In this document: piece by piece, positions 1-61,618 of the stretch
Layout: each line of letters starts with the position of its first letter
Numbering within the stretch: the first letter of the stretch is position 1
NCBI GenBank assembly: GCA_949283305.1
Contig: CASDRU010000012.1
Location: 1 to 61,618 of the forward strand
Source of the DNA: an uncultured Spirochaetales bacterium
GTDB lineage: Bacteria; Spirochaetota; Spirochaetia; Sphaerochaetales; Sphaerochaetaceae
DNA: 61,618 nt
Direction of reading: 5' to 3'
The notes under the pieces: model-generated
Databases searched by the model: none
What the model was told of the DNA's origin: nothing
What the model saw: only the letters and a program-made list of their open reading frames with translations
Position numbers and translations under genes: made by a program

Positions 1-36
1 CCAAAGAATTAAAAGATTTTCAATATTTTTCTTAGA

Positions 37-98
37 AGGTACTACAAATGACAGGTATTTCTAACCGGGAATAATTCCTGTAAGTATTTGCAGTACCT
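37..98. repeat. Imperfect inverted repeat of unknown role
   Basis: The segments at 37-55 and 77-98 are imperfect inverted copies. Both contain AGGTACT, CAAAT and ACAGG in the same order, with one mismatch and a small insertion, and they are separated by about 21 nt. The RNA could fold into a long hairpin. It lies downstream of the leftward glycosyltransferase gene, so it could be a 3' structure or the end of a small mobile element. No U-tract is seen. The remaining bases before 276 are AT-rich and show no gene. Confidence 0.45.
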
Positions 99-275
99 TA
101 TTTTATCTCAATATTTGCGAATATTTGCTTCGGAAAAAGGGATATAGAATTTCATGTTCTCTCCTTTCTTTTATTCTATCACAAAATCAAAATAATGTAA
201 TAAGAGTATATAGTTATTGATAATAAATATTAATAATATTCATTTTGTAAATCATTTCACCCATATTAACCTTAG

Positions 276-1427
276 TTAGGAATCATTATTTTTCTCCAGA
301 GCCTTCATATAGGCCTCTTCAGCTCTCTCTGCAAATTTTTCTCCTGAATATTCAAGACTGCTTTTCTGCGCGTTTTCTCTCATATGCTTTATCATTTCAG
401 GATTGTCATGAATCTTTTTCATGATCTGGAGAAATTCTTCAAGGCTCTTATATTTAAAGCCATTGAAACCATCACTGACTGCACTGTATGCCATATCATC
501 ATGGCAGATTACAGGAAGGGATGAAGAGAGTGCCTCAATCACACAGAGGCCTTGAGTCTCGCTTACAGAAGCTGTTATGAAGAAGTCTGCAAGATGATAG
601 TAATAGTGTGTGTCCATTCTCTCCACCATGCCTGTGAAGATGACGCTGTCAAGATTCATCTCATCTTTTTTCTTCTTAAGTCTTTCAAGATAAGGACCGC
701 CTCCTGCTATTATCAGGGATAGAGGATAGTCGGAGAATGCTTTTTTAAAAGCCAGAATCTCATCTATGTTCTTCTCTTCTCCAATTCGGCCAAGATATAG
801 CAGCGTCAGAGTTCCGTCTTTGATGCCGAGTTTTCTTCTCTCTCTTTGTCTCTCATCATCAGAAATCTTATAGCAGAAAGATGAAAGGTCTATTGCACTC
901 GGGATTACAAGACTTTCCTTTTTGATTCCATAGCTTTCTGCAAGAGCTCTGGTCTTTTCTGTCGGGAATATGAGCAGCCTTGACTTTCTTGCACCGCGAC
1001 GGAATAAAAACGAAGAAAACCACCTGTTGAAGAGCTTTGGAAAGTGTGCATAGCGGATATAATATTCATAGTCTGTGTGAAAGGTATGCACAACAGGTGC
1101 ACCGCATTTTCTTGATATGCACTGTGCCATAGAGAATGTACTGAATTCACACTGAGAATGTATTACATCTGGCTTCCATAAAAGAATCTCGCTGAGGATT
1201 TTCCTGTTTATCCTCAAGGCCATCCTTGCTCCTTTATAAACAAAGGATGCAGAGCGGCTTGCAGTGTAATAGATGTCTTGAGCAACATATGATGAACCAT
1301 TCTTGCTGAGCGTCAGAATCCTGACATCATGGCCTTTCTCCCCCAGAGCCTTTCTCAGCATACTGACTGAGGTTGAGACACCGTTCTTGTCATCAAGTGC
1401 CCAGTCACTCGTAATGAGTATTTTCAT
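276..1427 (-). CDS. GT4-family glycosyltransferase
   Basis: A 383-residue GT-B fold glycosyltransferase of family 4. The N-terminal acceptor domain opens with MKILITSDWALDDKNGVSTS, and HTFHTDY lies near residue 115. The C-terminal nucleotide-sugar domain contains LLYLGRIGEEKN and the E-x7-E motif SETQGLCVIEA. The closest described groups are glucosyltransferases that act on diacylglycerol and PimB-like mannosyltransferases, so transfer of a sugar to a membrane lipid on the cytoplasmic face is likely, but the substrate cannot be read from the sequence. The start ATG is preceded by GGAGAAGG at good spacing. It is transcribed leftward like its neighbours, about 110 nt after the phospholipase-like gene, and may have its own promoter (TAGAAT is present upstream). 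Confidence 0.85.
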   Translation of the reverse strand: MKILITSDWALDDKNGVSTSVSMLRKALGEKGHDVRILTLSKNGSSYVAQDIYYTASRSASFVYKGARMALRINRKILSEILLWKPDVIHSQCEFSTFSMAQCISRKCGAPVVHTFHTDYEYYIRYAHFPKLFNRWFSSFLFRRGARKSRLLIFPTEKTRALAESYGIKKESLVIPSAIDLSSFCYKISDDERQRERRKLGIKDGTLTLLYLGRIGEEKNIDEILAFKKAFSDYPLSLIIAGGGPYLERLKKKKDEMNLDSVIFTGMVERMDTHYYYHLADFFITASVSETQGLCVIEALSSSLPVICHDDMAYSAVSDGFNGFKYKSLEEFLQIMKKIHDNPEMIKHMRENAQKSSLEYSGEKFAERAEEAYMKALEKNNDS

Positions 1428-1541
1428 ATGCCTTCTCCACTATGATGGTAAGATTCTATCAGCTTAGTGCTCCTTTGCATAGTATCTCAATAATTTTATT
1501 CAATATCAATTTTATATTCTGAAAACGGAATGTTATTTTAC

Positions 1542-2099
1542 TCATTGAACAGAAGCCAGTATTTTCTTCCTTCCAAGCAGAGCCTTTTCCTCCTTTAAGG
1601 CAAAGGCGACAGAAAAAGAGATGGAGAGTATGTATTCTGCATCAGTTTTCTCACAATGCTTTTTTAAAAGATACTCATCATGCATTTTCTCCACATAATC
1701 CCACGCGCTGCTGAAAAAAGCAGGAATTACATCTTCATCCCTGATTATCTCCTCAATTGCCATAAGAAGTCTGTCTTCGTAAAGCATATGGTCTTTGAGA
1801 TTTCCTTCAAAACAGGAATTATGGGCATACGTGAACGAGTCTGCAAGGTAGTGCACAAGCTTTCCTAACCTATAGCTTGAAAGCATCCTGCTTCCTTCTA
1901 TCTTTTTCAGGATCTTTTTGCTCCTGATTCTCATGTTCTCATATTCATGTCCGCTCATTCTCTTTGTTCTGAGAAAACCCTTCAGATATGAGAAAACGAA
2001 AAGATCAGGCTCAACAGATCCGAAAAGAAAAGGAATGCAGCTGATCCTGATTCTTTTTGCCAGGAATAAAGACAGTATTATATGACTTTTCAAGTTCAA
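1542..2099 (-). CDS. Zinc-dependent phospholipase C-like protein
   Basis: About 185 residues of the zinc-dependent phospholipase C / S1-P1 nuclease-like fold. Likely metal-ligand motifs are an early SH, the segment GSVEPDL, and HYLADSFTYAHNSCFEGNLKDHMLYE, in which the histidines and acidic residues recur with family spacing. No clear signal peptide is visible, so it is probably cytoplasmic or membrane-associated and the in vivo substrate is unknown. I chose a TTG start at 2097-2099 because AAGGAGGAGGAG lies directly upstream at 6-7 nt. The longer reading from a TTG at 2144 would place this Shine-Dalgarno inside the coding region. It sits downstream of argF with a gap of about 70 nt. Confidence 0.72.
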   Translation of the reverse strand: MNLKSHIILSLFLAKRIRISCIPFLFGSVEPDLFVFSYLKGFLRTKRMSGHEYENMRIRSKKILKKIEGSRMLSSYRLGKLVHYLADSFTYAHNSCFEGNLKDHMLYEDRLLMAIEEIIRDEDVIPAFFSSAWDYVEKMHDEYLLKKHCEKTDAEYILSISFSVAFALKEEKALLGRKKILASVQ

Positions 2100-2167
2100 G
2101 ATTTTCTCCTCCTCCTTATTATCGAGAGAGGAGATAAAATGCAAATGATAAGCCTGTTAAGGAAGCG

Positions 2168-3166
2168 TTAATTCTTCTTCATGGTCGCATACATCACAGC
2201 CTTGATCGTATGCATGCGGTTTTCTGCCTCATCAAAGACAACAGAGCGCTCAGATTCAAAGATCTCGTCAGTAACTTCCATCTCGTTGATTCCAAAACGG
2301 GAGGCAATATCATTTCCTATTCTTGTTTCCCTGTTGTGGAAAGAAGGAAGGCAGTGCATGAATATGGCATCATCCTTTGCTTTTGCAAAAAGAGAGGAAT
2401 TCACCTGATATGGATAAAGCAGCTTTATCCTGTTTTCCCATACATCATCGCTTTCGCCCATCGATACCCAGATATCCGTGTAAATGACATCCGCATTTTT
2501 AACAGCCTCCGCAGGATCTTCTTCAAGTGTCACAGATCCTCCGCTTTTGGCGGCAATCTTCTTCGCCTCTTCTACAAGGGCGGGAGAAGGAAACAATGAG
2601 GAGGGAGCGCATGCTGTGAAATTGAGTCCCATTTTGGCAGATGCAATCATCAGCGAGTTTCCCATATTGTTTCTTGCATCGCCCATATATGTCAGGCTGA
2701 CACCGTCAAGGCGAGAAAGCTTTTCCTCAATTGTAAGGAGATCTGCAAGCATCTGCGTCGGATGGAACTCATCAGTAAGACCGTTCCAGACCGGAACAGA
2801 TGAATAGAGGGCAAGCGTCTCGACAATTTCCTGCGAGAAACCCCTGTATTCTATTCCATCATAAAGACGGGAAAGCACACGTGCTGTATCTTTGATACTT
2901 TCCTTTGCTCCCATCTGGCTTGATTTGCTGTCAATGAAAGAGACATTCATGCCAAGATCATAGGATGCAACTTCAAATGAACACCTTGTGCGCGTTGATG
3001 TCTTCTCAAAAAGAAGGGCAACATTCTTTCCCTCAAGATAACGATGGGCAATTCCCTGCTTTTTCTTCTTCTTGAAATCCTTTGCAAGATCAAGCAGATA
3101 TCTTATTTCCTCACTTGTATAATCAAGGAGCTTGAGAAAATCACGGTTATATAGATCAACTTTCAT
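2168..3166 (-). CDS. argF: Ornithine carbamoyltransferase
   Basis: A 332-residue, full-length ornithine carbamoyltransferase. It transfers the carbamoyl group of carbamoyl phosphate to ornithine, giving citrulline. The carbamoyl-phosphate loop STRTRCSFEVA is near residue 56, HPTQMLADL lies mid-protein, DIWVSMGE is in the ornithine domain, and the HCLPSFH motif is near residue 271. No arcA or arcC lies nearby, so the sequence does not decide between biosynthetic and catabolic use. The start has GGAG 5-6 nt upstream. A weak own promoter (TAGAAT with TTTAAA 17 nt before it) lies in the 48-nt gap after bioY, so it may be read both from that promoter and from the biotin operon. Confidence 0.95.
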   Translation of the reverse strand: MKVDLYNRDFLKLLDYTSEEIRYLLDLAKDFKKKKKQGIAHRYLEGKNVALLFEKTSTRTRCSFEVASYDLGMNVSFIDSKSSQMGAKESIKDTARVLSRLYDGIEYRGFSQEIVETLALYSSVPVWNGLTDEFHPTQMLADLLTIEEKLSRLDGVSLTYMGDARNNMGNSLMIASAKMGLNFTACAPSSLFPSPALVEEAKKIAAKSGGSVTLEEDPAEAVKNADVIYTDIWVSMGESDDVWENRIKLLYPYQVNSSLFAKAKDDAIFMHCLPSFHNRETRIGNDIASRFGINEMEVTDEIFESERSVVFDEAENRMHTIKAVMYATMKKN

Positions 3167-3214
3167 ATCATCTCCACATCAAGATTCTACAGCCATGAAT
3201 GGGAAGTTTAAAGA

Positions 3215-3751
3215 CTAAATCTGATTTTCATCAATTCTCTGCCGCAAAACCGGTGTCACGAAGACAGTCACTGCTATTTTGACTGCATCCCCGAAAATAA
3301 ATGGAACAAGACCGGCAAGCAAAGCGGCATATATGCTGATTTCCGTGGTCATCATGAGCCAGATTATGCCGATTGAATAAATAATCAGGGTATTTATCAA
3401 TGCAGAAACAAGAGCTCTTTTCTTAACGCTCAGAAAAGGGAGTTTCATGACAAATGAAGAAAGCAGAGCAGAAATCGGAAGCGCCGCAAGATATCCTCCT
3501 GTTGGGCCCAAGAGCGCGGCAATACCGCCGCCTGTCGTGAAGACTGGAAGTCCGATCAGACCGACAAAAAGATATACCAGCGAAGAAAAGAAAGCATCAC
3601 GGGATCTTAAGCATGTGGCTGAAAGCATCACGAAAAAGGTCTGAAGTGTAAGTGGAACAGGAACAAACGGGATCCTGATAAATGCTCCTGATGCAATAAG
3701 AGCGGCAAAAAGTGATATAAAGGCTATTTCTCTGATCTGCTTTCTTTCCAT
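3215..3751 (-). CDS. bioY: BioY biotin ECF transporter S component
   Basis: About 178 residues, a six-helix membrane S component of the biotin energy-coupling-factor transporter. BioY features include the early PFVPVPLTLQTFFVM stretch, GLIGLPVF, and GPTGGYLAALPISA, the conserved loop that lines the biotin pocket. I start at MERKQIREIAF because GAGG sits 7 nt upstream; a longer reading from 3772 would overlap ecfT and lacks a site. It is the third gene of the leftward ecfA-ecfT-bioY unit, 7 nt after ecfT, so the ATPase and transmembrane partners are probably dedicated to biotin. The BirA operator at 5224-5259 supports this. Confidence 0.93.
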   Translation of the reverse strand: MERKQIREIAFISLFAALIASGAFIRIPFVPVPLTLQTFFVMLSATCLRSRDAFFSSLVYLFVGLIGLPVFTTGGGIAALLGPTGGYLAALPISALLSSFVMKLPFLSVKKRALVSALINTLIIYSIGIIWLMMTTEISIYAALLAGLVPFIFGDAVKIAVTVFVTPVLRQRIDENQI

Positions 3752-3758
3752 ACAATCC

Positions 3759-4472
3759 TCATAAAATAACAAATGACAGAATAAGGCAAGTTATGCTTAG
3801 AACAATCACAAATATATCTGACAATCTATACCGCATTGCGCTTCTTCTTTTCCCAGCATCATAGCCGCGGCTGTAAAGAGCATCAGTATATATCTCAACT
3901 TTATCAAATAAATCTGATACCGCTTGAATTGTAAATGATACAAGATTTCTAAGCGGATGCCTGACAAATGATGCAAGACGGGCTTTCCTTGCTTCAAGAA
4001 TCTGGCTGATGCTGTCTGCAATCACAGGAATCATGGAAAGCGTCATCTCAAGAGCTGAGGAAATATAATAGGCATATTTCCCAATCACATGAAAAAGGAT
4101 GGATCCGAGTGAACGGGAAATCTCATCAGGAAGTGTAGTGTCAGAAAAGATGATTGCCGAGAAAACCAGTGACAGCAGCGAGAGTGCATCAGATGATGCA
4201 AGAAAAAGACTTTTCTGGCTTATAATGGAGGTAAAGAAAATGAAAAGAGAAAGAAAAATGAAGAAAATACTTTCTTTTGCATAGTCTTTAAAAGGAAGCC
4301 TAATTATAGCGGCAACAATGAAAGGAAGCATAAAGAGCGCATATATATAAATTCCTTCAGCTGAGGTGACTGCAAGAGAATAGGAAATTAAGGCAAGAAA
4401 CTTTGCCATGGGATTCATCCTCGTCATGAAATTATCTGAATTCCTATAGTGGAACATCATCACACAAGCCAT
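3759..4472 (-). CDS. bioN: ECF transporter transmembrane component (EcfT/BioN)
   Basis: A 237-residue EcfT-family integral membrane protein that couples ATP hydrolysis in EcfA to movement of the S component. Several hydrophobic helices fill residues 20-140. The cytoplasmic coupling region contains the two typical short motifs, here EARKARLAS and YSRGYDAG, which dock into the ATPase grooves. A final helix ends the protein. Its start overlaps the end of ecfA by 13 nt and its end is 7 nt from bioY, so translation is probably coupled. The context identifies it as the BioN-type partner of BioY. Confidence 0.88.
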   Translation of the reverse strand: MACVMMFHYRNSDNFMTRMNPMAKFLALISYSLAVTSAEGIYIYALFMLPFIVAAIIRLPFKDYAKESIFFIFLSLFIFFTSIISQKSLFLASSDALSLLSLVFSAIIFSDTTLPDEISRSLGSILFHVIGKYAYYISSALEMTLSMIPVIADSISQILEARKARLASFVRHPLRNLVSFTIQAVSDLFDKVEIYTDALYSRGYDAGKRRSAMRYRLSDIFVIVLSITCLILSFVIL

Positions 4473-5197
4473 GACAGATCCTCAAAATGTGCATTTTCAG
4501 GGATATATATACCGTATTCGGGAAGGACTTTATAAAGAGATGAGGATGCGCCGCTTTTTACGATCCTGCCATCCTTCATTATCAGGATATTGTCAGTATG
4601 GAAAAGAAATTTCTCGGCCTCATGAGATACTGCCAGGATTGTAAAGCCCCTTTCTTTTAAGGAAATCAGAGCCTTTATCATAAGGCAGGTTGAAGGATAG
4701 TCCAGATTTGCAAAAGGCTCATCTAGAAGTATCACATCAGGCTCCATTGCAAGGATTCCGGCAATCGCGCATTTGCGCATCTCGCCACCAGAAAGTGTCT
4801 GAGGTCTTTGCTTTCTCTTATCTTCAAGATTCATGACTGATAATGCATCAGATACCCTTCTTTCTATTTCCTCCTCATCAAGCCCCATATTCTCTGGACC
4901 AAAGGCAACATCTTTTTCGACGCTCTGGGAGACTATCTGCATCTCTGCACTCTGAAAAACAAGTGCAATCCTTTTCATTCTTGCTCTCTCGTCAGCTTCT
5001 GCGCCATCTATGAATATTTTCCCGCTTTTTGCTTTCTTAAGTCCTTTTATGCACCTGAGCAGCTGGCTCTTTCCAGCTCCGTTTGTCCCTAAAAGCGCAG
5101 TCAAAGAACCCTTTTGCAGAGAAAACGAAACATCATCAAGAATTCTTTTCCCTGACAATTCAAGCATAATATTTGATACAGCAAGCACATTTTGCAT
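4460..5197 (-). CDS. bioM: ECF transporter ATP-binding component (EcfA/BioM)
   Basis: A 245-residue ABC ATPase of the ECF type. Walker A is GTNGAGKSQL near residue 36, the signature LSGGEMRK near 138, Walker B VILLDEPFANLD near 155 and the H-loop AVSHEAE near 195. It powers biotin uptake with EcfT and BioY. It is the first gene of the operon. A -10-like TATAAT (minus strand, 5212-5217) lies only 14 nt before the ATG and no Shine-Dalgarno is visible, so the leader would be very short. The operator just upstream indicates biotin-responsive repression. Confidence 0.93.
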   Translation of the reverse strand: MQNVLAVSNIMLELSGKRILDDVSFSLQKGSLTALLGTNGAGKSQLLRCIKGLKKAKSGKIFIDGAEADERARMKRIALVFQSAEMQIVSQSVEKDVAFGPENMGLDEEEIERRVSDALSVMNLEDKRKQRPQTLSGGEMRKCAIAGILAMEPDVILLDEPFANLDYPSTCLMIKALISLKERGFTILAVSHEAEKFLFHTDNILIMKDGRIVKSGASSSLYKVLPEYGIYIPENAHFEDLSWLV

Positions 5198-5223
5198 GGA
5201 AAGAGAGTATCATTATAGCTTGA

Positions 5224-5259
5224 AATTGTAAACTATTTTATTTAGTTCTGTTTACAATT
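5224..5259. promoter_or_regulatory. BirA (biotin repressor) operator
   Basis: A perfect 10-bp inverted repeat, AATTGTAAAC, 16 nt, GTTTACAATT. This matches the published BirA box (TTGTAAACC ... GGTTTACAA with a 14-16 nt spacer) in both arms and spacing. It lies 27 bp before the start of the biotin transporter ATPase gene and overlaps the expected promoter, since TATAAT follows at 5212-5217 on the minus strand. An HTH-bearing bifunctional biotin ligase is expected elsewhere in the genome. Confidence 0.88.
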
Positions 5260-5355
5260 CTGATTTTAATAAACCATTTAAATGCTCACCCCATCCTGTC
5301 TTGCATGAACCTGTAAGTTTTCTTCCTGAATCAATTGTGTAATTTCATGTTTTAT

Positions 5356-5580
5356 TTAGACTTTAGAAGTATACTTGTGAGAATCCATGACCTGTTCATT
5401 CTTTGACTTCTGCCGAACCTTGGCAGCTCTGTTTGCAAGCCGCTTCGCAGAAGGCTTCTTGAAAGTTTCAGGCTTTGTTCCTTCAGGGGCTTTCCATTCC
5501 TTTAATCCGGTCTGCTTCAGTATGAATCTCATATACTTCCTGATGTTGAAGCCCAGGCATTTGAGCATAATTGACTGCAT
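5356..5580 (-). pseudogene. Transposase C-terminal remnant
   Basis: A 74-codon open stretch that reads as the tail of a DDE transposase. It contains MLKCLGFNIRKYMRF, a leucine-glycine-aromatic pattern common just before the C terminus of IS1182-like transposases, followed by a lysine/arginine-rich tail. No catalytic domain precedes it; in the same frame there is a stop immediately upstream. The opposite-strand open frame is a shadow. I read it as an insertion-sequence scar at the left edge of the accessory island. The family assignment is from memory of sequence style. Confidence 0.45.
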
Positions 5581-5634
5581 TTAACTTTTCAATCGACTGA
5601 TTGTAAATGTGGCTTACTTTTGCCAGGAAGCATC

Positions 5635-5663
5635 TTGATAAGTAATGTTTTTTTCCCGATAAT
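5635..5663 (+). promoter_or_regulatory. Promoter, -10 placed 6 nt before the start codon
   Basis: TTGATA (5635-5640), 17 nt, GATAAT (5658-5663), then 6 nt to the ATG at 5670. The transcription start would fall on or next to the start codon. The surrounding 40 bp are closely similar to the promoter at 6167-6195. Confidence 0.7.
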
Positions 5664-5669
5664 TTAAAA

Positions 5670-5903
5670 ATGTCATACATCGATGAACTTCAGAAAAGAT
5701 ATGAATCAGAAGGAAAAGGATTTATCCGAATAACAAATAAAGATCTTGTGTGTAAAGATTGCATGTATATGCATGATGATTCAGTGATATTTTGGAATAC
5801 TTCCAGATGTGACTTTTATCCAGCACATAAACCAAACTCAATTCTGAGAGGAAAAAGCTGCACTTACTATTTCAAAGGAGATAAAAAACCATGTGCACAT
5901 TAA
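5670..5903 (+). CDS. Small cysteine-rich protein of unknown function
   Basis: 77 residues with C-x2-C (CKDC, near residue 29), a third cysteine in TSRCDFY, and CTYY plus CAH near the end. The spacing suggests a zinc- or iron-binding fold. I do not recognise a named family, though similar short cysteine proteins are common as uncharacterised genes in gut anaerobes. It begins 6 nt after a well-formed -10 box and has no Shine-Dalgarno, so it is probably translated from a leaderless mRNA. It overlaps the next small gene by 13 nt. Its promoter is a near copy of the one in front of the AlbA_2/OLD/helicase operon, which hints at shared regulation. Confidence 0.6.
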   Translation: MSYIDELQKRYESEGKGFIRITNKDLVCKDCMYMHDDSVIFWNTSRCDFYPAHKPNSILRGKSCTYYFKGDKKPCAH

Positions 5904-6139
5904 GACTTTATCACACCATGACCCTGGAAAGCCCCAATAAAGCAAACATAACTATTATTGACGATAAAATATATGCGACAGATGAAGACGGAAAAGGGCT
6001 TTACTCTCTAGGACCTCCGCAAATGGCAAAATACAAAGGTGAAGGTACTCTGATTGATGAAAATTTCAAACTAAGAAAAGGGTTAAGGAAAAAGACTATA
6101 AAAAGAAAAATAACTGAGCGAGTATCTCAGTTATCTTGA
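5891..6139 (+). CDS. Small basic protein of unknown function
   Basis: Up to 82 residues, ending in a very basic segment (KLRKGLRKKTIKRKITER). The middle, ITIIDDKIYATDEDGKGLYSLGP, looks like a short beta-rich fold. The first ATG overlaps the preceding gene by 13 nt and has AAAGGAG about 10 nt upstream; a second ATG at 5918 is also possible. The stop codon lies just after a 9-bp hairpin that may end the transcript. No function can be assigned. Confidence 0.5.
   Translation: MCTLRLYHTMTLESPNKANITIIDDKIYATDEDGKGLYSLGPPQMAKYKGEGTLIDENFKLRKGLRKKTIKRKITERVSQLS
6110..6134 (+). terminator. Hairpin over the end of the small-gene pair
   Basis: A 9-bp perfect stem, ATAACTGAG / CTCAGTTAT, with a 7-nt loop, inside the last codons of the gene ending at 6139. 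What follows is only moderately U-rich, so termination is plausible but weak. Confidence 0.45.
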
Positions 6140-6166
6140 TTTTACTTACTATCGGAAGAAAGCATA

Positions 6167-6195
6167 TTGATGAGCAATGTTCTCCTTCCGATAAT
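6167..6195 (+). promoter_or_regulatory. Promoter of the AlbA_2/OLD/helicase operon
   Basis: TTGATG (6167-6172), 17 nt, GATAAT (6190-6195), followed by AAAGGAG (6205-6211) and the ATG at 6218. The flanking bases (GCAT before the -35, AATGTT in the spacer, CCGATAATT at the -10) match the promoter at 5635-5663, so this is a second copy of the same module. Confidence 0.7.
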
Positions 6196-6217
6196 TAAGA
6201 AACCAAAGGAGAATCAG

Positions 6218-7684
6218 ATGATAAGTACATTGATAGCTGAGGCAACTGTTTGTGATTTCAAAGAAGCACTTGAGGTAAAAAAGCCAAAAAGCTGGCTCAA
6301 GAGCGTCAGTGCTTTTGCAAACACAGCTGGCGGGACTCTCTTCTTTGGTGTTGATAATTCTCACAACGTCGTAGGCCTATCAGATCCGCAGAAGGATGCT
6401 GAAGACATAAGTAGACTCATCAAGGAAAGGATATCTCCGACTCCACGATTCATCCTCACAGCTGAACAGGAATATGGAAAAGCTGTACTCGTTCTTTCAA
6501 TTCCAAAAGGAACTCACACGCCATACTACTACAAAGCTGATGGAATCAGGGAAGCATATATCAGGCTTGGAGATGAAAGTATTGTGGCTCCTGAGCACAT
6601 ACTTCATGAGCTTATCCTAGACGGAATGAATGAGTCCTTTGACGCTATCATTTCAAAATATGATGCTGATGACTTTGCATTCTCTAAACTCAGGGAGCGT
6701 TATAGAAGATGGACTGGTAAAAGCTTCAATGCCAAGTTTCTAATGTCCTTTGGGCTGGTTGATGAAAATACGAATAAACTCACCAATGCAGGTGCACTCA
6801 TAGCAGATGATTGCCCGCTTAGGCAGTCAAGACTCTTCTGCGTAAGATGGAATGGGCTGACAAAAGCCGGAGGCCTTATAGATGCCATTGACAGTGCCGA
6901 ATACACAGGAAGCCTGATTCTCCTGCTTGAAAATGGTATGAACTTCATTAAACGCCATAATAGGATGATGTGGAGAAAAGCTCCTACTTCCAGAATAGAA
7001 ATGCCCGAGTATGAAGAAAGAAGCTGCCTTGAAGCACTCGTCAACGCCCTCGTCCATCGCTCATATTTAGAGCTTGGAAGCGAGGTTCATATCGATATTT
7101 TCGATGATAGAATGACCATCTATTCCCCAGGAGGAATGGCCGATGGAAGTATCATACAAGACCAGAAACTTAGTGAAGTATCTTCTAAAAGACGTAACCC
7201 AGTGCTTGCTGATGTATTTGCTCGTCTTGGCTACATGGAACGACAAGGAAGCGGACTTGAGAAGATCATCGAATGGTATCAGGTATGTGCGAACTATACA
7301 AAAGAGAATTTGCCTACTTTCTCATCCACTTCTTCACAATTCATTGTGTCATTACCAAACCTGAATTATGGCAAGAATACAGTACTTTATGAAAAAAAAC
7401 AGGACTCTGAAATAGAAAAAACAGGACTCTCGGAAGAAAAACAGGGTTATGAAGTCCTGCTTAATACATTATCTCTAACCAAACCAACATATAAGAATAT
7501 AATGGCGCTATATAATCAATTTGGATTCGCAGAGCCATTTTCAAGAGGTGATGTTGTCACAGTCTGTGGTATAACAAAATCTCCTGCCAGCTCTCTTTTG
7601 AACTTAATGAAGAGACTTAATTTGATAACTCCGGTTAATAAGGGGCACGGACAGTATATGCTCCAAAACCCGAAACAAAGGTAG
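6218..7684 (+). CDS. AlbA_2 / HATPase domain protein
   Basis: About 488 residues. The N-terminal AlbA_2 (Schlafen-like) domain shows DFKEALEVKKPKSWLKSVSA and FANTAGGTLFFGVDN around residues 15-55. A GHKL-type ATPase-like domain follows, with SCLEALVNALVHRSY near residue 270, then IYSPGG. A winged-helix-like C terminus ends the protein. Family members are usually annotated as putative DNA-binding, ATP-binding regulators, and many lie in mobile or defence islands. I start at 6218 because of the AAAGGAG site; a longer reading from 6167 would begin inside the promoter. It is 10 nt upstream of the OLD-type nuclease gene and probably co-transcribed with it, so it may be a regulator or a third component of that system. 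Confidence 0.82.
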   Translation: MISTLIAEATVCDFKEALEVKKPKSWLKSVSAFANTAGGTLFFGVDNSHNVVGLSDPQKDAEDISRLIKERISPTPRFILTAEQEYGKAVLVLSIPKGTHTPYYYKADGIREAYIRLGDESIVAPEHILHELILDGMNESFDAIISKYDADDFAFSKLRERYRRWTGKSFNAKFLMSFGLVDENTNKLTNAGALIADDCPLRQSRLFCVRWNGLTKAGGLIDAIDSAEYTGSLILLLENGMNFIKRHNRMMWRKAPTSRIEMPEYEERSCLEALVNALVHRSYLELGSEVHIDIFDDRMTIYSPGGMADGSIIQDQKLSEVSSKRRNPVLADVFARLGYMERQGSGLEKIIEWYQVCANYTKENLPTFSSTSSQFIVSLPNLNYGKNTVLYEKKQDSEIEKTGLSEEKQGYEVLLNTLSLTKPTYKNIMALYNQFGFAEPFSRGDVVTVCGITKSPASSLLNLMKRLNLITPVNKGHGQYMLQNPKQR

Positions 7685-7694
7685 GAGAAACGAT

Positions 7695-9320
7695 ATGTAT
7701 ATAGAACGCCTGATTATCCGAGGCTATAAGATCCTAAAAGACCTTGATATCACTTTAAAAGAAAAGATGAATATATTTATCGGAGAAAATGATTCAGGAA
7801 AAAGCAGCGTCCTTGAAGCAATTCAAATTGCAACAAGGGGAAGGCTGGGACGAACCTCTATAGATAATTTGATTTCTCCAAACATATTTTCAAAATGCAA
7901 TCGCGATTCATATATTAATGCTTTGAACAGCAATGGTACAAAACCACTCCCCGAGATTCTTATAGAGATATACTTCAATGATCAAGAGAAAAAATACTCA
8001 ATACTTCGCGGTACTAATAATTGTTTATCTCTTGATTCTCCTGGTATTCGCATCAAAATTGAGTTTGATGATACATATTCGGAAGTTTACAAAGCCATGC
8101 TTGAAAGTAAACAAATAAAAGATATACCAGTTGAATACTATAAGGTTTCAAAAACATATTTCAGTGGAGAGATAATAAATTATCGGACACCTTTATATCG
8201 GGTTGAATTGATGGACACTTCTCGACATGATTATTCCAATACAACAGATCGATATATTTCTTCAGTCCTTGACTCATACCTTTCAGAAGAAGAAAAAGTA
8301 ATAATAAAATCCTCATATAATCAAGCCATATCGGATTTCAGAAATAATGAGACAGTCAAAGATATCATCAAAAATATAAGGTTGGAATCGTTGGAAGCCA
8401 TGCATTTTGGAACAACAGAAATCCAAGCGAAAAATGATGTATTACAATCAATTAGTGATAAATTGGAGATTATCCATGAACTAATACCTCTGTCTTACCA
8501 GGGCACAGGTACACAAAATCTTATTCAAGCTGCACTTTATCTAGACTGCAAAAACACAGTTCATGCATTGATGATAGAAGAACCAGAAAATAATCTATCA
8601 TTCTCAAATCTTCATAGACTAATTCAAATAATCCAAAGTGGTAATCAACAGATATTCATAACTACACATAGTAGCTATATAACAAATCACTTAGGACTAA
8701 ATAATGTAATTCTTTTACATCTGGGACACGCAACAAGTTTCACAGATTTAGCCGATTCGGATGCTGAATTCTTTCATAAGCTACCAGGCTATGACACACT
8801 AAGATTTGTTCTTTCGACAAAAGTTATTTTGGTGGAAGGCCCATCTGATGAATTGATACTTTCCAGAGCTTATATTGACATCAAAGGTAAAGAACCTAAA
8901 TTAGATGGTATCGATATACTTTCCATCAATGGTCTTGTTTTTAAGCGATTTTGCGCAATTGCAAAACTACTATGCAAGAAAGTTGCGATTGTAACAGATA
9001 ATGATGGAGATATTAAAGCTCTAAGAGAACGATACACCGATATATTAAGTGCTTCAGAACTGTTTTCTTTATTTTACGATTCAAATGAAACACTAAATAC
9101 TCTTGAACCATCGGTAGTAAATGCAAACAGTAATTCCCCTGAAGATTTCCAAAGATTTTTATCTATAGTGTCTCCCAAAAAGAAAATGGACAAAGATACT
9201 CTGATAACATACATGCAAAACAACAAAACGGACTGGGCTCTGAAAGTTCTGGAATCATCATTAAAAATAATATATCCCGAACATATTCAAAAAGCTGTTG
9301 AATGGTGGAGTAGTAATTAA
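7695..9320 (+). CDS. OLD-family ATPase-TOPRIM nuclease (GajA-like)
   Basis: 541 residues. The ABC-type ATPase half has Walker A GENDSGKSS near residue 30, a signature-like QGTGTQNLIQAALYL, Walker B ALMIEEPENNLS and the switch histidine in IFITTHSSYI. The C-terminal TOPRIM half has VEGPSDE and TDNDGD, so the metal-binding glutamate and DxD are present. This is the class 2 OLD layout, as in GajA of the Gabija anti-phage system, and a helicase gene follows directly. It is somewhat shorter than GajA (about 580). The start has AGGAGAAACG upstream. Nuclease function in phage defence is inferred from family and context. Confidence 0.85.
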   Translation: MYIERLIIRGYKILKDLDITLKEKMNIFIGENDSGKSSVLEAIQIATRGRLGRTSIDNLISPNIFSKCNRDSYINALNSNGTKPLPEILIEIYFNDQEKKYSILRGTNNCLSLDSPGIRIKIEFDDTYSEVYKAMLESKQIKDIPVEYYKVSKTYFSGEIINYRTPLYRVELMDTSRHDYSNTTDRYISSVLDSYLSEEEKVIIKSSYNQAISDFRNNETVKDIIKNIRLESLEAMHFGTTEIQAKNDVLQSISDKLEIIHELIPLSYQGTGTQNLIQAALYLDCKNTVHALMIEEPENNLSFSNLHRLIQIIQSGNQQIFITTHSSYITNHLGLNNVILLHLGHATSFTDLADSDAEFFHKLPGYDTLRFVLSTKVILVEGPSDELILSRAYIDIKGKEPKLDGIDILSINGLVFKRFCAIAKLLCKKVAIVTDNDGDIKALRERYTDILSASELFSLFYDSNETLNTLEPSVVNANSNSPEDFQRFLSIVSPKKKMDKDTLITYMQNNKTDWALKVLESSLKIIYPEHIQKAVEWWSSN

Positions 9321-9336
9321 CGTGGGGAATAATGTT

Positions 9337-10452
9337 ATGCACATAGAGGTTGCAGGATCAGGTAAGACTTATGGAATCTGCAATGCCATCATCTCAAAAG
9401 GACGTCCACAAGCAGGACGGAAAGTTCTTGTCATTTCTTATACAAATAATGGGTGTAACTCATTAAAAAAGGAATTTCGGCTACAGAACAACGGAGTGAT
9501 TAGTGATTATGTTGATATTTACACTTGGTATCATTTCCTTCTCGTGCATCTTATTAAGCCATATCAATCATATTTTCCAGGGATTGGAATAAATCAAATT
9601 AAATCAATTGATTTTTCAGGTGATGAGAAAAAGAGTTTTGGAGAAAGAACAAGGCGCTATAAGCATACTAATAAAAACTTATATTTGAATTCATCTTCCA
9701 TGCTTTTAAGGGATTTCGCTAGCGAATTAGCGAATCGCTTGATACAGGAATCTGATAACAAGGTAATTCATCGATTAGAGGATATATATGAAGATATCTA
9801 CTTTGATGAAGCCCAAGATTTGGCTGGATATGATATTGAGATAGTTAAATCATTGTTTCAGTCCAAGCTAAATGTTACCTTAGTTGGAGATCCATTACAG
9901 GCTACTTTTGCAACGAACAACAATAATCAGAAAAACAAGAATTACTGTGGAGCGAATATCGAAAAACTTGCCAGCTTATGTAAGATACCTGTTACACATA
10001 ACACTGTTTCCCGAAGATGCAATGAGGCAATATGCAAGTTCGCAATGAGTATCAGCAATCCATTATATCAAATTATATCTGGTAATAACGAAATATGTAG
10101 TCATAGCGGTGTCTTCTTGATTGCAAGCAAAGATGCAGAAACATATTACAACTTTCTAAAACCACAATGTTTGATATGGAATAAGAACACAAAAATAAAA
10201 TTTGGAGAATTCCTAAATTTCGGGGCATCAAAAGGGATGACATTTTCCCATACGATGTTATCCGGAACTAAAAAACTGCAAGATTTTATCTTGAACGATA
10301 AACCTCTAGATCACCCAGAAAAGTACTACGTGGCTGCAACTCGAGCACGATTCAGTGCTTGCATTGTCGTTGATAGCCTTCCTGATAACGAACATAATAA
10401 AATACAATTTGATGTTGGCAATAAGAAAATTTGGCTATATCGACTCTATTAA
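9337..10452 (+). CDS. Short UvrD-like helicase (GajB-like)
   Basis: About 371 residues, a compact superfamily 1 helicase. Motif I is EVAGSGKTYG within ten residues of the start, Ia VLVISYTNN, II YFDEAQDLAG, III VTLVGDPLQATF, V GASKGMTFSHT and VI YYVAATRARF. It is much shorter than GajB (about 490), so parts of the 1B/2B subdomains must be missing or reduced. I start at the ATG at 9337, since GTGGGGA lies 8 nt upstream; a start at 9298 would overlap the nuclease gene and has no site. The pairing with an OLD-TOPRIM nuclease makes it the second component of a Gabija-like system. Confidence 0.8.
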   Translation: MHIEVAGSGKTYGICNAIISKGRPQAGRKVLVISYTNNGCNSLKKEFRLQNNGVISDYVDIYTWYHFLLVHLIKPYQSYFPGIGINQIKSIDFSGDEKKSFGERTRRYKHTNKNLYLNSSSMLLRDFASELANRLIQESDNKVIHRLEDIYEDIYFDEAQDLAGYDIEIVKSLFQSKLNVTLVGDPLQATFATNNNNQKNKNYCGANIEKLASLCKIPVTHNTVSRRCNEAICKFAMSISNPLYQIISGNNEICSHSGVFLIASKDAETYYNFLKPQCLIWNKNTKIKFGEFLNFGASKGMTFSHTMLSGTKKLQDFILNDKPLDHPEKYYVAATRARFSACIVVDSLPDNEHNKIQFDVGNKKIWLYRLY

Positions 10453-10623
10453 ATAGATTCTCCGAATTGCAACGGATTACCTATCAGTTTTCAATCAACA
10501 CATTCTCCTCTTAGGACGAAAGAAAACACATGAAAGATGAAAAAATATTTATCGCTAATATAATAGCAAAAAGCATATACGCAAGAATTACCGAACAAAT
10601 ACCTTTTTGGTAACGGGAAAAGG

Positions 10624-10827
10624 TTATTGCCAATCACTTTGCGATCTATATTGATCTATTATAATAGTATATTTATGGTGAATCCCTTTTCGATTTCGAT
10701 TAACAGTACAATAAAATGAAGATAACGATCTATGCATTTGTTTTGCACAATCTTCTGCATTACCAAATGCAACAATTGAATCAGTTTTATTTTCATAAAT
10801 CGTATAATAATGAACAGGGTTCTTCAT
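10624..10827 (-). CDS. Small phage-type protein of unknown function
   Basis: About 67 residues beginning MKNPVHYYTIYENKTDSIVA. The pattern 'xYxIYDNKTDxxVAxGxAxECAKxM...SLxSFY' recurs in small uncharacterised proteins of phages and integrated elements and looks like a NUMOD-like DNA-contact module. The ATG overlaps the stop codon of the restriction-enzyme remnant (ATGA), so the two were translated together. The 170 bp between it and the helicase gene show nothing recognisable. Confidence 0.55.
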   Translation of the reverse strand: MKNPVHYYTIYENKTDSIVAFGNAEDCAKQMHRSLSSFYCTVNRNRKGIHHKYTIIIDQYRSQSDWQ

Positions 10828-11462
10828 TTCCAATATTCCTCAAGCGTTATTATTGTAGATGGCATTCCAACAATTTGAATATCAAATTTCAAACTAGGTT
10901 CAACAATTGTAGAAGCATTATGTATTCTAAAAGATAGTTGCCAGCCATTATCAAGATATAATTCTACAATATGCTTTTTCCCTGGTGCGAAGTCTAATTT
11001 AATAATTCTTGTTGGCAATGTGACCTCATAAAATCGAATTTCTTTTGATTTTTTTCCTAGTGTACCTTTGAAATTATAAACTTGAACAATCGTTAACCGA
11101 TCCTTATCCAGTCCGATTGATTTATAAAAATCATATTTAGCAAACAAATACTCAATAAGTCGTGTAGGAATATCTTTTCCATGTGAATAATATTGTCTAT
11201 TAATTTCAGCTGTGAATGCTTTAAGAAGAGGATAATAAACTGAATCAAACTTATCAGTTAGTTCATTCCACTTTATCCCTTTTCTCTGCAAATCATACAA
11301 CCTGTTAAATATTGGGAGTATCGTTTCCCAATACTCGTTTGAACATTTATACCCAAACCATTTAAGCGAAAAATCTAGTTTAGGTCCAAGTCTGCTGTGT
11401 TTTACAGTGGGCAAGATAAATAAGGGCCGTTTACGTTCAAAATATAACTCTTGAAATATCAA
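10824..11462 (-). pseudogene. HaeIII-family restriction endonuclease, N-terminally truncated
   Basis: 212 codons match the C-terminal two-thirds of HaeIII-family (GGCC-type) restriction endonucleases. Recognisable blocks are VKHSRLGPKLDFSLKWFG, YYPLLKAF, LIEYLFAKYDFYK and, near the end, RIHNASTIVEPSLKFDIQ. Family members carry about 130 more residues before the VKHSRL block, including the catalytic region, and none is present here. The first dozen residues look like unrelated sequence read by chance. No cytosine methyltransferase gene is present. A decayed remnant is the best reading. The family assignment is from remembered motifs. Confidence 0.75.
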
Positions 11463-11470
11463 TATGTTAT

Positions 11471-11513
11471 AGCGTTTACGTTTGAAAGGGCTTTACCCAC
11501 AATCGTAAACGCT
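11471..11513. repeat. 10-bp perfect inverted repeat at the restriction-gene break
   Basis: AGCGTTTACG (11471-11480) and CGTAAACGCT (11504-11513), separated by 23 nt that include a small GGG/CCC hairpin. It lies immediately beyond the point where HaeIII-family similarity stops and upstream of a strong rightward promoter. It could be an operator for the divergent units or the end of an inserted or deleted element. Confidence 0.55.
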
Positions 11514-11580
11514 GTTTCCTGGGTAGTATTCCTCCCTTTTCCCACATCATAGTGATGTTTCTAAGTCTAAATAATTTGTA

Positions 11581-11609
11581 TTGACAATTAACAAATGTAA
11601 CATTATTAT
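11581..11609 (+). promoter_or_regulatory. Near-consensus sigma-70 promoter
   Basis: TTGACA (11581-11586), 17 nt, TATTAT (11604-11609). It precedes AAGGAGGT at 11619-11626 and a TTG start at 11632, so it drives the HTH/CoiA-like/lipoprotein operon. Confidence 0.82.
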
Positions 11610-11631
11610 ACAAAACATAAGGAGGTCATTC

Positions 11632-12474
11632 TTGTCAGAATATAAATGGAACTACCTGCCTACCAGTAAGAAAGAAGTCATTTCAGTTTTAGATGAGGCG
11701 AGTAAGGATGTTGTCAATGAAATGAGGAATAATCCCAACCATACTTTGCAATATTACAATGCATTGTCTTCACTTCTTGATAAAGTCATCATGGAGATAG
11801 CTTCCAGAAAAATCTTTAATGCCCCGGATGATTGGTATTATTCGTTTGAAGTCTCAAACAGGAATGCCAGGCTATATTTGAAGCATATACATGCACTCAT
11901 TCCGGCTGAAAATACTAATGCTGCTGATAATGAGAAGTATACAGTTGAATTTGATGAGTGCTTCTCAATTATCAATTATCCTGTTGAGAGCTTCTCAGTT
12001 GAAGAATATGCAAAAGTAACAAAGAATGAGCCTGTCACAGTACGTCAATGGATCCGGAGAGGAAAACTAAGAAATGCTTTCAGAGTCGGAGGTGAATGGC
12101 GAATACCCGCAATATCTGACTCTCCTGCCAGAGGGTATTCTCCAGTTACATATTATGTGAATTGTGAACATGTTCCTCTCCGTTTGAATACCCTTTCTTC
12201 GGGTATCGGAATTCATAACTTAACAATAACTCCACAAGGCACAGGAATGTTCAACATAATAGCGGACGGAAGATGCCTTGCCATTCCTCCACGCTTGTTT
12301 ACAGAACAGGAAAGAATCGAAATTGAACAAGCTTTATTAAGCAATCCCAATATATCTAATTCTGACTCTCCAGTAGGAGTCTGGCCTAATGTCACAGAAG
12401 TATCACGTATACCGGTGGTTACAAGGACAGGAGGCATGAGGCTACCAGAAGGCTGGAATAAGAATCTATTTTGA
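11632..12474 (+). CDS. Excisionase-type HTH domain protein
   Basis: About 280 residues with a TTG start fixed by AAGGAGGT 5 nt upstream; an earlier TTG at 11581 lies in the promoter -35 box. The N-terminal half is predicted helical and unrecognised. Around residues 123-165, SFSVEEYAKVTKNEPVTVRQWIRRGK followed by FRVGGEWRIP is a MerR/excisionase-type helix-turn-helix (HTH_17 style) that places one wing on DNA. The rest is a beta-rich region of unknown role ending in GMRLPEGWNKNLF. It heads a three-gene operon, 11 nt before a CoiA-like gene. A regulatory or recombination-directionality role is possible but not shown. Confidence 0.65.
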   Translation: MSEYKWNYLPTSKKEVISVLDEASKDVVNEMRNNPNHTLQYYNALSSLLDKVIMEIASRKIFNAPDDWYYSFEVSNRNARLYLKHIHALIPAENTNAADNEKYTVEFDECFSIINYPVESFSVEEYAKVTKNEPVTVRQWIRRGKLRNAFRVGGEWRIPAISDSPARGYSPVTYYVNCEHVPLRLNTLSSGIGIHNLTITPQGTGMFNIIADGRCLAIPPRLFTEQERIEIEQALLSNPNISNSDSPVGVWPNVTEVSRIPVVTRTGGMRLPEGWNKNLF

Positions 12475-12485
12475 GGAGGTGAAAG

Positions 12486-13388
12486 ATGGATTTACATACT
12501 GGAGTAATAGTAGGAAAAGAACTTGTATACGCACTAAACCCTGAAGGAAAACATGTATACATTGACGATGTAGAAAACGGCCTGGACTGCAACTGCACAT
12601 GTCCGGCTTGTGGAGGACAACTAATAGCCAGAAACGAGGGGAAGAAAAACAAACATCACTTCGCTCATTACAACAAGGCTGAATGTGATTATGTGTGTCA
12701 GACGAATATACATTGTCTGGCTGAGGAAATTCTTAAAGAAGAGAAAACAATTATATTGCCACCTGATTTCGAGAACTGTGGAAATTGGCGTTGCGTCTAT
12801 GACTCACGAACATTCAGTTGTACTATTGATCATATTGAAAGCGAGAAAAGAATATCGGACATCATTCCTGATATAGTCATCACGTCAGGTCAGGCAACAA
12901 TCTTGGTCGAGATATACGTCACACATGCTGTCGATGATGAAAAGCGTAGACGTATAGAGGAAATTGGTAATTGCTTTGTAATTGAGATTGATCTGAACGA
13001 TTTGGCATATAAGGATTTGACAAAGGAAGAACTAAGGGCCTGCCTCAGAGATCTCAATAGAATGAAATGGATTTTCAACCCGAATACATATCCACTACAT
13101 AAAAACTATGAAGAGTCGATTAAGAGATATAAGATAGACAAAGAAAGGAATCTTGTTGTATGTCCACAGGGGCGGCTTCACAGAAGATCTCTTTCGTCCT
13201 GTATGAATTGTTCGGTGTTCCTTGGTACAGATGGAAATGAAGTAACATGCTATTATTCATGTGTCTTCTCTGATAATTCACAAAAAGAGTTACCTTCATT
13301 ACAACCATTAAAACAAAAAATGAATAAGGTTCTCCAGCCTGGAGATATGAGACCATTGAGTGCTTTTGGCGGATTGCCATTAAAATAA
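12486..13388 (+). CDS. CoiA-like zinc-ribbon/nuclease-fold protein
   Basis: 300 residues resembling the competence protein CoiA family. An N-terminal zinc-ribbon-like segment reads CNCTCPACGGQLIARNEG, then HHFAH. The middle has the restriction-nuclease-like pattern IIPDIVITSGQATILVEIYVTH (D ... E-x-Y), which fits a PD-(D/E)xK core with the lysine replaced. A second cysteine group follows (CMNC, CYYSC). CoiA is needed for transformation in streptococci, but related proteins without other competence genes are widespread in mobile regions. A GAGGAGGTGAAAG Shine-Dalgarno precedes the ATG. It is the middle gene of the operon. Confidence 0.7.
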   Translation: MDLHTGVIVGKELVYALNPEGKHVYIDDVENGLDCNCTCPACGGQLIARNEGKKNKHHFAHYNKAECDYVCQTNIHCLAEEILKEEKTIILPPDFENCGNWRCVYDSRTFSCTIDHIESEKRISDIIPDIVITSGQATILVEIYVTHAVDDEKRRRIEEIGNCFVIEIDLNDLAYKDLTKEELRACLRDLNRMKWIFNPNTYPLHKNYEESIKRYKIDKERNLVVCPQGRLHRRSLSSCMNCSVFLGTDGNEVTCYYSCVFSDNSQKELPSLQPLKQKMNKVLQPGDMRPLSAFGGLPLK

Positions 13389-13408
13389 GGATAAGGAGGG
13401 AATAAGAC

Positions 13409-14122
13409 ATGAAGAGATTTATTATTCTCGTATTGATAACAGTATTGCTTTTTTCTAGTTGTGCAAGCTTCCAGACATCTTCCGTTTATGCCCCATATTC
13501 AAATGAAATAGAGTCTGATTCATCTTCTGAGAGGACTCCTATGGAAAACCCTGCAGAATTTGAAGCAAGAATGGAAGAAACCATTTCTCCTGCCACATGG
13601 ACTACACATGATGGAACACTTCGGGATCCTGTTCCAGTCGGAGAATATGGAGAATGGGGAATCTACAATGAAAACCGCTTTCTCAATGAGAGAACTGATT
13701 ACACCATTCTGATGAATGTAAATTACTCAGTGAGAGGAGATAAGGTACTAGAGCTCTACAATGCATATACGAGAGAAATGGAAGATATAGAAGCGGCAAC
13801 ATCGAGTTATTACTACGATGATTATGAACGATACATTCCAAAACCTGGAAATGAACTGATTCTGATCAATATCACAATGGAAGTGGATTCTGATGAAAAT
13901 GTCCCGCTTCCCCTTGATCCGCACGACTTCAATATCGCTTCGTCTTCTGGTGTCAGGTTCTCAAATGGAAAAGAATATGATTGGGATTATTTCGAGTATC
14001 TAAATCTGATTGACTATTCTGTATACCCAGGAGGCAGGGCAACTGGTAATCTCATATATGAAGTACCAAAAGATCAGGAAATTCTTCTTGAATTCGTTGA
14101 AGTCTGGTTCGAAGTCGAGTAA
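13409..14122 (+). CDS. Lipoprotein with a DUF4352-like domain
   Basis: 237 residues. The signal peptide MKRFIILVLITVLLFSSC carries a lipobox (FSSC) with the lipidated cysteine at residue 18. A low-complexity serine/glutamate linker follows, then from about residue 110 a beta-sandwich of the DUF4352 type (ELILINITMEVDSDENVPLP, then YPGGRATGNLIYEVP). Such domains are thought to bind partners outside the cytoplasm. The start has AAGGAGGG upstream. As the last gene of the HTH/CoiA-like operon it puts an envelope component beside two putative DNA-acting proteins, which is unusual. Confidence 0.72.
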   Translation: MKRFIILVLITVLLFSSCASFQTSSVYAPYSNEIESDSSSERTPMENPAEFEARMEETISPATWTTHDGTLRDPVPVGEYGEWGIYNENRFLNERTDYTILMNVNYSVRGDKVLELYNAYTREMEDIEAATSSYYYDDYERYIPKPGNELILINITMEVDSDENVPLPLDPHDFNIASSSGVRFSNGKEYDWDYFEYLNLIDYSVYPGGRATGNLIYEVPKDQEILLEFVEVWFEVE

Positions 14123-14181
14123 GCCCAGATTGCCAACTACTCAAGCAAACTGATATTACTTGTTTTAGAAATCCCAGACCA

Positions 14182-14215
14182 AATCAGCACCTTATAAAAT
14201 CAAAAGGTGCTGATT
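14182..14215. terminator. Bidirectional terminator between convergent genes
   Basis: A perfect 12-bp stem (AATCAGCACCTT / AAGGTGCTGATT) with a 10-nt loop, between the lipoprotein gene (ending 14122, plus) and the RHH gene (ending 14266, minus). The flanks are only moderately T-rich. Confidence 0.7.
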
Positions 14216-14265
14216 AGCTAAAATTCAAGCTATTTGCAGTAAACATGAAGAAAACAGACTTCTCT

Positions 14266-14688
14266 TCATTCCTGCGAAGTATTATCTGAGGAATAAAATT
14301 CTCCAGCCCACACATTTTCTCCGTTATTGAGCCTCTCGTTGACTTCCCTGATATACCCCTGAAGGCCTTCAATAGCCTTGCCTCTGTTATCTTTGCTGTC
14401 CTTTTTCTGAAGAGGTGTGAGAGCCAGGCTTACACGGGAGAACAACGTTGCAAAGGCCTCGATATTAAAGCCCTGCATGATTGAAAGCATATCTCCAAGC
14501 TTCAGGACTTCATCGTATGTATTCCTGATTAAAAGCGTGGAGTCTTTGTTCCCTTCCAACATGTCTTCAATAATCCCAAGCATAAAATCAGAGACAGTCT
14601 GTCCGGCCGCCTCTGCCCGCTTCTTCACTGCGTCGTACATATCTTCATCAACACGAAGGCTGATAAGCTTGTCTCTTATCTTGCTCAT
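14266..14688 (-). CDS. Ribbon-helix-helix protein
   Basis: About 140 residues. Residues 5-40 (KLISLRVDEDMYDAVKKRAE ... TVSDFMLGIIEDMLEG) form a CopG/MobC-like ribbon-helix-helix DNA-binding domain, with the beta strand LISLRVD followed by two helices. The C-terminal half is helical. Such proteins act as antitoxins, plasmid or mobilisation accessory factors, or repressors; no toxin or relaxase is adjacent, so the role is open. ATG at 14688 is chosen because AAAGGAG lies 8 nt upstream; the TTG at 14694 is too close. It lies downstream of the surface protein gene in the same direction. Confidence 0.65.
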   Translation of the reverse strand: MSKIRDKLISLRVDEDMYDAVKKRAEAAGQTVSDFMLGIIEDMLEGNKDSTLLIRNTYDEVLKLGDMLSIMQGFNIEAFATLFSRVSLALTPLQKKDSKDNRGKAIEGLQGYIREVNERLNNGENVWAGEFYSSDNTSQE

Positions 14689-14706
14689 GATCAAAACTCC
14701 TTTCTG

Positions 14707-17151
14707 TTACTTTCCAAATGGGTAAATGGTTGCGCTTTCGCCACTCGATGAGAACAGATGGCCATTATGGCTGCCATCGACATAGGATGAGGCAAGCTGA
14801 CCAGCATAATTGCCGATTTCATTGTATGTCGAACTATGACTGAGATAATTGTGATCATTGAATCCGTTCAGAGTCGGATTTGATGTTCTTCTATAATCGC
14901 CGAACTTTATTTCCAGCCAGGTTCCCCTGCTCGTGCTTCCAAGACCATTGTGGTCAGCATAAGCATAAAGATCCGCCATGACGGTGTTTGAAGGTATGCC
15001 GCATCCGACACGCCAGGTCACCGTTGACTGTCCGTGCGTTCCATAGATGTTGTTTCCATATGCGACAAGTATTGTAAGGCAGGAATATGCCTTCCAGTCT
15101 CTTGATGACCATGAATGGTTTTTGTATGTAAAGTTTCCGATCCGAATGGCTCCTGTACCGAGATTATTGTTCTGGAGATAAATCTCCCTTAATCCATTCC
15201 TGTTGTCGCACCCATCAATAATGACTTCTGTAAGATCATTGTTTTCAAGGTGCAAAGACTTCAGTTGCCTTGAAGAAATCTCTGCCGTAGTGAGTGCGGA
15301 GTCAGATGCATCAACAATACTGCTGGATGAGCTGAACTCCTGTGAGATTACAAGCTTCTTCATCTTACTGCAGTTGCTGATATCGAGATTAGTGAGTGCA
15401 GTATAGTTCCTATCATTGAACTGTTCGATTGAAGTATTGCTGAGATCCAGTATCTTCAGCGAGTTTCCTGCCTTTGAGAAAAGGCCATATTCAGAGATTG
15501 CATTACCTGATGCATCCACATGCTGAAGGCCTGTTGGAATATCTATAACATCCTGGATCTGGAAGGATGTGTTCTTGTCGTTTTCCATTCTGAGTTCTTT
15601 GAGGCGTTCATTGCCGTCAAGTGAGAGTGTCGGAGATGTCAGTCTTGTATTGCTGAGGTTGAGTGAGGTGAGGTTTGGAAAGTATTCAAGGTAATTGATG
15701 TCTTCTGAATCGTTGCATACCTCAACGGCATAGCTGAGGCTGAGCTTTGAGAGATCTATTGCTGTCACTTTATCAAAGAGCGATTTGACGTATATGCCGT
15801 ACATATCTGAGAATCTGTCAGCTATCACACCTGCACTGCTGAGTGCGTCAATGAGAGATTCTGGAAGTCTGTAGTTTGTATAGATTGTGATGTCGTAGGT
15901 TTCTATCTCAAGTCCTGAGTTCACATTTGCCCGGATGACTGTAGTACCGCCATCCTTCTTTCTCGTAACAGTGGCAATACCGTCCTCTTCAGAGAGTCCT
16001 ATGGCCTTGGGAACATCTTCAGAAAGAATCTCGTACTCGACTCCGTAGATGCTGATGCCTTTGCTGTCTACAAACTTGATTGTAATCTCATCAGAAGTCT
16101 CGGAGTTGAATACGAAGCGGTCTATTCGTTCCTGCTGTTCTCCTCTTTCCTCGATGACGGGATTGATGCTGTCGGCTGCTACGATGATTGTGAGAGTGTC
16201 TATGACATCATTCTTCAGTTCGTTCCCGATCTGCATGATGTCATAAGTGTATGTGGCATTAACGGACTCCACTGGTGTGAAGATATAGTCATTGACTGTA
16301 CCGTTTATAAGATTCAGAGTCGGGATATCGTCATCGCTTCCGGCAACCTGGCCGGAAGGTTCGAGAAGCAACTTCTGTGTATCATCGAGGATTGATGGAT
16401 AGATGTTGCATTCAAGTCTTAGCGGCTTGTCGCTTGTCGTTGCAAAGCGAAGTCCTGTTGTAGGAGTGCCACTGTCGCTGTATGTGGTGAATGATACAGA
16501 TTCGACTATCGGCTTCACTGTGACGGTGAAGGAGTAGCTTATCGCAGGGTTGACTGTGGATGTGACAGTAAGCCTTGTGTTTCCTGCATTCTTTCCTGTG
16601 ATTGTTGCTCTTGTTCCTCCTGAAGACGGAGTGACGGAAAGGATGTCAGAATCCTCAACTTGCCACTGAAGTCCGGTCTGATTCGTATTCGCTGGAACGT
16701 AGTCAACTCCGATGTTTGTGACATCCCCCTTGCTGATGATGAGAACATCGTCATCACCTTCAGGATTGTATGGAGAGAGGCTCTTCAGCTCGCCTCCAAG
16801 GAATATTCTTGCCCTTGCCTCCCTGATTCCAGGAAAGTCAGGAAGAGAGACGGTAATGAAGCCTTCCCCTGGCTCAACCAGGGGATTAGGCGTTGCGTAA
16901 CAAGACCAGGTTTCTCCATCCTGATCCCACATCATCGATGAGAATGTAAGAAGATCATCATCGGCTGTGATATCCACATCGACATCGCTGTTGAAGAAAT
17001 AGTCATCCTCTGTAGATACTCTGGCCGTGATAAGCACCTTATCAGAATCTGGAGAGAGTTCGAGGATATCGGGGGTGATTGTAATCGCCCCGGCAAGAGG
17101 AATTTCAGCAGTGATGTTCACGGTGATCTTTGCATAGACTTCCGGTCTCAC
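14707..17151 (-). CDS. Bacterial Ig-like / leucine-rich repeat surface protein, 5'-truncated
   Basis: 814 residues with no signal peptide. The N-terminal half consists of beta-rich bacterial Ig-like modules; a Big_2-like repeat reads LQWQVEDSDILSVTPSSGG then ATITGKNAGNTRLTV. From about residue 440 to 680 there are irregular leucine-rich repeats of the BspA style (LTSLNLSNTRL, LKILDLSNTSI, LKSLHLENNDL). The C terminus is serine- and tyrosine-rich. Proteins of this kind are exported adhesins, so the missing leader is striking. The GTG at 17151 sits exactly where the integrase fragment ends (GTGA overlap). It is probably the body of an adhesin whose 5' end was deleted; it may not be expressed. 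Confidence 0.65.
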   Translation of the reverse strand: MRPEVYAKITVNITAEIPLAGAITITPDILELSPDSDKVLITARVSTEDDYFFNSDVDVDITADDDLLTFSSMMWDQDGETWSCYATPNPLVEPGEGFITVSLPDFPGIREARARIFLGGELKSLSPYNPEGDDDVLIISKGDVTNIGVDYVPANTNQTGLQWQVEDSDILSVTPSSGGTRATITGKNAGNTRLTVTSTVNPAISYSFTVTVKPIVESVSFTTYSDSGTPTTGLRFATTSDKPLRLECNIYPSILDDTQKLLLEPSGQVAGSDDDIPTLNLINGTVNDYIFTPVESVNATYTYDIMQIGNELKNDVIDTLTIIVAADSINPVIEERGEQQERIDRFVFNSETSDEITIKFVDSKGISIYGVEYEILSEDVPKAIGLSEEDGIATVTRKKDGGTTVIRANVNSGLEIETYDITIYTNYRLPESLIDALSSAGVIADRFSDMYGIYVKSLFDKVTAIDLSKLSLSYAVEVCNDSEDINYLEYFPNLTSLNLSNTRLTSPTLSLDGNERLKELRMENDKNTSFQIQDVIDIPTGLQHVDASGNAISEYGLFSKAGNSLKILDLSNTSIEQFNDRNYTALTNLDISNCSKMKKLVISQEFSSSSSIVDASDSALTTAEISSRQLKSLHLENNDLTEVIIDGCDNRNGLREIYLQNNNLGTGAIRIGNFTYKNHSWSSRDWKAYSCLTILVAYGNNIYGTHGQSTVTWRVGCGIPSNTVMADLYAYADHNGLGSTSRGTWLEIKFGDYRRTSNPTLNGFNDHNYLSHSSTYNEIGNYAGQLASSYVDGSHNGHLFSSSGESATIYPFGK

Positions 17152-17552
17152 CTTCGAGCGGGCAACGACGCCATGAACCAGTCATCGATCATGTTCTTGT
17201 TGATCGAGGAGAGAAGGTAGTTCTCAAACTTGGGCATGATGTAGTTTGTCAGCCTGCCCTGGTGGTTGAAGTAGAAGGACTCTTCATAGTGCTTGTTCTT
17301 GGCTTCGTTCCTCTTCCTGAAGCCGTGGGGATCGGCTGAAGTGAAGAATCCCTTGGCGAAATCACCGAACGTCATCTTATGGCGGTTCTGCTCAACGAGA
17401 GTGAAATCTTTTCTGAGCATCGCCTCTGCAAAGACAATTGCGTCTCTCATATTGTCAGTTCCGGTGCTGAACTCTTTACCGGGCAGATGCTCGAAAATGA
17501 CGTAGATGCTTTTTCTGCGTTTGCGCTATATGAAACGGTATGGTGTGTTCAT
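17148..17552 (-). pseudogene. Tyrosine recombinase (integrase) N-terminal remnant
   Basis: Reading from ATG 17552 gives MNTPYRFI, a TAG stop at 17526-17528, then RKRRKSIYVIFEHLPGKEFS and the SAM-like core-binding region (TFGDFAKGFF ... LTNYIMPKFENYLLSSINKNMIDDWFMASL). This is the arm-binding plus core-binding part of a phage-type integrase. The catalytic domain with R-H-R-Y is absent: the frame stops at the junction with the surface protein. A nonsense codon and a lost C terminus make it a pseudogene. Its position beside the 3' end of tRNA-Phe fits an element that once integrated at that tRNA. Confidence 0.7.
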
Positions 17553-17639
17553 AGTGTTCCGTAAAATCCTCCCTTAAAGTGTACACTAAACAGCAGGAGT
17601 CGCGGACTTTTTGCGACCATTTCGGAATTTCTTGGACAT

Positions 17640-17673
17640 TTTATAAAAATAACTCCTTGCACTGCAAGGAGTT
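17640..17673 (-). terminator. Intrinsic terminator of tRNA-Phe
   Basis: A perfect 10-bp stem (AACTCCTTGC / GCAAGGAGTT) with a 3-nt loop, followed on the minus strand by ATTTTTATAA. It lies 17 nt after the tRNA 3' end. Confidence 0.85.
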
Positions 17674-17689
17674 AAATTTTCAGTTCGAT

Positions 17690-17762
17690 TGCCGCCTCCC
17701 AGAATCGAACTGGGCACACAAGGATTTTCAGTCCTTTGCTCTACCAACTGAGCTAAAGCGGC
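17690..17762 (-). tRNA. tRNA-Phe (GAA)
   Basis: A 73-nt cloverleaf on the minus strand. The acceptor stem is GCCGCTT / AGGCGGC with one G-U pair, followed by discriminator A; the D-loop is AGCTCAGTTGGTAGAGC, the anticodon loop CTGAAAA gives GAA, and the T-arm is GTTCGATTC. The CCA end is not encoded. It is followed by its own terminator and by an integrase remnant, so it is the likely attachment site of the island to its left. Confidence 0.95.
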
Positions 17763-17847
17763 TTTAGTTTTGCAACAGTGAGAAAATAGCATATTTACGG
17801 CACATGTTCAAGTCCTTTTGTCAAAAATGCAAGATAATTTGAATTAA

Positions 17848-17876
17848 ATGACAACAGTTGACTTTTATCATATTAT
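17848..17876 (+). promoter_or_regulatory. Promoter, -10 placed 7 nt before the start codon
   Basis: ATGACA (17848-17853), 17 nt, TATTAT (17871-17876), then 7 nt to the ATG at 17884. No Shine-Dalgarno is present, so a leaderless transcript is likely. Confidence 0.65.
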
Positions 17877-17883
17877 TTAACTG

Positions 17884-19080
17884 ATGAAAGTAGATGTGCT
17901 CTTTACAGGTCAGATGATTAGGATTCTAAGAGAAAGATTGAAGCTGAGCCAGAAAGAACTGTGCTCAGGAATATGCACGGTCAGCTATCTTTCAAAGATT
18001 GAACGGGATGAGGCAAAATGCCATGAGGAGATAAAAAGAAAGCTTCTGGGGGTTCTCGGATTCAGAGAGCTGGAAAAAGACGAGGATGATGAAATCAGAA
18101 TCACCCTTTCAGGCTTCTTTGACTCTGCTGTCGAGATTCATCCCGATGAGAAGATTCTTGCTGCTATCCGGGAAAAAGCACTTAAAAGCAGGTATTTCCT
18201 CTCTTTCTGTCTTGCATGGGCGATGTGCCATGAGAAAAAGGATGCAGAAGATGAGTTTTCAGTTCTTGAAAGCCAGAGCACTATTTTATCTCCTGATCTG
18301 AAAGCCTTCTACTTTATGATAAAGGCAGATGAATGCCCGTCCTTTGAAGAGATGCTCAGCTATGCATCCCTTGCCTGGAAAGAGAAAAAGAGGGCAGACA
18401 CAGCTTCTTTCTATCTGTATGCACTCTATTGCAACGGGATGGTGTCACAGTTTCTGAAAACACTTGATGAGGCAGAGCTAATTGCTGTACGCAGCGGCGC
18501 ACTTGTCCGCCTTGCAGAAATCTACTCTTTTGCAGCAAGCACATACAATCTCTCAGCATCCATGGAAAACTGCTATGAGCATTATAAGATGGCACTTGGA
18601 ATCTATGAGAGACTGAACATGGTGAAAGAGGCAGACGAGACATACTACAACCTTGCGTCCTGCCTTCTGGATGAAAAGAAAAGCAAAGAGGCTCTTTTTT
18701 ATCTTGGGAAAATCAAAAACCCGGAAAAAGTATATCTTTTTCATCATAAGATGTGTCTTGCACTTTTGATGGAAGGAAGGAAAGATGAAGCAGAAAAGGA
18801 ACTTGAGATCTTCAAAGAAGACAAAAGTTCGCTTTCTCTTCTTTTCCAGAATGTCCTGGAATTCAGACTCCAATATGATTGCTATCTTACAAAAAGTGCT
18901 TATCTTGAAGCACTGGAGAGACTTTATAAACACCTTAAGGAGAACATGCATTTCAGCTTCATTTCAACATACGCAAAGGACCTTGTTGAGGCTCTCAAGG
19001 CACAGAGAAAATACCAGAGAGCACTTTTTGTGACAGAGGAAATGAGGACTTTGTTCTCTTCTGAGGAAAATCTTTCCTGA
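17884..19080 (+). CDS. XRE-family HTH regulator with TPR-like C terminus
   Basis: 398 residues. An N-terminal XRE helix-turn-helix spans about residues 10-60 (MIRILRERLKLSQKELCSGI, then SYLSKIERDE). The rest is helical, with tetratricopeptide-like units such as YEHYKMALGIYERLNMVKEADETYYNLASCL and LLMEGRKDEAEKELE. The layout is that of RRNPP-like or PlcR/Rgg-type regulators, which often sense peptides through the TPR domain, but no peptide gene is visible here. It is probably translated from a leaderless mRNA. It lies 82 nt before a co-oriented MFS gene that it may control. Confidence 0.8.
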   Translation: MKVDVLFTGQMIRILRERLKLSQKELCSGICTVSYLSKIERDEAKCHEEIKRKLLGVLGFRELEKDEDDEIRITLSGFFDSAVEIHPDEKILAAIREKALKSRYFLSFCLAWAMCHEKKDAEDEFSVLESQSTILSPDLKAFYFMIKADECPSFEEMLSYASLAWKEKKRADTASFYLYALYCNGMVSQFLKTLDEAELIAVRSGALVRLAEIYSFAASTYNLSASMENCYEHYKMALGIYERLNMVKEADETYYNLASCLLDEKKSKEALFYLGKIKNPEKVYLFHHKMCLALLMEGRKDEAEKELEIFKEDKSSLSLLFQNVLEFRLQYDCYLTKSAYLEALERLYKHLKENMHFSFISTYAKDLVEALKAQRKYQRALFVTEEMRTLFSSEENLS

Positions 19081-19162
19081 AATAAAGAATATTTTAATCT
19101 TAATTGCCAATATTTCGGCAAATTTTCTCAAAAGATTCCTGATTTCATTTATTAAGCTACTG

Positions 19163-20419
19163 ATGTACCATGAAGATATGAAAAAAGGACTCTGGAATAA
19201 AGATTTCACACTAATTACAACATCCTCCATATTGAGCGCAATCGGTGGAGAGGCAATAATGGTACCTGTATCTCTTCTTGTGTTCGATCAGACAAGCTCG
19301 ACATTCCTTTCTGCCGTAATCCTTGTTCTCGGGATGCTTCCTGACACATTCATTTCAATCTTCTCTTCTCCCATTATTGAAAGAAGCAACAAGAGAACCG
19401 TGATGGCAGCTATGGAAGCTCTCACCGCAGTGACATACATAGCGATGGCTTTTCTTGCAAGAAACGGATTCTCCTACTCTCTTTATGTTGTTTTCACTCT
19501 TATTATCGCAACGCTTTCTGTGTTCTACCGCCTTGCATATGAAGCACTTTTCATAGATACAGTCGCCCCAGGGCTCGAGGATAAGGCATACAGCATCTCC
19601 TCTCTTGTATATCCTGTTGTGACAGTTGCAATAACTCCAATCTCGACAATACTCTATACAGCCGTGCCGATGAGCTCAATATTCATGATCTCATCTTTTC
19701 TGTCTCTCATGCCAAGTCTCATGATACTCTTCATCTCAGCCACAGGATCTGATGAGGAAGAGAAAACAAGAATCACAGTGAAAGGCTATATAAAAGATTT
19801 GAAGGACGGGCTTCTTTTCTTCAGACAGGAGAAAGGAATACGCAATATAGAAACCTATATTGCAATAACAAGTGGAGCCAGCGGCAGCATCACGCTGCTT
19901 GTGCAGGCATTCATGCAAAGCAATCCCGCACTCGGCGCACTTTACTTTGGCCTGGTCAAATCCCTTGAGATGGCAGGGCGCCTTGCTGGCGGAATATTCC
20001 AGTATGTGAAAAAGATTCCTGCCCGCTGGAGATTTGCAGTAACAGTAGCTGTATATCTTGTATATGACATTTCTGACAGCATTCTTGTCTTTCTCCCAAT
20101 CGCAGTGATACTATTGCTCAGATTCATATCAGGCACACTTGGCCAGATAAGCGCTACAATCAGGATGACAGCAACAATGAATTATCTTCCACGAAAGTAC
20201 AGAGTGAGGACAAACGCCATATTCTCATTCCTCTGCAGCCTCTCCTACATCGTCTTCCAGCTTCTTGCCGGCGTGCTGGGAGAAGTGATGGAGTATGGAA
20301 AGGCTACTCTCTTAATCGGGTCAGTGAGCATTGCATCAATGCTTTTACTCATCGTGGCGGGCAAAAAACATACAAAGCCTGTTTACTGCGCAGAGCGTGC
20401 AGAAAGCGAGAGTGCCTGA
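19163..20419 (+). CDS. MFS transporter
   Basis: 418 residues with about 12 hydrophobic helices. The start LWNKDFTLITTSSILSAIGG is typical of the MFS_3 / macrolide-exporter-like group, and the loop between helices 2 and 3 is ERSNKRTVMAAMEAL. It probably exports a small molecule by proton antiport; the substrate is unknown. The start is uncertain: ATG 19163 follows a TATTAA box by 7 nt (leaderless style), while MKKG at 19178 is also possible. The 3' end overlaps the convergent CDF gene by 37 nt. It may be controlled by the XRE-TPR protein upstream. Confidence 0.8.
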   Translation: MYHEDMKKGLWNKDFTLITTSSILSAIGGEAIMVPVSLLVFDQTSSTFLSAVILVLGMLPDTFISIFSSPIIERSNKRTVMAAMEALTAVTYIAMAFLARNGFSYSLYVVFTLIIATLSVFYRLAYEALFIDTVAPGLEDKAYSISSLVYPVVTVAITPISTILYTAVPMSSIFMISSFLSLMPSLMILFISATGSDEEEKTRITVKGYIKDLKDGLLFFRQEKGIRNIETYIAITSGASGSITLLVQAFMQSNPALGALYFGLVKSLEMAGRLAGGIFQYVKKIPARWRFAVTVAVYLVYDISDSILVFLPIAVILLLRFISGTLGQISATIRMTATMNYLPRKYRVRTNAIFSFLCSLSYIVFQLLAGVLGEVMEYGKATLLIGSVSIASMLLLIVAGKKHTKPVYCAERAESESA

Positions 20420-21333
20420 GCCTCTGGAATTGAATAGCGGAACCAGGACGAATCGAGGGTAAAGACTATGTCGGTGTCAGCCCAGGGGAAGAGAGAGACA
20501 ATGTCCTTCAAGATAAGGCCTCTGGCCTCATCTGCCCGCCTAATCCCTATATCTTCCTTGACTGTCACATGAATGACACTGCTTATGCTTCTGCCCTGGC
20601 TTATTGAATAGATTTTGAAAGATGAGATGCTGTATTCTTTGCTGTACTTCTTTATAATCTGGCTCATCTTTTCCTTCACATCCTTTGAGGGGCTTCTTCC
20701 AAGAAGCTGTGAAAGAGATGAAAGCATCTGCTTGAAGAGAACAGGAAGAAGTGTAAGGACGAATATTATCGTAAGAGACGGGTCTATGTATGATGCGATA
20801 TATGCCAGTCCGATTTTATCAAATATGTACATTAAAAGGAACGAGAGAAGAACAGCAACTGAAAGCAGCGCATCATTTATCCAGCTGCGGCTTTCTGCCT
20901 TAAGGATTGGGGATTTGAACTTTCTTGCCCCTTTTATGAGGACTACATAGACAATCGAGCATCCGAAGATTGAGAGAGCAGTGAAAACAAGCCCATAGGA
21001 AGCCTCAACGCGGTATCCCCCGTCAATTATCGATAGCACAGAGCTCCATGCAAGACTCAGATTCAGAACAAGGAGCATCACTGTCCTTATTATGATGAAG
21101 AACGGTTCGAATGCTGTATAACCGAAATTGTATTTTTCATCCTCCTTTCTTCCTATAAGAGAAACGATGAATGAAGAAAGCAGAATGAAAAGACTCTGCA
21201 AAAGTGAATAAAGCCCGTCAAGCATCATGCTCTTGCTGCCTGCTAAAAATGCAAAGGCAACACCCAGTATGCCAAAGAGGAAACAGACTATTGTCGTTCC
21301 TTTGATGATTTTGATTTCCTTTTCGTTATTCAT
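20383..21333 (-). CDS. Cation diffusion facilitator family transporter, atypical metal site
   Basis: 316 residues with six hydrophobic segments and a cytoplasmic C-terminal domain. The family topology is clear, but the usual four-ligand transport site is altered. Helix 2 has LDGLYSLLQS, where DxxxD would be expected, and helix 5 has AESRSWINDAL, where HxxxD would be expected, so only one aspartate of each pair is kept. It may use other ligands, move another cation, or be a divergent subgroup. It lies downstream of the Zn/Cd ATPase in the same direction but has its own promoter (21369-21397) and a hairpin just before the start. Confidence 0.78.
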   Translation of the reverse strand: MNNEKEIKIIKGTTIVCFLFGILGVAFAFLAGSKSMMLDGLYSLLQSLFILLSSFIVSLIGRKEDEKYNFGYTAFEPFFIIIRTVMLLVLNLSLAWSSVLSIIDGGYRVEASYGLVFTALSIFGCSIVYVVLIKGARKFKSPILKAESRSWINDALLSVAVLLSFLLMYIFDKIGLAYIASYIDPSLTIIFVLTLLPVLFKQMLSSLSQLLGRSPSKDVKEKMSQIIKKYSKEYSISSFKIYSISQGRSISSVIHVTVKEDIGIRRADEARGLILKDIVSLFPWADTDIVFTLDSSWFRYSIPEAQALSLSARSAQ

Positions 21334-21342
21334 AGATTTTTT

Positions 21343-21358
21343 CTGCCGGACACGGCAG
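21343..21358 (-). promoter_or_regulatory. Leader hairpin of the CDF gene
   Basis: CTGCCG, 4 nt, CGGCAG: a GC-rich 6-bp perfect stem ending 9 nt before the ATG, in a leader without a Shine-Dalgarno. It might control ribosome access. It has no U-tract, so it is not a terminator. Confidence 0.4.
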
Positions 21359-21368
21359 CCTCAGATAT

Positions 21369-21397
21369 AGTCTAGAAAACAGGAGAATAAAAGTCAA
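21369..21397 (-). promoter_or_regulatory. Promoter of the CDF gene
   Basis: On the minus strand, TTGACT (21392-21397), 17 nt, TAGACT (21369-21374). The -35 abuts the hairpin (AAGGAGA / TCTCCTT, 21396-21439) that probably terminates the Zn/Cd ATPase gene. Confidence 0.6.
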
Positions 21398-21457
21398 GGA
21401 GACACAAAATATGCCGTTTTAGACAACCTGTATCTCCTTTTACGCTAAATATGGTAT

Positions 21458-23335
21458 CTATTTTCTGACACTCAGAGCTCTCATGGAATTGATCACCGCG
21501 ATGATCATCACCCCGACATCAGCAAAGATGGCAAGCCACATGTCGGCAATTCCAAGTGCGCCCAGAATAAGGCAGAGAAATTTCACTGAAAGAGCAAATA
21601 CTATGTTCTCCCAGACGATTCTCATGCATTTCTTTGCAATCCTCATAGAAAGAGGAATCTTAGAGATATCGTCATCCATGAGCACTACATCAGCTGCCTC
21701 AATTGCGGCATCAGAGCCCAGCGCGCCCATGGCAATGCCTACATCAGAACGTGCAAGGACAGGAGCATCGTTTATTCCGTCTCCGACAAAAGCTGTCTTT
21801 GCAGAGGATGATGAAATAATCTGTTCAGCTTTCTCGACTTTATCAGAGGGAAGAAGCTGAGCATAATAGCCGTCAAGATTAAGTTCTGATGATACAGATT
21901 CTGCACTTTTCTCGCTGTCTCCAGTGAGCATTATAATCTCCTCAATGCCTTCTTTTCTCAGCATCGCAATCGTGTCTGCACTTTCCTTTTTAAGCACATC
22001 GGAAATCACGATATGCCCCATGTACTCACCGTCAATTGCGACATGTACAATGCTTCCAGTGCTGTGACAGGGAATATATGGAATACCATAATCCTTCATC
22101 AGGCTCTCATTTCCGCATAGAACAGAGTGGCCATCAACTCTTGCAGCAACCCCTCGCCCCGCAATTTCTTTTGCTTCACTGATAGCCCCTGCATCAATTT
22201 TCCTGCCGTAATGGCTCACTATGCTCTGGCTGATGGGATGGTTTGAAATACTCTCTGCATGTGCAACAAGGCGTACCAGCTTACTTTCATCCATTTTGGG
22301 ATAGTGCACTTCCTTTACTGTGAATCTTCCTTCTGTAAGCGTTCCTGTCTTGTCGAATATTATTTTCTTTATACCGCTTAAAGTCTCTACATAGTTTGAG
22401 CCCTTAATGAGTATGCCCTCCCGGCTTGCTGAGCCGAGAGTTGAGAAAAACGAGAGCGGAACACTGATCACCAGTGCACACGGACATGAGATTACAAGGA
22501 ACGTCAGTGCCCTGTAAAGCCAGGTATGCCACGCTGGAGATGCAGAGAGAATCAGGATATTGACAAGAGGCGGAATGATGAAAAGGGCAAGAGAAAGAGC
22601 ACACACAATGGGAGTGTATATACGCGCGAATTTAGATATGAAGTTCTCGCTTCTGCTCTTCCTTGATGAGGCATTCTCGACAAGGAAGAGAATGCGCGCG
22701 ACTGTTGAGTCTGAATATTCCTTTGTAACCCGGATTCTTATCACACCGCCTTTTGAGATACATCCGGAGAGCACCTCATCTCCCACATTCTTCTCAACAG
22801 GAAGGCTTTCTCCTGTAAGCTGGGAAGTATCCACTGTCGCATTTCCTGATATCACGATGCCGTCAAGCGGGACCTTTTCTCCGTTTCTGACTTCGATTAC
22901 AGAGCCGACAGGAATTTCTTCCGGTTCGCATTTCACAATCTCATCATCTTTTACAAAATTGGCATATTCAGCCTTTATATCCATCAGAGCTGCAATGCTC
23001 TTTCTGCTCTTTCTGACTGCGTAGCCCTGGAAAAACTCTCCAATCTGGTAAAAAAGCATTACAGCAATGGCCTCAGTATAGTCCCCGCTCCTGTCGTAAA
23101 GTGCAAGTGCATAAGCTCCGATTGTGGCAACGGCCATCAGGAAATTCTCATCAAGCACCTGTCCGTGTATTACTCCGTAGAAAGCCTCAATCAGGATGTC
23201 GTAGCCGATGAAGAGATACAGCGCCGTAAAGAGAACCAGACGCAACACTCCTTCAGGATCTGCAATAAGCAGACAGATCAGGATCAGAGCTGAAGAGATG
23301 ATCCTGAAAAGCATGATCTTCTGTTTTCTGTCCAT
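21458..23335 (-). CDS. P1B-type heavy-metal ATPase, Zn/Cd/Pb group (CadA/ZntA-like)
   Basis: 625 residues without an N-terminal metal-binding domain. It shows TGES in QLTGESLPVEK, the transport motif SCPCALVISVPLSFF, the phosphorylation site DKTGTLT, the SNHP (HP) motif, and GDGINDAPVLARSDVG. The CPC followed by VISVPLSFF fits the Zn/Cd/Pb group rather than copper pumps. It would export divalent metals at the inner membrane. Its ATG overlaps the stop codon of a separate HMA gene, so the usual N-terminal metal-binding domain is encoded as its own protein and translation is coupled. Confidence 0.92.
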   Translation of the reverse strand: MDRKQKIMLFRIISSALILICLLIADPEGVLRLVLFTALYLFIGYDILIEAFYGVIHGQVLDENFLMAVATIGAYALALYDRSGDYTEAIAVMLFYQIGEFFQGYAVRKSRKSIAALMDIKAEYANFVKDDEIVKCEPEEIPVGSVIEVRNGEKVPLDGIVISGNATVDTSQLTGESLPVEKNVGDEVLSGCISKGGVIRIRVTKEYSDSTVARILFLVENASSRKSRSENFISKFARIYTPIVCALSLALFIIPPLVNILILSASPAWHTWLYRALTFLVISCPCALVISVPLSFFSTLGSASREGILIKGSNYVETLSGIKKIIFDKTGTLTEGRFTVKEVHYPKMDESKLVRLVAHAESISNHPISQSIVSHYGRKIDAGAISEAKEIAGRGVAARVDGHSVLCGNESLMKDYGIPYIPCHSTGSIVHVAIDGEYMGHIVISDVLKKESADTIAMLRKEGIEEIIMLTGDSEKSAESVSSELNLDGYYAQLLPSDKVEKAEQIISSSSAKTAFVGDGINDAPVLARSDVGIAMGALGSDAAIEAADVVLMDDDISKIPLSMRIAKKCMRIVWENIVFALSVKFLCLILGALGIADMWLAIFADVGVMIIAVINSMRALSVRK

Positions 23336-23553
23336 CAGGCATACACCTCTGCAGAGCGCTCAACTCTCTTTACTCTCTTTTTCAGCTCTCTGATTACAGA
23401 CTCAACAGATGCTCCCTCTTTAAATGTTATATCTATCTTCTGGCTCATATAGCTGACACATGCGCTTTCAATTCCCTCAAGCTTCGCAGCTTCCCTTTCA
23501 ATCTTCTGTGCACAGACAGGACAATCCACATCGAGTTTATAAGTCTTTTTCAT
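23335..23553 (-). CDS. Heavy-metal-associated (HMA) domain protein
   Basis: 72 residues forming one HMA ferredoxin-like fold. The metal loop is LDVDCPVCAQKIE, with C-x-x-C preceded by an aspartate, which is typical of Zn/Cd rather than Cu domains. The C terminus carries a basic segment (RELKKRVKRVERS). Its TGA overlaps the ATG of the metal ATPase by one base, so the two are made together, in effect a split CadA. AGGAGGCATT precedes the ATG. Confidence 0.88.
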   Translation of the reverse strand: MKKTYKLDVDCPVCAQKIEREAAKLEGIESACVSYMSQKIDITFKEGASVESVIRELKKRVKRVERSAEVYA

Positions 23554-23585
23554 AATGCCTCCTGAATATCATTAATTAAACATCT

Positions 23586-23607
23586 ATTTAATTGATGATT
23601 TAATCAT
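23586..23607. promoter_or_regulatory. Putative ArsR/SmtB operator
   Basis: In the divergent gap between the HMA gene and the arsR-type gene, ATGATT-T-AATCAT is a perfect 13-bp palindrome at 23595-23607, overlapped by two ATTTAAT repeats 12 bp apart. ArsR/SmtB repressors bind AT-rich imperfect palindromes in such gaps. Assignment is by position and symmetry. Confidence 0.5.
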
Positions 23608-23668
23608 ATATCCCTTTTCTTTCCTTGTCAATCTTTTTCTCAATGGCTTTTTGTAATAAAATGATCTT

Positions 23669-23995
23669 ATGGAAGTTTTCGATGAATCTATTGTTCCAGA
23701 TATTGATGACTTTATAAGCGTGGCAGAGGCCATGAAGGCTCTTGCGGATGCTACAAGGATAAGGATTTTCTGGCTGCTCTGCCATAAAGAAATGACGGGC
23801 GCAGAGATAGCAGGCACACTTAATCTCAGCGCTCCTAATGTCTCCCATCACCTGAAAGCTCTTTCCATGTCAGGCCTTGCGACATCAAGAAGGGACAAAA
23901 AGGAAGTGAAATACAGAATCAAGGATTCCAGGCTGTCAGCTCTTCTGCATAAGACGATAGAAGAGCTGCTGGAAATCAAATGCCCGCTTCTTTAG
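23669..23995 (+). CDS. ArsR/SmtB-family metal-responsive repressor
   Basis: 108 residues with the winged-helix core ALADATRIRIFWLLCHKEMT, GAEIAGTLNLSAPNVSHHLKAL and a wing SRRDKKEVKYRIKD. The helix-3 metal site normally reads ELCVCD; here WLLCHKE offers one cysteine and a histidine, and the tail ends ALLHKTIEELLEIKCPLL, with further possible ligands as in SmtB. It is divergent from the HMA/metal ATPase genes and most likely represses them until Zn or Cd rises. TAAAAT lies 6 nt before the ATG, so the mRNA may be leaderless. The 3' end overlaps csoR by 4 nt. Confidence 0.88.
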   Translation: MEVFDESIVPDIDDFISVAEAMKALADATRIRIFWLLCHKEMTGAEIAGTLNLSAPNVSHHLKALSMSGLATSRRDKKEVKYRIKDSRLSALLHKTIEELLEIKCPLL

Positions 23996-24261
23996 AGCCT
24001 TCCCATCTTCTCAAGGGCTGAAATCGCCTCGGCTATCTTCTCTTCTGCATCATCCCTGTTTTCAAGTGCCTGACGCACGCATGAGTTTATATGAGATTCC
24101 AGAATTTCCTGGTTGACTTTCTTGAGTATTGCGATTGTAGCCATTATCTGTGAAGAGATATCGATACAGTATCTGTCTTTGCATATCATGTCGTTTATCC
24201 CTTGAAGCTGGCCACGAGCGATGTTGAGCTTTCTGGAAATGTTTTTCTTATCTGCTTTCAT
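23992..24261 (-). CDS. csoR: CsoR-family copper-sensing repressor
   Basis: 89 residues of the all-helical CsoR/RcnR (DUF156) family. The copper ligands are visible: C in KDRYCIDISSQ, and H-x3-C in ESHINSCVRQAL. Cu(I) binding releases the operator. It follows copA on the minus strand, overlapping its 3' end by 14 nt, so repressor and pump are co-expressed. A G/C-tract palindrome in front of copA (26819-26835) is the likely target. Confidence 0.9.
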   Translation of the reverse strand: MKADKKNISRKLNIARGQLQGINDMICKDRYCIDISSQIMATIAILKKVNQEILESHINSCVRQALENRDDAEEKIAEAISALEKMGRL

Positions 24262-26818
24262 ATCCTTTTACTTCATACCCTGCATTCTCAACTGCTTCAA
24301 CAAGTTCACTCTTTTTAAGTTCGGAGCCTGAGACAACTGCTTTTTTATCTTCAAGAGATACTTCCACGCTCTCTACCCCGCTGCATTTCCTGAGTGCCTC
24401 ATCAACATGCTTGACACAGTGCATGCACATCATTCCTTCAATCAAAAGTTCTGCTTTCATACAATCTCCTTCTCTTTTTTCCATTATATCCATTTCAACG
24501 CTTTCAGCGTACCCTGTATCTGCTAACTGGCAAGCTGAATCTGCTGTATTCTCTGTTTTGAAGAATCTCAGGCGCAGTGCATTTGTAACCACGAACACAC
24601 TTGAGAAACTCATTGCGAAAGCCGCAATCATGGGAGAAAGCTTTATGCCGAATGCAGGATACAACACTCCTGCTGCAACCGGGATGCAGAGCGCGTTGTA
24701 AAACAGTGCCCAGAAAAGATTCTCTTTTATATTCCTCATCGTCGCACGGGAAAGCTCTATTGCATTTGCGACATCCGACAAATCACTCTTCATCAGTACA
24801 ATGTCAGCGCTCTCTATTGCAACATCAGTACCACGCCCTATTGCCGCACCTACTGTGCTTCGCGCAAGGGCCGGAGAGTCATTTATTCCGTCCCCCACCA
24901 TCAGCGTCTTTTTCCCCTGCTCCAGAAGACGGCGAACCTCAGACTCCTTCTCATCGGGAAGCACTTCGCTTATTATCCTGTCAACTTTAGCCCTCTTTCC
25001 AATAACTTCTGCAGTCCTAGCATTGTCCCCCGTGATCATCACGGTAGTAAGATTGTCTTTCTTCAGCCTTTCTATTGCACTCACGCTTGAGCTTTTAATC
25101 TCATCAGAGAGGCCAAGGATGCCGAATAAGGTTCCGTCTATCAAGACAAACAGCGGAGTGAGCGCATCAGATGAAAGGCTTTCTTCAATATCCTTTATCT
25201 TCTTTTTGTACAACCCCAGTCTTTCAAGCATCCTCCTGTTTCCAATCTCAACTTTCTTGTTGTTAACAATAGCAGAAACACCGCTTCCCGCACTCTGTGC
25301 AAACGAGGATGAAGGAAGAAGTGCTATGCCGCGTGCTGAGGCATATCTTGCAACAGCCATGGCAAGAGGATGCTCAGAATTCTTTTCTGCTGAATAGGCA
25401 TATTCAAGCAAGGTATCCTCATCTATCTCCTTTGCTCTTATTATCTTCCTCAATTCCGGCCTTCCGTTTGTAATTGTTCCGGTCTTGTCGAGAAGAACTG
25501 TGTCAACAGAGTGCAGAGCCTCAAGGCTTTCTGCGTTCTTTATGAGTATTCCGCTTCTTGCTGCGCGTCCTGTTGCTACCATTATCGCAGTGGGAGTTGC
25601 AAGTCCGAGTGCGCACGGACAGGAGATTACAAGAACAGAAACTGCAAATGAAAGCGAGAACTCAAGCGAGGATCCGCTTAAAAGCCATGAAACAAGACTT
25701 ATAAGAGAGATTATAATCACGGCAGGGACAAAAACCGCACTTACTTTGTCAGCCAGCTTTGCAATAGGGGCCTTGCTTGCAGTAGCCTCATCAACAAGCG
25801 CGATTATGCGCGAAAGCGCAGTATCCTCCCCTGTCTTTTCAACTCTCATCTCTGCATAGCCGCTTGCAATCAGGCTTGCTCCTGTAACCCGCTCGCCCTC
25901 TTTTTTGTCAACAGGAATGCTCTCGCCTGTGAGCTGGGACTCATCAACAGCTATTTCTCCTTTAATTATCACCCCGTCAGCTGGAACTGCAGAGCCCGTT
26001 CTGAGCACCGCAATATCTCCGGCTTTGATCTCATCTGCCTTTATTTCCATCTCTCCCGATTCAGTCTTGATGACAGCACTCTTGGGCTTGAGATCCACAA
26101 GACGTTCAAGTGCCTTGCTTGTCTTTCCCTTTGCCCGGGATTCAAAGTATTTTCCAAGCGTGATTAAAGTGAGTATCATGGCAGCAGACTCAAAATAAAG
26201 GTCCATGCTGAAATTATGCGCATTCTCAAGATCTCCCTGGCCAAGGAAAAATGCAATCTTGTAAAGGGCATATATTCCATACACCATCGAAGCACCGCTT
26301 CCAAGTGCTATTAGTGAATCCATGTTAGGACTCTTGTTTTTGAGCGCTTTGAAGCCTGAGATGAAGAATTTTCTGTTTATGATCAGAACCGGAAGCGAAA
26401 GGAGGAAAAGAGTCAGGGCAAAGACCATTGAGTTTTCCTTGAGACGGAAAAAAGAAAGAAACGGCCAGTTCATCATGTGACCCATTGAGATGTAAAAAAG
26501 AGGAATGGTGAAGATAAACGAATAAACAAGGCGCTTCTTCATCCCCTCTTCCTCCCTCTTGGCCGCCTGGCTTGTTCTCTCTGCGTTTGCTCCTTCTTTT
26601 TTCTTTTCTTCCATTATTATTCCATAGCCTGCATCAACAACTGCTTTCTTGATATCATCATCAGAAATCTTATTCTCATCGAATGTGCAGAGTGCTGTAT
26701 TCTTTAAAAGATTCACAGAGCATTCTTTCATCCCGTCAAGCTTAGTCAGAGCTCTTTCAACGCGCGATGAACAGCTTGCGCAGGTCATTCCAGTTATGAA
26801 GTATTTCTTTTTTGTCAT
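24248..26818 (-). CDS. copA: Copper-exporting P1B ATPase
   Basis: About 856 residues. An N-terminal HMA domain (GMTCASCSSRVE), eight membrane helices, TGES in QLTGESIPVDK, the Cu motif SCPCALGLATPTA, DKTGTITNG, SEHPLA and GDGINDSPALARSTVG are all present. Unusually, a second HMA domain is fused at the C terminus (GMMCMHCVKHVDEAL, then GYEVKGYESR). It extrudes Cu(I). I start at MTKKKYFITGM because AGGAGGGG lies just upstream. A longer reading from 26887 would run through the promoter and operator. It is transcribed leftward with csoR downstream and is divergent from an MFS gene. Confidence 0.94.
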   Translation of the reverse strand: MTKKKYFITGMTCASCSSRVERALTKLDGMKECSVNLLKNTALCTFDENKISDDDIKKAVVDAGYGIIMEEKKKEGANAERTSQAAKREEEGMKKRLVYSFIFTIPLFYISMGHMMNWPFLSFFRLKENSMVFALTLFLLSLPVLIINRKFFISGFKALKNKSPNMDSLIALGSGASMVYGIYALYKIAFFLGQGDLENAHNFSMDLYFESAAMILTLITLGKYFESRAKGKTSKALERLVDLKPKSAVIKTESGEMEIKADEIKAGDIAVLRTGSAVPADGVIIKGEIAVDESQLTGESIPVDKKEGERVTGASLIASGYAEMRVEKTGEDTALSRIIALVDEATASKAPIAKLADKVSAVFVPAVIIISLISLVSWLLSGSSLEFSLSFAVSVLVISCPCALGLATPTAIMVATGRAARSGILIKNAESLEALHSVDTVLLDKTGTITNGRPELRKIIRAKEIDEDTLLEYAYSAEKNSEHPLAMAVARYASARGIALLPSSSFAQSAGSGVSAIVNNKKVEIGNRRMLERLGLYKKKIKDIEESLSSDALTPLFVLIDGTLFGILGLSDEIKSSSVSAIERLKKDNLTTVMITGDNARTAEVIGKRAKVDRIISEVLPDEKESEVRRLLEQGKKTLMVGDGINDSPALARSTVGAAIGRGTDVAIESADIVLMKSDLSDVANAIELSRATMRNIKENLFWALFYNALCIPVAAGVLYPAFGIKLSPMIAAFAMSFSSVFVVTNALRLRFFKTENTADSACQLADTGYAESVEMDIMEKREGDCMKAELLIEGMMCMHCVKHVDEALRKCSGVESVEVSLEDKKAVVSGSELKKSELVEAVENAGYEVKGYESR

Positions 26819-26835
26819 ATACCCCTCCTGGGTAT
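26819..26835. promoter_or_regulatory. Putative CsoR operator at copA
   Basis: ATACCC, 5 nt, GGGTAT: a symmetric G/C-tract element like known CsoR boxes. It overlaps the copA Shine-Dalgarno and lies between the promoter and the start codon. Confidence 0.65.
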
Positions 26836-26848
26836 GGTATCCATATTC

Positions 26849-26877
26849 AAGATAAACCCATCTTCTCATCTTTTCAA
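26849..26877 (-). promoter_or_regulatory. copA promoter
   Basis: On the minus strand, TTGAAA (26872-26877), 17 nt, TATCTT (26849-26854), followed by the CsoR-like palindrome. It overlaps the -35 region of the divergent MFS gene. Confidence 0.6.
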
Positions 26878-26899
26878 GAGTTTTCAATCGATTTATTCT
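26871..26899 (+). promoter_or_regulatory. Promoter of the MFS gene, -10 placed 7 nt before the GTG
   Basis: TTTTCA (26871-26876), 17 nt, TATTCT (26894-26899), then 7 nt to the GTG at 26907. Leaderless style, back to back with the copA promoter. Confidence 0.55.
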
Positions 26900-26906
26900 T
26901 TCGAGT

Positions 26907-28094
26907 GTGGAAAACTACAGAAGAACTCTTTATGCATCATTTTCATCATATATAGTTCAGGCAATCTGCATTGATTATGCGCCGCTGCTCTTTGTTCAGT
27001 TTTCCCGTCAGTTTTCCCTCCCCCTTTCTTCTCTTACAGCAATTGTCAGCGTCACATTCCTTGTTCAGCTTGTCATGGATGCCGTCAGCTCATCATTCAT
27101 AGACAGAATCGGGTACAAGAAAGCAATATTGCTTGCAAACGCGCTGGCCTTTACAGGGCTTGCACTGCTTTCATTCCTGCCTCTCATAATCTCTCCGTTT
27201 TTCGGCATCATGATTTCCGTGTTCTTCTATGCACTCGGAAGCGGACTTGTTGAAGTGATGGTCTCTCCTATGGTTGAGGCACTTCCCCTTGAAAACAAAG
27301 CTGGAGTGATGAATATCCTTCATGCATTCTATTCTATCGGGCAGCTTGTCGTTGTTCTTTTCTCATCACTCTTCTTCTTCATCTTCTCTACAGAGCTCTG
27401 GAGCATTCTTACACTGATTTTTGCTCTTGTCCCGCTTGTCAATTTTATTGTCCTAATCACATGCCCGGTAAGAAAGTTGGATGAAGAGGAAGAGAAAAAA
27501 GAAAGCATGATGTCTTATTTCAGGAATCCCGTTTTCTATCTCTTCATCCTCATGATGATCTCAAGCGGCGCAAGCGAGCATGCAGTCAATCAGTGGGCAA
27601 GCTATTTTGCCGAGACCGTACTTCATCTGAATAAGGAAACAGGGGACATACTTGCTCCTGCATTCTTTGCACTCATGATGGCTTTTAGCAGAATGATTTT
27701 CACGAAAAAGGATATGGATGCCGAGAAAATCCTGATAAAAATGTCCATTCTATGCCTTGTCTGCTATCTTGTCATTGCTCTTTCAGACATTGTTTTTTTC
27801 TCTCTCCTGGCAATAGGATTCACCGGTTTTGCTGTGGGACTCTTCTGGCCCCTCACATTCACGCTCTCAAGAAGAAGACTTAAAGGAAGGACAATGATGT
27901 TTGCACTCCTTGCTCTTTTTGGCGACATAGGATGCACGCTGGGTCCTTCATTTTCAGGGCTACTGTCATCAAGTACGGGAAGCATGAGGAGCGCACTCCT
28001 TTTTTCATCCGTCTTTCCCCTGATGATGCTGCTTCCTGTTGTCATCCTCACATTAAAGAGAAAGAAAGAGTGTAAATCACAAAAAGCTTCTTAA
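26907..28094 (+). CDS. MFS transporter
   Basis: 395 residues with 12 predicted helices. The loop DRIGYKKAILLANAL between helices 2 and 3 is the MFS signature, and SRRRLKGRTMM is its counterpart in the second half. The overall pattern resembles the FucP/NarK-like sugar or metabolite group, but the substrate is unknown. It starts with GTG, 7 nt after a -10 box and without a Shine-Dalgarno. It is divergent from copA, and the last codons overlap the convergent B6-kinase gene by 18 nt. Confidence 0.8.
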   Translation: MENYRRTLYASFSSYIVQAICIDYAPLLFVQFSRQFSLPLSSLTAIVSVTFLVQLVMDAVSSSFIDRIGYKKAILLANALAFTGLALLSFLPLIISPFFGIMISVFFYALGSGLVEVMVSPMVEALPLENKAGVMNILHAFYSIGQLVVVLFSSLFFFIFSTELWSILTLIFALVPLVNFIVLITCPVRKLDEEEEKKESMMSYFRNPVFYLFILMMISSGASEHAVNQWASYFAETVLHLNKETGDILAPAFFALMMAFSRMIFTKKDMDAEKILIKMSILCLVCYLVIALSDIVFFSLLAIGFTGFAVGLFWPLTFTLSRRRLKGRTMMFALLALFGDIGCTLGPSFSGLLSSSTGSMRSALLFSSVFPLMMLLPVVILTLKRKKECKSQKAS

Positions 28095-28892
28095 GGCTTC
28101 AAGCGCACTTGATACAGAAAGCCCCATCCTTCTTTCCCTTTTTGATGCAATAGAGGAAGAAAGAGCTCTGCTGACGGCGATTCCTGCATCGTGAGAAGAA
28201 GGGAAAAACGGTTTTCCCTCAAGAAGGAAGGCAAGAAGGCAGGAAGCAAAGAAATCCCCGCATCCTGGATACGAAATGCCCTGGTCCTCAAATGAGAAAA
28301 TCCTTATTTCTCCATCCTTATATGCACAGTTTGCGAGGCAGGAAACTGAAAGCGGGATGCTTGTTATCACCCCGCAATATGAGCCAAGAGCATTAAGCTT
28401 TCTCACAAGCTGGTCAATATCTGAATTTGAATACTCCTTTTTTCTTCCACTATCTGTAAGCATCTCTGCTTCCGTGACATTTGGAGTTATGATATCAGCT
28501 TTTTTCACCGCACTTTTGAAGAAAGACACAACGCTCTCATCCAGTGTCTGATAAATCTCGCCGTTATCTGCAAATGCAGGATCAAGAAGAAAAAGGCAGC
28601 CTTCTTTCTCTGCTATTTTCAAAATAATCCTGCCCTCATCCTCACTTGATATGAATCCTGAATAGAGCGCAGAAAAAGAATATGAATAGCTCTTAACCTT
28701 CTCATAAACAAGCTCTGTCTTGTCTTTGAGCGAATAAGAAAGGATTGAGTCAAATCCGTCAGTCTGCGTCGATAAAAGGGAAAGAGGAATTGCAAATGTC
28801 TCGATGCCCCGGCTTTCAAGGGCTGGGGCTATCAGAGTGAGGCTGCTTTTTGAAAAGCATGAATAATCGTGAAGGAGTATTACCTTTTTCAA
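28077..28892 (-). CDS. Pyridoxal/pyridoxamine kinase
   Basis: 271 residues of the ribokinase superfamily, PdxK/PdxY branch, phosphorylating B6 vitamers to the coenzyme precursor. Diagnostic parts are the opening LLHDYSCFSKSSLT, the substrate-side TQTDGF, ADIITPNVTEAEML in the middle and the anion-hole/catalytic motif GCGDFFASCLLA. The ATG overlaps the stop codon of the hexokinase gene by 4 nt (ATGA), so the two sugar/vitamin kinases form an operon. Confidence 0.85.
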   Translation of the reverse strand: MKKVILLHDYSCFSKSSLTLIAPALESRGIETFAIPLSLLSTQTDGFDSILSYSLKDKTELVYEKVKSYSYSFSALYSGFISSEDEGRIILKIAEKEGCLFLLDPAFADNGEIYQTLDESVVSFFKSAVKKADIITPNVTEAEMLTDSGRKKEYSNSDIDQLVRKLNALGSYCGVITSIPLSVSCLANCAYKDGEIRIFSFEDQGISYPGCGDFFASCLLAFLLEGKPFFPSSHDAGIAVSRALSSSIASKRERRMGLSVSSALEALRSFL

Positions 28893-30175
28893 ATTATGAG
28901 TCCCGCAACAGCAGCTCCGTATACCGGGCTGTCTGGAATATTCACAATCCTGTAATATCTTCTGTATTTCCTCTCTAGGATTGAGGAAAGATACATTCTT
29001 GTATAGAACTCAAGATTCCTGGTCTTGTAGAATGTCGTTCCATCGGCATTTATGATTACAGGATATGCCGGGTCTTCTCCGATTCCGCTTTTTAAAACCG
29101 CGGCAGTAAGGTTTACAGCAGTGAGCTTTCCTGCTCTCCTTATTATTGCATCAAGAAGGACATAAAGGCATTTTCTGTCCTCCTCATCCTTTACTGTTTC
29201 AGCAAGCCTGTTTCCAAAAAGCGGTGATTCAAGATAATCGCTCATTGCCTTTGTATCCAGCTCCTCTATGGATGAGAAGGCAGATGCAAAGGAAGAAGAA
29301 AGAAGTCCTTCGTTTATTGCCGCCCTGATCACATAGTTCGAGAATGGTCCAAGATATGCTCCGCTGATTGCTTTCTCAAAGAGGCTCTTGTCCTTGTCGC
29401 TTGTGCTGTCAGTGAACTCTTTGTCTATATCTCCAAGGCGGAGCATGAGACATCCTGACTCGACGTTTATTATCTGGCGGCCATCATCAGAAAGCCCTAT
29501 TTTCTTAATATTGCTGTTTTTTTCAGCATATGCTGTGTTCGTGCCTGTTCCAAGGATGAATCCGATATACCCCGAAGACTGCTCCTTGTCCTTGATGCAT
29601 GTTGCAAGAAATGTTGCGACAGTGTCATTTACAATCGCAATCTTCTTTCCCTTCACATCACAGCCCCTCTTTTTCAGGGCATCCAGAAGCTCCTTTCCGA
29701 TTTTCTTTCCTATGACCTCAGGGGCCTTTATCTCCTTTGAGAACCTGAGCGCGATCCCATCATGGTCATCTGTGATCTCTGCAGGGTATGAGAAACAGAA
29801 ACCGATTCTGTCGGCCTTGTCGATAAGACGCTCCGTGTTCTCGGCAAGGATTGAGAAGAACTCATCCGCACTCACCTGGCTCTTTATTCCAGGCATGCCT
29901 GTTTTCCTGAAGTCTGAGATCTCAGTAGATCCTCCTTCCTTGAAGGTGACAAGGCATGTCCTGAAATTAGTTCCACCTGCATCAAGCACTATTGCCTTCT
30001 CGCCGCTTTTTATGGCAGAAGGAAGACCGGTGAAGGTCGGAACCATGAACAGAGAGCTTTCTTTCCCTTCAAGTCCTTTATCCATTTCAGAGAAGAAATA
30101 GGAAAGTATTTTCTCTTCATCAATATCATCAGCACTCAGCATGTGCCTCTTTAAAAAATCGTCAATTTTGTCCAT
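28889..30175 (-). CDS. Hexokinase (eukaryote-type)
   Basis: About 428 residues of the eukaryotic-type hexokinase family, which among bacteria is characteristic of spirochaetes. It phosphorylates glucose and other hexoses with ATP. Phosphate-1 loop VLDAGGTNFRTCLV, substrate segment GFCFSYPAE, catalytic aspartate in IVNDTVATFLA, phosphate-2 loop FILGTGTNTAY. Start MDKIDDF is chosen because AAAGGACT precedes it; the 12 extra residues upstream read through this site. It is followed without a gap by the B6 kinase gene. Confidence 0.92.
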   Translation of the reverse strand: MDKIDDFLKRHMLSADDIDEEKILSYFFSEMDKGLEGKESSLFMVPTFTGLPSAIKSGEKAIVLDAGGTNFRTCLVTFKEGGSTEISDFRKTGMPGIKSQVSADEFFSILAENTERLIDKADRIGFCFSYPAEITDDHDGIALRFSKEIKAPEVIGKKIGKELLDALKKRGCDVKGKKIAIVNDTVATFLATCIKDKEQSSGYIGFILGTGTNTAYAEKNSNIKKIGLSDDGRQIINVESGCLMLRLGDIDKEFTDSTSDKDKSLFEKAISGAYLGPFSNYVIRAAINEGLLSSSFASAFSSIEELDTKAMSDYLESPLFGNRLAETVKDEEDRKCLYVLLDAIIRRAGKLTAVNLTAAVLKSGIGEDPAYPVIINADGTTFYKTRNLEFYTRMYLSSILERKYRRYYRIVNIPDSPVYGAAVAGLII

Positions 30176-30211
30176 ATTCAGTCCTTTTTTGAGAATTATA
30201 TCACATTCCAA

Positions 30212-30823
30212 TCAGTAGAAAAGCGTAAAATCAGCATCAGATATCTCTTCCTTGTTGATTTCAAGCCTTCTGTTCTCAACATAAAGATGAGAAGAGGACC
30301 CGTAAATCAGGAAATCCCCTTCAAGGAGCACGCTTTCTGAGAAGGCAGAACCTGTGAGTATCAGGGAAACAGAGAGGGGAATATGGACAGAAGAGTAATC
30401 CCCGTTTTCAAAGAGCTGCGAATACTCAAGGCTCCCGTCATCTACAATATATATCGTCCCGTCTATTATCACCGCCCCCCTCTCATAGCTCTGAAGATGC
30501 TCGACAGATGATGAAAGCGAGCTCTCGCTGGATATGTTGAACAATGTCTTGAGCCATTCTTCATTTCCCGAGTAACGGAAAGAAAGGCTTTCCTTGTATG
30601 TGGATAAATCTGAGCGGGTAAAGAGAATGAAGAAAGGCATTCCCCCTGACTGGGAAACAGTTACTCCCTGAAGACGGACCGGGGGAGAAGAAAGGGATGA
30701 TGAGAGCGCGGAAAAAGAAGCATCAAGGGATGCGCTTATTGCCTTTTGCGCATCGCTTATGCTTACTGAAAACAAGAAAGAGCAACAGAGGAACAGCAAA
30801 AGAAGAAGAGAAAACCGCTTCAT
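30212..30823 (-). CDS. Secreted protein of unknown function
   Basis: 203 residues. A cleavable signal peptide (MKRFSLLLLLFLCCSFLFSVS) is followed by a serine-rich, beta-rich domain with no motif I recognise. It is probably periplasmic. AGGAGGAAAA precedes the ATG. It lies 36 nt upstream of hexokinase and 33 nt after the UMF1 gene in the same direction, so it may be co-transcribed with sugar-metabolism genes, though nothing in it suggests sugar binding. Confidence 0.65.
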   Translation of the reverse strand: MKRFSLLLLLFLCCSFLFSVSISDAQKAISASLDASFSALSSSLSSPPVRLQGVTVSQSGGMPFFILFTRSDLSTYKESLSFRYSGNEEWLKTLFNISSESSLSSSVEHLQSYERGAVIIDGTIYIVDDGSLEYSQLFENGDYSSVHIPLSVSLILTGSAFSESVLLEGDFLIYGSSSHLYVENRRLEINKEEISDADFTLFY

Positions 30824-30856
30824 TTTTCCTCCTGAGAAAATGATAACATGACTTTC

Positions 30857-32131
30857 TTATTTTGCCAGAAGTTTTTCAGCTTCCCCTTTTGCTTTTTCCT
30901 CATCCACCCTTCTGAGCAGTACAAAACCGAGGATGAAAAGGATTATAAGGGATATGATTCCGTATCTCTGCTCTCCTGTTATGAGTGTGACAATGCCGAC
31001 AAGGAACGGCCCGATGATTGCTGCAAACTTTCCAAGCATGTTGAAGAAACCGAAGAACTGGCTTTCAAGGCTCTCTGGAACAAGGCGTGAATAATATGAA
31101 CGGCTGAGCGCCTGGATTCCTCCCTGGAAAAGTCCTATGATTACTGCAAGGGCATAGAAATGCCAGACTTCTGACATGAAAAATCCGACAACAGCAATTG
31201 CCGCGTATGCGCATATTGCCGCTAGAATTGCCCTCTTGACTCCTATCTTCTTGCCAAGGACGTTATATGCTATTGCAGCCGGGAATGCTACAAACTGTGT
31301 GATAAGAAGAGCCACGATGAGGCTCTCTGCTGGAAAGCCAAGTGCCGTGCCGTAATCTGTAGCCATCTTTATTATCGTGTCCACGCCGTCAATATAGCAC
31401 CAGTATGCAAGAAGGAATAAAGTCAGATTCCTCATTCCCTTCAGGCTCTTTACTGTCATCGCTGTCTGCCTGAGCCCTGTTTTCACTGCAACTGAAATCC
31501 TGACCCTCTCATGCTCACGGTCCTTTACAAAGAGCATCACCGGAAGGGAGAAAACAAGCCACCAGATTGCAACCATCAAAAACGAAAGACGCACTGCTGT
31601 AACAGAATCAGGAATCCCGAAAGTTGCAGGGGTGATGTACATCAGGACATTTATGAGGAAAAGAAGACCTCCTCCGATGTAGCCAAGCGAATAGCCGAGG
31701 GAAGATACGAAATCCACCTTCTTCTCGCTTGCAACAGATGGAAGAAGCGAGTCATAGAATGTGATGGATCCAGAAAATCCTATGTTGGCTACAATGTAGA
31801 ATATCACAGCCAGCGGCCAGGCTCCCATTCTGACAAAGAAGAGAGCGCCTGTGAGGGCGGCTCCTATGAATGCGAAGAATATGAGGAATTTCTTCCTGTA
31901 TCCTCCTTTATCGGCAATTGCCCCGAGAACCGGTGCAAGGATTGCCACACAGATTGCCTCCAGAGAATTGGCAAGACCCAAGAAGAAGGTGCTTGTCGCA
32001 CTATCTGATCCATATGCCCAGTACTGTGAGAAGAATATTGGGAAGAAGGCTGCCATGACCGTTGTTGCAAAAGCACTGTTTGCCCAGTCATAGAGCGCCC
32101 ATGATATTATTTCTTTTTTGCTGTCTTTCAT
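30857..32131 (-). CDS. UMF1/Atg22-family MFS transporter
   Basis: About 424 residues, 12 helices. It begins KKEIISWALYDWANSAFATTVMAAFFP, the signature of the UMF1 family related to yeast Atg22, followed by PVLGAIADKGGYRKKFL. The family is thought to release amino acids or other metabolites; the bacterial substrate is not known. I start at MKDSKKE since GGAG lies about 7 nt upstream; the 52 additional residues of the longer reading are not family-like. It heads the leftward cluster that continues into hexokinase. Confidence 0.88.
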   Translation of the reverse strand: MKDSKKEIISWALYDWANSAFATTVMAAFFPIFFSQYWAYGSDSATSTFFLGLANSLEAICVAILAPVLGAIADKGGYRKKFLIFFAFIGAALTGALFFVRMGAWPLAVIFYIVANIGFSGSITFYDSLLPSVASEKKVDFVSSLGYSLGYIGGGLLFLINVLMYITPATFGIPDSVTAVRLSFLMVAIWWLVFSLPVMLFVKDREHERVRISVAVKTGLRQTAMTVKSLKGMRNLTLFLLAYWCYIDGVDTIIKMATDYGTALGFPAESLIVALLITQFVAFPAAIAYNVLGKKIGVKRAILAAICAYAAIAVVGFFMSEVWHFYALAVIIGLFQGGIQALSRSYYSRLVPESLESQFFGFFNMLGKFAAIIGPFLVGIVTLITGEQRYGIISLIILFILGFVLLRRVDEEKAKGEAEKLLAK

Positions 32132-32230
32132 AGAATACTCCAGAAAAAATCTAGCAGGATAAATGAAATTAATCAGCAGAAAAATCATATGCTCATGAAA
32201 AAACTGTGATTTTTGTGCTATCTTTTTCTT

Positions 32231-33649
32231 ATGAACAGAGCAAAATCCATACTTTGGTATGACCTTGAGACCTTCGGCTTGAATCCGCATGTGGACAGGA
32301 TTGCGCAGGCAGGATACATAAGAACAGACCTGGAGCTGAACATAATCGAAGAGCCAAGTGTCATCTACAACAGACTTACTGATGATTATCTTCCGCAGCC
32401 GGAAAGCTGTCTTGTCACAGGGATCACTCCCGATGTCGTCAACAGCAGGGGCATGAGAGAATATGATTTTATAAGCAAGCTCAACTCAGAGTTCATCAGG
32501 GAGAACACCACGGTATGCGGCTACAACAACATCAATTTCGATGATGAGGCAGTGCGCTCCACGCTCTACCGCAATCTCATGGATCCGTTTGAAAGAGAGA
32601 GCAAGAAAGGACGCACGAGATGGGATATAATAAATCTCGTGAGAGCCGCGCGCGATCTGCGCCCTGAGGGGATATGCTTTGACAAGAAGAACGAGGAAAC
32701 AGGCTTTACAAGCTTCCGCCTCACTGACCTGACAGAGGAAAACGGCATTGAGCAGGTCGGGGCACACGATGCTCTTGTGGATGTATATGCAACAATCGCC
32801 ATTGCGCGCCTGATAAAGACAAAGCAGCCTCGGCTTTATTCATATGCATACAGCCACCGCACAAAATATGATATCTGGAATCTGATTGAAGAGGACAGAA
32901 GCAAGGTGTTTTTATCGACAATGCCTCTTTTTGCATCAGAAAGGGGCAACACCCATCCTCTGATGCCTATCTGGAGAACGAGCGAGAACAGCTCTGACAT
33001 ATACTTCTTCGACCTGCTGTCTCCCGTTCCTTCATCCCTTGACGAGATTGCAGACTTGAGGGAAAGCGGAATAATAAAGATACAGACAAACCGCTGTCCG
33101 TTCCTCTGCCCCATTTCCGTACTGGACAAGAATGCGGAAAAACGCCTTGGCTTTACAAAGGATGAAATGCTTAAAAAAGCAAGCGAAATAAAGCGCAAGT
33201 GCCGCTATCTTTTTGATCTTTCCTCTCTCATTGAAAGAACAAAGCCTGAGTATGAAGAGGAAACTGACCCTGACTACACTATCTATGAAAGCTTCATGGA
33301 CCGTGATGACAAGGAAAAGCTGAAAAGCATAATGAGCGGGGATAAGGACAGGATACTCAGGATGGGTGAATACCATTTCAAGAGCGAGAAATACCATAAG
33401 ATGCTATGGAGAACGGTTGCAAGAAACTGGCCTGAGGTGCTTACTGAGAAAGAGAAGATGCAATGGAAGAGCTTCTGCGCAACAAGGCTACTCCAGCCTT
33501 CAAGCAAGTACAGCAAGACACTTGATCTCTATTTAAGAGAATGCAGGGAAGGTCTTGAGAGCGTCGAGCGCAGCGCAGCTGAGAAGATAATCTTCAAGAA
33601 GCTGTATGACTGGGGACTAGAGGTAAAAGAGCGTATTTTTTCCTCCTAG
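32231..33649 (+). CDS. sbcB: Exodeoxyribonuclease I
   Basis: About 472 residues. A DEDD-type 3'-5' exonuclease for single-stranded DNA: motif I is SILWYDLETFGL, motif II contains VCGYNNINFDDEAVR, and motif III is QVGAHDALVDVYATI. The SH3-like and C-terminal regions of SbcB follow (RCPFLCPISVLD and the helical tail). It acts in mismatch repair and recombination. The start at MNRAKS follows a TATCTT box by 6 nt without a Shine-Dalgarno, so it is probably leaderless. A hairpin with T-tract after the stop (33625-33670) may end the message just before the prfA -10 box. Confidence 0.93.
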   Translation: MNRAKSILWYDLETFGLNPHVDRIAQAGYIRTDLELNIIEEPSVIYNRLTDDYLPQPESCLVTGITPDVVNSRGMREYDFISKLNSEFIRENTTVCGYNNINFDDEAVRSTLYRNLMDPFERESKKGRTRWDIINLVRAARDLRPEGICFDKKNEETGFTSFRLTDLTEENGIEQVGAHDALVDVYATIAIARLIKTKQPRLYSYAYSHRTKYDIWNLIEEDRSKVFLSTMPLFASERGNTHPLMPIWRTSENSSDIYFFDLLSPVPSSLDEIADLRESGIIKIQTNRCPFLCPISVLDKNAEKRLGFTKDEMLKKASEIKRKCRYLFDLSSLIERTKPEYEEETDPDYTIYESFMDRDDKEKLKSIMSGDKDRILRMGEYHFKSEKYHKMLWRTVARNWPEVLTEKEKMQWKSFCATRLLQPSSKYSKTLDLYLRECREGLESVERSAAEKIIFKKLYDWGLEVKERIFSS

Positions 33650-33670
33650 AATAATTTAGCTCTTTTTTTT
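33625..33670 (+). terminator. Probable sbcB terminator
   Basis: AAAAGAGC (33625-33632) pairs with GCTCTTTT (33659-33666), and the T run continues. The loop holds the stop codon. The T run merges into the TATAAT (33670-33675) that may serve prfA. Confidence 0.5.
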
Positions 33671-33692
33671 ATAATCACATGGCGGAGATGCT

Positions 33693-34763
33693 ATGATAGA
33701 AAAACTGGACGGATATATAAAACAGCTTGAGGATGTGGATAAAAGGCTCAGTGAACCTGAAACTCTTCAGGATATGAAGAAATACAAAGCTCTCATGGTT
33801 GAGCGCTCCCACCTTGCCCCGATTGTCGAGGCCCTTGAGGATCTTAAAAAGACACATGATGAGATTGATGAGGCTCTTGAGATGTCAAGAAGCTCTGATC
33901 AGGATCTGTCGGAGATGGCAAAGGAAGAACTTGCAATTCTTCAAGACAAGAAGGAAGAGCTGGAGAAAAAGACAAAGATGCTGCTTCTTCCGCCAGATCC
34001 ACTGGACGGGAAGAACATAATCATGGAAATAAGGGCCGGAACAGGAGGAGATGAGGCTGCTCTATTTTCCTCTGACATGTTCAGGATGTATTCGCACTAT
34101 GCGGAAAAGAGAAACTGGAAGATTGAGATAATGAGCCAGAATGAGACCGGGCTTGGTGGACTGAAGGAAATAGTATTCTCAATCACAGGAAAGGATGTAT
34201 ATGCTTGCCTGCGCTATGAAAGCGGAGTGCACCGCGTGCAGAGAGTTCCTGAAACTGAAAGCGGAGGAAGAATCCATACATCTGCTGTCACAGTCGCAGT
34301 TCTCCCTGAGGCTGAGGAGACTGACATTGAAATAAAGCCGGAGGATCTGAAGATAGATGTAATGCGCGCAGGAGGTCCGGGAGGACAGTGTGTCAACACA
34401 ACTGACAGCGCAGTGAGAATGACACATATTCCTACAGGACTTGTTGTAATCTGCCAGGACGAGAAGAGCCAGATAAAGAACAGGGCAAAGGCACTCAGGG
34501 TCCTCAGAAGCAGGCTCTATGAGCTTGAGGAGGAGAAAAAGAGAGCCGAGCGCAGTCAGGCAAGAAAGAGCCAGGTCGGCAGCGGAGACAGATCTGAGCG
34601 CATCAGGACATACAACTTTCCACAGAACAGGGTAACAGACCACAGGATAAACCTCACGCTTTATAAGCTTGACACAATAATAAACGGCGAGCTTGATGAG
34701 CTTGTTGAGGCACTTCGTGTTGCAGCCGGAGAGGCGGCTTTGAAAGAGCTTGAGAATAACTGA
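33693..34763 (+). CDS. prfA: Peptide chain release factor 1
   Basis: 356 residues, full-length RF1, which ends translation at UAA and UAG. The GGQ loop is seen as [21 protein letters not shown] near residue 230. The codon-recognition domain precedes it, with [16 protein letters not shown]-like sequence (here [16 protein letters not shown]). GGAG lies upstream of the ATG. The last codons overlap the prmC start by 14 nt; PrmC methylates the GGQ glutamine, so the pair is translated together, as in many bacteria. Confidence 0.97.
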
Positions 34764-35577
34764 TCTGAAAAAGGAAATAGCAAAGAGCCTTGAAACAGAG
34801 CTGCCCTCTCTCGAGGCATCGATGCTTCTTGAGCATTTTCTTGAAAAGGACCGCGTGTATATCCTCACCCGCCCGGAAGAGGATGTTCCCTGCGAGATTG
34901 AAGCAAAGATAAGAGATGCTCTTGAAAAGAGAAACTCTCATATTCCGATGGCCTACATAACAAAAAAAAGGGAATTCTATGGCCTCACTTTCTTTGTAAA
35001 TGAGCATGTGCTCATTCCTCAGCCTGATACGGAAACCCTTGTACAAGAGGCATTAAAGGAAACAGAAGAAGGATCCCGCGTGCTGGACATATGCACAGGA
35101 AGCGGTGCGGTAGCCATTGCGATAAAAATGAACAGCAGAGCTTCTGTATGTTTATCGGATATAGATGAGAATGCCCTTCTTGTTGCAAAAAAGAACTACA
35201 GGGATATTGTCAAAGAAGAGCCGGATGCAAGGCTGTCAGACCTGTTTGCCTCATGGCAAGGAGAAGAGTTTGACATAATTACGGCAAATCCGCCATATGT
35301 CACGCTTTGCTGGTACAGCAGTGTCTCAGAAGAAGTAAAGCATGAGCCGAAGCTTGCGCTCATAGATTATGCTCCAGACGGACTGGATATAACAAGAAGA
35401 ATCATAAGAGAGGCAAAAGGCCATCTGAGAAAAAACGGATCGCTTCTTCTGGAATCTGACTGGAGACAGTGTGAGGAAATAAGAAGAATCCTTGCCCTTG
35501 AAGGTTATGTGGACATCGAGAGTGTAAAAGACCTTGCAGGAAAAGAAAGGGTCACAAAGGCAAAGTATCCAAAATAA
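34750..35577 (+). CDS. prmC: Release factor glutamine N5-methyltransferase
   Basis: 275 residues. SAM-binding motif [14 protein letters not shown], acidic loop LSDIDENAL and the catalytic NPPYV that defines PrmC/HemK. It methylates the GGQ glutamine of release factors. The start codon is TTG inside the end of prfA, preceded by GAAAGAG. The ARAA region after NPPY is slightly divergent ([21 protein letters not shown]). It forms a two-gene unit with prfA; relA follows after 56 nt with its own promoter. Confidence 0.94.
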
Positions 35578-35598
35578 GGAAGATGGCACAGCCTCCAA

Positions 35599-35627
35599 TT
35601 GGCTGATTTTGTTTTTTGGTTTATATT
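35599..35627 (+). promoter_or_regulatory. relA promoter, -10 placed 6 nt before the ATG
   Basis: TTGGCT (35599-35604), 17 nt, TATATT (35622-35627), then 6 nt to the ATG at 35634. No Shine-Dalgarno is seen. Confidence 0.6.
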
Positions 35628-35633
35628 GTTTCT

Positions 35634-37688
35634 ATGGATGATGTGAAAGAAATAGAAAGAAAAATAGAAGAGACAGAAATACCCAATAAGGATATTGTTG
35701 ACAAATTCATCAAGAACATCATCCGTTTCCAGGGCGAAGAGAAGGACAAAATAACAAGCGCCGCAATATTTGCTGCAAAAAAGCACGGGGACCAGAAGAG
35801 AAAAAGCGGAGAAGCTTACATAATCCACCCCTTCAGCGTAGCAAACACCCTGATGGACCTTGGCATGGATGCAGACACAATCTGCGCAGGCCTTCTTCAT
35901 GACACTATTGAAGACACTCCCACAACATATGAGGAAATAGAAAGGCTCTTTGGAAAGGAAGTTGCCCAGATGGTCGAAGGGGTTACCAAGATCAGCCACA
36001 TCACGGACAACAAGAGCATCCAGGAAGCTGAGACTATAAAGAAGATGTTCTTTGCCATGAGCAAGGATGTCAGGGTCATACTCATAAAACTTGCAGACAA
36101 GCTTCACAATATGAAAACAGCATCATATCTTCCTCCTGAGAGGAGGAAGCAGTTTGCAGAAGACTGCCTTGAGATCTTTGCACCGATTGCCGACAGCCTC
36201 GGCATGAGCACTATAAAGTGCGAGCTGGAAGATCTTTCCCTTAAAGTCTTGAAGCCGGAAAGCTATGCATACATAAACGAATACCTTCTTGAGAGAAAGG
36301 GAGAATACACTGCATATATAAAGAAAGTGTCGACGATTCTTGAAAAGACATGCCGGGAAGCGGGGCTCAAGCATATTCTCGTGCAGGGAAGGGTAAAGCA
36401 CGCCTACTCCATTTATCAGAAGATAAAGAAAAGGAAAAAAGAGATTGATGAGATCTATGACATCCTCGGGATCAGGGTAATCTGTGACACTGCTGTCGAA
36501 TGCTACACGATTCTCGGCCTGATACACAGCATATGGGTTCCGATTGAAGGAAGATTCAAGGACTACATTGCAATGCCTAAGCCGAACAACTACCAGTCGC
36601 TGCACACCACAGTCCTCGGCCCTGGAAGCAGGCATCTTGAAATCCAGATCAGGACATTTGAGATGCATAAGACAGCAGAAGAAGGCGTTGCCGCCCACTG
36701 GTCGTACAAGGCAAGCACCGGCAGCGACGGAGGGGCATGGAAGAAGGCCGATTCAATCAATTACAACAAGATCATCTCAAAACTGAAGACATGGAGCCAT
36801 GAAATCGAACAGAGCGAGGGGGATTTCATGGATGAGATAAAGAACGAGCTCTTGAAGGATTCTATAATAGTATTCACTCCACAGGGCCATGTCATTGAGC
36901 TTCCAGTCGGATCCACTGCGCTGGACTTTGCCTTCAAGGTCCACTCTGAAGTCGGAGCACACTGCTCGGGAGCAAGGGCGGACAACAGCATAATACCGCT
37001 CAACAAGCCTCTGCAGAACACTCAGATTGTCGAGATCCTCACAAGCCCGAACGCCCACCCTACCCAGGCATGGCTTGAGTATGCACAGACACAGAGTGCA
37101 AGGAAGAAGATAAAGGCGTGGCTCAACAAATACGCGCAGAACGGGAATATTCCAATCACACAGAGCCAGGCAAAGGAGAAGGAAGAGGAAAAGAGCAAGG
37201 CTGAAGAGCGTCCAATCATTCCGCCAAGCCATGGAATCAAGTTCGTATCCCACGATAAGGGAAGCGTGATAATCGGCAACAACTCCAACATTCTCTTTGA
37301 TTTTGCAAAGTGCTGCAATCCTGTCCACGGGGACGACATAGTCGCATACATTACACGCGGAAGAGGATATGTGATTCATAAAAAGGACTGCCCGAACTTG
37401 AAGAACATGCCGGAAAAAGAGGTGCGCCTTGTTCCTGTCGAATGGGAAGGAAAGGACCTTGTAAGAAGATTCAAGGTAATTGCGAAAATGAACAGCGAGC
37501 TCTTTGGTGAAATAGACAATGCCACGAGAAAATACGGGGCTCACCTCATTAGCGGAGACCTGCAGGCTCAGGATAACGGGGATTTGCAGGGCGTGTTCAC
37601 AATCTCTTGCGAGAGCGAGGACGCACTTAAGAAGACAACAAGCGCTATAAGGGGAATACCGTCCATAAAGAAAGTAAGCGGCGTTTAA
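35634..37688 (+). CDS. relA: RelA/SpoT bifunctional (p)ppGpp synthetase/hydrolase
   Basis: 684 residues with the long Rel layout. HD hydrolase domain with HPFSVANTLMDLG and HDTIEDTPTTY. Synthetase domain with YDILGIRVICDT and YQSLHTTVLGP. TGS domain with VFTPQGHVIELPVGSTALDFAF. Zinc-finger-like CCNPVHGDDIVAYITRGRGY with HKKDCPN, and a C-terminal ACT domain. The HD motif is intact, so it should both make and degrade the stringent alarmone. The start is MDDVKEIE at 35634, leaderless by position. Its end overlaps the convergent pyrophosphatase gene by 4 nt. Confidence 0.95.
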   Translation: MDDVKEIERKIEETEIPNKDIVDKFIKNIIRFQGEEKDKITSAAIFAAKKHGDQKRKSGEAYIIHPFSVANTLMDLGMDADTICAGLLHDTIEDTPTTYEEIERLFGKEVAQMVEGVTKISHITDNKSIQEAETIKKMFFAMSKDVRVILIKLADKLHNMKTASYLPPERRKQFAEDCLEIFAPIADSLGMSTIKCELEDLSLKVLKPESYAYINEYLLERKGEYTAYIKKVSTILEKTCREAGLKHILVQGRVKHAYSIYQKIKKRKKEIDEIYDILGIRVICDTAVECYTILGLIHSIWVPIEGRFKDYIAMPKPNNYQSLHTTVLGPGSRHLEIQIRTFEMHKTAEEGVAAHWSYKASTGSDGGAWKKADSINYNKIISKLKTWSHEIEQSEGDFMDEIKNELLKDSIIVFTPQGHVIELPVGSTALDFAFKVHSEVGAHCSGARADNSIIPLNKPLQNTQIVEILTSPNAHPTQAWLEYAQTQSARKKIKAWLNKYAQNGNIPITQSQAKEKEEEKSKAEERPIIPPSHGIKFVSHDKGSVIIGNNSNILFDFAKCCNPVHGDDIVAYITRGRGYVIHKKDCPNLKNMPEKEVRLVPVEWEGKDLVRRFKVIAKMNSELFGEIDNATRKYGAHLISGDLQAQDNGDLQGVFTISCESEDALKKTTSAIRGIPSIKKVSGV

Positions 37689-39322
37689 TCAGAAAGAGTC
37701 TTTATGATCTCAGGAAGAAGCTGTTTCTTTCTTGAAAGCACTCCCGGAAGATAATACACCCCTTCACTTTCCTTTTTGTAGCTCAAGCGGTAGCTACGGG
37801 CAAAGGGAGTTGTCAGGAGCACTGACTTTTCTGCAAACACATCCGTTGCAAGCAGGCAGACGAAATCAAAACCGTTCTTGTCCCTTATTGCCTCAAGAGC
37901 TTTGATGTATATATCCTCAACACTCCTGATTTCAAGGAGCGAGCTGACTTCAACCTGGGAAATTGCAAAGCGGAAACGGTTTTCGCTATAGGGTTTATAA
38001 TCCTGCAATATGATCTTCTCAGGATCCTCTTCCCTCAAATTGGATGATGAGGAGAATATCATATAGCCGAAATCCTCATAGGAAGGAACCTTTGCAATCT
38101 TCAAAAGCTTCTTTACTACAAAGCGGTCATAGTCCGTTGTTGTCGGGCTCTTGAGCATCACTGTATCGCTTGTCACGCCTGCAAGCAGGATGTAGGCTGT
38201 CTTCTCATCAAGCCGGACTCCATACTTCTTGTACATCTCATATACAATCGTGCACGTGGAGCCAAGGGGCTCGGATGATATGAATATAGGGCTTGCCATC
38301 TTGGGTGCATCAAGGCGGTGATGGTCTATTATCTCAAGGATATCAGCACCCTCGATTCCCTCAACAGACTGTTCAGCCTCATTATGATCAACCATTATGA
38401 CCTTTTTCTTCTCTGGAGAAAGAAAGCACCTTCTTGTCACATAGCCGGTGAAGGTAGAACTCTCATCAAGAACCGCAAGTCCTCTTTCCTCGCTCTTAAT
38501 CAAGATTTCAAGGGCCTCATCAAAAAGCGTATCCTCTTTTATCGTTATTGCCTTATCGCGCCTTATTATTCTTTTTACAGGACTTGAAAGGCGCAAGAGC
38601 TTGATTGTCTCTGCAGTATCGAGAGCAGAGATATATACAAAGCCCTTATATGAGGAAAAATCAAAATCAGAAAGACTCTTTATGTCATTTATTCCTGTAA
38701 GGACTATTCCGGGCATCTCGCTGTCAATGGCATACTGGATATGACGCTTTCTGAGTCCAACAATAAGGACTGGCTTGACATCGCACTCCTCGACCCGGCT
38801 TTTAAAGACATCATATTCCATTGCACCAACAACGAACTGGCTTTTTACTTCCGCTTTCCTTCCCTTTTTGAAATAGTAGCCCGGAATGCAGCGCTGGATA
38901 TTGCTCTCGCTCACAGTATAAAAAGGTCTGCCTTTTGCATGGTTCTCAAGAAGAAAGTAACGGTTTATGTCATCGCTTGACAGCAGGCAGATGAATTTAT
39001 CTCCGTCAAAGATGGGAATGACAGAAGGATGCTTCTTGTTGTATAGCTTTATCACATCATAGACAGGATTTGATACATCAAGACGAACATAATTCCTCTT
39101 CATTATGTCAGAAACCCTCAGGCGGACATCAGAAAGAAGAGAAGGAATGCTTGCTCCTGCGTTTTCAAACACATTCTCGACAGCTTTGCTTACAGGTCCG
39201 AGCCGGCAGGGAACATATTCTCTTTTTTTATCTATCCTGTTCTTCAGCACGCTGTAGCCATAGGCTGAGCATACACTGTCCATGTCGGGATTCCTGTGTC
39301 CTGTGATAAATACTTTTTCCAT
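37685..39322 (-). CDS. Manganese-dependent inorganic pyrophosphatase with CBS/DRTGG regulatory insert
   Basis: 545 residues. DHH-family catalytic parts: FITGHRNPDMDSVCSA, MVDHNEAEQS, EIIDHHRLDA and, in the C-terminal DHHA2 domain, FDFVCLLATDVFAEKS. Two CBS motifs flank a DRTGG-like segment between residues about 75 and 305, as in the adenine-nucleotide-regulated family II enzymes. It hydrolyses pyrophosphate. It is divergent from rpiB across 52 bp; GAGGGAAATT precedes the ATG. Confidence 0.9.
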   Translation of the reverse strand: MEKVFITGHRNPDMDSVCSAYGYSVLKNRIDKKREYVPCRLGPVSKAVENVFENAGASIPSLLSDVRLRVSDIMKRNYVRLDVSNPVYDVIKLYNKKHPSVIPIFDGDKFICLLSSDDINRYFLLENHAKGRPFYTVSESNIQRCIPGYYFKKGRKAEVKSQFVVGAMEYDVFKSRVEECDVKPVLIVGLRKRHIQYAIDSEMPGIVLTGINDIKSLSDFDFSSYKGFVYISALDTAETIKLLRLSSPVKRIIRRDKAITIKEDTLFDEALEILIKSEERGLAVLDESSTFTGYVTRRCFLSPEKKKVIMVDHNEAEQSVEGIEGADILEIIDHHRLDAPKMASPIFISSEPLGSTCTIVYEMYKKYGVRLDEKTAYILLAGVTSDTVMLKSPTTTDYDRFVVKKLLKIAKVPSYEDFGYMIFSSSSNLREEDPEKIILQDYKPYSENRFRFAISQVEVSSLLEIRSVEDIYIKALEAIRDKNGFDFVCLLATDVFAEKSVLLTTPFARSYRLSYKKESEGVYYLPGVLSRKKQLLPEIIKTLSD

Positions 39323-39374
39323 AATTTCCCTCTGTTTTGTGATACAATGATATTATATCGGGAGATGAGAGAAA

Positions 39375-39827
39375 ATGGAAAAGAAATGTGTGATGGCAAA
39401 TGATCATGGAGCTGTGGATCTGGCTGGAAAGCTCAGAAAGCACCTTGAGGATTTAGGATATTCTGTAACATATTTGGGTACAGATGATCCTGATGTTTCC
39501 GTTGATTACCCACGCCAGGCTGAAAAAGCTGTTGAGGAATACAGGCGCGGAGGCTATGATTTCGGCGTTCTGCTGTGCGGAACAGGAATAGGAATATCAA
39601 TTGCGGCAAACAAGTTCCATGGTATAAGATGCGCGCTCTGCCAAGATACATATACTGCTACGATGACGAAGAAGCATAACAATGCCAACTTCATTGCATT
39701 CGGAGGAAGGGTTGAATACAAAGAGGATCCAGAGAAGATTCTTGATGCATATCTTTCTTCAGAATTCGAAGGCGGAAGACACCAGAGAAGGATAAACGAG
39801 ATAACAGAAATCGAGCGTCATTGCTGA
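39375..39827 (+). CDS. rpiB: Ribose-5-phosphate isomerase B
   Basis: 150 residues, interconverting ribose 5-phosphate and ribulose 5-phosphate (or, in some relatives, allose/galactose 6-phosphates). Family motifs are ANDHGAVDLAGKL, DYPRQAEKAVEEY, GVLLCGTGIGISIAANK (active-site cysteine in LLCGTG) and RCALCQDTYTATMTKKHNNANF. GGGAGATGAGAG lies before the ATG. It is convergent, with no gap, with a secreted protein gene. Confidence 0.93.
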   Translation: MEKKCVMANDHGAVDLAGKLRKHLEDLGYSVTYLGTDDPDVSVDYPRQAEKAVEEYRRGGYDFGVLLCGTGIGISIAANKFHGIRCALCQDTYTATMTKKHNNANFIAFGGRVEYKEDPEKILDAYLSSEFEGGRHQRRINEITEIERHC

Positions 39828-40385
39828 TTAAAAATAATCCCTGTATGATCCCCTCACGTAATAATCAAGGCTGATTAAAGAAAAAACAAGGAAGAAGCGG
39901 TTATTGACAGCATCATATCCTGCATCAGTCTTTAAAAGACGCTCCCTGCGCCCAGTGAGGGGATTTCCTATGACAAAAGGCGTTATCGAGATATAAGGTC
40001 CTGCGGCAACATACTTTCCTGAAGAGAAATCAAGGGCGCAGAGTCCTCCCAAAGAAATCATCATATTGAACGGACTTCCGCTTACACGGCTCTCTGTCGT
40101 TCTCTCTCCAAGAAGAGATACTGAAAACTCAAGAAAGAAATTGGTCTTCTCAAATGGAAGAGGAACAAGCGATGATGTTACACCTGCCGACATTTCCCAG
40201 CGTCTGGAGAGACCAAAGTTGGCACCTGCTCTTGCAGAAATCCCGTTTTCAAGACTTGAAAAGTCCGCTCTTCCTGTCCCCCAGCTTACTGAAGGAGAAA
40301 AGAAGAGTGAAATGTCATATGGATCAGAGGCAGAAAGGCTAAAACATGTTAAAGATAAAAGCAGAATTATAAGTATTTTTCTCAT
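39828..40385 (-). CDS. Secreted, probable outer-membrane beta-barrel protein
   Basis: 185 residues. A signal peptide (MRKILIILLLSLTCFSLSAS) is followed by alternating hydrophobic strands and a C-terminal phenylalanine (YVRGSYRDYF), the pattern recognised for outer-membrane insertion. No specific family is recognised. It lies 7 nt after a similar small protein gene and in the same leftward unit as the phospholipase D lipoprotein. Confidence 0.65.
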   Translation of the reverse strand: MRKILIILLLSLTCFSLSASDPYDISLFFSPSVSWGTGRADFSSLENGISARAGANFGLSRRWEMSAGVTSSLVPLPFEKTNFFLEFSVSLLGERTTESRVSGSPFNMMISLGGLCALDFSSGKYVAAGPYISITPFVIGNPLTGRRERLLKTDAGYDAVNNRFFLVFSLISLDYYVRGSYRDYF

Positions 40386-40392
40386 CCAGACC

Positions 40393-40893
40393 TCAGAACT
40401 TGTATGTAACCCTCATAAGATATAATCCATAAGCAAATTCCATCTTTGGAATGCTGAAGAGGAAAACAGGAGTGAAGAACTCGTATGCAAAATGCTTGTC
40501 GCGGAAATTCAGAAGCGCGAGGGCGCTCTTGAAATACCATGATGCATCATCTATGTATTCAAAGCCCAGCATAAGGCGCGGAGTATAAAGCAGTTTGTTT
40601 GCAGAAATGAAGGAAAAAGGATGACTTGCTGTTGAGAACGGCTCGCTTGAAAGGTATATTCCCACGCCTTCAAAGAATGGAGAAAGACTCACCTCTGCAC
40701 CCAGAGAAAGATAGTTGTCATCAAAAAAGGAGATTCCTGCATCGATTGTCACTGCACCATAGGAGAATTTCCTGCTTTCTGCATCAGAAGCCCAGTCAGC
40801 CTCCCCCAGCCCAGAGACTCCATAATAAAAGGATACCGAATGAATGGAGGAGATTGTAAGAAACAGAAGAAGAAAAAAAGCAATTTTTTTCAC
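40393..40893 (-). CDS. Secreted, probable outer-membrane beta-barrel protein
   Basis: About 166 residues. Signal peptide VKKIAFFLLLFLTISSIHS, then aromatic-rich strands (SFYYGVSGLG, YLSLGAEVSLSPFF, FAYGLYLMRVTYKF) ending in F. It resembles the next gene in style rather than in sequence; the two may be paralogous porin-like or scaffold proteins. The GTG start is preferred because GGAGG lies 5 nt upstream, directly over the stop codon of the phospholipase D gene. Confidence 0.65.
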   Translation of the reverse strand: MKKIAFFLLLFLTISSIHSVSFYYGVSGLGEADWASDAESRKFSYGAVTIDAGISFFDDNYLSLGAEVSLSPFFEGVGIYLSSEPFSTASHPFSFISANKLLYTPRLMLGFEYIDDASWYFKSALALLNFRDKHFAYEFFTPVFLFSIPKMEFAYGLYLMRVTYKF

Positions 40894-40894
40894 A

Positions 40895-42169
40895 TCAGCC
40901 TCCAAAATAGATCATAAGATATGCGGCAAGAGATCCATCCTCTTCTTTCCATCTTTCAGCCATCTCCTCATCAAGGGTGAATGAACCCATCTGAAGCACA
41001 TTGCTGATGTGCTTTTTTGAAAGAGAGGCGAATTCCGTGCTGTCGATTACCATTACAATCTCATTGGAAAGACCCATTGAGCGGTAATTGAAATTAGAGG
41101 AACCTATTACGCTGTAGCGGCCGTCGACAACCATGAGCTTCTCATGCAGAAGTCCTAGAGTATCATCCTCGTTATTGGCAATAACAAGATTTATTCCAAG
41201 CTCAAGAAGATCCGGGAACACCATCTTCTGTCCGTTTTCTCCATAGCCCCTTGTGTCAAGGCTCTGGATGAATGTCACATCAACACCCCTTTCCACTGCA
41301 TCAGAAAGAGCCTTTTTCATCTCATCATCCAGGGCAGGAAGATACGGGAAGATGATGATTTCATCTTCTGCGCTGTTTATAAGAGCTGAGAATATTCCGC
41401 TCATTCCCTTTGCTTCATCGCCTGTGCTGTTATATACATATGCATCATATGGGGCAAACTGCGGGGGATAGCTTGCAAAATCTGAAGAAGAGAGGGTCTC
41501 TACGCTGCTGTCATTCCACATGGAAAGGAAAATATCAGTGAATATTGAGGAAAGCGCTGTGGAAGAAAAGACATACATGCTGTCTCTCTGCAGAATTTTT
41601 CCCTCAGCACCCATAGAAATGTAATTAAGATTCATTCCACCGATTGCGGCACTTCTGCCGTCAAATACGAATATCTTCCTGTGCTCCCTGATTAGAAGAT
41701 TGAAAGGATTGATGAGATTCAGGGCAGAAACCGGAGAATACTGCAATGTGTGGATTCCTTTGGTTGAAAGGTACTCAAGAGGTCCCATCACACTCTTGCT
41801 CTCAGTCATGTCAAATGGAGAAAAACCGTCATAAATAAGATATATCCTCACACCGCGGGATGCGGCGTTTTCAAGAGCTTCATAAACAGGTCTGAGATTC
41901 TCTGAATAAGAGCCGAGGAATGTTGTAATGAAAATGTAGTCCTCTGATGAGTCTATGAGTGCAACAAGGCGGTCCTTCCACTCAGAACCCGTGTAATAGC
42001 ACTCAGGAAGAGAAACTCTCACATGCTCTGCACCTGTGTAAATAAGCTTCTCTGAAAGGGGAACATCATCTCTTTTCATGTATTCTGAATCAAAGAGGGA
42101 CGTATCCACACAGGAAGTGAGGAATATAAGAGAAATAAGAAGAGCTGCAAGGGTTTTCATCATTCTCAT
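40895..42169 (-). CDS. Phospholipase D / cardiolipin synthase-like lipoprotein
   Basis: 424 residues. A lipoprotein signal (MKTLAALLISLIFLTSC, lipobox LTSC) is followed by two HKD catalytic motifs: HRKIFVFDGRSAAIGGMNLN and HEKLMVVDGRYSVIGSSNFN. This is the phospholipase D superfamily arrangement used in cardiolipin synthases and secreted phospholipases. Anchoring as a lipoprotein places the active site outside the cytoplasm, so phosphatidyl transfer or hydrolysis in the envelope is likely. It is the first gene of a unit with two small barrel-like proteins. TAAAGT lies 7 nt before the ATG. Confidence 0.88.
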   Translation of the reverse strand: MRMMKTLAALLISLIFLTSCVDTSLFDSEYMKRDDVPLSEKLIYTGAEHVRVSLPECYYTGSEWKDRLVALIDSSEDYIFITTFLGSYSENLRPVYEALENAASRGVRIYLIYDGFSPFDMTESKSVMGPLEYLSTKGIHTLQYSPVSALNLINPFNLLIREHRKIFVFDGRSAAIGGMNLNYISMGAEGKILQRDSMYVFSSTALSSIFTDIFLSMWNDSSVETLSSSDFASYPPQFAPYDAYVYNSTGDEAKGMSGIFSALINSAEDEIIIFPYLPALDDEMKKALSDAVERGVDVTFIQSLDTRGYGENGQKMVFPDLLELGINLVIANNEDDTLGLLHEKLMVVDGRYSVIGSSNFNYRSMGLSNEIVMVIDSTEFASLSKKHISNVLQMGSFTLDEEMAERWKEEDGSLAAYLMIYFGG

Positions 42170-42176
42170 AAAAACT

Positions 42177-42204
42177 ACTTTATCACAAAAGAAAACCCTT
42201 TCAA
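42177..42204 (-). promoter_or_regulatory. Promoter of the phospholipase D gene
   Basis: On the minus strand, TTGAAA (42199-42204), 16 nt, TAAAGT (42177-42182), then 7 nt to the ATG. No Shine-Dalgarno. Confidence 0.45.
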
Positions 42205-42217
42205 ATATTAGTGCAGC

Positions 42218-43363
42218 TTATTTTCTCATCGTCGGGAAAATGAATGGGTTTGGAAGGAGATCTTTAAAGAGATACACCTCTTTGTTTCCCTCGGTATCAG
42301 AAAGGATTACACGTGTATCGCTTTTTGAGAACTCTGCAAGGACCTGAAGGCAGATGGCGCATGGAGGAGCTGGAGGATTATCTGAAGAGACCACAATGAG
42401 GGTGTCTATTCCAAGCTTCCCTTCCTCTGCAAGTGCTGTCGTCACTGCATTGCGCTCAGCACATATTGCAGCCCCATATGATGAGTTCTCGACATTGCAG
42501 CCTGAGTATATCCTTCCGCTTGCCGCACTGATCAGCGCTGCTCCGACTTTATAGCCTGAGTAAGGCGCATATGCATTCTCCCTAGCCTTCTTTGCCTTCT
42601 CAAATGCCATCTTGTCCAGAACACTCTGGCTGTAGTTGCGCTCCAGGGGCTTGATATAATTAACCCCATACAGCACCTCTTCGGCATCTGATGAAAAAAG
42701 AAAGCTTTCAAGCTCTTCTGCTGTGGAAAAATCAGGGATGTCCGCAAGATTGTTTATAATTGCATCAGCACCCTCATACTCCGCATCCTTTTTCCCTATT
42801 GTGGTTGTAAGCGATACTGTCCTGATTCCTGCACTCTTAGCAGCCCTTATTCCCCCGCGTGCATCCTCGAATACAACTGCATTCTCACATGATTCTGCAC
42901 ATTTGATGAGAGCAAGAAGATAGATATCAGAATAAGGCTTGTTTCTCTTTATGTCCTCTTCTGTGATGACTGCATCGAAAAAGGACGGCTCAAACCCTAT
43001 GTTCCTCAGATTCTCCTCCACTTTCCACTTTTTTGCAGAACTGGCTATTGCTATCTTCAAGCCTGCTCTCTTTACTCTTTCTATAAAGGAAAAGGCTCCA
43101 TCCAGAGCAAGAGTCTTCTTCTTGATTTCCTTTTTGTACTGACTTTTGAAGAATGAAGATGCCTGGCTCATGTCAAATGAGATACCATTGTCCTTTGCAG
43201 GACCGGAGAAGAAATCATATTCACCTGTTCCAAGATGAGGAAGGAAATCCTTTTTCTCAAGGCTTCTTCCCATCTTCTGGAAAAACTTTATACCAATGGA
43301 AATAGAAAGGTCCTCACTGTCGATAAGTACCCCGTCCATGTCAAAAACAACAAGATTTATCAT
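42218..43363 (-). CDS. HAD phosphatase - cytidine deaminase fusion
   Basis: 381 residues in two domains. Residues 1-215 are a HAD phosphatase of the beta-phosphoglucomutase-like group (VVFDMDGVLIDSED; IAIASSAKKWKVEENL; VVFEDARGGIRAAKSAGIR). Residues about 250-381 are a complete cytidine deaminase: YAPYSGYKVGAAL, the zinc and catalytic motif CAERNA (Cys301, Glu303) and PPCAICLQ (Cys335, Cys338). It may dephosphorylate a pyrimidine nucleotide and then deaminate the nucleoside. It is followed upstream in the operon, after 1 nt, by a dihydropyrimidinase, so pyrimidine salvage or breakdown is likely. Confidence 0.88.
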   Translation of the reverse strand: MINLVVFDMDGVLIDSEDLSISIGIKFFQKMGRSLEKKDFLPHLGTGEYDFFSGPAKDNGISFDMSQASSFFKSQYKKEIKKKTLALDGAFSFIERVKRAGLKIAIASSAKKWKVEENLRNIGFEPSFFDAVITEEDIKRNKPYSDIYLLALIKCAESCENAVVFEDARGGIRAAKSAGIRTVSLTTTIGKKDAEYEGADAIINNLADIPDFSTAEELESFLFSSDAEEVLYGVNYIKPLERNYSQSVLDKMAFEKAKKARENAYAPYSGYKVGAALISAASGRIYSGCNVENSSYGAAICAERNAVTTALAEEGKLGIDTLIVVSSDNPPAPPCAICLQVLAEFSKSDTRVILSDTEGNKEVYLFKDLLPNPFIFPTMRK

Positions 43364-43364
43364 A

Positions 43365-44714
43365 TCAAACTTCCTTTATGAATCTGCCGCTGCCTTTATT
43401 TATGAATGATTTGCCAGAGCAGTAGAGAATATCAGATCTTCTCATCGTAAGATGAACCTTGCCAGAGACCTCAAAACCCTCATATGCACTGTATCCGCTT
43501 GCAGAGTGAACACTGCTCCCTTTTATGACACTGTGTTCATCTGGAGAAAAAAGCACAAGGTCCGCATCCATGTTCTCATCTATCCTGCCCTTCTGGCAGT
43601 CAATGCCGAAGATATGTGCCGGATTGGATGAAATGAGTGCAATATAATCCTCAACGGATCTGCCGTTCTTCTTGAAGAATGTGTTCAAGAGCACAAGCAT
43701 CTCCTCTGTTCCAGGAATTCCCGGATAGATTGTCCTTGTGTCACTGCTGGAAAGCTTCTGCTCTCTGGTAAATGCACAGTGATCTGTTGCAACAACATCG
43801 ATTTCCCCGGATAAAAGTGCCTCCTGAAGAGCCCTGTTGTCCTCTTCTGTTCTCAGCGGGGGTGTCATGACAAATAAAGATCCGTCATCTTTCTCAAGAA
43901 GGCTTCTGTTGAGGAAAAGATAATGCGGTGTTGTCTCTACTATCACGTCAACACCGCGGGCTCTTGCGTTTCTCACGCTCTCAAGCCCTTCCTTGCTTGA
44001 AAGATGAACTATATAGACACTTGATCCTGTTTCTTCTGCAATTGAACACACGTATTCTATGGCTCTCGCCTCTGCCTCAGGCGGCCTCATATCAGGATGA
44101 TCTTTTGGAAGATATGTACCTTTCCATGACTCTGCTATATCAGAGATTGTCTTATCATCCTCTGCGTGCACGCATATCAGGCATCCTCTTTTTTTTGCAG
44201 ATAAGAATATTGCTTTCAGCTCATCTCTTTTTTCAACAAGATAGCCCACATCCTTATATGTGGTGAAGATCTTTATGGCCTTAACGCCTTTTTCCTTCAT
44301 CTCTCCAATTTCATTGTCAATTGTGCTTCTGTAGCTGTATATTCCCTGATGAAGAGCATAGTCAATGGCCATGTCAGCCATTTCTGAAAGACGCGATGAG
44401 AGGGATGAGGAAAGACTTATTTTGTTGTCATCTGCAAAATCGATTACTGTAGTAACTCCTCCGGCACTTGCAAGGCAGCTCCCTTCAACAAAACTGTCGC
44501 AGGTGACAGTGCCCCGGCTCACCAGATGATAATGCGTATGCGCATCAATAAGACCGGGAAGGACATAAAATGAGGATGCATCAATTATCTCTGCATCCTC
44601 AAGCATTATATCATCATCAATTCTCTTTATTTTCTCGCCTTCTATGAGAATATCCTTTTTCTGAATCCGGCCGTCTCTTACAATCCTGCCGCCTTTAATA
44701 ATTATTCTCTTCAT
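43365..44714 (-). CDS. Dihydropyrimidinase / D-hydantoinase-like amidohydrolase
   Basis: 449 residues of the cyclic amidohydrolase family. Metal and catalytic residues: DAHTHYHL, the carbamylated lysine region KAIKIFTTYKD, HAEDD, the histidine in VYIVHLSSKEG and the aspartate in VATDHCAF. It opens rings such as dihydrouracil or hydantoins; dihydroorotase or allantoinase activity is less likely given KIFTTYKD, but the substrate is not proven. It is the first gene of a two-gene operon with the HAD-cytidine deaminase fusion. It begins 6 nt after a -10 box. Confidence 0.85.
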   Translation of the reverse strand: MKRIIIKGGRIVRDGRIQKKDILIEGEKIKRIDDDIMLEDAEIIDASSFYVLPGLIDAHTHYHLVSRGTVTCDSFVEGSCLASAGGVTTVIDFADDNKISLSSSLSSRLSEMADMAIDYALHQGIYSYRSTIDNEIGEMKEKGVKAIKIFTTYKDVGYLVEKRDELKAIFLSAKKRGCLICVHAEDDKTISDIAESWKGTYLPKDHPDMRPPEAEARAIEYVCSIAEETGSSVYIVHLSSKEGLESVRNARARGVDVIVETTPHYLFLNRSLLEKDDGSLFVMTPPLRTEEDNRALQEALLSGEIDVVATDHCAFTREQKLSSSDTRTIYPGIPGTEEMLVLLNTFFKKNGRSVEDYIALISSNPAHIFGIDCQKGRIDENMDADLVLFSPDEHSVIKGSSVHSASGYSAYEGFEVSGKVHLTMRRSDILYCSGKSFINKGSGRFIKEV

Positions 44715-44720
44715 AGCCTA

Positions 44721-44749
44721 ATGATAAAGCCAAGAGAAGACGAGAGCAA
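44721..44749 (-). promoter_or_regulatory. Dihydropyrimidinase promoter, -10 placed 6 nt before the ATG
   Basis: On the minus strand, TTGCTC (44744-44749), 17 nt, TATCAT (44721-44726), then 6 nt to the ATG at 44714. The message would be leaderless. Confidence 0.65.
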
Positions 44750-44755
44750 GAAATA

Positions 44756-46270
44756 TTAATTCTCCTCCATAGCAAATTCCTCTTTGAGGAAATCAAGGTC
44801 CAGGGACGGATATAAGAGATTGTCTTTTAGCAGCTTCTGCACTCTCTCACGAGCCTCTCCCATGATTTCTTTAGGACATTTTGCCCTGTTCTTGCTCACC
44901 TGACCCGCTTTCTCACCTTTTGTAAGGATTACAGGTTCTGCACTTTTGAGAACGAGTGCGATGACTGCTGCAATCTCTTTCATGTCGTCCTCATCCATTC
45001 CAAGAGTTGTTACAGCAGGTGTTCCGATTCTCAGCCCTGATGTGTACCATGCGCCATTCTTGTCAAAAGGAAGAGCATTCCTGTTGAGTGTGATGCCGCA
45101 CTCCCTTAAAAGGCTTTCTGCCATTCTTCCATTGAGGGAGAACGGGGAGACATCAAGAAGCATCAGGTGATTGTCTGTTCCTCCTGTAAGGACCTCAACT
45201 CCTTCCGCAAGCAAAGCAGATGCAAGAGCTGCTGAATTCCTGACGATTCTTCTTGCATAATCCTTATACTCATCCCTCAAAGCCTCTTCAAAACAGAGTG
45301 CTTTGGCAGCCATAACATGAGGAAGCGGGCCTCCGATTACAAGAGGACAGCCTTTATCCACAGACTCCCTCAGTTCCTCTTTGCAGAGAATAAGGCCTCC
45401 CCTGGGACCTCTTAGAGTCTTATGCGTTGTGCTTGTCACGATATCTGCAAAGGCAACCGGGTTATAATCACCTGTAAAGACCTTGCCAGCAACAAGACCT
45501 GCAAAATGAGCCATATCCACCATGAGCACAGCCCCAGCTTTATGCGCGATTTCAGCCATTCTCCTGAAGTTTATCTTCCTTGGGTATGCAGAGTATCCAG
45601 CAAGAAGTATCAGCGGCTTTATCTCAAGGGCAAGACGCTCGATCTCATCGTAATCAAGCAACTTTGTATCTTTGTCAACTGAATAAGAGTATGCATCGAA
45701 CATCTGCGCGGACACGTTCTGACGATAACCATGAGTAAGGTGTCCTCCTGAATAATAATCAAGACCGAGGATTCTCTGGTTTCCACATGCTTTCCTGATT
45801 TTATCCCAGTCCTCTCTTGAAAGATTTGACGGATTTGAAATGCCCATCTGCTCAAGAAGCGGCACCTCGACTTTCCAGTTCAGAACCGCCCAGTATGCGC
45901 ATAAATTCGCATCAGCACCCGAGTGCGGCTGAACATACGCATACTCTGCATCAAAAAGCTCCATGGCCTTTCTTCTGGCCAGATCCTCTATATCGTCGAC
46001 GTTGTCGCAGCCCGCATAAAAACGGTGATAAGGAAAACCCTCAGCATATTTATCTGTAAGAAGGTTGCCCATTGCGCTCTGAACAGAGATTGAAGAATAG
46101 TTCTCACTTGCAATCAGCTTCAAATTGCTTCTCTGGTCCTCAAGCTCCTTCACAATCTTTGATGCGACAAAAGGGCTTACCCTTTTGACCAGCTCAAGAG
46201 ATGAGACATAGTTTATCATCTCTGCATTTATCTTATCTGTTGATTTAATATATCTTTCTACTGCGCCCAT
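44756..46270 (-). CDS. glyA: Serine hydroxymethyltransferase, long spirochaete form
   Basis: About 504 residues, longer than the usual 415-420. It interconverts serine and glycine with tetrahydrofolate. SENYSSISVQSAMGN, YAEGFPYHRFYAGC, HSGADAN, MVDMAHFAG and the PLP-lysine site VTSTTHKTLRGPRGG are all present. Extra sequence lies before residue 40 and in the mid-domain (DYYSGGHLTHGYRQN). I start at MGAVERY because AAGGAGG lies upstream. A TATTCT box 6 nt before a more upstream ATG (46300) means a leaderless longer form is also possible. The two forms differ by 10 residues. Confidence 0.94.
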   Translation of the reverse strand: MGAVERYIKSTDKINAEMINYVSSLELVKRVSPFVASKIVKELEDQRSNLKLIASENYSSISVQSAMGNLLTDKYAEGFPYHRFYAGCDNVDDIEDLARRKAMELFDAEYAYVQPHSGADANLCAYWAVLNWKVEVPLLEQMGISNPSNLSREDWDKIRKACGNQRILGLDYYSGGHLTHGYRQNVSAQMFDAYSYSVDKDTKLLDYDEIERLALEIKPLILLAGYSAYPRKINFRRMAEIAHKAGAVLMVDMAHFAGLVAGKVFTGDYNPVAFADIVTSTTHKTLRGPRGGLILCKEELRESVDKGCPLVIGGPLPHVMAAKALCFEEALRDEYKDYARRIVRNSAALASALLAEGVEVLTGGTDNHLMLLDVSPFSLNGRMAESLLRECGITLNRNALPFDKNGAWYTSGLRIGTPAVTTLGMDEDDMKEIAAVIALVLKSAEPVILTKGEKAGQVSKNRAKCPKEIMGEARERVQKLLKDNLLYPSLDLDFLKEEFAMEEN

Positions 46271-46303
46271 CATTTTCCTCCTTACAGCATTCTGTACCAT
46301 GTG

Positions 46304-46328
46304 AGAAGAATAAACAAGATTGCAAAGG
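46304..46328. repeat. 25-bp repeat, copy 1 (glyA promoter side)
   Basis: Identical over 25 bp to 47062-47086, with weaker similarity for about 12 bp on either side. On the minus strand it supplies the TATTCT used by glyA. Together with copy 2 it flanks the DUF2442/DUF4160 genes. Confidence 0.85.
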
Positions 46329-46405
46329 GATAAAAATGGGTTTGACAGACATATTATCTGCCTTCAACCTCACATTCATCACAAGAGAAAACAATATTAG
46401 CAATG

Positions 46406-46696
46406 CTACTGTTTCCAGTAAGGATAACTGTTTTCGTACATGGATTCAGGAGAAAGATCCAGCTCTCCATTTTTCCAGGTAACAGCACCATGATCCAGCA
46501 CAGGATGGGAAAAGACTTCCTTATCCTTTAAAGCCTCAAATATTGGATACTTCAGCAATGCCGCTGCATCATAAAGCCTTTTTTCGCCAGAACTGAAAGT
46601 GAGAATCATTGTCATATTTTCCATTGGTTTTACATCGATGATTTTCATCATCTCTTCTGGAGTTCCACCATATACCATTCCATTAGCAAAATACAT
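46406..46696 (-). CDS. DUF2442 domain protein
   Basis: About 96 residues. The pattern IDVKPMENMTMILTFSSGEKRLYDAAALL ... HPVLDHGAVTWKNGELDLSPESMYE is the DUF2442 fold. These are almost always paired with DUF4160 proteins and have been suggested to form toxin-antitoxin-like modules; the biochemistry is not settled. The start at MYFANG is chosen since GGAGG lies 5 nt before it, within the region right after the DUF4160 stop. Confidence 0.82.
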   Translation of the reverse strand: MYFANGMVYGGTPEEMMKIIDVKPMENMTMILTFSSGEKRLYDAAALLKYPIFEALKDKEVFSHPVLDHGAVTWKNGELDLSPESMYENSYPYWKQ

Positions 46697-46708
46697 CTCA
46701 GCCTCCAT

Positions 46709-46936
46709 TTAAACTAAAGGTTTGATCTTTTTGAGTGCCTTCATCTGTACTGCATTATTCCACGCCTCATAGAGTTCCTCTTCATGCAATGTCAGCCAGG
46801 CTGCAACAAGTTTGTATTGCTTTTCAGGCAATACACCTGCAAGGACCTCGCCATCTATCGCTACAGAAGCCTCGTATTCTCCATATTCAACATGAATATG
46901 CGGTTTGTTATGTTTTGTTCCCGCTTCATAGAGCAT
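46709..46936 (-). CDS. DUF4160 domain protein, 5' end apparently frameshifted
   Basis: 75 residues open (KHNKPHIHVEYGEYEASVAIDGEVLAG, then KLVAAWLTLHEEEL), the body of DUF4160. Family members begin about 13 residues earlier with M-P-x-I-S-x-F-Y-G-I. That start is present at 46972-46974 and reads MPEISRF, but then runs out of frame: adding one T to the TTTT run (46954-46957) restores MPEISRFYSIVVKMLYEAG. So either the gene carries a one-base deletion, or the T run varies in the population, or this is a sequencing error. Internal translation from ATG 46936 would lack the first strand. Confidence 0.75.
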   Translation of the reverse strand: MLYEAGTKHNKPHIHVEYGEYEASVAIDGEVLAGVLPEKQYKLVAAWLTLHEEELYEAWNNAVQMKALKKIKPLV

Positions 46937-47061
46937 TTTTACAACAATACTATAAAACGACTTATCTCAGGCATAAAGCTTTCCTCTCTCAGAGAATATC
47001 ATGAAAAGCCATACATTTCCAAAAGAACTTTAACATCAAACTGAGAAAAACCTGTTACATT

Positions 47062-47086
47062 AGAAGAATAAACAAGATTGCAAAGG
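47062..47086. repeat. 25-bp repeat, copy 2
   Basis: Identical to 46304-46328. Here it forms the left part of an 11-bp inverted repeat (47063-47109) in front of the HAD gene. Confidence 0.85.
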
Positions 47087-47109
47087 AAATAAAAATAAGT
47101 TTATTCTTC
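47063..47109. promoter_or_regulatory. Inverted repeat with divergent -10 boxes
   Basis: GAAGAATAAAC (47063-47073) and GTTTATTCTTC (47099-47109), a perfect 11-bp inverted repeat with 25 nt between. Each arm holds a TATTCT reading outward. The right one (47102-47107), with TTGCAA at 47078-47083, lies 7 nt before the HAD start. Symmetry suggests an operator over divergent promoters. Confidence 0.6.
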
Positions 47110-47114
47110 AGTGT

Positions 47115-47795
47115 ATGAAGAACATAGTCCTTGCACTCGATTTTGATGGAACATTGTACCCGATTGAGAAGTTTGACTCTGAGCAGCTTCTTGCACTTGA
47201 GAGCATAAAGTACAAGAAGAGCAATGAGGATGAAATAAAAGTTTTCATAGATCATGATAAAAGAGGCATGCTTCTACCAAGCCAGTTCAATGCGCTTTAT
47301 GAAAGCTTTCTTTCAGGTGTGGATGAAAAATCTGTCTATGATGTAATCAGACATATCTTCACTTACTTTGACAAGAAGAACCTTGACAGCCTGAAGAGAA
47401 TACTAAGTCTTGATTATATTCGTCCGGCAATACTCTCCTGCGGCTCTGATGTACTGATAAATGCATTTTTAGAAGAAGCCGGTCTTGACTATGATTTTCA
47501 TATCCTTGCAAAGGAATTTACAAAAACAGGGGGAAAACTGGACCATCTTGTCTATCATGTCACGCATATTGATGACAAGAAGAGAGAGCTGATACGGCTG
47601 AAAGAGAAATATGATGCACTCAGCGTCGCTGTTGGCGACGGACCCACCGACATGAGCATGCTTGAAGCCTCTGACTACCCGTTTATTATCACATGGGGAA
47701 AGAAAAGAGATAATTTCGGCTTTGAGGAAATAGAGGATTTTGATGAGCTTGAAAAGAGAATCAAGGAGATTGCAGGTACAATCTCCCTTTGTTGA
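47115..47795 (+). CDS. HAD-family phosphatase
   Basis: 226 residues with LALDFDGTLYPIEKF (nucleophile motif), AILSCGSDVLINAFLEE (motif II) and SVAVGDGPTDMSMLEASDYPF (motif IV). The pattern is that of the phosphoserine phosphatase-like branch; substrate unknown. The start is 7 nt from a -10 box with no Shine-Dalgarno. The stop codon lies inside the -35 box of infA, 51 nt upstream of infA. Confidence 0.82.
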   Translation: MKNIVLALDFDGTLYPIEKFDSEQLLALESIKYKKSNEDEIKVFIDHDKRGMLLPSQFNALYESFLSGVDEKSVYDVIRHIFTYFDKKNLDSLKRILSLDYIRPAILSCGSDVLINAFLEEAGLDYDFHILAKEFTKTGGKLDHLVYHVTHIDDKKRELIRLKEKYDALSVAVGDGPTDMSMLEASDYPFIITWGKKRDNFGFEEIEDFDELEKRIKEIAGTISLC

Positions 47796-47821
47796 CAGCC
47801 TTAATCAGAGTCCTCTATAAT
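47792..47821 (+). promoter_or_regulatory. infA promoter (perfect consensus hexamers)
   Basis: TTGACA (47792-47797), 18 nt, TATAAT (47816-47821). It overlaps the stop codon of the HAD gene. The infA leader is short and carries TTAGGAGATTT. Confidence 0.85.
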
Positions 47822-47846
47822 CTCAATCTGTTAGGAGATTTATTTA

Positions 47847-48065
47847 ATGGCAAAAGAAGAAGCTATTGAAGTTGAGGGAGTTGTCAAGGAAGCCCTTCCG
47901 AACACCATGTTCCGCGTTGAGCTCCAGAACAAGCTTATAATCCTTGCCCATCTTTCAGGAAAGATGAGAAAGCATTATATCAGGATTGTTCCGGGAGACA
48001 CAGTGAAGGTTGAGCTTTCACCCTATGATCTGACAAAAGGCAGAATCGTTTACAGAGAGCGCTGA
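47847..48065 (+). CDS. infA: Translation initiation factor IF-1
   Basis: 72 residues, the usual IF-1 length, a single OB-fold: [53 protein letters not shown]. It binds the A site of the 30S subunit during initiation. It has a strong promoter, a good Shine-Dalgarno and its own terminator, so it is an isolated, well-expressed unit rather than part of a ribosomal operon. Confidence 0.97.
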
Positions 48066-48087
48066 TTGATTTTCAGTGCTCTTTTTT
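48057..48087 (+). terminator. infA terminator
   Basis: GAGCGCTGA / TCAGTGCTC (one G-U pair) with a 7-nt loop, followed by TTTTTT. It starts in the last codons of infA and overlaps the 3' end of the convergent Smr gene. Confidence 0.85.
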
Positions 48088-49218
48088 CTTTAAAATAACC
48101 CAGATCACGCCATCGCCGCCAAAGGAATAGGGTGCATTCATTCTCTCGCTGACAAAGGCTGAAGAATCAAGGATCTCCAGGCAGAGATTCTTTAAAACCG
48201 GCTGACCGTCCTGGCTGTGGAGCCCTTTGCCGGTTATTATGCTGATTTTCCTCACCTCACTTTCAAATGACTGGGACAAGAATGAATTTATCTCTTTCTT
48301 TGCCTCCTCGTATCCCATGCCATGAAGATCAAGGGAGCTCATAGGCTTCATCACACGCAGCTGGCTCATTGTAAGGCTCTCTTTCTTTAATTCCAGATCA
48401 CCTTTCTCTTTGAGTATCTCATCAAATGTCTTGACCTTATCCTTCTTCTCCTCATTTTTCAATTTGGGGAATCTGGCCTTTTCTTTCTTCATCTCACTGT
48501 CTTCTGTTTTGTCTGCTTTTTTCTTTTCACCATAATAAGATGAGAGAATTTCAGAAAAGTCCTTCTCGGGTTTGTAAGGAGCACTCACTTTCTTCTGTTC
48601 TGTCTTTTCAGAAGCCTTCACTTCATCATTGCAATTCTTTTCTTCCCTTATCCTCACAAAAGAGTCATTGCTTCCATAAATGGACCAGGATGCATTAGAG
48701 CTTCTCTTCTCATCATCCTGCTCTTTTTTGAAGAAAGAAACAGGCTCAACAGAATTTCTGATGACCTCTTCCTCTTTTTCCTCAATTCCGGCTTTCTTTT
48801 CTTCAGCAGTATTTACTCTTTTCCTTCCTTCAAATTCATCAAGGATATCAGAAAAGGAGCGCTCTGCTTTGTACTCGCTCTTTTTTCCATCCCCGCTCTT
48901 CTTTTCTTTCTTACCCCTGTTCTCCCATTTATCGAGAATTGAGGCAAAATCCTCACGATCAGATGTTTGCTGTGTGCTTTTTTTCATGGAATACGGATTG
49001 CCCGTACGTTCAAATGATTCAAGGATATCCCTAAAAGAGAGAGAAGGATTATAGCCCTGGACTATATCTGATGGCTTTGCAGGGCTTTCCTTCCTCACTT
49101 CTTTCCTTTTTTTATCCTCATCCGTCTTTTCTTTAAGGACAATCGATGAGAACGGGGAAATGACCTTCTCTTCTTTCTTTATGCCTTGAGCGCTCTGTTT
49201 TTTTCTACGATTTCTCAT
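48073..49218 (-). CDS. Smr-domain protein with repeated motif in a disordered arm
   Basis: 381 residues. The last 90 form a Smr (MutS2-type) domain: MSSLDLHGMGYEEAKKEINSF and ISIITGKGLHSQDG, the LDxHG and TGxGxHS motifs of an RNA or DNA nuclease. The first 280 are charged and low-complexity, but contain five copies of a short motif, F-x-x-I-L-x-x-aromatic or charged: SFRDILESFE, DFASILDKWE, SFSDILDEFE, DFSEILSSYY and TFDEILKEKG. These are likely binding sites for a partner. Its start overlaps the CBS-ACT gene by 14 nt. Confidence 0.85.
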   Translation of the reverse strand: MRNRRKKQSAQGIKKEEKVISPFSSIVLKEKTDEDKKRKEVRKESPAKPSDIVQGYNPSLSFRDILESFERTGNPYSMKKSTQQTSDREDFASILDKWENRGKKEKKSGDGKKSEYKAERSFSDILDEFEGRKRVNTAEEKKAGIEEKEEEVIRNSVEPVSFFKKEQDDEKRSSNASWSIYGSNDSFVRIREEKNCNDEVKASEKTEQKKVSAPYKPEKDFSEILSSYYGEKKKADKTEDSEMKKEKARFPKLKNEEKKDKVKTFDEILKEKGDLELKKESLTMSQLRVMKPMSSLDLHGMGYEEAKKEINSFLSQSFESEVRKISIITGKGLHSQDGQPVLKNLCLEILDSSAFVSERMNAPYSFGGDGVIWVILKKKEH

Positions 49219-49870
49219 TGCTTCGTTCTCCTAGGTCAACAAAGTCAGCGACAAAAGGAGACAACAGCTTTACAAGAAACGCCTCATCTGCTCCTTCAAC
49301 CTTAAGAGAACAGATTACTTTGCTCGGATCCGGATCCAGATAAGTGCAGAATGCGATGATTGATATATTATTGTCCGAAAGGACTTTGGATATATTGGCA
49401 ATCGTGCCTATTTTATCAACGACTGTAAAGCTTATTCTTGTGCCATAATGCCTTGCCCCTGAGAGCTCCATGAGGATCTTGAACATATCGCTCTTGCTCA
49501 CAAGGCCCACCAGGCGCCCGTCCTCGTCTGTCACAGGCAGAAATGAAAGGTCCATCGTGACCATTATCCTGCTGACTTCTTCTATGCTTGTATCCGGACG
49601 GCAGGAAACGACATCCCTGCTCATTATCCTGTCTATGGTCATTGTGCTGACTTCAAAAGCCTGCTCCAGAAGTGATATCTTCCTCTCATTTGTCTCACAG
49701 TGAGCCCTGAGTATGTCCTTTTCTGTAATGACTCCAACCAGCTCTCCGCGGCTTGAGAGGACCGGAAGCTTATCAACATTCTCCGCCTTCATCAGTCTGA
49801 GAGCCTCTACACAGGTATAATCTGAGCGGGCAACAACCGGTTTCTTTGTCATTCGTCTGCTGATAAACAT
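49205..49870 (-). CDS. CBS-pair and ACT domain protein
   Basis: 221 residues. Two CBS motifs (VDKLPVLSSRGELVGVITEKDIL and LSFLPVTDEDGRLVGLVSKSDMF) are followed by an ACT domain (ISFTVVDKIGTIANISKVLSDNNISI). CBS pairs bind adenine nucleotides and ACT domains bind amino acids, so this is a small-molecule sensor, similar in layout to AcuB-type proteins. Its target is unknown. It is translationally coupled to the Smr protein gene, and GGAGGAG precedes the ATG. Confidence 0.85.
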   Translation of the reverse strand: MFISRRMTKKPVVARSDYTCVEALRLMKAENVDKLPVLSSRGELVGVITEKDILRAHCETNERKISLLEQAFEVSTMTIDRIMSRDVVSCRPDTSIEEVSRIMVTMDLSFLPVTDEDGRLVGLVSKSDMFKILMELSGARHYGTRISFTVVDKIGTIANISKVLSDNNISIIAFCTYLDPDPSKVICSLKVEGADEAFLVKLLSPFVADFVDLGERSNEKS

Positions 49871-49964
49871 AACTCCTCCTGGCAGGTTTATAATTCTAGA
49901 TGTTTTTAAGTCAAATTACAATTATGCCTTAACAGGCACATGAGAAAAATATAATATCAGAGCT

Positions 49965-50546
49965 ATGCCCTACTATATTGTCCATGCAGCTACTGGAAAA
50001 GAGAAATATGCGATAAAGGAAATGAAGAAAAAAGCTGATACTCTCCTTCTGCCCATCTCAATGAAGATCTTTGAAAAAGAGATGATAAACACAACAAAAA
50101 AAGGAAAGATAAGCAAGAGATACAACATGCTTCCCGGCTACCTTTTTGTCCACAGCGACAGGGATCTTGATAAAAACGAGCTTTTCAGCCTGACTGGATC
50201 ATCAAGCAGCGCCTACCGCTTTCTCTCATACTCAGACGGACGCTTTTCCCTGAAGGGAAGCGATGAGGAATTTGCAGACAACTTCTTTGCACTGCGCGGG
50301 GCAATAAAACAGAACAATGTAATTATAAGGGAAGACCAGAAGGTAGTTGTCAAAAGCGGGGCTTTCATAGCCTTTGAAGGCAGGATAAAGAAATTTGACA
50401 GAAGAAGGGACCGCGTGACAATAGCTCTCAATTTCATGGAAAAGGAAACACTTATCACACTGCCGTATTCAGATGTGGCAATCAAAGGCGAGGGTCTGGA
50501 TAAAAAAGAAGAAATATGCAATAATCATAACTCGGATTTGTCCTAG
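49965..50546 (+). CDS. NusG-like transcription elongation/antitermination factor
   Basis: 193 residues. NGN domain: MPYYIVHAATGKEKYAIKEM and NMLPGYLFVHSD. C-terminal KOW-type domain: VVVKSGAFIAFEGRIKKFDRRRDRVTIALNF. It is divergent from housekeeping NusG and looks like a specialised paralogue of the RfaH/LoaP kind, which act on particular operons. TATAAT lies 9 nt before the ATG. The reading frame ends with a UAG inside the first base pairs of tRNA-Arg, so protein gene and tRNA overlap by 7 nt. Confidence 0.82.
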   Translation: MPYYIVHAATGKEKYAIKEMKKKADTLLLPISMKIFEKEMINTTKKGKISKRYNMLPGYLFVHSDRDLDKNELFSLTGSSSSAYRFLSYSDGRFSLKGSDEEFADNFFALRGAIKQNNVIIREDQKVVVKSGAFIAFEGRIKKFDRRRDRVTIALNFMEKETLITLPYSDVAIKGEGLDKKEEICNNHNSDLS

Positions 50547-50612
50547 TAGCTCAGTGGATAGAGCGACCGCCTCCTAAGCGGTAGGTCGGAGGTTCAACTC
50601 CTCTCTGGGACA
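50540..50612 (+). tRNA. tRNA-Arg (CCU)
   Basis: A 73-nt cloverleaf. Acceptor stem GTCCTAG / CTGGGAC with one G-U pair; D-arm AGCTCAGTGGATAGAGC; anticodon stem ACCGC / GCGGT with loop CTCCTAA, anticodon CCU; T-arm GGAGGTTCAACTCCTC; discriminator A; CCA is not encoded. It overlaps the stop codon of the NusG-like gene and is followed by a terminator, so it is probably processed from the nusG-like transcript. Confidence 0.95.
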
Positions 50613-50617
50613 TGTTG

Positions 50618-50650
50618 CGGCACCAGAAAAAAGGTGCCGTATATTTTTAT
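50618..50650 (+). terminator. Terminator after tRNA-Arg
   Basis: CGGCACC / GGTGCCG (7 bp, 8-nt A-rich loop) followed by TATATTTTTAT. Confidence 0.85.
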
Positions 50651-50725
50651 GCTTATTTTATAAATATTACATATATTATATTCCGTCTCTGGTATTTTAT
50701 TTTACAACATAAATAAAACAGACTG

Positions 50726-50753
50726 TGATAAAAACAGCCTTGTAAAAAGGCTG
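50726..50753 (-). terminator. topA terminator
   Basis: On the minus strand, CAGCCTT, 5 nt, AAGGCTG followed by TTTTTATC, 10 nt after the topA stop. Confidence 0.85.
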
Positions 50754-50762
50754 CTGTATTTC

Positions 50763-53249
50763 CTATCTTCGGCTAAAGCGTCTTGTTTTCTTTTCTGGAG
50801 CAGACAGAGCAATCTCCTTTGCATCCTCTTCGCTCAGCTGCTCTGCCTTTTCTTTAAGCTTTGCAGGTATCGCGCAATTCTTGTCACCCCATTTCACATA
50901 AAGCCCGTATTTGCCGTTCATGAGAACAAGGCGTTTTCCTTCCAGCTCTGGATAAACCCTTACTTCTTCATTTGCACTCTTCTTTTCTTCTCCTTTTTTA
51001 AAGAGGAAAGACGGGTCAAATGTCTCAGGGGAAAACACCTTATGGTTCTTTCCGTCATATTGGGCATAAAATCCATAAGGGCCAAGCTTGAGCACCACTT
51101 CCTTTCCATCCTCATCTGTTGCTACCACTTTCGGAAGGCTGTAGATGAGATTTACTTTATTCTGGTCAAGCTTGTCAATTTTCATGCTCCTTGGAAGGTT
51201 CACGATTTTCAGATCGCTCTGGCGCTTTAAATATGGTCCATACTTTCCTTCAAGGTACTCTACATCAGTTCCTTCAATAAAGATTTTCTGAGTCTCTGTC
51301 TTTGTGAAAATCTTTTCAACATCGCTGTCAGAAAAGGAGCCCGGAAAATATTTTTTCTGGTCAATTGAACTCATTCTTCCATCTGAAAGCATGATATAAG
51401 GTCCGTATTTGCCTGTCCTGATTGAATACGATTCATCACCTTCTGCAAGAGAAGCAGTATAGCTCAGTCTCTCAAGCTCCAGCGTCTTCGCATCCTGGAT
51501 CTTCGAATACCTTATGCGCTCAAGGTCCTCCTTGAGTCCGCCCTTTCCATCCACGCCGAACCAGAAAGCATCAAGATATTTATTCTTGTCCATCTTTCCG
51601 CTTGCAATCTCATCAAGCCCTGTCTCCATTTTCGATGTAAAGTCATAGCCTGTGTATAGCGGGAATGTCTCATCAAGAAGATTTGAGACAAAGAATCCTG
51701 TGAATGTGGGAACAAGATAAGAAGAGACACGCTCGGCATAGTTCCTGTCGATTATTGTGGAGATTATCGAGGCATATGTGCTGGGTCTTCCAATTCCGTC
51801 CCCTTCAAGCTTCTTTACAAGGCTGGCCTCGCTATAGCGCTGAGGAGGCTCGGTCGTATGGCTGTTGATCTCATCATCCTCAATTATTCTCTCATCGTTT
51901 TCAGAAAGAAGAGGAAGACTTTCCTCTTTTTCATCACTCTCACTGCTTTCCTCATAGAGGGCAAGAAAGCCGGGGAACAAAAGAGTGCTACCGCTTTGGC
52001 GGAAAGTGTACTCTTCACACTCAAGCTCCACTTTGGTTATAAGGCGCAGGGCATTCTTCATCTGAGTTGCAAGCGTTCTTTTGTATATGATTGTATAAAG
52101 CCTCAGCTCATCGCCAGAAAGCCCAGTCTCCTCAGGTGTTCTGAACACATCTCCTGCAGGCCTTATTGCCTCATGTGCCTCCTGGGCCTCCTTTCTCTTG
52201 CTTTTATAGTTATGAACGCTCTCAGAAAGGTATTTCTCACCGAATATTTCCCTTACTTTTTCTCTGGATGCGTTTATGCACTCGCCTGACAGCGTCGGGC
52301 TGTCTGTTCTCATGTATGTTATGAAGCCGCTTTCATAGAGGCTCTGTGCAAGCTGCATTATCTGCTTGACGCTTCTCTTCATCTTGCGTGATGCATCGAT
52401 CTGAAGAGTGGATGTTATAAACGGCTCAGGGGCCCTCAGTTTCTTCTCACTGCGCTCTATGGATGTGACCCTTGCGCTCTTTCCTATAATCGAGGATGCG
52501 ATTTTCTCTGCATCAGCAAGGGAAAGGACTCTGTCCTTACAGCCTCTCTTTACCTTTCCGCTCCTTGGATCAAATGAGTTCTTGTCTGCAACAGAATTTC
52601 CTTCAATCTTCACAAGACGAGCCTTGAAATCAGAGAAGAACACATCAAGGGAAGCATAATCGGATGAGATGAACGCACGCCTTTCTTTTTCCTTGTCCAC
52701 AAGAAGGCGAAGTCCTGGGGACTGTACACGTCCGGCAGAGTATGTTGCTCCGAGTTTTCTTGAGATCACGGGAGAAATCCCATAGCCCTGAAGGCGGTCA
52801 ATTGCGCGACGTGCCTCCTGAGCATGGACAAGGTTCATGTCAATTTCTCTGCAGTTCTTGAATGCATCAAGAACAGCCTTCTTTGTTATTTCATGGAATA
52901 CCATGCGGAAGACCGGGCATTCCGGCTTCAGATTAAGCAGAAGATGATATGATATGCATTCACCCTCACGGTCCTCATCAGTTGCCAGTATGAGCTGATC
53001 TGCATCTAGCAGAGCCTTTTTCATCTCAGCAATGAGCTTTCTCTTCTCATCCGGTATCTCGTATTCAAGCTCATAGCCCTTGCTGACCAGAACTCCATAC
53101 ACTCCCTTTTTCGGAGATGGGGCAAGATCCATAACATGGCCCTTGCTGGCCATGACAGTCATGTTCTTTCCCAGATACTTCTTTATTGTCCTTGCCTTGG
53201 TCGGGGACTCAACTATAATAAGGCTCTTTTTTGAAAAATCGGCTTCCAT
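50763..53249 (-). CDS. topA: DNA topoisomerase I
   Basis: 828 residues, type IA topoisomerase that relaxes negative supercoils. TOPRIM domain: LIIVESPTKARTIKKYLG and LATDEDREGECISYHL. Active-site tyrosine in GFITYMRTDSPTLSGE. Topoisomerase C-terminal repeats (GKYGPYIMLSDG, GKYGPYLKRQ, GPYGFYAQYDG, GKYGLYVKWGD), four in all, replace zinc fingers. A basic KKTRRFSRR tail ends it. The promoter is TTGACA-N17-TATTTT with the ATG only 8 nt further, so the mRNA is probably leaderless. Confidence 0.96.
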   Translation of the reverse strand: MEADFSKKSLIIVESPTKARTIKKYLGKNMTVMASKGHVMDLAPSPKKGVYGVLVSKGYELEYEIPDEKRKLIAEMKKALLDADQLILATDEDREGECISYHLLLNLKPECPVFRMVFHEITKKAVLDAFKNCREIDMNLVHAQEARRAIDRLQGYGISPVISRKLGATYSAGRVQSPGLRLLVDKEKERRAFISSDYASLDVFFSDFKARLVKIEGNSVADKNSFDPRSGKVKRGCKDRVLSLADAEKIASSIIGKSARVTSIERSEKKLRAPEPFITSTLQIDASRKMKRSVKQIMQLAQSLYESGFITYMRTDSPTLSGECINASREKVREIFGEKYLSESVHNYKSKRKEAQEAHEAIRPAGDVFRTPEETGLSGDELRLYTIIYKRTLATQMKNALRLITKVELECEEYTFRQSGSTLLFPGFLALYEESSESDEKEESLPLLSENDERIIEDDEINSHTTEPPQRYSEASLVKKLEGDGIGRPSTYASIISTIIDRNYAERVSSYLVPTFTGFFVSNLLDETFPLYTGYDFTSKMETGLDEIASGKMDKNKYLDAFWFGVDGKGGLKEDLERIRYSKIQDAKTLELERLSYTASLAEGDESYSIRTGKYGPYIMLSDGRMSSIDQKKYFPGSFSDSDVEKIFTKTETQKIFIEGTDVEYLEGKYGPYLKRQSDLKIVNLPRSMKIDKLDQNKVNLIYSLPKVVATDEDGKEVVLKLGPYGFYAQYDGKNHKVFSPETFDPSFLFKKGEEKKSANEEVRVYPELEGKRLVLMNGKYGLYVKWGDKNCAIPAKLKEKAEQLSEEDAKEIALSAPEKKTRRFSRR

Positions 53250-53257
53250 ACAGAAAG

Positions 53258-53286
53258 AAAATAAAAGGGAGAAAAGGCTTTGTCAA
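53258..53286 (-). promoter_or_regulatory. topA promoter, -10 placed 8 nt before the ATG
   Basis: On the minus strand, TTGACA (53281-53286), 17 nt, TATTTT (53258-53263), then 8 nt to the start codon. The -35 lies in the loop of the hairpin that ends the upstream gene. Confidence 0.8.
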
Positions 53287-53304
53287 CAGCACTTTTTCTC
53301 CCTT
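53265..53304 (-). terminator. Terminator of the Fn3-like secreted protein gene
   Basis: AAGGGAGAAAA pairs with TTTTCTCCCTT across an 18-nt loop, followed on the minus strand by TTTATTTTC. A second perfect hairpin, TTAAAAGCT / AGCTTTTAA, covers the stop codon region at 53312-53330. Confidence 0.7.
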
Positions 53305-53326
53305 ATATATATTAAAAGCTAAGCTT

Positions 53327-54178
53327 TTAAATTTTTTCAAGCAGAATGAACTCTCCGCTCTCGCTGTCGCTGTTCGGATTCTTGAAAATGAAGCCTGTCA
53401 CGACTTTGGCCCCGTCTGTTGAGAATGTAAGGACCTTTCTTCCATCTTCATCAACTTCAAATGTGTATGTAGTATCTGTTGAGAATGTGAGTCCGAATGC
53501 CTTTGTCTCGATTGTCGCAGTAATCTCATCCTTTAGCATGACAACACGAGAGACTCTCCATCGCGACGGCTTTATTGAGCTTGTATTAAAGCGCTCTGCG
53601 TTCATGCGGTAGCAGAGAGCCTGCAGAGAATCATCATCATACTCAATCCATCCGCTTACGGGATCAGAGAGATTGAAAAGAGGGAATATCCTTATATCAG
53701 TACCGTCCTGGATACTGTTGATCTCAAGATACTGCCCGTAAAGAGGATCTTCAAGAGTTCTTACAGTGAAGACTATCTCCTTCATCTTTCCATCATTGTC
53801 ATCATCTGTCGTGTTCAGCCAGCAGTATGTTCCATCCCAGTTTGTTGTCTCTGTATCTGCAAAGGATGCAGAAAGATTCTCATTTTTCTCATTGCGGGCT
53901 GCAAACTGTATTGAATACTTTGTGTTGTAATCAAGGTTTCTGATGCAGTAGCTTGTTGATCCGTCAGTTATCCTTGCCATAAAGACATTGTCTATATATA
54001 TGTCGTAGTAGACTGCATCTTCAACAGCATCCCATGAAAGATCTATAAAGCTCGGGCCGGGCTTTACATCAAGTGAGAAAAGAAGGGATGGCAGGAAGAG
54101 GAAGACAAGAAAAAAAAGACTTCTTGAGAGAGAATGCTTTATCCTGTATCCTTTATCTATGAAAAAATTTGTATACAT
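53327..54178 (-). CDS. Secreted protein with a fibronectin type III-like domain
   Basis: About 283 residues if it starts at MYTNFFIDKGYRIKHSL. A hydrophobic signal segment (SLFFLVFLFLPSLLFS) precedes an Fn3-like domain: PGPSFIDLSWDAVEDAVYYDIYIDN ... STSYCIRNLDYNTKYSIQFAARN. The remaining part is beta-rich and unrecognised. No in-frame ATG, GTG or TTG lies between this start and the signal segment, so the start overlaps that of the divergent lipoprotein gene by 20 bp. TATTAA lies 7 nt before the ATG. Function unknown. Confidence 0.65.
   Translation of the reverse strand: MYTNFFIDKGYRIKHSLSRSLFFLVFLFLPSLLFSLDVKPGPSFIDLSWDAVEDAVYYDIYIDNVFMARITDGSTSYCIRNLDYNTKYSIQFAARNEKNENLSASFADTETTNWDGTYCWLNTTDDDNDGKMKEIVFTVRTLEDPLYGQYLEINSIQDGTDIRIFPLFNLSDPVSGWIEYDDDSLQALCYRMNAERFNTSSIKPSRWRVSRVVMLKDEITATIETKAFGLTFSTDTTYTFEVDEDGRKVLTFSTDGAKVVTGFIFKNPNSDSESGEFILLEKI
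54124..54152 (+). promoter_or_regulatory. Promoter, -10 placed 6 nt before the ATG
   Basis: TTGAGA (54124-54129), 17 nt, TATCCT (54147-54152), then 6 nt to ATG 54159. It lies inside the first codons of the divergent gene. Confidence 0.65.
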
Positions 54179-54863
54179 CTCAGCTTTAATACTTTTATCG
54201 AACATATTCCTTACTAGCTGTATGGTAACTGAAAAAATAGATTTTGAGAATACCACCAGTGAAACTGACATAACCATATACCCGTTCTTCATAGACGTGC
54301 TCAATGACTACGCATCATTTGCAGGTCCTGATGTGGATATAGTAAAAGGAGCAGTTGACCAGATAACAGGCATGCTCACATCAAGCCAGAGTGCCGAGAA
54401 TCTGAATGTGACTAACACGGGAGAAAACAGCTACAATATAGCATTCACATACTCAAGCATATCAGATCTTTTAAAGGCCCTCGGAGGCGGAGAGCAGGAT
54501 ATACTCATAGAAAAAGAAGGCTCTCTTTCTTTCTATCTGGACATAAACAACTACGGCCAGCTCAAGAAAATCATACCTATTCTCTCAGATGTCAATTTCG
54601 AGGTCTATGCTGCAGAATACAACCAGGGCATGAGCGAGAGCGATTACCTTGAGATGATCTACTACCTTCTTGGCTCAGAGGCACCGGATGCTGTAAGGGA
54701 AAGCGAGATAAGCATCACGATAACACTTCCTGGCGAGATCACAGCCAGCAAAAATGTTGAAATACTTGACAGCAATACTGCAAGATACACATTCTCCCTG
54801 CTTTCATTCCTTCTTTTGAACGAGCCTCTTTCATTCTCGCTTACATGGAATGCACAGGCTTAA
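54159..54863 (+). CDS. Lipoprotein of unknown function
   Basis: 234 residues with a lipoprotein signal (MKKFVYISALILLSNIFLTSC, lipobox LTSC). The rest is a soluble mixed alpha/beta region without a motif I recognise; two parts (VTNTGENSYNIAFTYSSISDL and ISITITLPGEITASKNVEIL) read as antiparallel sheets. It overlaps the NusG-II gene by 14 nt and is co-transcribed with it and the Gx transporter gene. It is probably leaderless. Confidence 0.7.
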   Translation: MKKFVYISALILLSNIFLTSCMVTEKIDFENTTSETDITIYPFFIDVLNDYASFAGPDVDIVKGAVDQITGMLTSSQSAENLNVTNTGENSYNIAFTYSSISDLLKALGGGEQDILIEKEGSLSFYLDINNYGQLKKIIPILSDVNFEVYAAEYNQGMSESDYLEMIYYLLGSEAPDAVRESEISITITLPGEITASKNVEILDSNTARYTFSLLSFLLLNEPLSFSLTWNAQA

Positions 54864-55188
54864 AATCGCTGACTATATAATATTCTTCTTGCTTCTTGCC
54901 ATCTCCCTTTCCTTCGCCTTTGGATATTCAGCAGAAAGGGATGGTATACTAATCAGCGCAAGCGGCAAGGAATATTACTATCCGTTGAGTGAAGAAAGGA
55001 CAATAAGCGTTTCCGGTCCCCTTGGAGAGACTGTCATTGAGATCAAGGACGGGGATGCAAGGATAATAAGTTCTCCATGCCCTGAAAAGACATGCTATTA
55101 CACAAGGCTCGGTGGGCAGATATGCTGTCTTCCGAACAGGGTGCTTATCACATTCAGAGGAGCAGATGATGAGATACTCTCATACTGA
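54850..55188 (+). CDS. NusG domain II-containing membrane-anchored protein
   Basis: 112 residues. One N-terminal membrane helix (IADYIIFFLLLAISLSFAFG) is followed by a NusG-II-type beta domain: ISASGKEYYYPLSEERTISVSGPLGE, then the cysteine pair motif SPCPEKTCYYTRLGGQICCLPNRV. In other bacteria this gene sits beside a Gx transporter gene and redox or quinone genes. The function is not established; an extracytoplasmic redox or metal role is suggested by the cysteines. Confidence 0.85.
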   Translation: MHRLKIADYIIFFLLLAISLSFAFGYSAERDGILISASGKEYYYPLSEERTISVSGPLGETVIEIKDGDARIISSPCPEKTCYYTRLGGQICCLPNRVLITFRGADDEILSY

Positions 55189-56236
55189 AAGAATAATCAC
55201 GCTTGCATCTCTCTGCCTGTTTTTCTCATATATTGAGAACATCATCCCGCACCCGCTTCCTTTTCTGCGGCTGGGACTTGCGAACATTCCACTGCTGGTA
55301 AGCCTGCCATATCTTCCATTCTCATCTTTCATGACCCTTGCACTTCTCAAGGCGACATCAGGTGCATTTGCATCAGGAACCCTTTTTTCGCTCTTCTTTC
55401 TTCTCAGCCTCTCATCATCAGTCTCTTCGGCTTTGCTGATGTTTCTTGCAAAAAAGATCCTGAAAGGGAAAGTGAGCATATACGGGATAAGCCTCATAGG
55501 AGGATTTGCAAGTTCAGCAGTCCAGATTGCCCTTTCTTCTCTCTATCTGGGACACGGCATGATAAGCCTTTTTCCAGTCCTTTCAATCACATCATTATTC
55601 ACATGCCTGATAACCGCATGCATTGCCGGGAGCTTTGAATATGAGAATATAAGGACAATTGCATATGATGAGGAGAAGAAAGAAAAGCCAGATTATCTTC
55701 TCCTCTCTTCACTCGTAATACCCCTGTTTCTTACAGAGATGATAAAAAACACAGTGCTTTTATTGATTCTGTTCTCACTTATTCTGATAATCTCTGCTCT
55801 GAATGGAAGGAAGATAAGGCTTGCGCTCTACATCGCACTCTATTCTTTTGCCATCTTCTCTTCCCTTTTCACACCACGAGGAGAAGTCCTTTTCTCAATA
55901 TTCTCTCTGCCTGTGACTGGACTCTCACTCTCAGACGCTCTTTTAAGAGCATCAAGACTCTCTGTTGAAGTCTCTTTGTCCCTCCTTCTTTCCAGATACA
56001 TAAAAAAGGCAGGCAAACTTTCTCTTGTTGTCTATCTTTCTACACTGCGTATAAATACCTACAACAACACTGAAGGCAGAATAAGGGACAAAATAAGGAA
56101 GGCAATCGAGGAACCTGATATAATTAATGTGAAAAGCAATAAGGATAAAATCCCCAGATTCATATTAATCCTCATTTTATTCCTATTTATATTATCTTTT
56201 TCACTGGACTTTTCATTTTTTCAAGGCGTGCTATAA
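55169..56236 (+). CDS. Gx transporter family protein with an EcfT-like C terminus
   Basis: About 355 residues. The first 180 form the Gx transporter (heptaprenyl diphosphate synthase component I-like) membrane domain: LRLGLANIPLLVSLPYLPF, LLKATSGAFASGTLFS, FASSAVQIALSSLYLGHG. The second half is also membranous and has an EcfT-like stretch (GLSLSDALLRASRLSVEVSLSLLLSRYIKKAGKLS). This may be a fused substrate and energy-coupling unit for a lipid or vitamin precursor. The start is within the end of the NusG-II gene, after GAGGAG. Confidence 0.8.
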   Translation: MRYSHTERIITLASLCLFFSYIENIIPHPLPFLRLGLANIPLLVSLPYLPFSSFMTLALLKATSGAFASGTLFSLFFLLSLSSSVSSALLMFLAKKILKGKVSIYGISLIGGFASSAVQIALSSLYLGHGMISLFPVLSITSLFTCLITACIAGSFEYENIRTIAYDEEKKEKPDYLLLSSLVIPLFLTEMIKNTVLLLILFSLILIISALNGRKIRLALYIALYSFAIFSSLFTPRGEVLFSIFSLPVTGLSLSDALLRASRLSVEVSLSLLLSRYIKKAGKLSLVVYLSTLRINTYNNTEGRIRDKIRKAIEEPDIINVKSNKDKIPRFILILILFLFILSFSLDFSFFQGVL

Positions 56237-56254
56237 TTTATTTGGAATATATTG

Positions 56255-56283
56255 TTGACAATCGATAGTTTTTTATATATAAA
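56255..56283 (+). promoter_or_regulatory. adhE promoter
   Basis: TTGACA (56255-56260), 17 nt, TATAAA (56278-56283). An inverted repeat ATCGATA ... TATCGAT surrounds the spacer and start region (56261-56298), a possible operator. The leader has AAGGAG before the ATG at 56309. Confidence 0.7.
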
Positions 56284-56308
56284 TTTTTATCGATATAAGG
56301 AGAAAATC

Positions 56309-58969
56309 ATGGCAGAACTTAATGAAATGTTCCCAGGACAGGTAGAGCTCCAGAATATGATCGAAAGAGTCAAGAGAGCTCAGGTTATCTATTCTTCCTT
56401 CTCTCAGGAGCAGGTTGACAAGATTTTCCGCGCCGCAGCCATTGCAGCAAACAACGCAAGAATCCAGCTTGCACAGGATGCTGTTGCAGAAACCGGCATG
56501 GGAATCATTGAAGATAAAGTAATCAAGAACCATTTTGCCGCAGAATACATCTTCCATAAGTATAAGGATGAGAAGACTTGCGGCATCATCGAAGACGATC
56601 CGGGATTCGGAATCAAGAAGATTGCAGAGCCAAAGGGTGTTATCTGCGGTATCATCCCGACAACAAACCCGACAAGCACAGCAATCTTCAAGTCCCTTAT
56701 CGCACTCAAGACAAGGAATGCTATCATCTTCAGCCCGCATCCGAGGGCAAAGAAGTGCACATGCGATGCAGCAAGGATTGTGCTTGATGCAGCTGTTGCA
56801 GCAGGTGCTCCAGAGGATATCATCGGCTTTATCGAAGAGCCAAGCATGGAGAAGACAGACTATCTCATGCACCATCCGTATGTTAACCTGATTCTTGCAA
56901 CAGGTGGCCCTGGCATGGTAAAGAGCGCTTACTCTTCAGGCAAGCCTGCAATCGGAGTCGGGGCTGGAAACACACCTGCACTTCTGGACAAGAGCTGCAA
57001 CATCAAGATGGCGGTAGCATCCATTTTAATGAGCAAGACATTCGACAACGGTGTTGTATGTGCATCAGAGCAGTCAATCGTATGCCATAAGGACATTTAT
57101 GCAGAAGTCAAGAAAGAGCTCAAGGAACAGGGAGCACACTTCCTTACAAAAGAGCAGCATGACAAGCTTGCTGCAATCATAATCGATCCGCAGAGAGGCA
57201 CTGTAAACCCGAAGATCGTAGGACAGCCTGCTTATAAGATTGCTGAGCTTGCAGGATTCACAGTTCCAAAGGACACCAAGGTCCTCATCGGTGAGGTAAA
57301 GAAGGTTGAAAAAGAAGAGCCGTTTGCTCACGAGAAGCTTTCTCCGGTTCTTGGAATGTATTCATGCGACAACTACGGAGAGGGATGCCTCATGGCAAGC
57401 CAGCTGGTTGCACTCGGCGGATTCGGACACACATCCGTTCTCTACATTGACGAGAAGGAGCAGGACAAGATCAACAACTACGGAAAGACAGTCAAGACAA
57501 GCCGTGTTCTTATCAACATGCCTGCAAGCCAGGGAGCTATCGGAGACATCTATAACTTCCGCCTCGAGCCAAGCCTCACACTCGGCTGTGGTTCATGGGG
57601 AAACAACAGTATCAGCGAAAACGTTGGACCTAAGCACTTACTCAACGTTAAGACTGTAGCAGAAAGGAGAGAAAACATGCTTTGGTTCAAGCTTCCACCT
57701 AAGATTTACTTCAAGTACGGTTGTCTTCCTGTTGCTCTTCAGGAGCTCCAGGGCAAGAAGAGAGCTTTCATCGTAACAGACAGCTTCCTCTTCTCTTCCG
57801 GTATGATTGACAAGATTACAGACCAGCTTACAGAGCTCGGAGTTGAGACAGAGGTCTTCCACCAGGTCAAGCCGGATCCGACACTTGGAACAATCAACAC
57901 AGCAATGCAGCTTGTAAATTCTTACAATCCTGATGTCATCATTGCAGTCGGAGGCGGTTCTCCAATGGATGCTGCAAAGATCATCTGGCTACTTTATGAG
58001 CACCCGGAAGTAAACTTCGAGGGACTTGCTCTCCGCTTTATGGATATCAGAAAGAGAATCTACGCATTCCCGAACATGGGCAAGAAGGCAGAGCTCGTAT
58101 GTATTCCTACAACAAGCGGAACAGGAAGTGAGGTAACTCCGTTTGCAATCATCACAGATGAGAATACCGGAATGAAGTGGGCAATTGCAGACTATGCTCT
58201 AACCCCAAGCATGGCAATCGTTGACAGTGAGCTTGCAATGGGTCAGCCAAAGGGTCTTACAGCAAGCTGCGGAGTCGATGTTCTCACACACGCTCTTGAG
58301 GCTCTCGTCTCATCAATGAGCACAGACTACACTAACGGACTCTCACTTGAGGCTTGCCGCCTTATCTTCAAGTACCTTCCAAAGGCATACCAGGATGGCA
58401 CAAACAAGAAGGCAAGAGAAAAGGTGCATAACGCATCCACAATGGCAGGTATGGCATTCAGCAATGCATTCCTCGGTGTATGTCACAGCATGGCACACAA
58501 GCTTGGTGCAAGGTTCCACGTACCACACGGAATGGCAAACGCACTGCTTTTGACAAACGTCATCAGATTCAACGCTAATGACAAGCCGACAAAGCAGGCA
58601 TCCTTCCCGCAGTACGAGTATCCATCTGCAATCAGCCGCTATGCAAGAGCAGCAGATTACATCTCAATGCCAGCAAACGATGAGAAGAATACAAGCTACA
58701 TCGATACAAGCAAGGCAAAGACTATGGAAGAGAAAGTTGAAATCCTCATCCAGGGAATCGAGGCTCTCAAGAAAGAGCTCAATGTTCCAGCATCAATCAA
58801 GGAATGGGGCGTTGATGAGGAAGAGTTCCTCGCAGCAGTTGATGAGCTTTCTGTAAAGGCATTTGATGACCAGTGCACAGGAAGCAACCCACGCTATCCG
58901 CTCATCAGCCAGATCAAGCAGCTCTACCTTGACTCTTACTATGGAAGAGCATGGAAAGAGGAAAACTGA
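56309..58969 (+). CDS. adhE: Bifunctional aldehyde-alcohol dehydrogenase
   Basis: 886 residues. The N-terminal aldehyde dehydrogenase half converts acetyl-CoA to acetaldehyde, with the catalytic cysteine in NGVVCASEQS. The C-terminal iron-dependent alcohol dehydrogenase half makes ethanol: GGGSPMDAAK nucleotide site, TTSGTGSEVTPF, and the metal histidines in GVCHSMAHKLGARFHVPHGMANA. It forms spirosomes in other bacteria and marks a fermentative metabolism. The start is set by AAGGAG at 6 nt. A single-gene unit with promoter and terminator. Confidence 0.97.
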   Translation: MAELNEMFPGQVELQNMIERVKRAQVIYSSFSQEQVDKIFRAAAIAANNARIQLAQDAVAETGMGIIEDKVIKNHFAAEYIFHKYKDEKTCGIIEDDPGFGIKKIAEPKGVICGIIPTTNPTSTAIFKSLIALKTRNAIIFSPHPRAKKCTCDAARIVLDAAVAAGAPEDIIGFIEEPSMEKTDYLMHHPYVNLILATGGPGMVKSAYSSGKPAIGVGAGNTPALLDKSCNIKMAVASILMSKTFDNGVVCASEQSIVCHKDIYAEVKKELKEQGAHFLTKEQHDKLAAIIIDPQRGTVNPKIVGQPAYKIAELAGFTVPKDTKVLIGEVKKVEKEEPFAHEKLSPVLGMYSCDNYGEGCLMASQLVALGGFGHTSVLYIDEKEQDKINNYGKTVKTSRVLINMPASQGAIGDIYNFRLEPSLTLGCGSWGNNSISENVGPKHLLNVKTVAERRENMLWFKLPPKIYFKYGCLPVALQELQGKKRAFIVTDSFLFSSGMIDKITDQLTELGVETEVFHQVKPDPTLGTINTAMQLVNSYNPDVIIAVGGGSPMDAAKIIWLLYEHPEVNFEGLALRFMDIRKRIYAFPNMGKKAELVCIPTTSGTGSEVTPFAIITDENTGMKWAIADYALTPSMAIVDSELAMGQPKGLTASCGVDVLTHALEALVSSMSTDYTNGLSLEACRLIFKYLPKAYQDGTNKKAREKVHNASTMAGMAFSNAFLGVCHSMAHKLGARFHVPHGMANALLLTNVIRFNANDKPTKQASFPQYEYPSAISRYARAADYISMPANDEKNTSYIDTSKAKTMEEKVEILIQGIEALKKELNVPASIKEWGVDEEEFLAAVDELSVKAFDDQCTGSNPRYPLISQIKQLYLDSYYGRAWKEEN

Positions 58970-58983
58970 TTTTCCTTTAAATG

Positions 58984-59035
58984 AAAAGAGAGAGAGTTCA
59001 AATGCGGACTCTCTCTTTTTTTTTTGTTTTTACAG
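58984..59035 (+). terminator. adhE terminator
   Basis: An 11-bp stem (AGAGAGAGTTC / GGACTCTCTCT, one G-U) with a 6-nt loop and a long T run. The 130 bp that follow, up to the rubredoxin terminator, show nothing recognisable. Confidence 0.9.
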
Positions 59036-59118
59036 GATAACTGAGGAATGAGAGAATGAAAATTACATGCTGCCGTATTTCATTGAGGTGATCATGAGAG
59101 CATGTGTTAGCATGAAGA

Positions 59119-59146
59119 CAAAAAAAATCCCCCGGATTTTCCGGGA
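59119..59146 (-). terminator. Rubredoxin gene terminator
   Basis: On the minus strand, CCCGGA, 3 nt, TCCGGG, then GGATTTTTTTT. Confidence 0.85.
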
Positions 59147-59166
59147 GATCATGCTGTGATTAAGTA

Positions 59167-59283
59167 TTACTCCTCAACCTTCTCAAAAGCATCTGCTCCA
59201 GCTCCACAGAGCGGGCAAACAAAGTCTTCAGGAAGATTATCACCTTCATATTCATAACCACAAAGTGTGCAAACCCATTTCAT
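59167..59283 (-). CDS. Rubredoxin-type protein, very short
   Basis: 38 residues: [17 protein letters not shown], then [21 protein letters not shown]. The two C-x-x-C-G knuckles form a mononuclear iron site as in rubredoxin or the C-terminal domain of rubrerythrin; the usual 52-residue rubredoxin insert between them is missing, so it is closest to the rubrerythrin-type domain on its own. It probably carries electrons in oxygen or peroxide defence. AAGGAG precedes the ATG at 9 nt. Confidence 0.9.
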
Positions 59284-59370
59284 AATGTTTTCTCCTTATG
59301 CATTTAATATAAAGGAAAACAAGACAATAAGCAAATTATTTCTCCAAGTTTAATTATAATAATTCAAGAG

Positions 59371-59399
59371 TTGATAATTTTAAACACATATATTAGAAT
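59371..59399 (+). promoter_or_regulatory. Promoter of the dprA-like gene, -10 placed 6 nt before the ATG
   Basis: TTGATA (59371-59376), 17 nt, TAGAAT (59394-59399), 6 nt, ATG 59406. Leaderless style. Confidence 0.7.
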
Positions 59400-59405
59400 T
59401 TTTAT

Positions 59406-60632
59406 ATGTATATAGATGAGTACAATAAAAATTTTGCATCACAACTTTTCTTCTCAAAAGAAGCCGCCGAATACCTTGGAATATCTGTTCAACGCCTGAA
59501 TAAACTTATTCAGACAGGAAAGATTAAACCACTTAAAAAAAATAATTCTGGTACAGTTTTTCTTTATAGCGAACTTGAAAAAAGGAAAAAAGAACTTGCA
59601 ATGTTTTCTGAAATTGGCGGGGAATCATCTACAGCTACGTTTAAAATAGATACACCGACAAAACAAGAAGCTTTAAATTTTTCAGCAATAATGAATCTAT
59701 TGAATTGTAGCGAAAAAAAACTTTCTCCATCATTTGAAAAGCTTTCCAAGTTAGTTGATATTCAATCTCCAATTCCAGATTGTTTAGATATCTGGTCAGA
59801 TTTTTTTAAATTTAATCATGAAGAAATATTGGCATCATACAATAAAGCAAAAACAGAATTTGTCAAACTTAAAGCTGATGATGAGATAATAAAACTTGGA
59901 GATGCAGAATACCCTGATATGCTGGCAAGAACAGAAGAAGCTCCAAGATTTTTATATCTCAGAGGTGATAAATCCCTTCTGCTTGATGATAGAACTGTAG
60001 CATTGGTAGGAAGCAGACAAGCATCAGAAGAAGGAAAGCGGAATACAGAAAGAGTTGTAGATATTCTAGGGCGCAACGGCATTATTATTGTTTCTGGTCT
60101 AGCCAGAGGAATTGATGTTACAGCACATATTGCAGCCATCAAAAATAATTTCAAAACAATTGCTGTTATAGGCACACACCTGAATCAATATTATCCATCA
60201 GAAAACAGAGAAGTCCAATTAGAAATAGAAAAAAAAGGACTTATAGTATCCCAATTCTCACCTTCTACCAAAACTGAACGCTGGTTTTTCCCATTAAGAA
60301 ATGGAGTAATGAGTGGAATGTCACAGGCTACAGTAATAATGGAAGCAGGAGAAACTTCTGGAGCTTTGAAGCAGGCCACTTTTGCCTTAAAGCAAAAGCA
60401 TCTAGTATTGATTCCTCAGAATATCTTCAAAATCCCTGGAATAACATGGCCTGCAAAGTTTGAAAAAAAAGGTGCAATAAAGGTTAATAGCCCCAAAGAT
60501 ATAATCAAAGAACTCTCAAAAAGAAACGTATATAAAATAGAAAAAGAAATTGAACTTGATCTGGATTATAGCAGATGCGATAAGATGATTATAGATCGGG
60601 AGGCAGAATACAATGCTTCTGACCATACATAA
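59406..60632 (+). CDS. DprA-like protein with an N-terminal HTH
   Basis: 408 residues. Residues 15-60 (FFSKEAAEYLGISVQRLNKLIQTGKI) are an excisionase-type helix-turn-helix. The DprA Rossmann core spans about residues 155-370: PRFLYLRGDKSLL, VALVGSRQASEEG, IVSGLARGIDVTAHIAA, FPLRNGVMSGMSQATVIMEAGETSGALKQA. Housekeeping DprA loads RecA during transformation, but the HTH and the partner gene differ from that type. The gene is AT-richer than its left neighbours and overlaps the next gene by 20 nt. I suspect a mobile-element or defence variant. Confidence 0.82.
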   Translation: MYIDEYNKNFASQLFFSKEAAEYLGISVQRLNKLIQTGKIKPLKKNNSGTVFLYSELEKRKKELAMFSEIGGESSTATFKIDTPTKQEALNFSAIMNLLNCSEKKLSPSFEKLSKLVDIQSPIPDCLDIWSDFFKFNHEEILASYNKAKTEFVKLKADDEIIKLGDAEYPDMLARTEEAPRFLYLRGDKSLLLDDRTVALVGSRQASEEGKRNTERVVDILGRNGIIIVSGLARGIDVTAHIAAIKNNFKTIAVIGTHLNQYYPSENREVQLEIEKKGLIVSQFSPSTKTERWFFPLRNGVMSGMSQATVIMEAGETSGALKQATFALKQKHLVLIPQNIFKIPGITWPAKFEKKGAIKVNSPKDIIKELSKRNVYKIEKEIELDLDYSRCDKMIIDREAEYNASDHT

Positions 60633-61542
60633 AATTAATACACTTTTTTTTGATATTGACACATTTTCATCTGAACTGAGTGATTTAGATATTATTGCAT
60701 TGCGAGAATTCTACAAACATTATGATTGTTGTTTTTTAACAAAAAACCTAAGCAAAATTAAAAACCTAATTGCAGATTCTAATTGCAAAATAGTTGAATG
60801 CACAGCAAGAGAACTAACAATACACCATATTTCCCTTATTATGAAATCAGCTGATATAGGTCTTGAAAATATTGCATTGATTTCAGCTGATTCAAATACT
60901 CTTAAAAATGCAAGAGCTTTAATTATATTCACAGTAATGATTACAAATAAAATCTTGAAATATGAAGATTTCGGCGGTTTTTGCAGCGATTTCATCTGTT
61001 CATCCTTAAGCGAACTTTTAAACAAAATGAAAAATGAAGAATGTTTATACTACGGGGAAAAAATGTTTCAAAAAACGAAAAGTGGTGAAAAAGACTTTCT
61101 GAAAATGAAATTTAATTATGACCTAAAAGAGGATGTATCTATAATCTCTTCAGGAAGGTATTTTGGAACAAATCACTATCTGCATAATTTGCATATCCTC
61201 TCTAATGCAATAATTTATAACAAAAAAGAATCTAGCAAAGTGTTCCATAAATTCGATATGATCTTTTCAAAAATATTTGCCGAAGCAATAAATGACTGTA
61301 CATCCTCAGGAAAAGAAAAAATATCTTTTAACGGAATTTGTGCTGTCCCTGATAAACCTGGGAAAGACAACAAATTTATCGAAATTACTTCTGAAATTTC
61401 AAAATTAATTAATATAGAGAATTTAAGTAATAACTTTAAATGCACTAGAGCCTATGCTGACTGCTCCCACAGGCAAGCCTGTGGGGTTCAGGTGAATAGG
61501 CTTATACCATATCCGTGCATCATTTTCAGACTTTGGGACTAA
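60613..61542 (+). CDS. HAD-like / phosphoribosyltransferase protein, 3' end replaced
   Basis: 309 codons. Residues 1-110 are a degenerate HAD-like domain (INTLFFDIDTFSSEL; ENIALISADSNTLKNARAL). From about residue 235 the sequence starts a ComF-like phosphoribosyltransferase: FNGICAVPDKPGKDNKFIEI. After CTRAY, near 61455, similarity stops, and GC-richer DNA with a long hairpin follows. The PRPP-binding loop expected later is absent. GGGAGG lies 9 nt before the ATG. It is co-transcribed with the dprA-like gene. Most likely a truncated gene. Confidence 0.65.
   Translation: MLLTIHKINTLFFDIDTFSSELSDLDIIALREFYKHYDCCFLTKNLSKIKNLIADSNCKIVECTARELTIHHISLIMKSADIGLENIALISADSNTLKNARALIIFTVMITNKILKYEDFGGFCSDFICSSLSELLNKMKNEECLYYGEKMFQKTKSGEKDFLKMKFNYDLKEDVSIISSGRYFGTNHYLHNLHILSNAIIYNKKESSKVFHKFDMIFSKIFAEAINDCTSSGKEKISFNGICAVPDKPGKDNKFIEITSEISKLINIENLSNNFKCTRAYADCSHRQACGVQVNRLIPYPCIIFRLWD
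61450..61501. repeat. Large symmetric palindrome
   Basis: GCCTAT, 10 nt, CCCACAGGC, 2 nt, GCCTGTGGG, 10 nt, ATAGGC. Both stems are perfect, with an equal 10-nt internal loop on each side that adds CTGA/TCAG pairs. It lies exactly where the phosphoribosyltransferase similarity ends. Confidence 0.75.
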
Positions 61543-61618
61543 GGCTGCCACCCAGAGCACCATCATGCCGGCCAGGCATCCCGCTGGACACATTAGCGAC
61601 CGGCTTCTGCCTTCTCAG
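61502..61618. other. GC-richer tail of unknown origin
   Basis: From about 61450 the base composition rises sharply relative to the AT-rich dprA-like pair. No gene is completed here. On the minus strand an open stretch reads through from the window edge (ALVPKSENDARIWYKP), which I do not recognise. It could be the end of an insertion element or an assembly joint. Confidence 0.4.

What the first reader, a model, noticed from the sequence alone, without database searches (positions are those of the whole stretch)
6218..10452. AlbA_2/ATPase + OLD-TOPRIM nuclease + short UvrD helicase: a three-gene Gabija-like defence operon
The nuclease has an intact ATPase and TOPRIM residues and the helicase has motifs I, Ia, II, III, V and VI, so the pair resembles Gabija (GajA/GajB). 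Two features differ. The helicase is only about 371 residues, with motif I within ten residues of its start. An AlbA_2/HATPase protein is joined at the front with a 10-nt gap. The third gene may be a regulator or an integral component.
Basis: partly seen in the sequence, partly recalled or inferred. Interest (0 to 1): 0.68.

Follow-up and report, generated by a model that had tools for sequence, protein, structure and literature searches.

The report
Short-helicase Gabija behind a Schlafen gene
This is an ordinary two-gene Gabija anti-phage system of a common short-helicase kind that sits, in this one spirochaete lineage, directly behind a separate Schlafen-type gene; the third gene is a neighbour rather than a conserved part of the system.

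Summary
The three genes are real and co-directional: ORF1 (6218-7684, SLFN_AlbA_2 + HATPase_c_4, 488 aa), gajA (7695-9320, 541 aa) and gajB (9337-10452, 371 aa; GTG 9322 would give 376). GajA and GajB match whole PADLOC Gabija models (488 and 283 bits); the best GajB model is itself only 369 positions long. In 85 related gajA-gajB pairs from many phyla the helicase frame is about 375 aa, so the short helicase is the norm of this subtype; it lacks the 2B-type accessory domain of the studied Bacillus cereus GajB. The AlbA_2 gene is not a conserved component. Among about 90 related pairs only one (Paenibacillus) has an AlbA_2 gene upstream and one downstream; other upstream neighbours are varied defence genes. 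ORF1 orthologues (about 69-87% identical) occur in seven genomes without this gajA, under purifying selection. The ORF1-gajA junction recurs in one other species, at the same chromosomal site, where gajA is cut off after 30 codons. Best reading: a known two-gene Gabija subtype placed behind a resident Schlafen/HATPase gene, probably co-transcribed with it. New member of a known kind; low interest.

The parts
6110..6134 (+). terminator-like inverted repeat in front of ORF1, separating it from the two small upstream ORFs
   Evidence: consensus match only
6167..6195 (+). promoter-like site TTGATG-N17-GATAAT in front of ORF1
   Evidence: the region just upstream of ORF1 is conserved in the G062 and G047 orthologues; consensus match only
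6218..7684 (+). ORF1: Schlafen AlbA_2 + HATPase_c_4 protein with a variable C-terminal part (488 aa), resident gene upstream of gajA
7695..9320 (+). gajA: OLD-family ABC ATPase + TOPRIM nuclease (541 aa)
9337..10452 (+). gajB: short UvrD/Rep-like SF1 helicase-fold protein without the 2B-type domain (371 aa; 376 if GTG 9322 is the start)
10824..11462 (-). neighbour, not a component: remnant of a HaeIII-type restriction endonuclease, only profile positions 113-298 of 298

Best explanation
gajA-gajB (7695-10452) is a two-component Gabija system of the widespread short-GajB subtype, acquired by this spirochaete lineage immediately behind a resident Schlafen AlbA_2/HATPase gene (ORF1) and probably read from ORF1's promoter. 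By analogy with B. cereus Gabija, GajA assembles into a tetramer held inactive by nucleotides and GajB docks on it; phage infection relieves the inhibition and GajA's TOPRIM site nicks DNA. The short GajB keeps the two RecA-like cores and the 1B-like part but lacks the 2B-type accessory domain, so it is more likely a DNA-responsive ATPase partner than a processive helicase. ORF1 belongs to the COG2865-type Schlafen-HATPase-wHTH family, which is common in defence islands and has a life of its own. Shown: family, domains, residues, gene order, lack of conserved linkage, purifying selection on ORF1. Inferred: co-transcription, complex, nuclease action, phage defence.
For: PADLOC GajA PDLC00102 5.1e-147 over 1-537 and GajB PDLC00148 6.2e-85. 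Invariant K36, E295/E296, H325, E381, D435, D437, E471, K511 in 59 GajA, the kinds of residues shown to matter in B. cereus GajA (E379, D511, K541; PMC8136825; the residue-to-residue mapping is inferred). The GajA model aligns over 1-541 to solved GajA 8x5i/8sm3 (Z 18.4/17.9, rmsd 4.9/5.6, 422/429 residues). The GajB profile's best PDB match by sequence is GajB 8sm3 (1.5e-14). 85 related pairs have GajB frames with median 375 aa and usually a short overlap with gajA. Upstream neighbours are varied (HsdS, ResIII, Eco57I, Fic, SMODS-like, TdeIII). ORF1 orthologues sit in other genomes with unrelated neighbours, while only 4 of 139 family genomes have this GajA. ORF1 dN/dS about 0.07-0.13.
Against: A second species (G047) keeps the same ORF1-gajA junction beside the same ecf/bioY genes, with the gajA start 80% identical over 30 codons, so the arrangement predates one species split. 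One Paenibacillus (L043) has a different AlbA_2 gene 98 nt upstream. B. cereus GajA itself was not among the PDB hits of the GajA profile at E 0.001; the closest was Thermus OLD. No function was tested.
Confidence: 0.85

Rival explanations
1. ORF1 is a dedicated regulator or third subunit of this Gabija lineage: its wHTH/HATPase part senses infection and controls expression or activity of GajAB.
For: 10-nt gap with gajA's ribosome site overlapping the ORF1 stop; no terminator-like site between ORF1 and gajA; the junction recurs in G047; a Paenibacillus pair also has an AlbA_2 gene upstream.
Against: ORF1 orthologues with the same core live without gajAB; G062 shares ORF1's C-terminal part yet has no gajA of this kind; about 90 other pairs lack it; B. 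cereus gajA and gajB alone suffice in a heterologous host (PMC8136825).
Confidence: 0.08
2. A composite operon of two independent defences: ORF1 is a Schlafen-type RNase effector that shares a promoter with Gabija. This is compatible with the best explanation and concerns what ORF1 does.
For: ORF1 keeps acidic residues (E8, D13, D46) in the pattern of the Schlafen active site E-x4-E ... D; the Schlafen + minimal histidine kinase + wHTH architecture is described as a widespread defence-linked effector (PMC12839542).
Against: The equivalents of positions 13 and 46 vary among homologues; RNase activity is untested; many such proteins are annotated as regulators or helicase-related.
Confidence: 0.3
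3. The pair is a DNA-repair OLD nuclease/helicase, not a defence system.
For: Structural Z is higher for UvrD/Rep/PcrA (24.0-23) than for GajB (18.1), and Thermus OLD tops the GajA list.
Against: Sequence profiles prefer Gabija clearly; the distribution is sparse and patchy (8 of 393 genomes in the phylum) with restriction and other defence genes as neighbours.
Confidence: 0.04

Closest known systems
Gabija (GajA/GajB) of Bacillus cereus VD045
   Same: Gene pair, order, ABC ATPase + TOPRIM nuclease, UvrD-like partner, catalytic-type residues, whole-length fold match
   Different: GajB about 120 aa shorter, lacking the C-terminal accessory (2B-type) domain at residues 314-416 of the B. cereus protein; low sequence identity; an unrelated gene co-directional upstream
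PADLOC GajA PDLC00102/PDLC00098 with GajB PDLC00148/PDLC00140 (short-GajB Gabija)
   Same: Near full-length matches; same sizes (532/534 and 369/365 positions); gene overlap as in about 85 relatives
   Different: Only the upstream ORF1
COG2865-type Schlafen AlbA_2 + HATPase_c_4 + wHTH proteins
   Same: ORF1 has both Pfam domains and a variable C-terminal part
   Different: Here followed directly by gajA; the wHTH itself was not matched by a Pfam model in ORF1
OLD nucleases (Thermus scotoductus OLD 6p74)
   Same: GajA fold and TOPRIM motifs; Z 20.7 over 414 residues
   Different: Here paired with a helicase-like gene, as in Gabija

Membership tests
Gabija | GajA: N-terminal ABC-type ATPase domain and C-terminal OLD-like TOPRIM in one protein | tested here: met
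   AAA_15, AAA_21 and OLD-like_TOPRIM; GajA model 5.1e-147 full length; whole-length fold match to 8x5i/8sm3
Gabija | Intact ATPase and TOPRIM catalytic-type residues | tested here: met
   K36, E295, E296, H325, E381, D435, D437, E471, K511 invariant in 59 homologues
Gabija | GajB: UvrD-like SF1 helicase-fold partner encoded next to gajA | tested here: met
   GajB model 6.2e-85; best PDB match by sequence is GajB; fold matches 8sm3_B, Z 18.1, rmsd 7.6 over 308 residues, with UvrD/Rep higher
B. cereus-type (long GajB) Gabija | GajB with the C-terminal accessory (2B-type) domain | tested here: not met
   Profile alignment jumps from chain residue 253 to 418; no such insertion in the model. It is not a requirement of Gabija as a whole: PADLOC's own short models and 85 relatives are equally short
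Gabija | GajA4-GajB4 complex, nucleotide-inhibited DNA nicking, phage protection | not testable with these tools
   Needs expression and assay; only single chains can be predicted here
   One AlbA_2 (no HATPase) upstream and one AlbA_2/HATPase downstream in about 90 loci, plus a decayed syntenic copy in G047
Schlafen AlbA_2/HATPase (COG2865-type) | SLFN_AlbA_2 and HATPase_c_4 domains above Pfam cut-offs | tested here: met
   84 and 84 bits against cut-offs of 25 and 26
Schlafen AlbA_2/HATPase (COG2865-type) | RNase-type acidic triad | tested here: inconclusive
   E8, D13 and D46 present; only E8 is strongly conserved in homologues; matching to Schlafen13 residues is by motif, not by structure

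The most novel reading that the evidence does not exclude
In this spirochaete lineage a Schlafen-HATPase protein has been recruited as a sensor/regulator or second effector of Gabija, so that the three genes work as one unit.
Probability: 0.1. Interest if true: 0.5.

Novelty: new member of a known kind. Interest (0 to 1): 0.2.

Why it matters
It shows that the short-GajB form is a normal, widespread Gabija subtype lacking the 2B-type domain, which is useful because the studied B. cereus GajB is the long form. It also warns that tight spacing alone does not make a third gene part of a defence system: ORF1 has its own distribution and is under its own selection.

Tried and rejected
A viral-contig scan with GajA found no relative, and phage records gave only two weak GajB matches in Listeria phages, so there is no sign of a phage-borne source. 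A PDB search with single GajA found mostly Rad50-type ATPase heads; a profile was needed. Literature searches for Gabija with AlbA_2 or Schlafen found no report of the three-gene unit. I considered the 11408-11517 stretch as an element marking an insertion edge, because in G046 it follows an ORF1 orthologue directly, but it is a dispersed upstream region found in 12 of 48 genus genomes, in several beside relatives of the gene at 11581, so the edge is only suggestive. Fold rank alone was not used to name GajB, since UvrD, Rep and PcrA score above it.

Full report
Observation. The three frames exist as described. ORF1 most likely starts at ATG 6218 behind AAAGGAG; the longer TTG start at 6167 is the -35-like hexamer of a promoter-like site. 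gajA follows after 10 nt with AGGAG overlapping the ORF1 stop, and gajB overlaps or nearly abuts the gajA end. A terminator-like repeat lies in front of ORF1 and none between ORF1 and gajA, so a joint transcript is likely but inferred.

Identity of the pair. Gene 2 matches PADLOC GajA over its whole length (488 bits) and gene 3 matches GajB (283 bits); the two best GajB models are 369 and 365 positions long. The plasmid relatives of Planococcus, Lactiplantibacillus, Nocardioides, Rhizobium and Xanthomonas are plain gajA-gajB pairs. A scan of genome contigs gave 80 more loci. Over 85 pairs the GajB frame has a median of 375 aa, range 336-409 apart from two truncated ones, and usually overlaps gajA.

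What is missing from the short helicase. In B. cereus GajB the C-terminal accessory subdomain covers residues 314-416 of 494 (PMC10681800). The short-GajB profile aligns to it at 10-253 and 418-474, skipping that part, and the predicted model (pLDDT 93.6) has only short loops there. Motif I near the start is not a difference, since the alignment to B. cereus GajB also begins at residue 10. By sequence the best solved relative is GajB; by fold the UvrD, Rep and PcrA structures score higher (Z 24-23 against 18.1), which reflects a shared helicase core.

GajA. Fifty-nine homologues keep the Walker, H-loop and TOPRIM residues. The model (pLDDT 89.1) aligns over its whole length with solved GajA and with Thermus OLD. 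A profile of six did not recover B. cereus GajA in the PDB by sequence at E 0.001, so the two subtypes are distant. In a quick tree the window's GajA groups with Bacillota sequences (13 rows, SH-aLRT 98) and apart from the other spirochaete copies, which fits lateral acquisition.

Is the AlbA_2 gene part of it? Among the related loci, a profile of ORF1 homologues finds AlbA_2 genes beside the pair twice: upstream in Paenibacillus L043, without HATPase, and downstream in L044. A third weak hit in L102 is distant from the pair. The other close upstream neighbours include HsdS, ResIII/HSDR, Eco57I, Fic, a SMODS-like gene, TdeIII and others: the pair sits behind whatever defence gene is there. Conversely, ORF1 orthologues of about 69-87% identity occur in G062, G046, G012, G067, G075, G039 and (broken into pieces) G055, all without this GajA and with unrelated neighbours; the intact ones tested are under purifying selection against ORF1 (dN 0.08-0.23, dS above 1.2).

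One related case. In G047 an ORF1 with a frame break lies beside the same ecfA-ecfT-bioY genes as in the window, and is followed by the first 30 codons of gajA, 80% identical, after which gajA is lost and a fragment of a second ORF1 copy follows. So the arrangement existed before these two species parted, and decayed in one. It is one event at one site, not recurrent linkage; because G047 may be a draft assembly, the frame break itself could be an assembly error.

What ORF1 is. Both its domains score far above Pfam cut-offs. Such Schlafen + minimal histidine kinase + wHTH proteins are described as widespread defence-linked candidate RNase effectors (PMC12839542), and AlbA_2 proteins also occur in Argonaute operons (PMC6299218). 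ORF1 has acidic residues at E8, D13 and D46 in the pattern of the Schlafen13 triad; only E8 is strongly conserved, so RNase function is possible, not shown. The last 120 or so codons diverge sharply in several orthologues while the core stays roughly 65-90% identical in DNA, as expected for a variable C-terminal domain.

Verdict. A Gabija system of a known, common subtype, placed behind an independent Schlafen/HATPase gene.

Noticed in passing
window 10824-11462 (-): HaeIII-type restriction endonuclease remnant lacking the first third of the domain; no C5 DNA methyltransferase (PF00145) match was found in the whole genome, so it is probably dead.
   Followed up: partly
window 5613-5670 and 6143-6200: A 58-nt direct repeat, 76% identical, with a promoter-like site in each copy, in front of the small ORF at 5670 and in front of ORF1.
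   Followed up: partly
window 11408-11517: Stretch found in 12 of 48 genus genomes, in several upstream of relatives of the HTH-domain gene at 11581; carries an inverted GTTTACG/CGTAAAC.
   Followed up: partly
window 6218-7684 and L152-L159: ORF1 orthologues share a conserved core but have diverged or exchanged C-terminal ends in several genomes.
   Followed up: partly
L158 about 6640-7870 (reverse strand): In G047, a piece of a second ORF1 copy and a short hydrophobic reading frame lie where the rest of gajA should be.
   Followed up: no
L076, L105: Short-GajB Gabija pairs directly behind type I restriction specificity (HsdS) genes.
   Followed up: no
window 5670-6139: Two small overlapping ORFs (77 and 82 aa), the first with a weak cysteine-rich zf-like match.
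   Followed up: no
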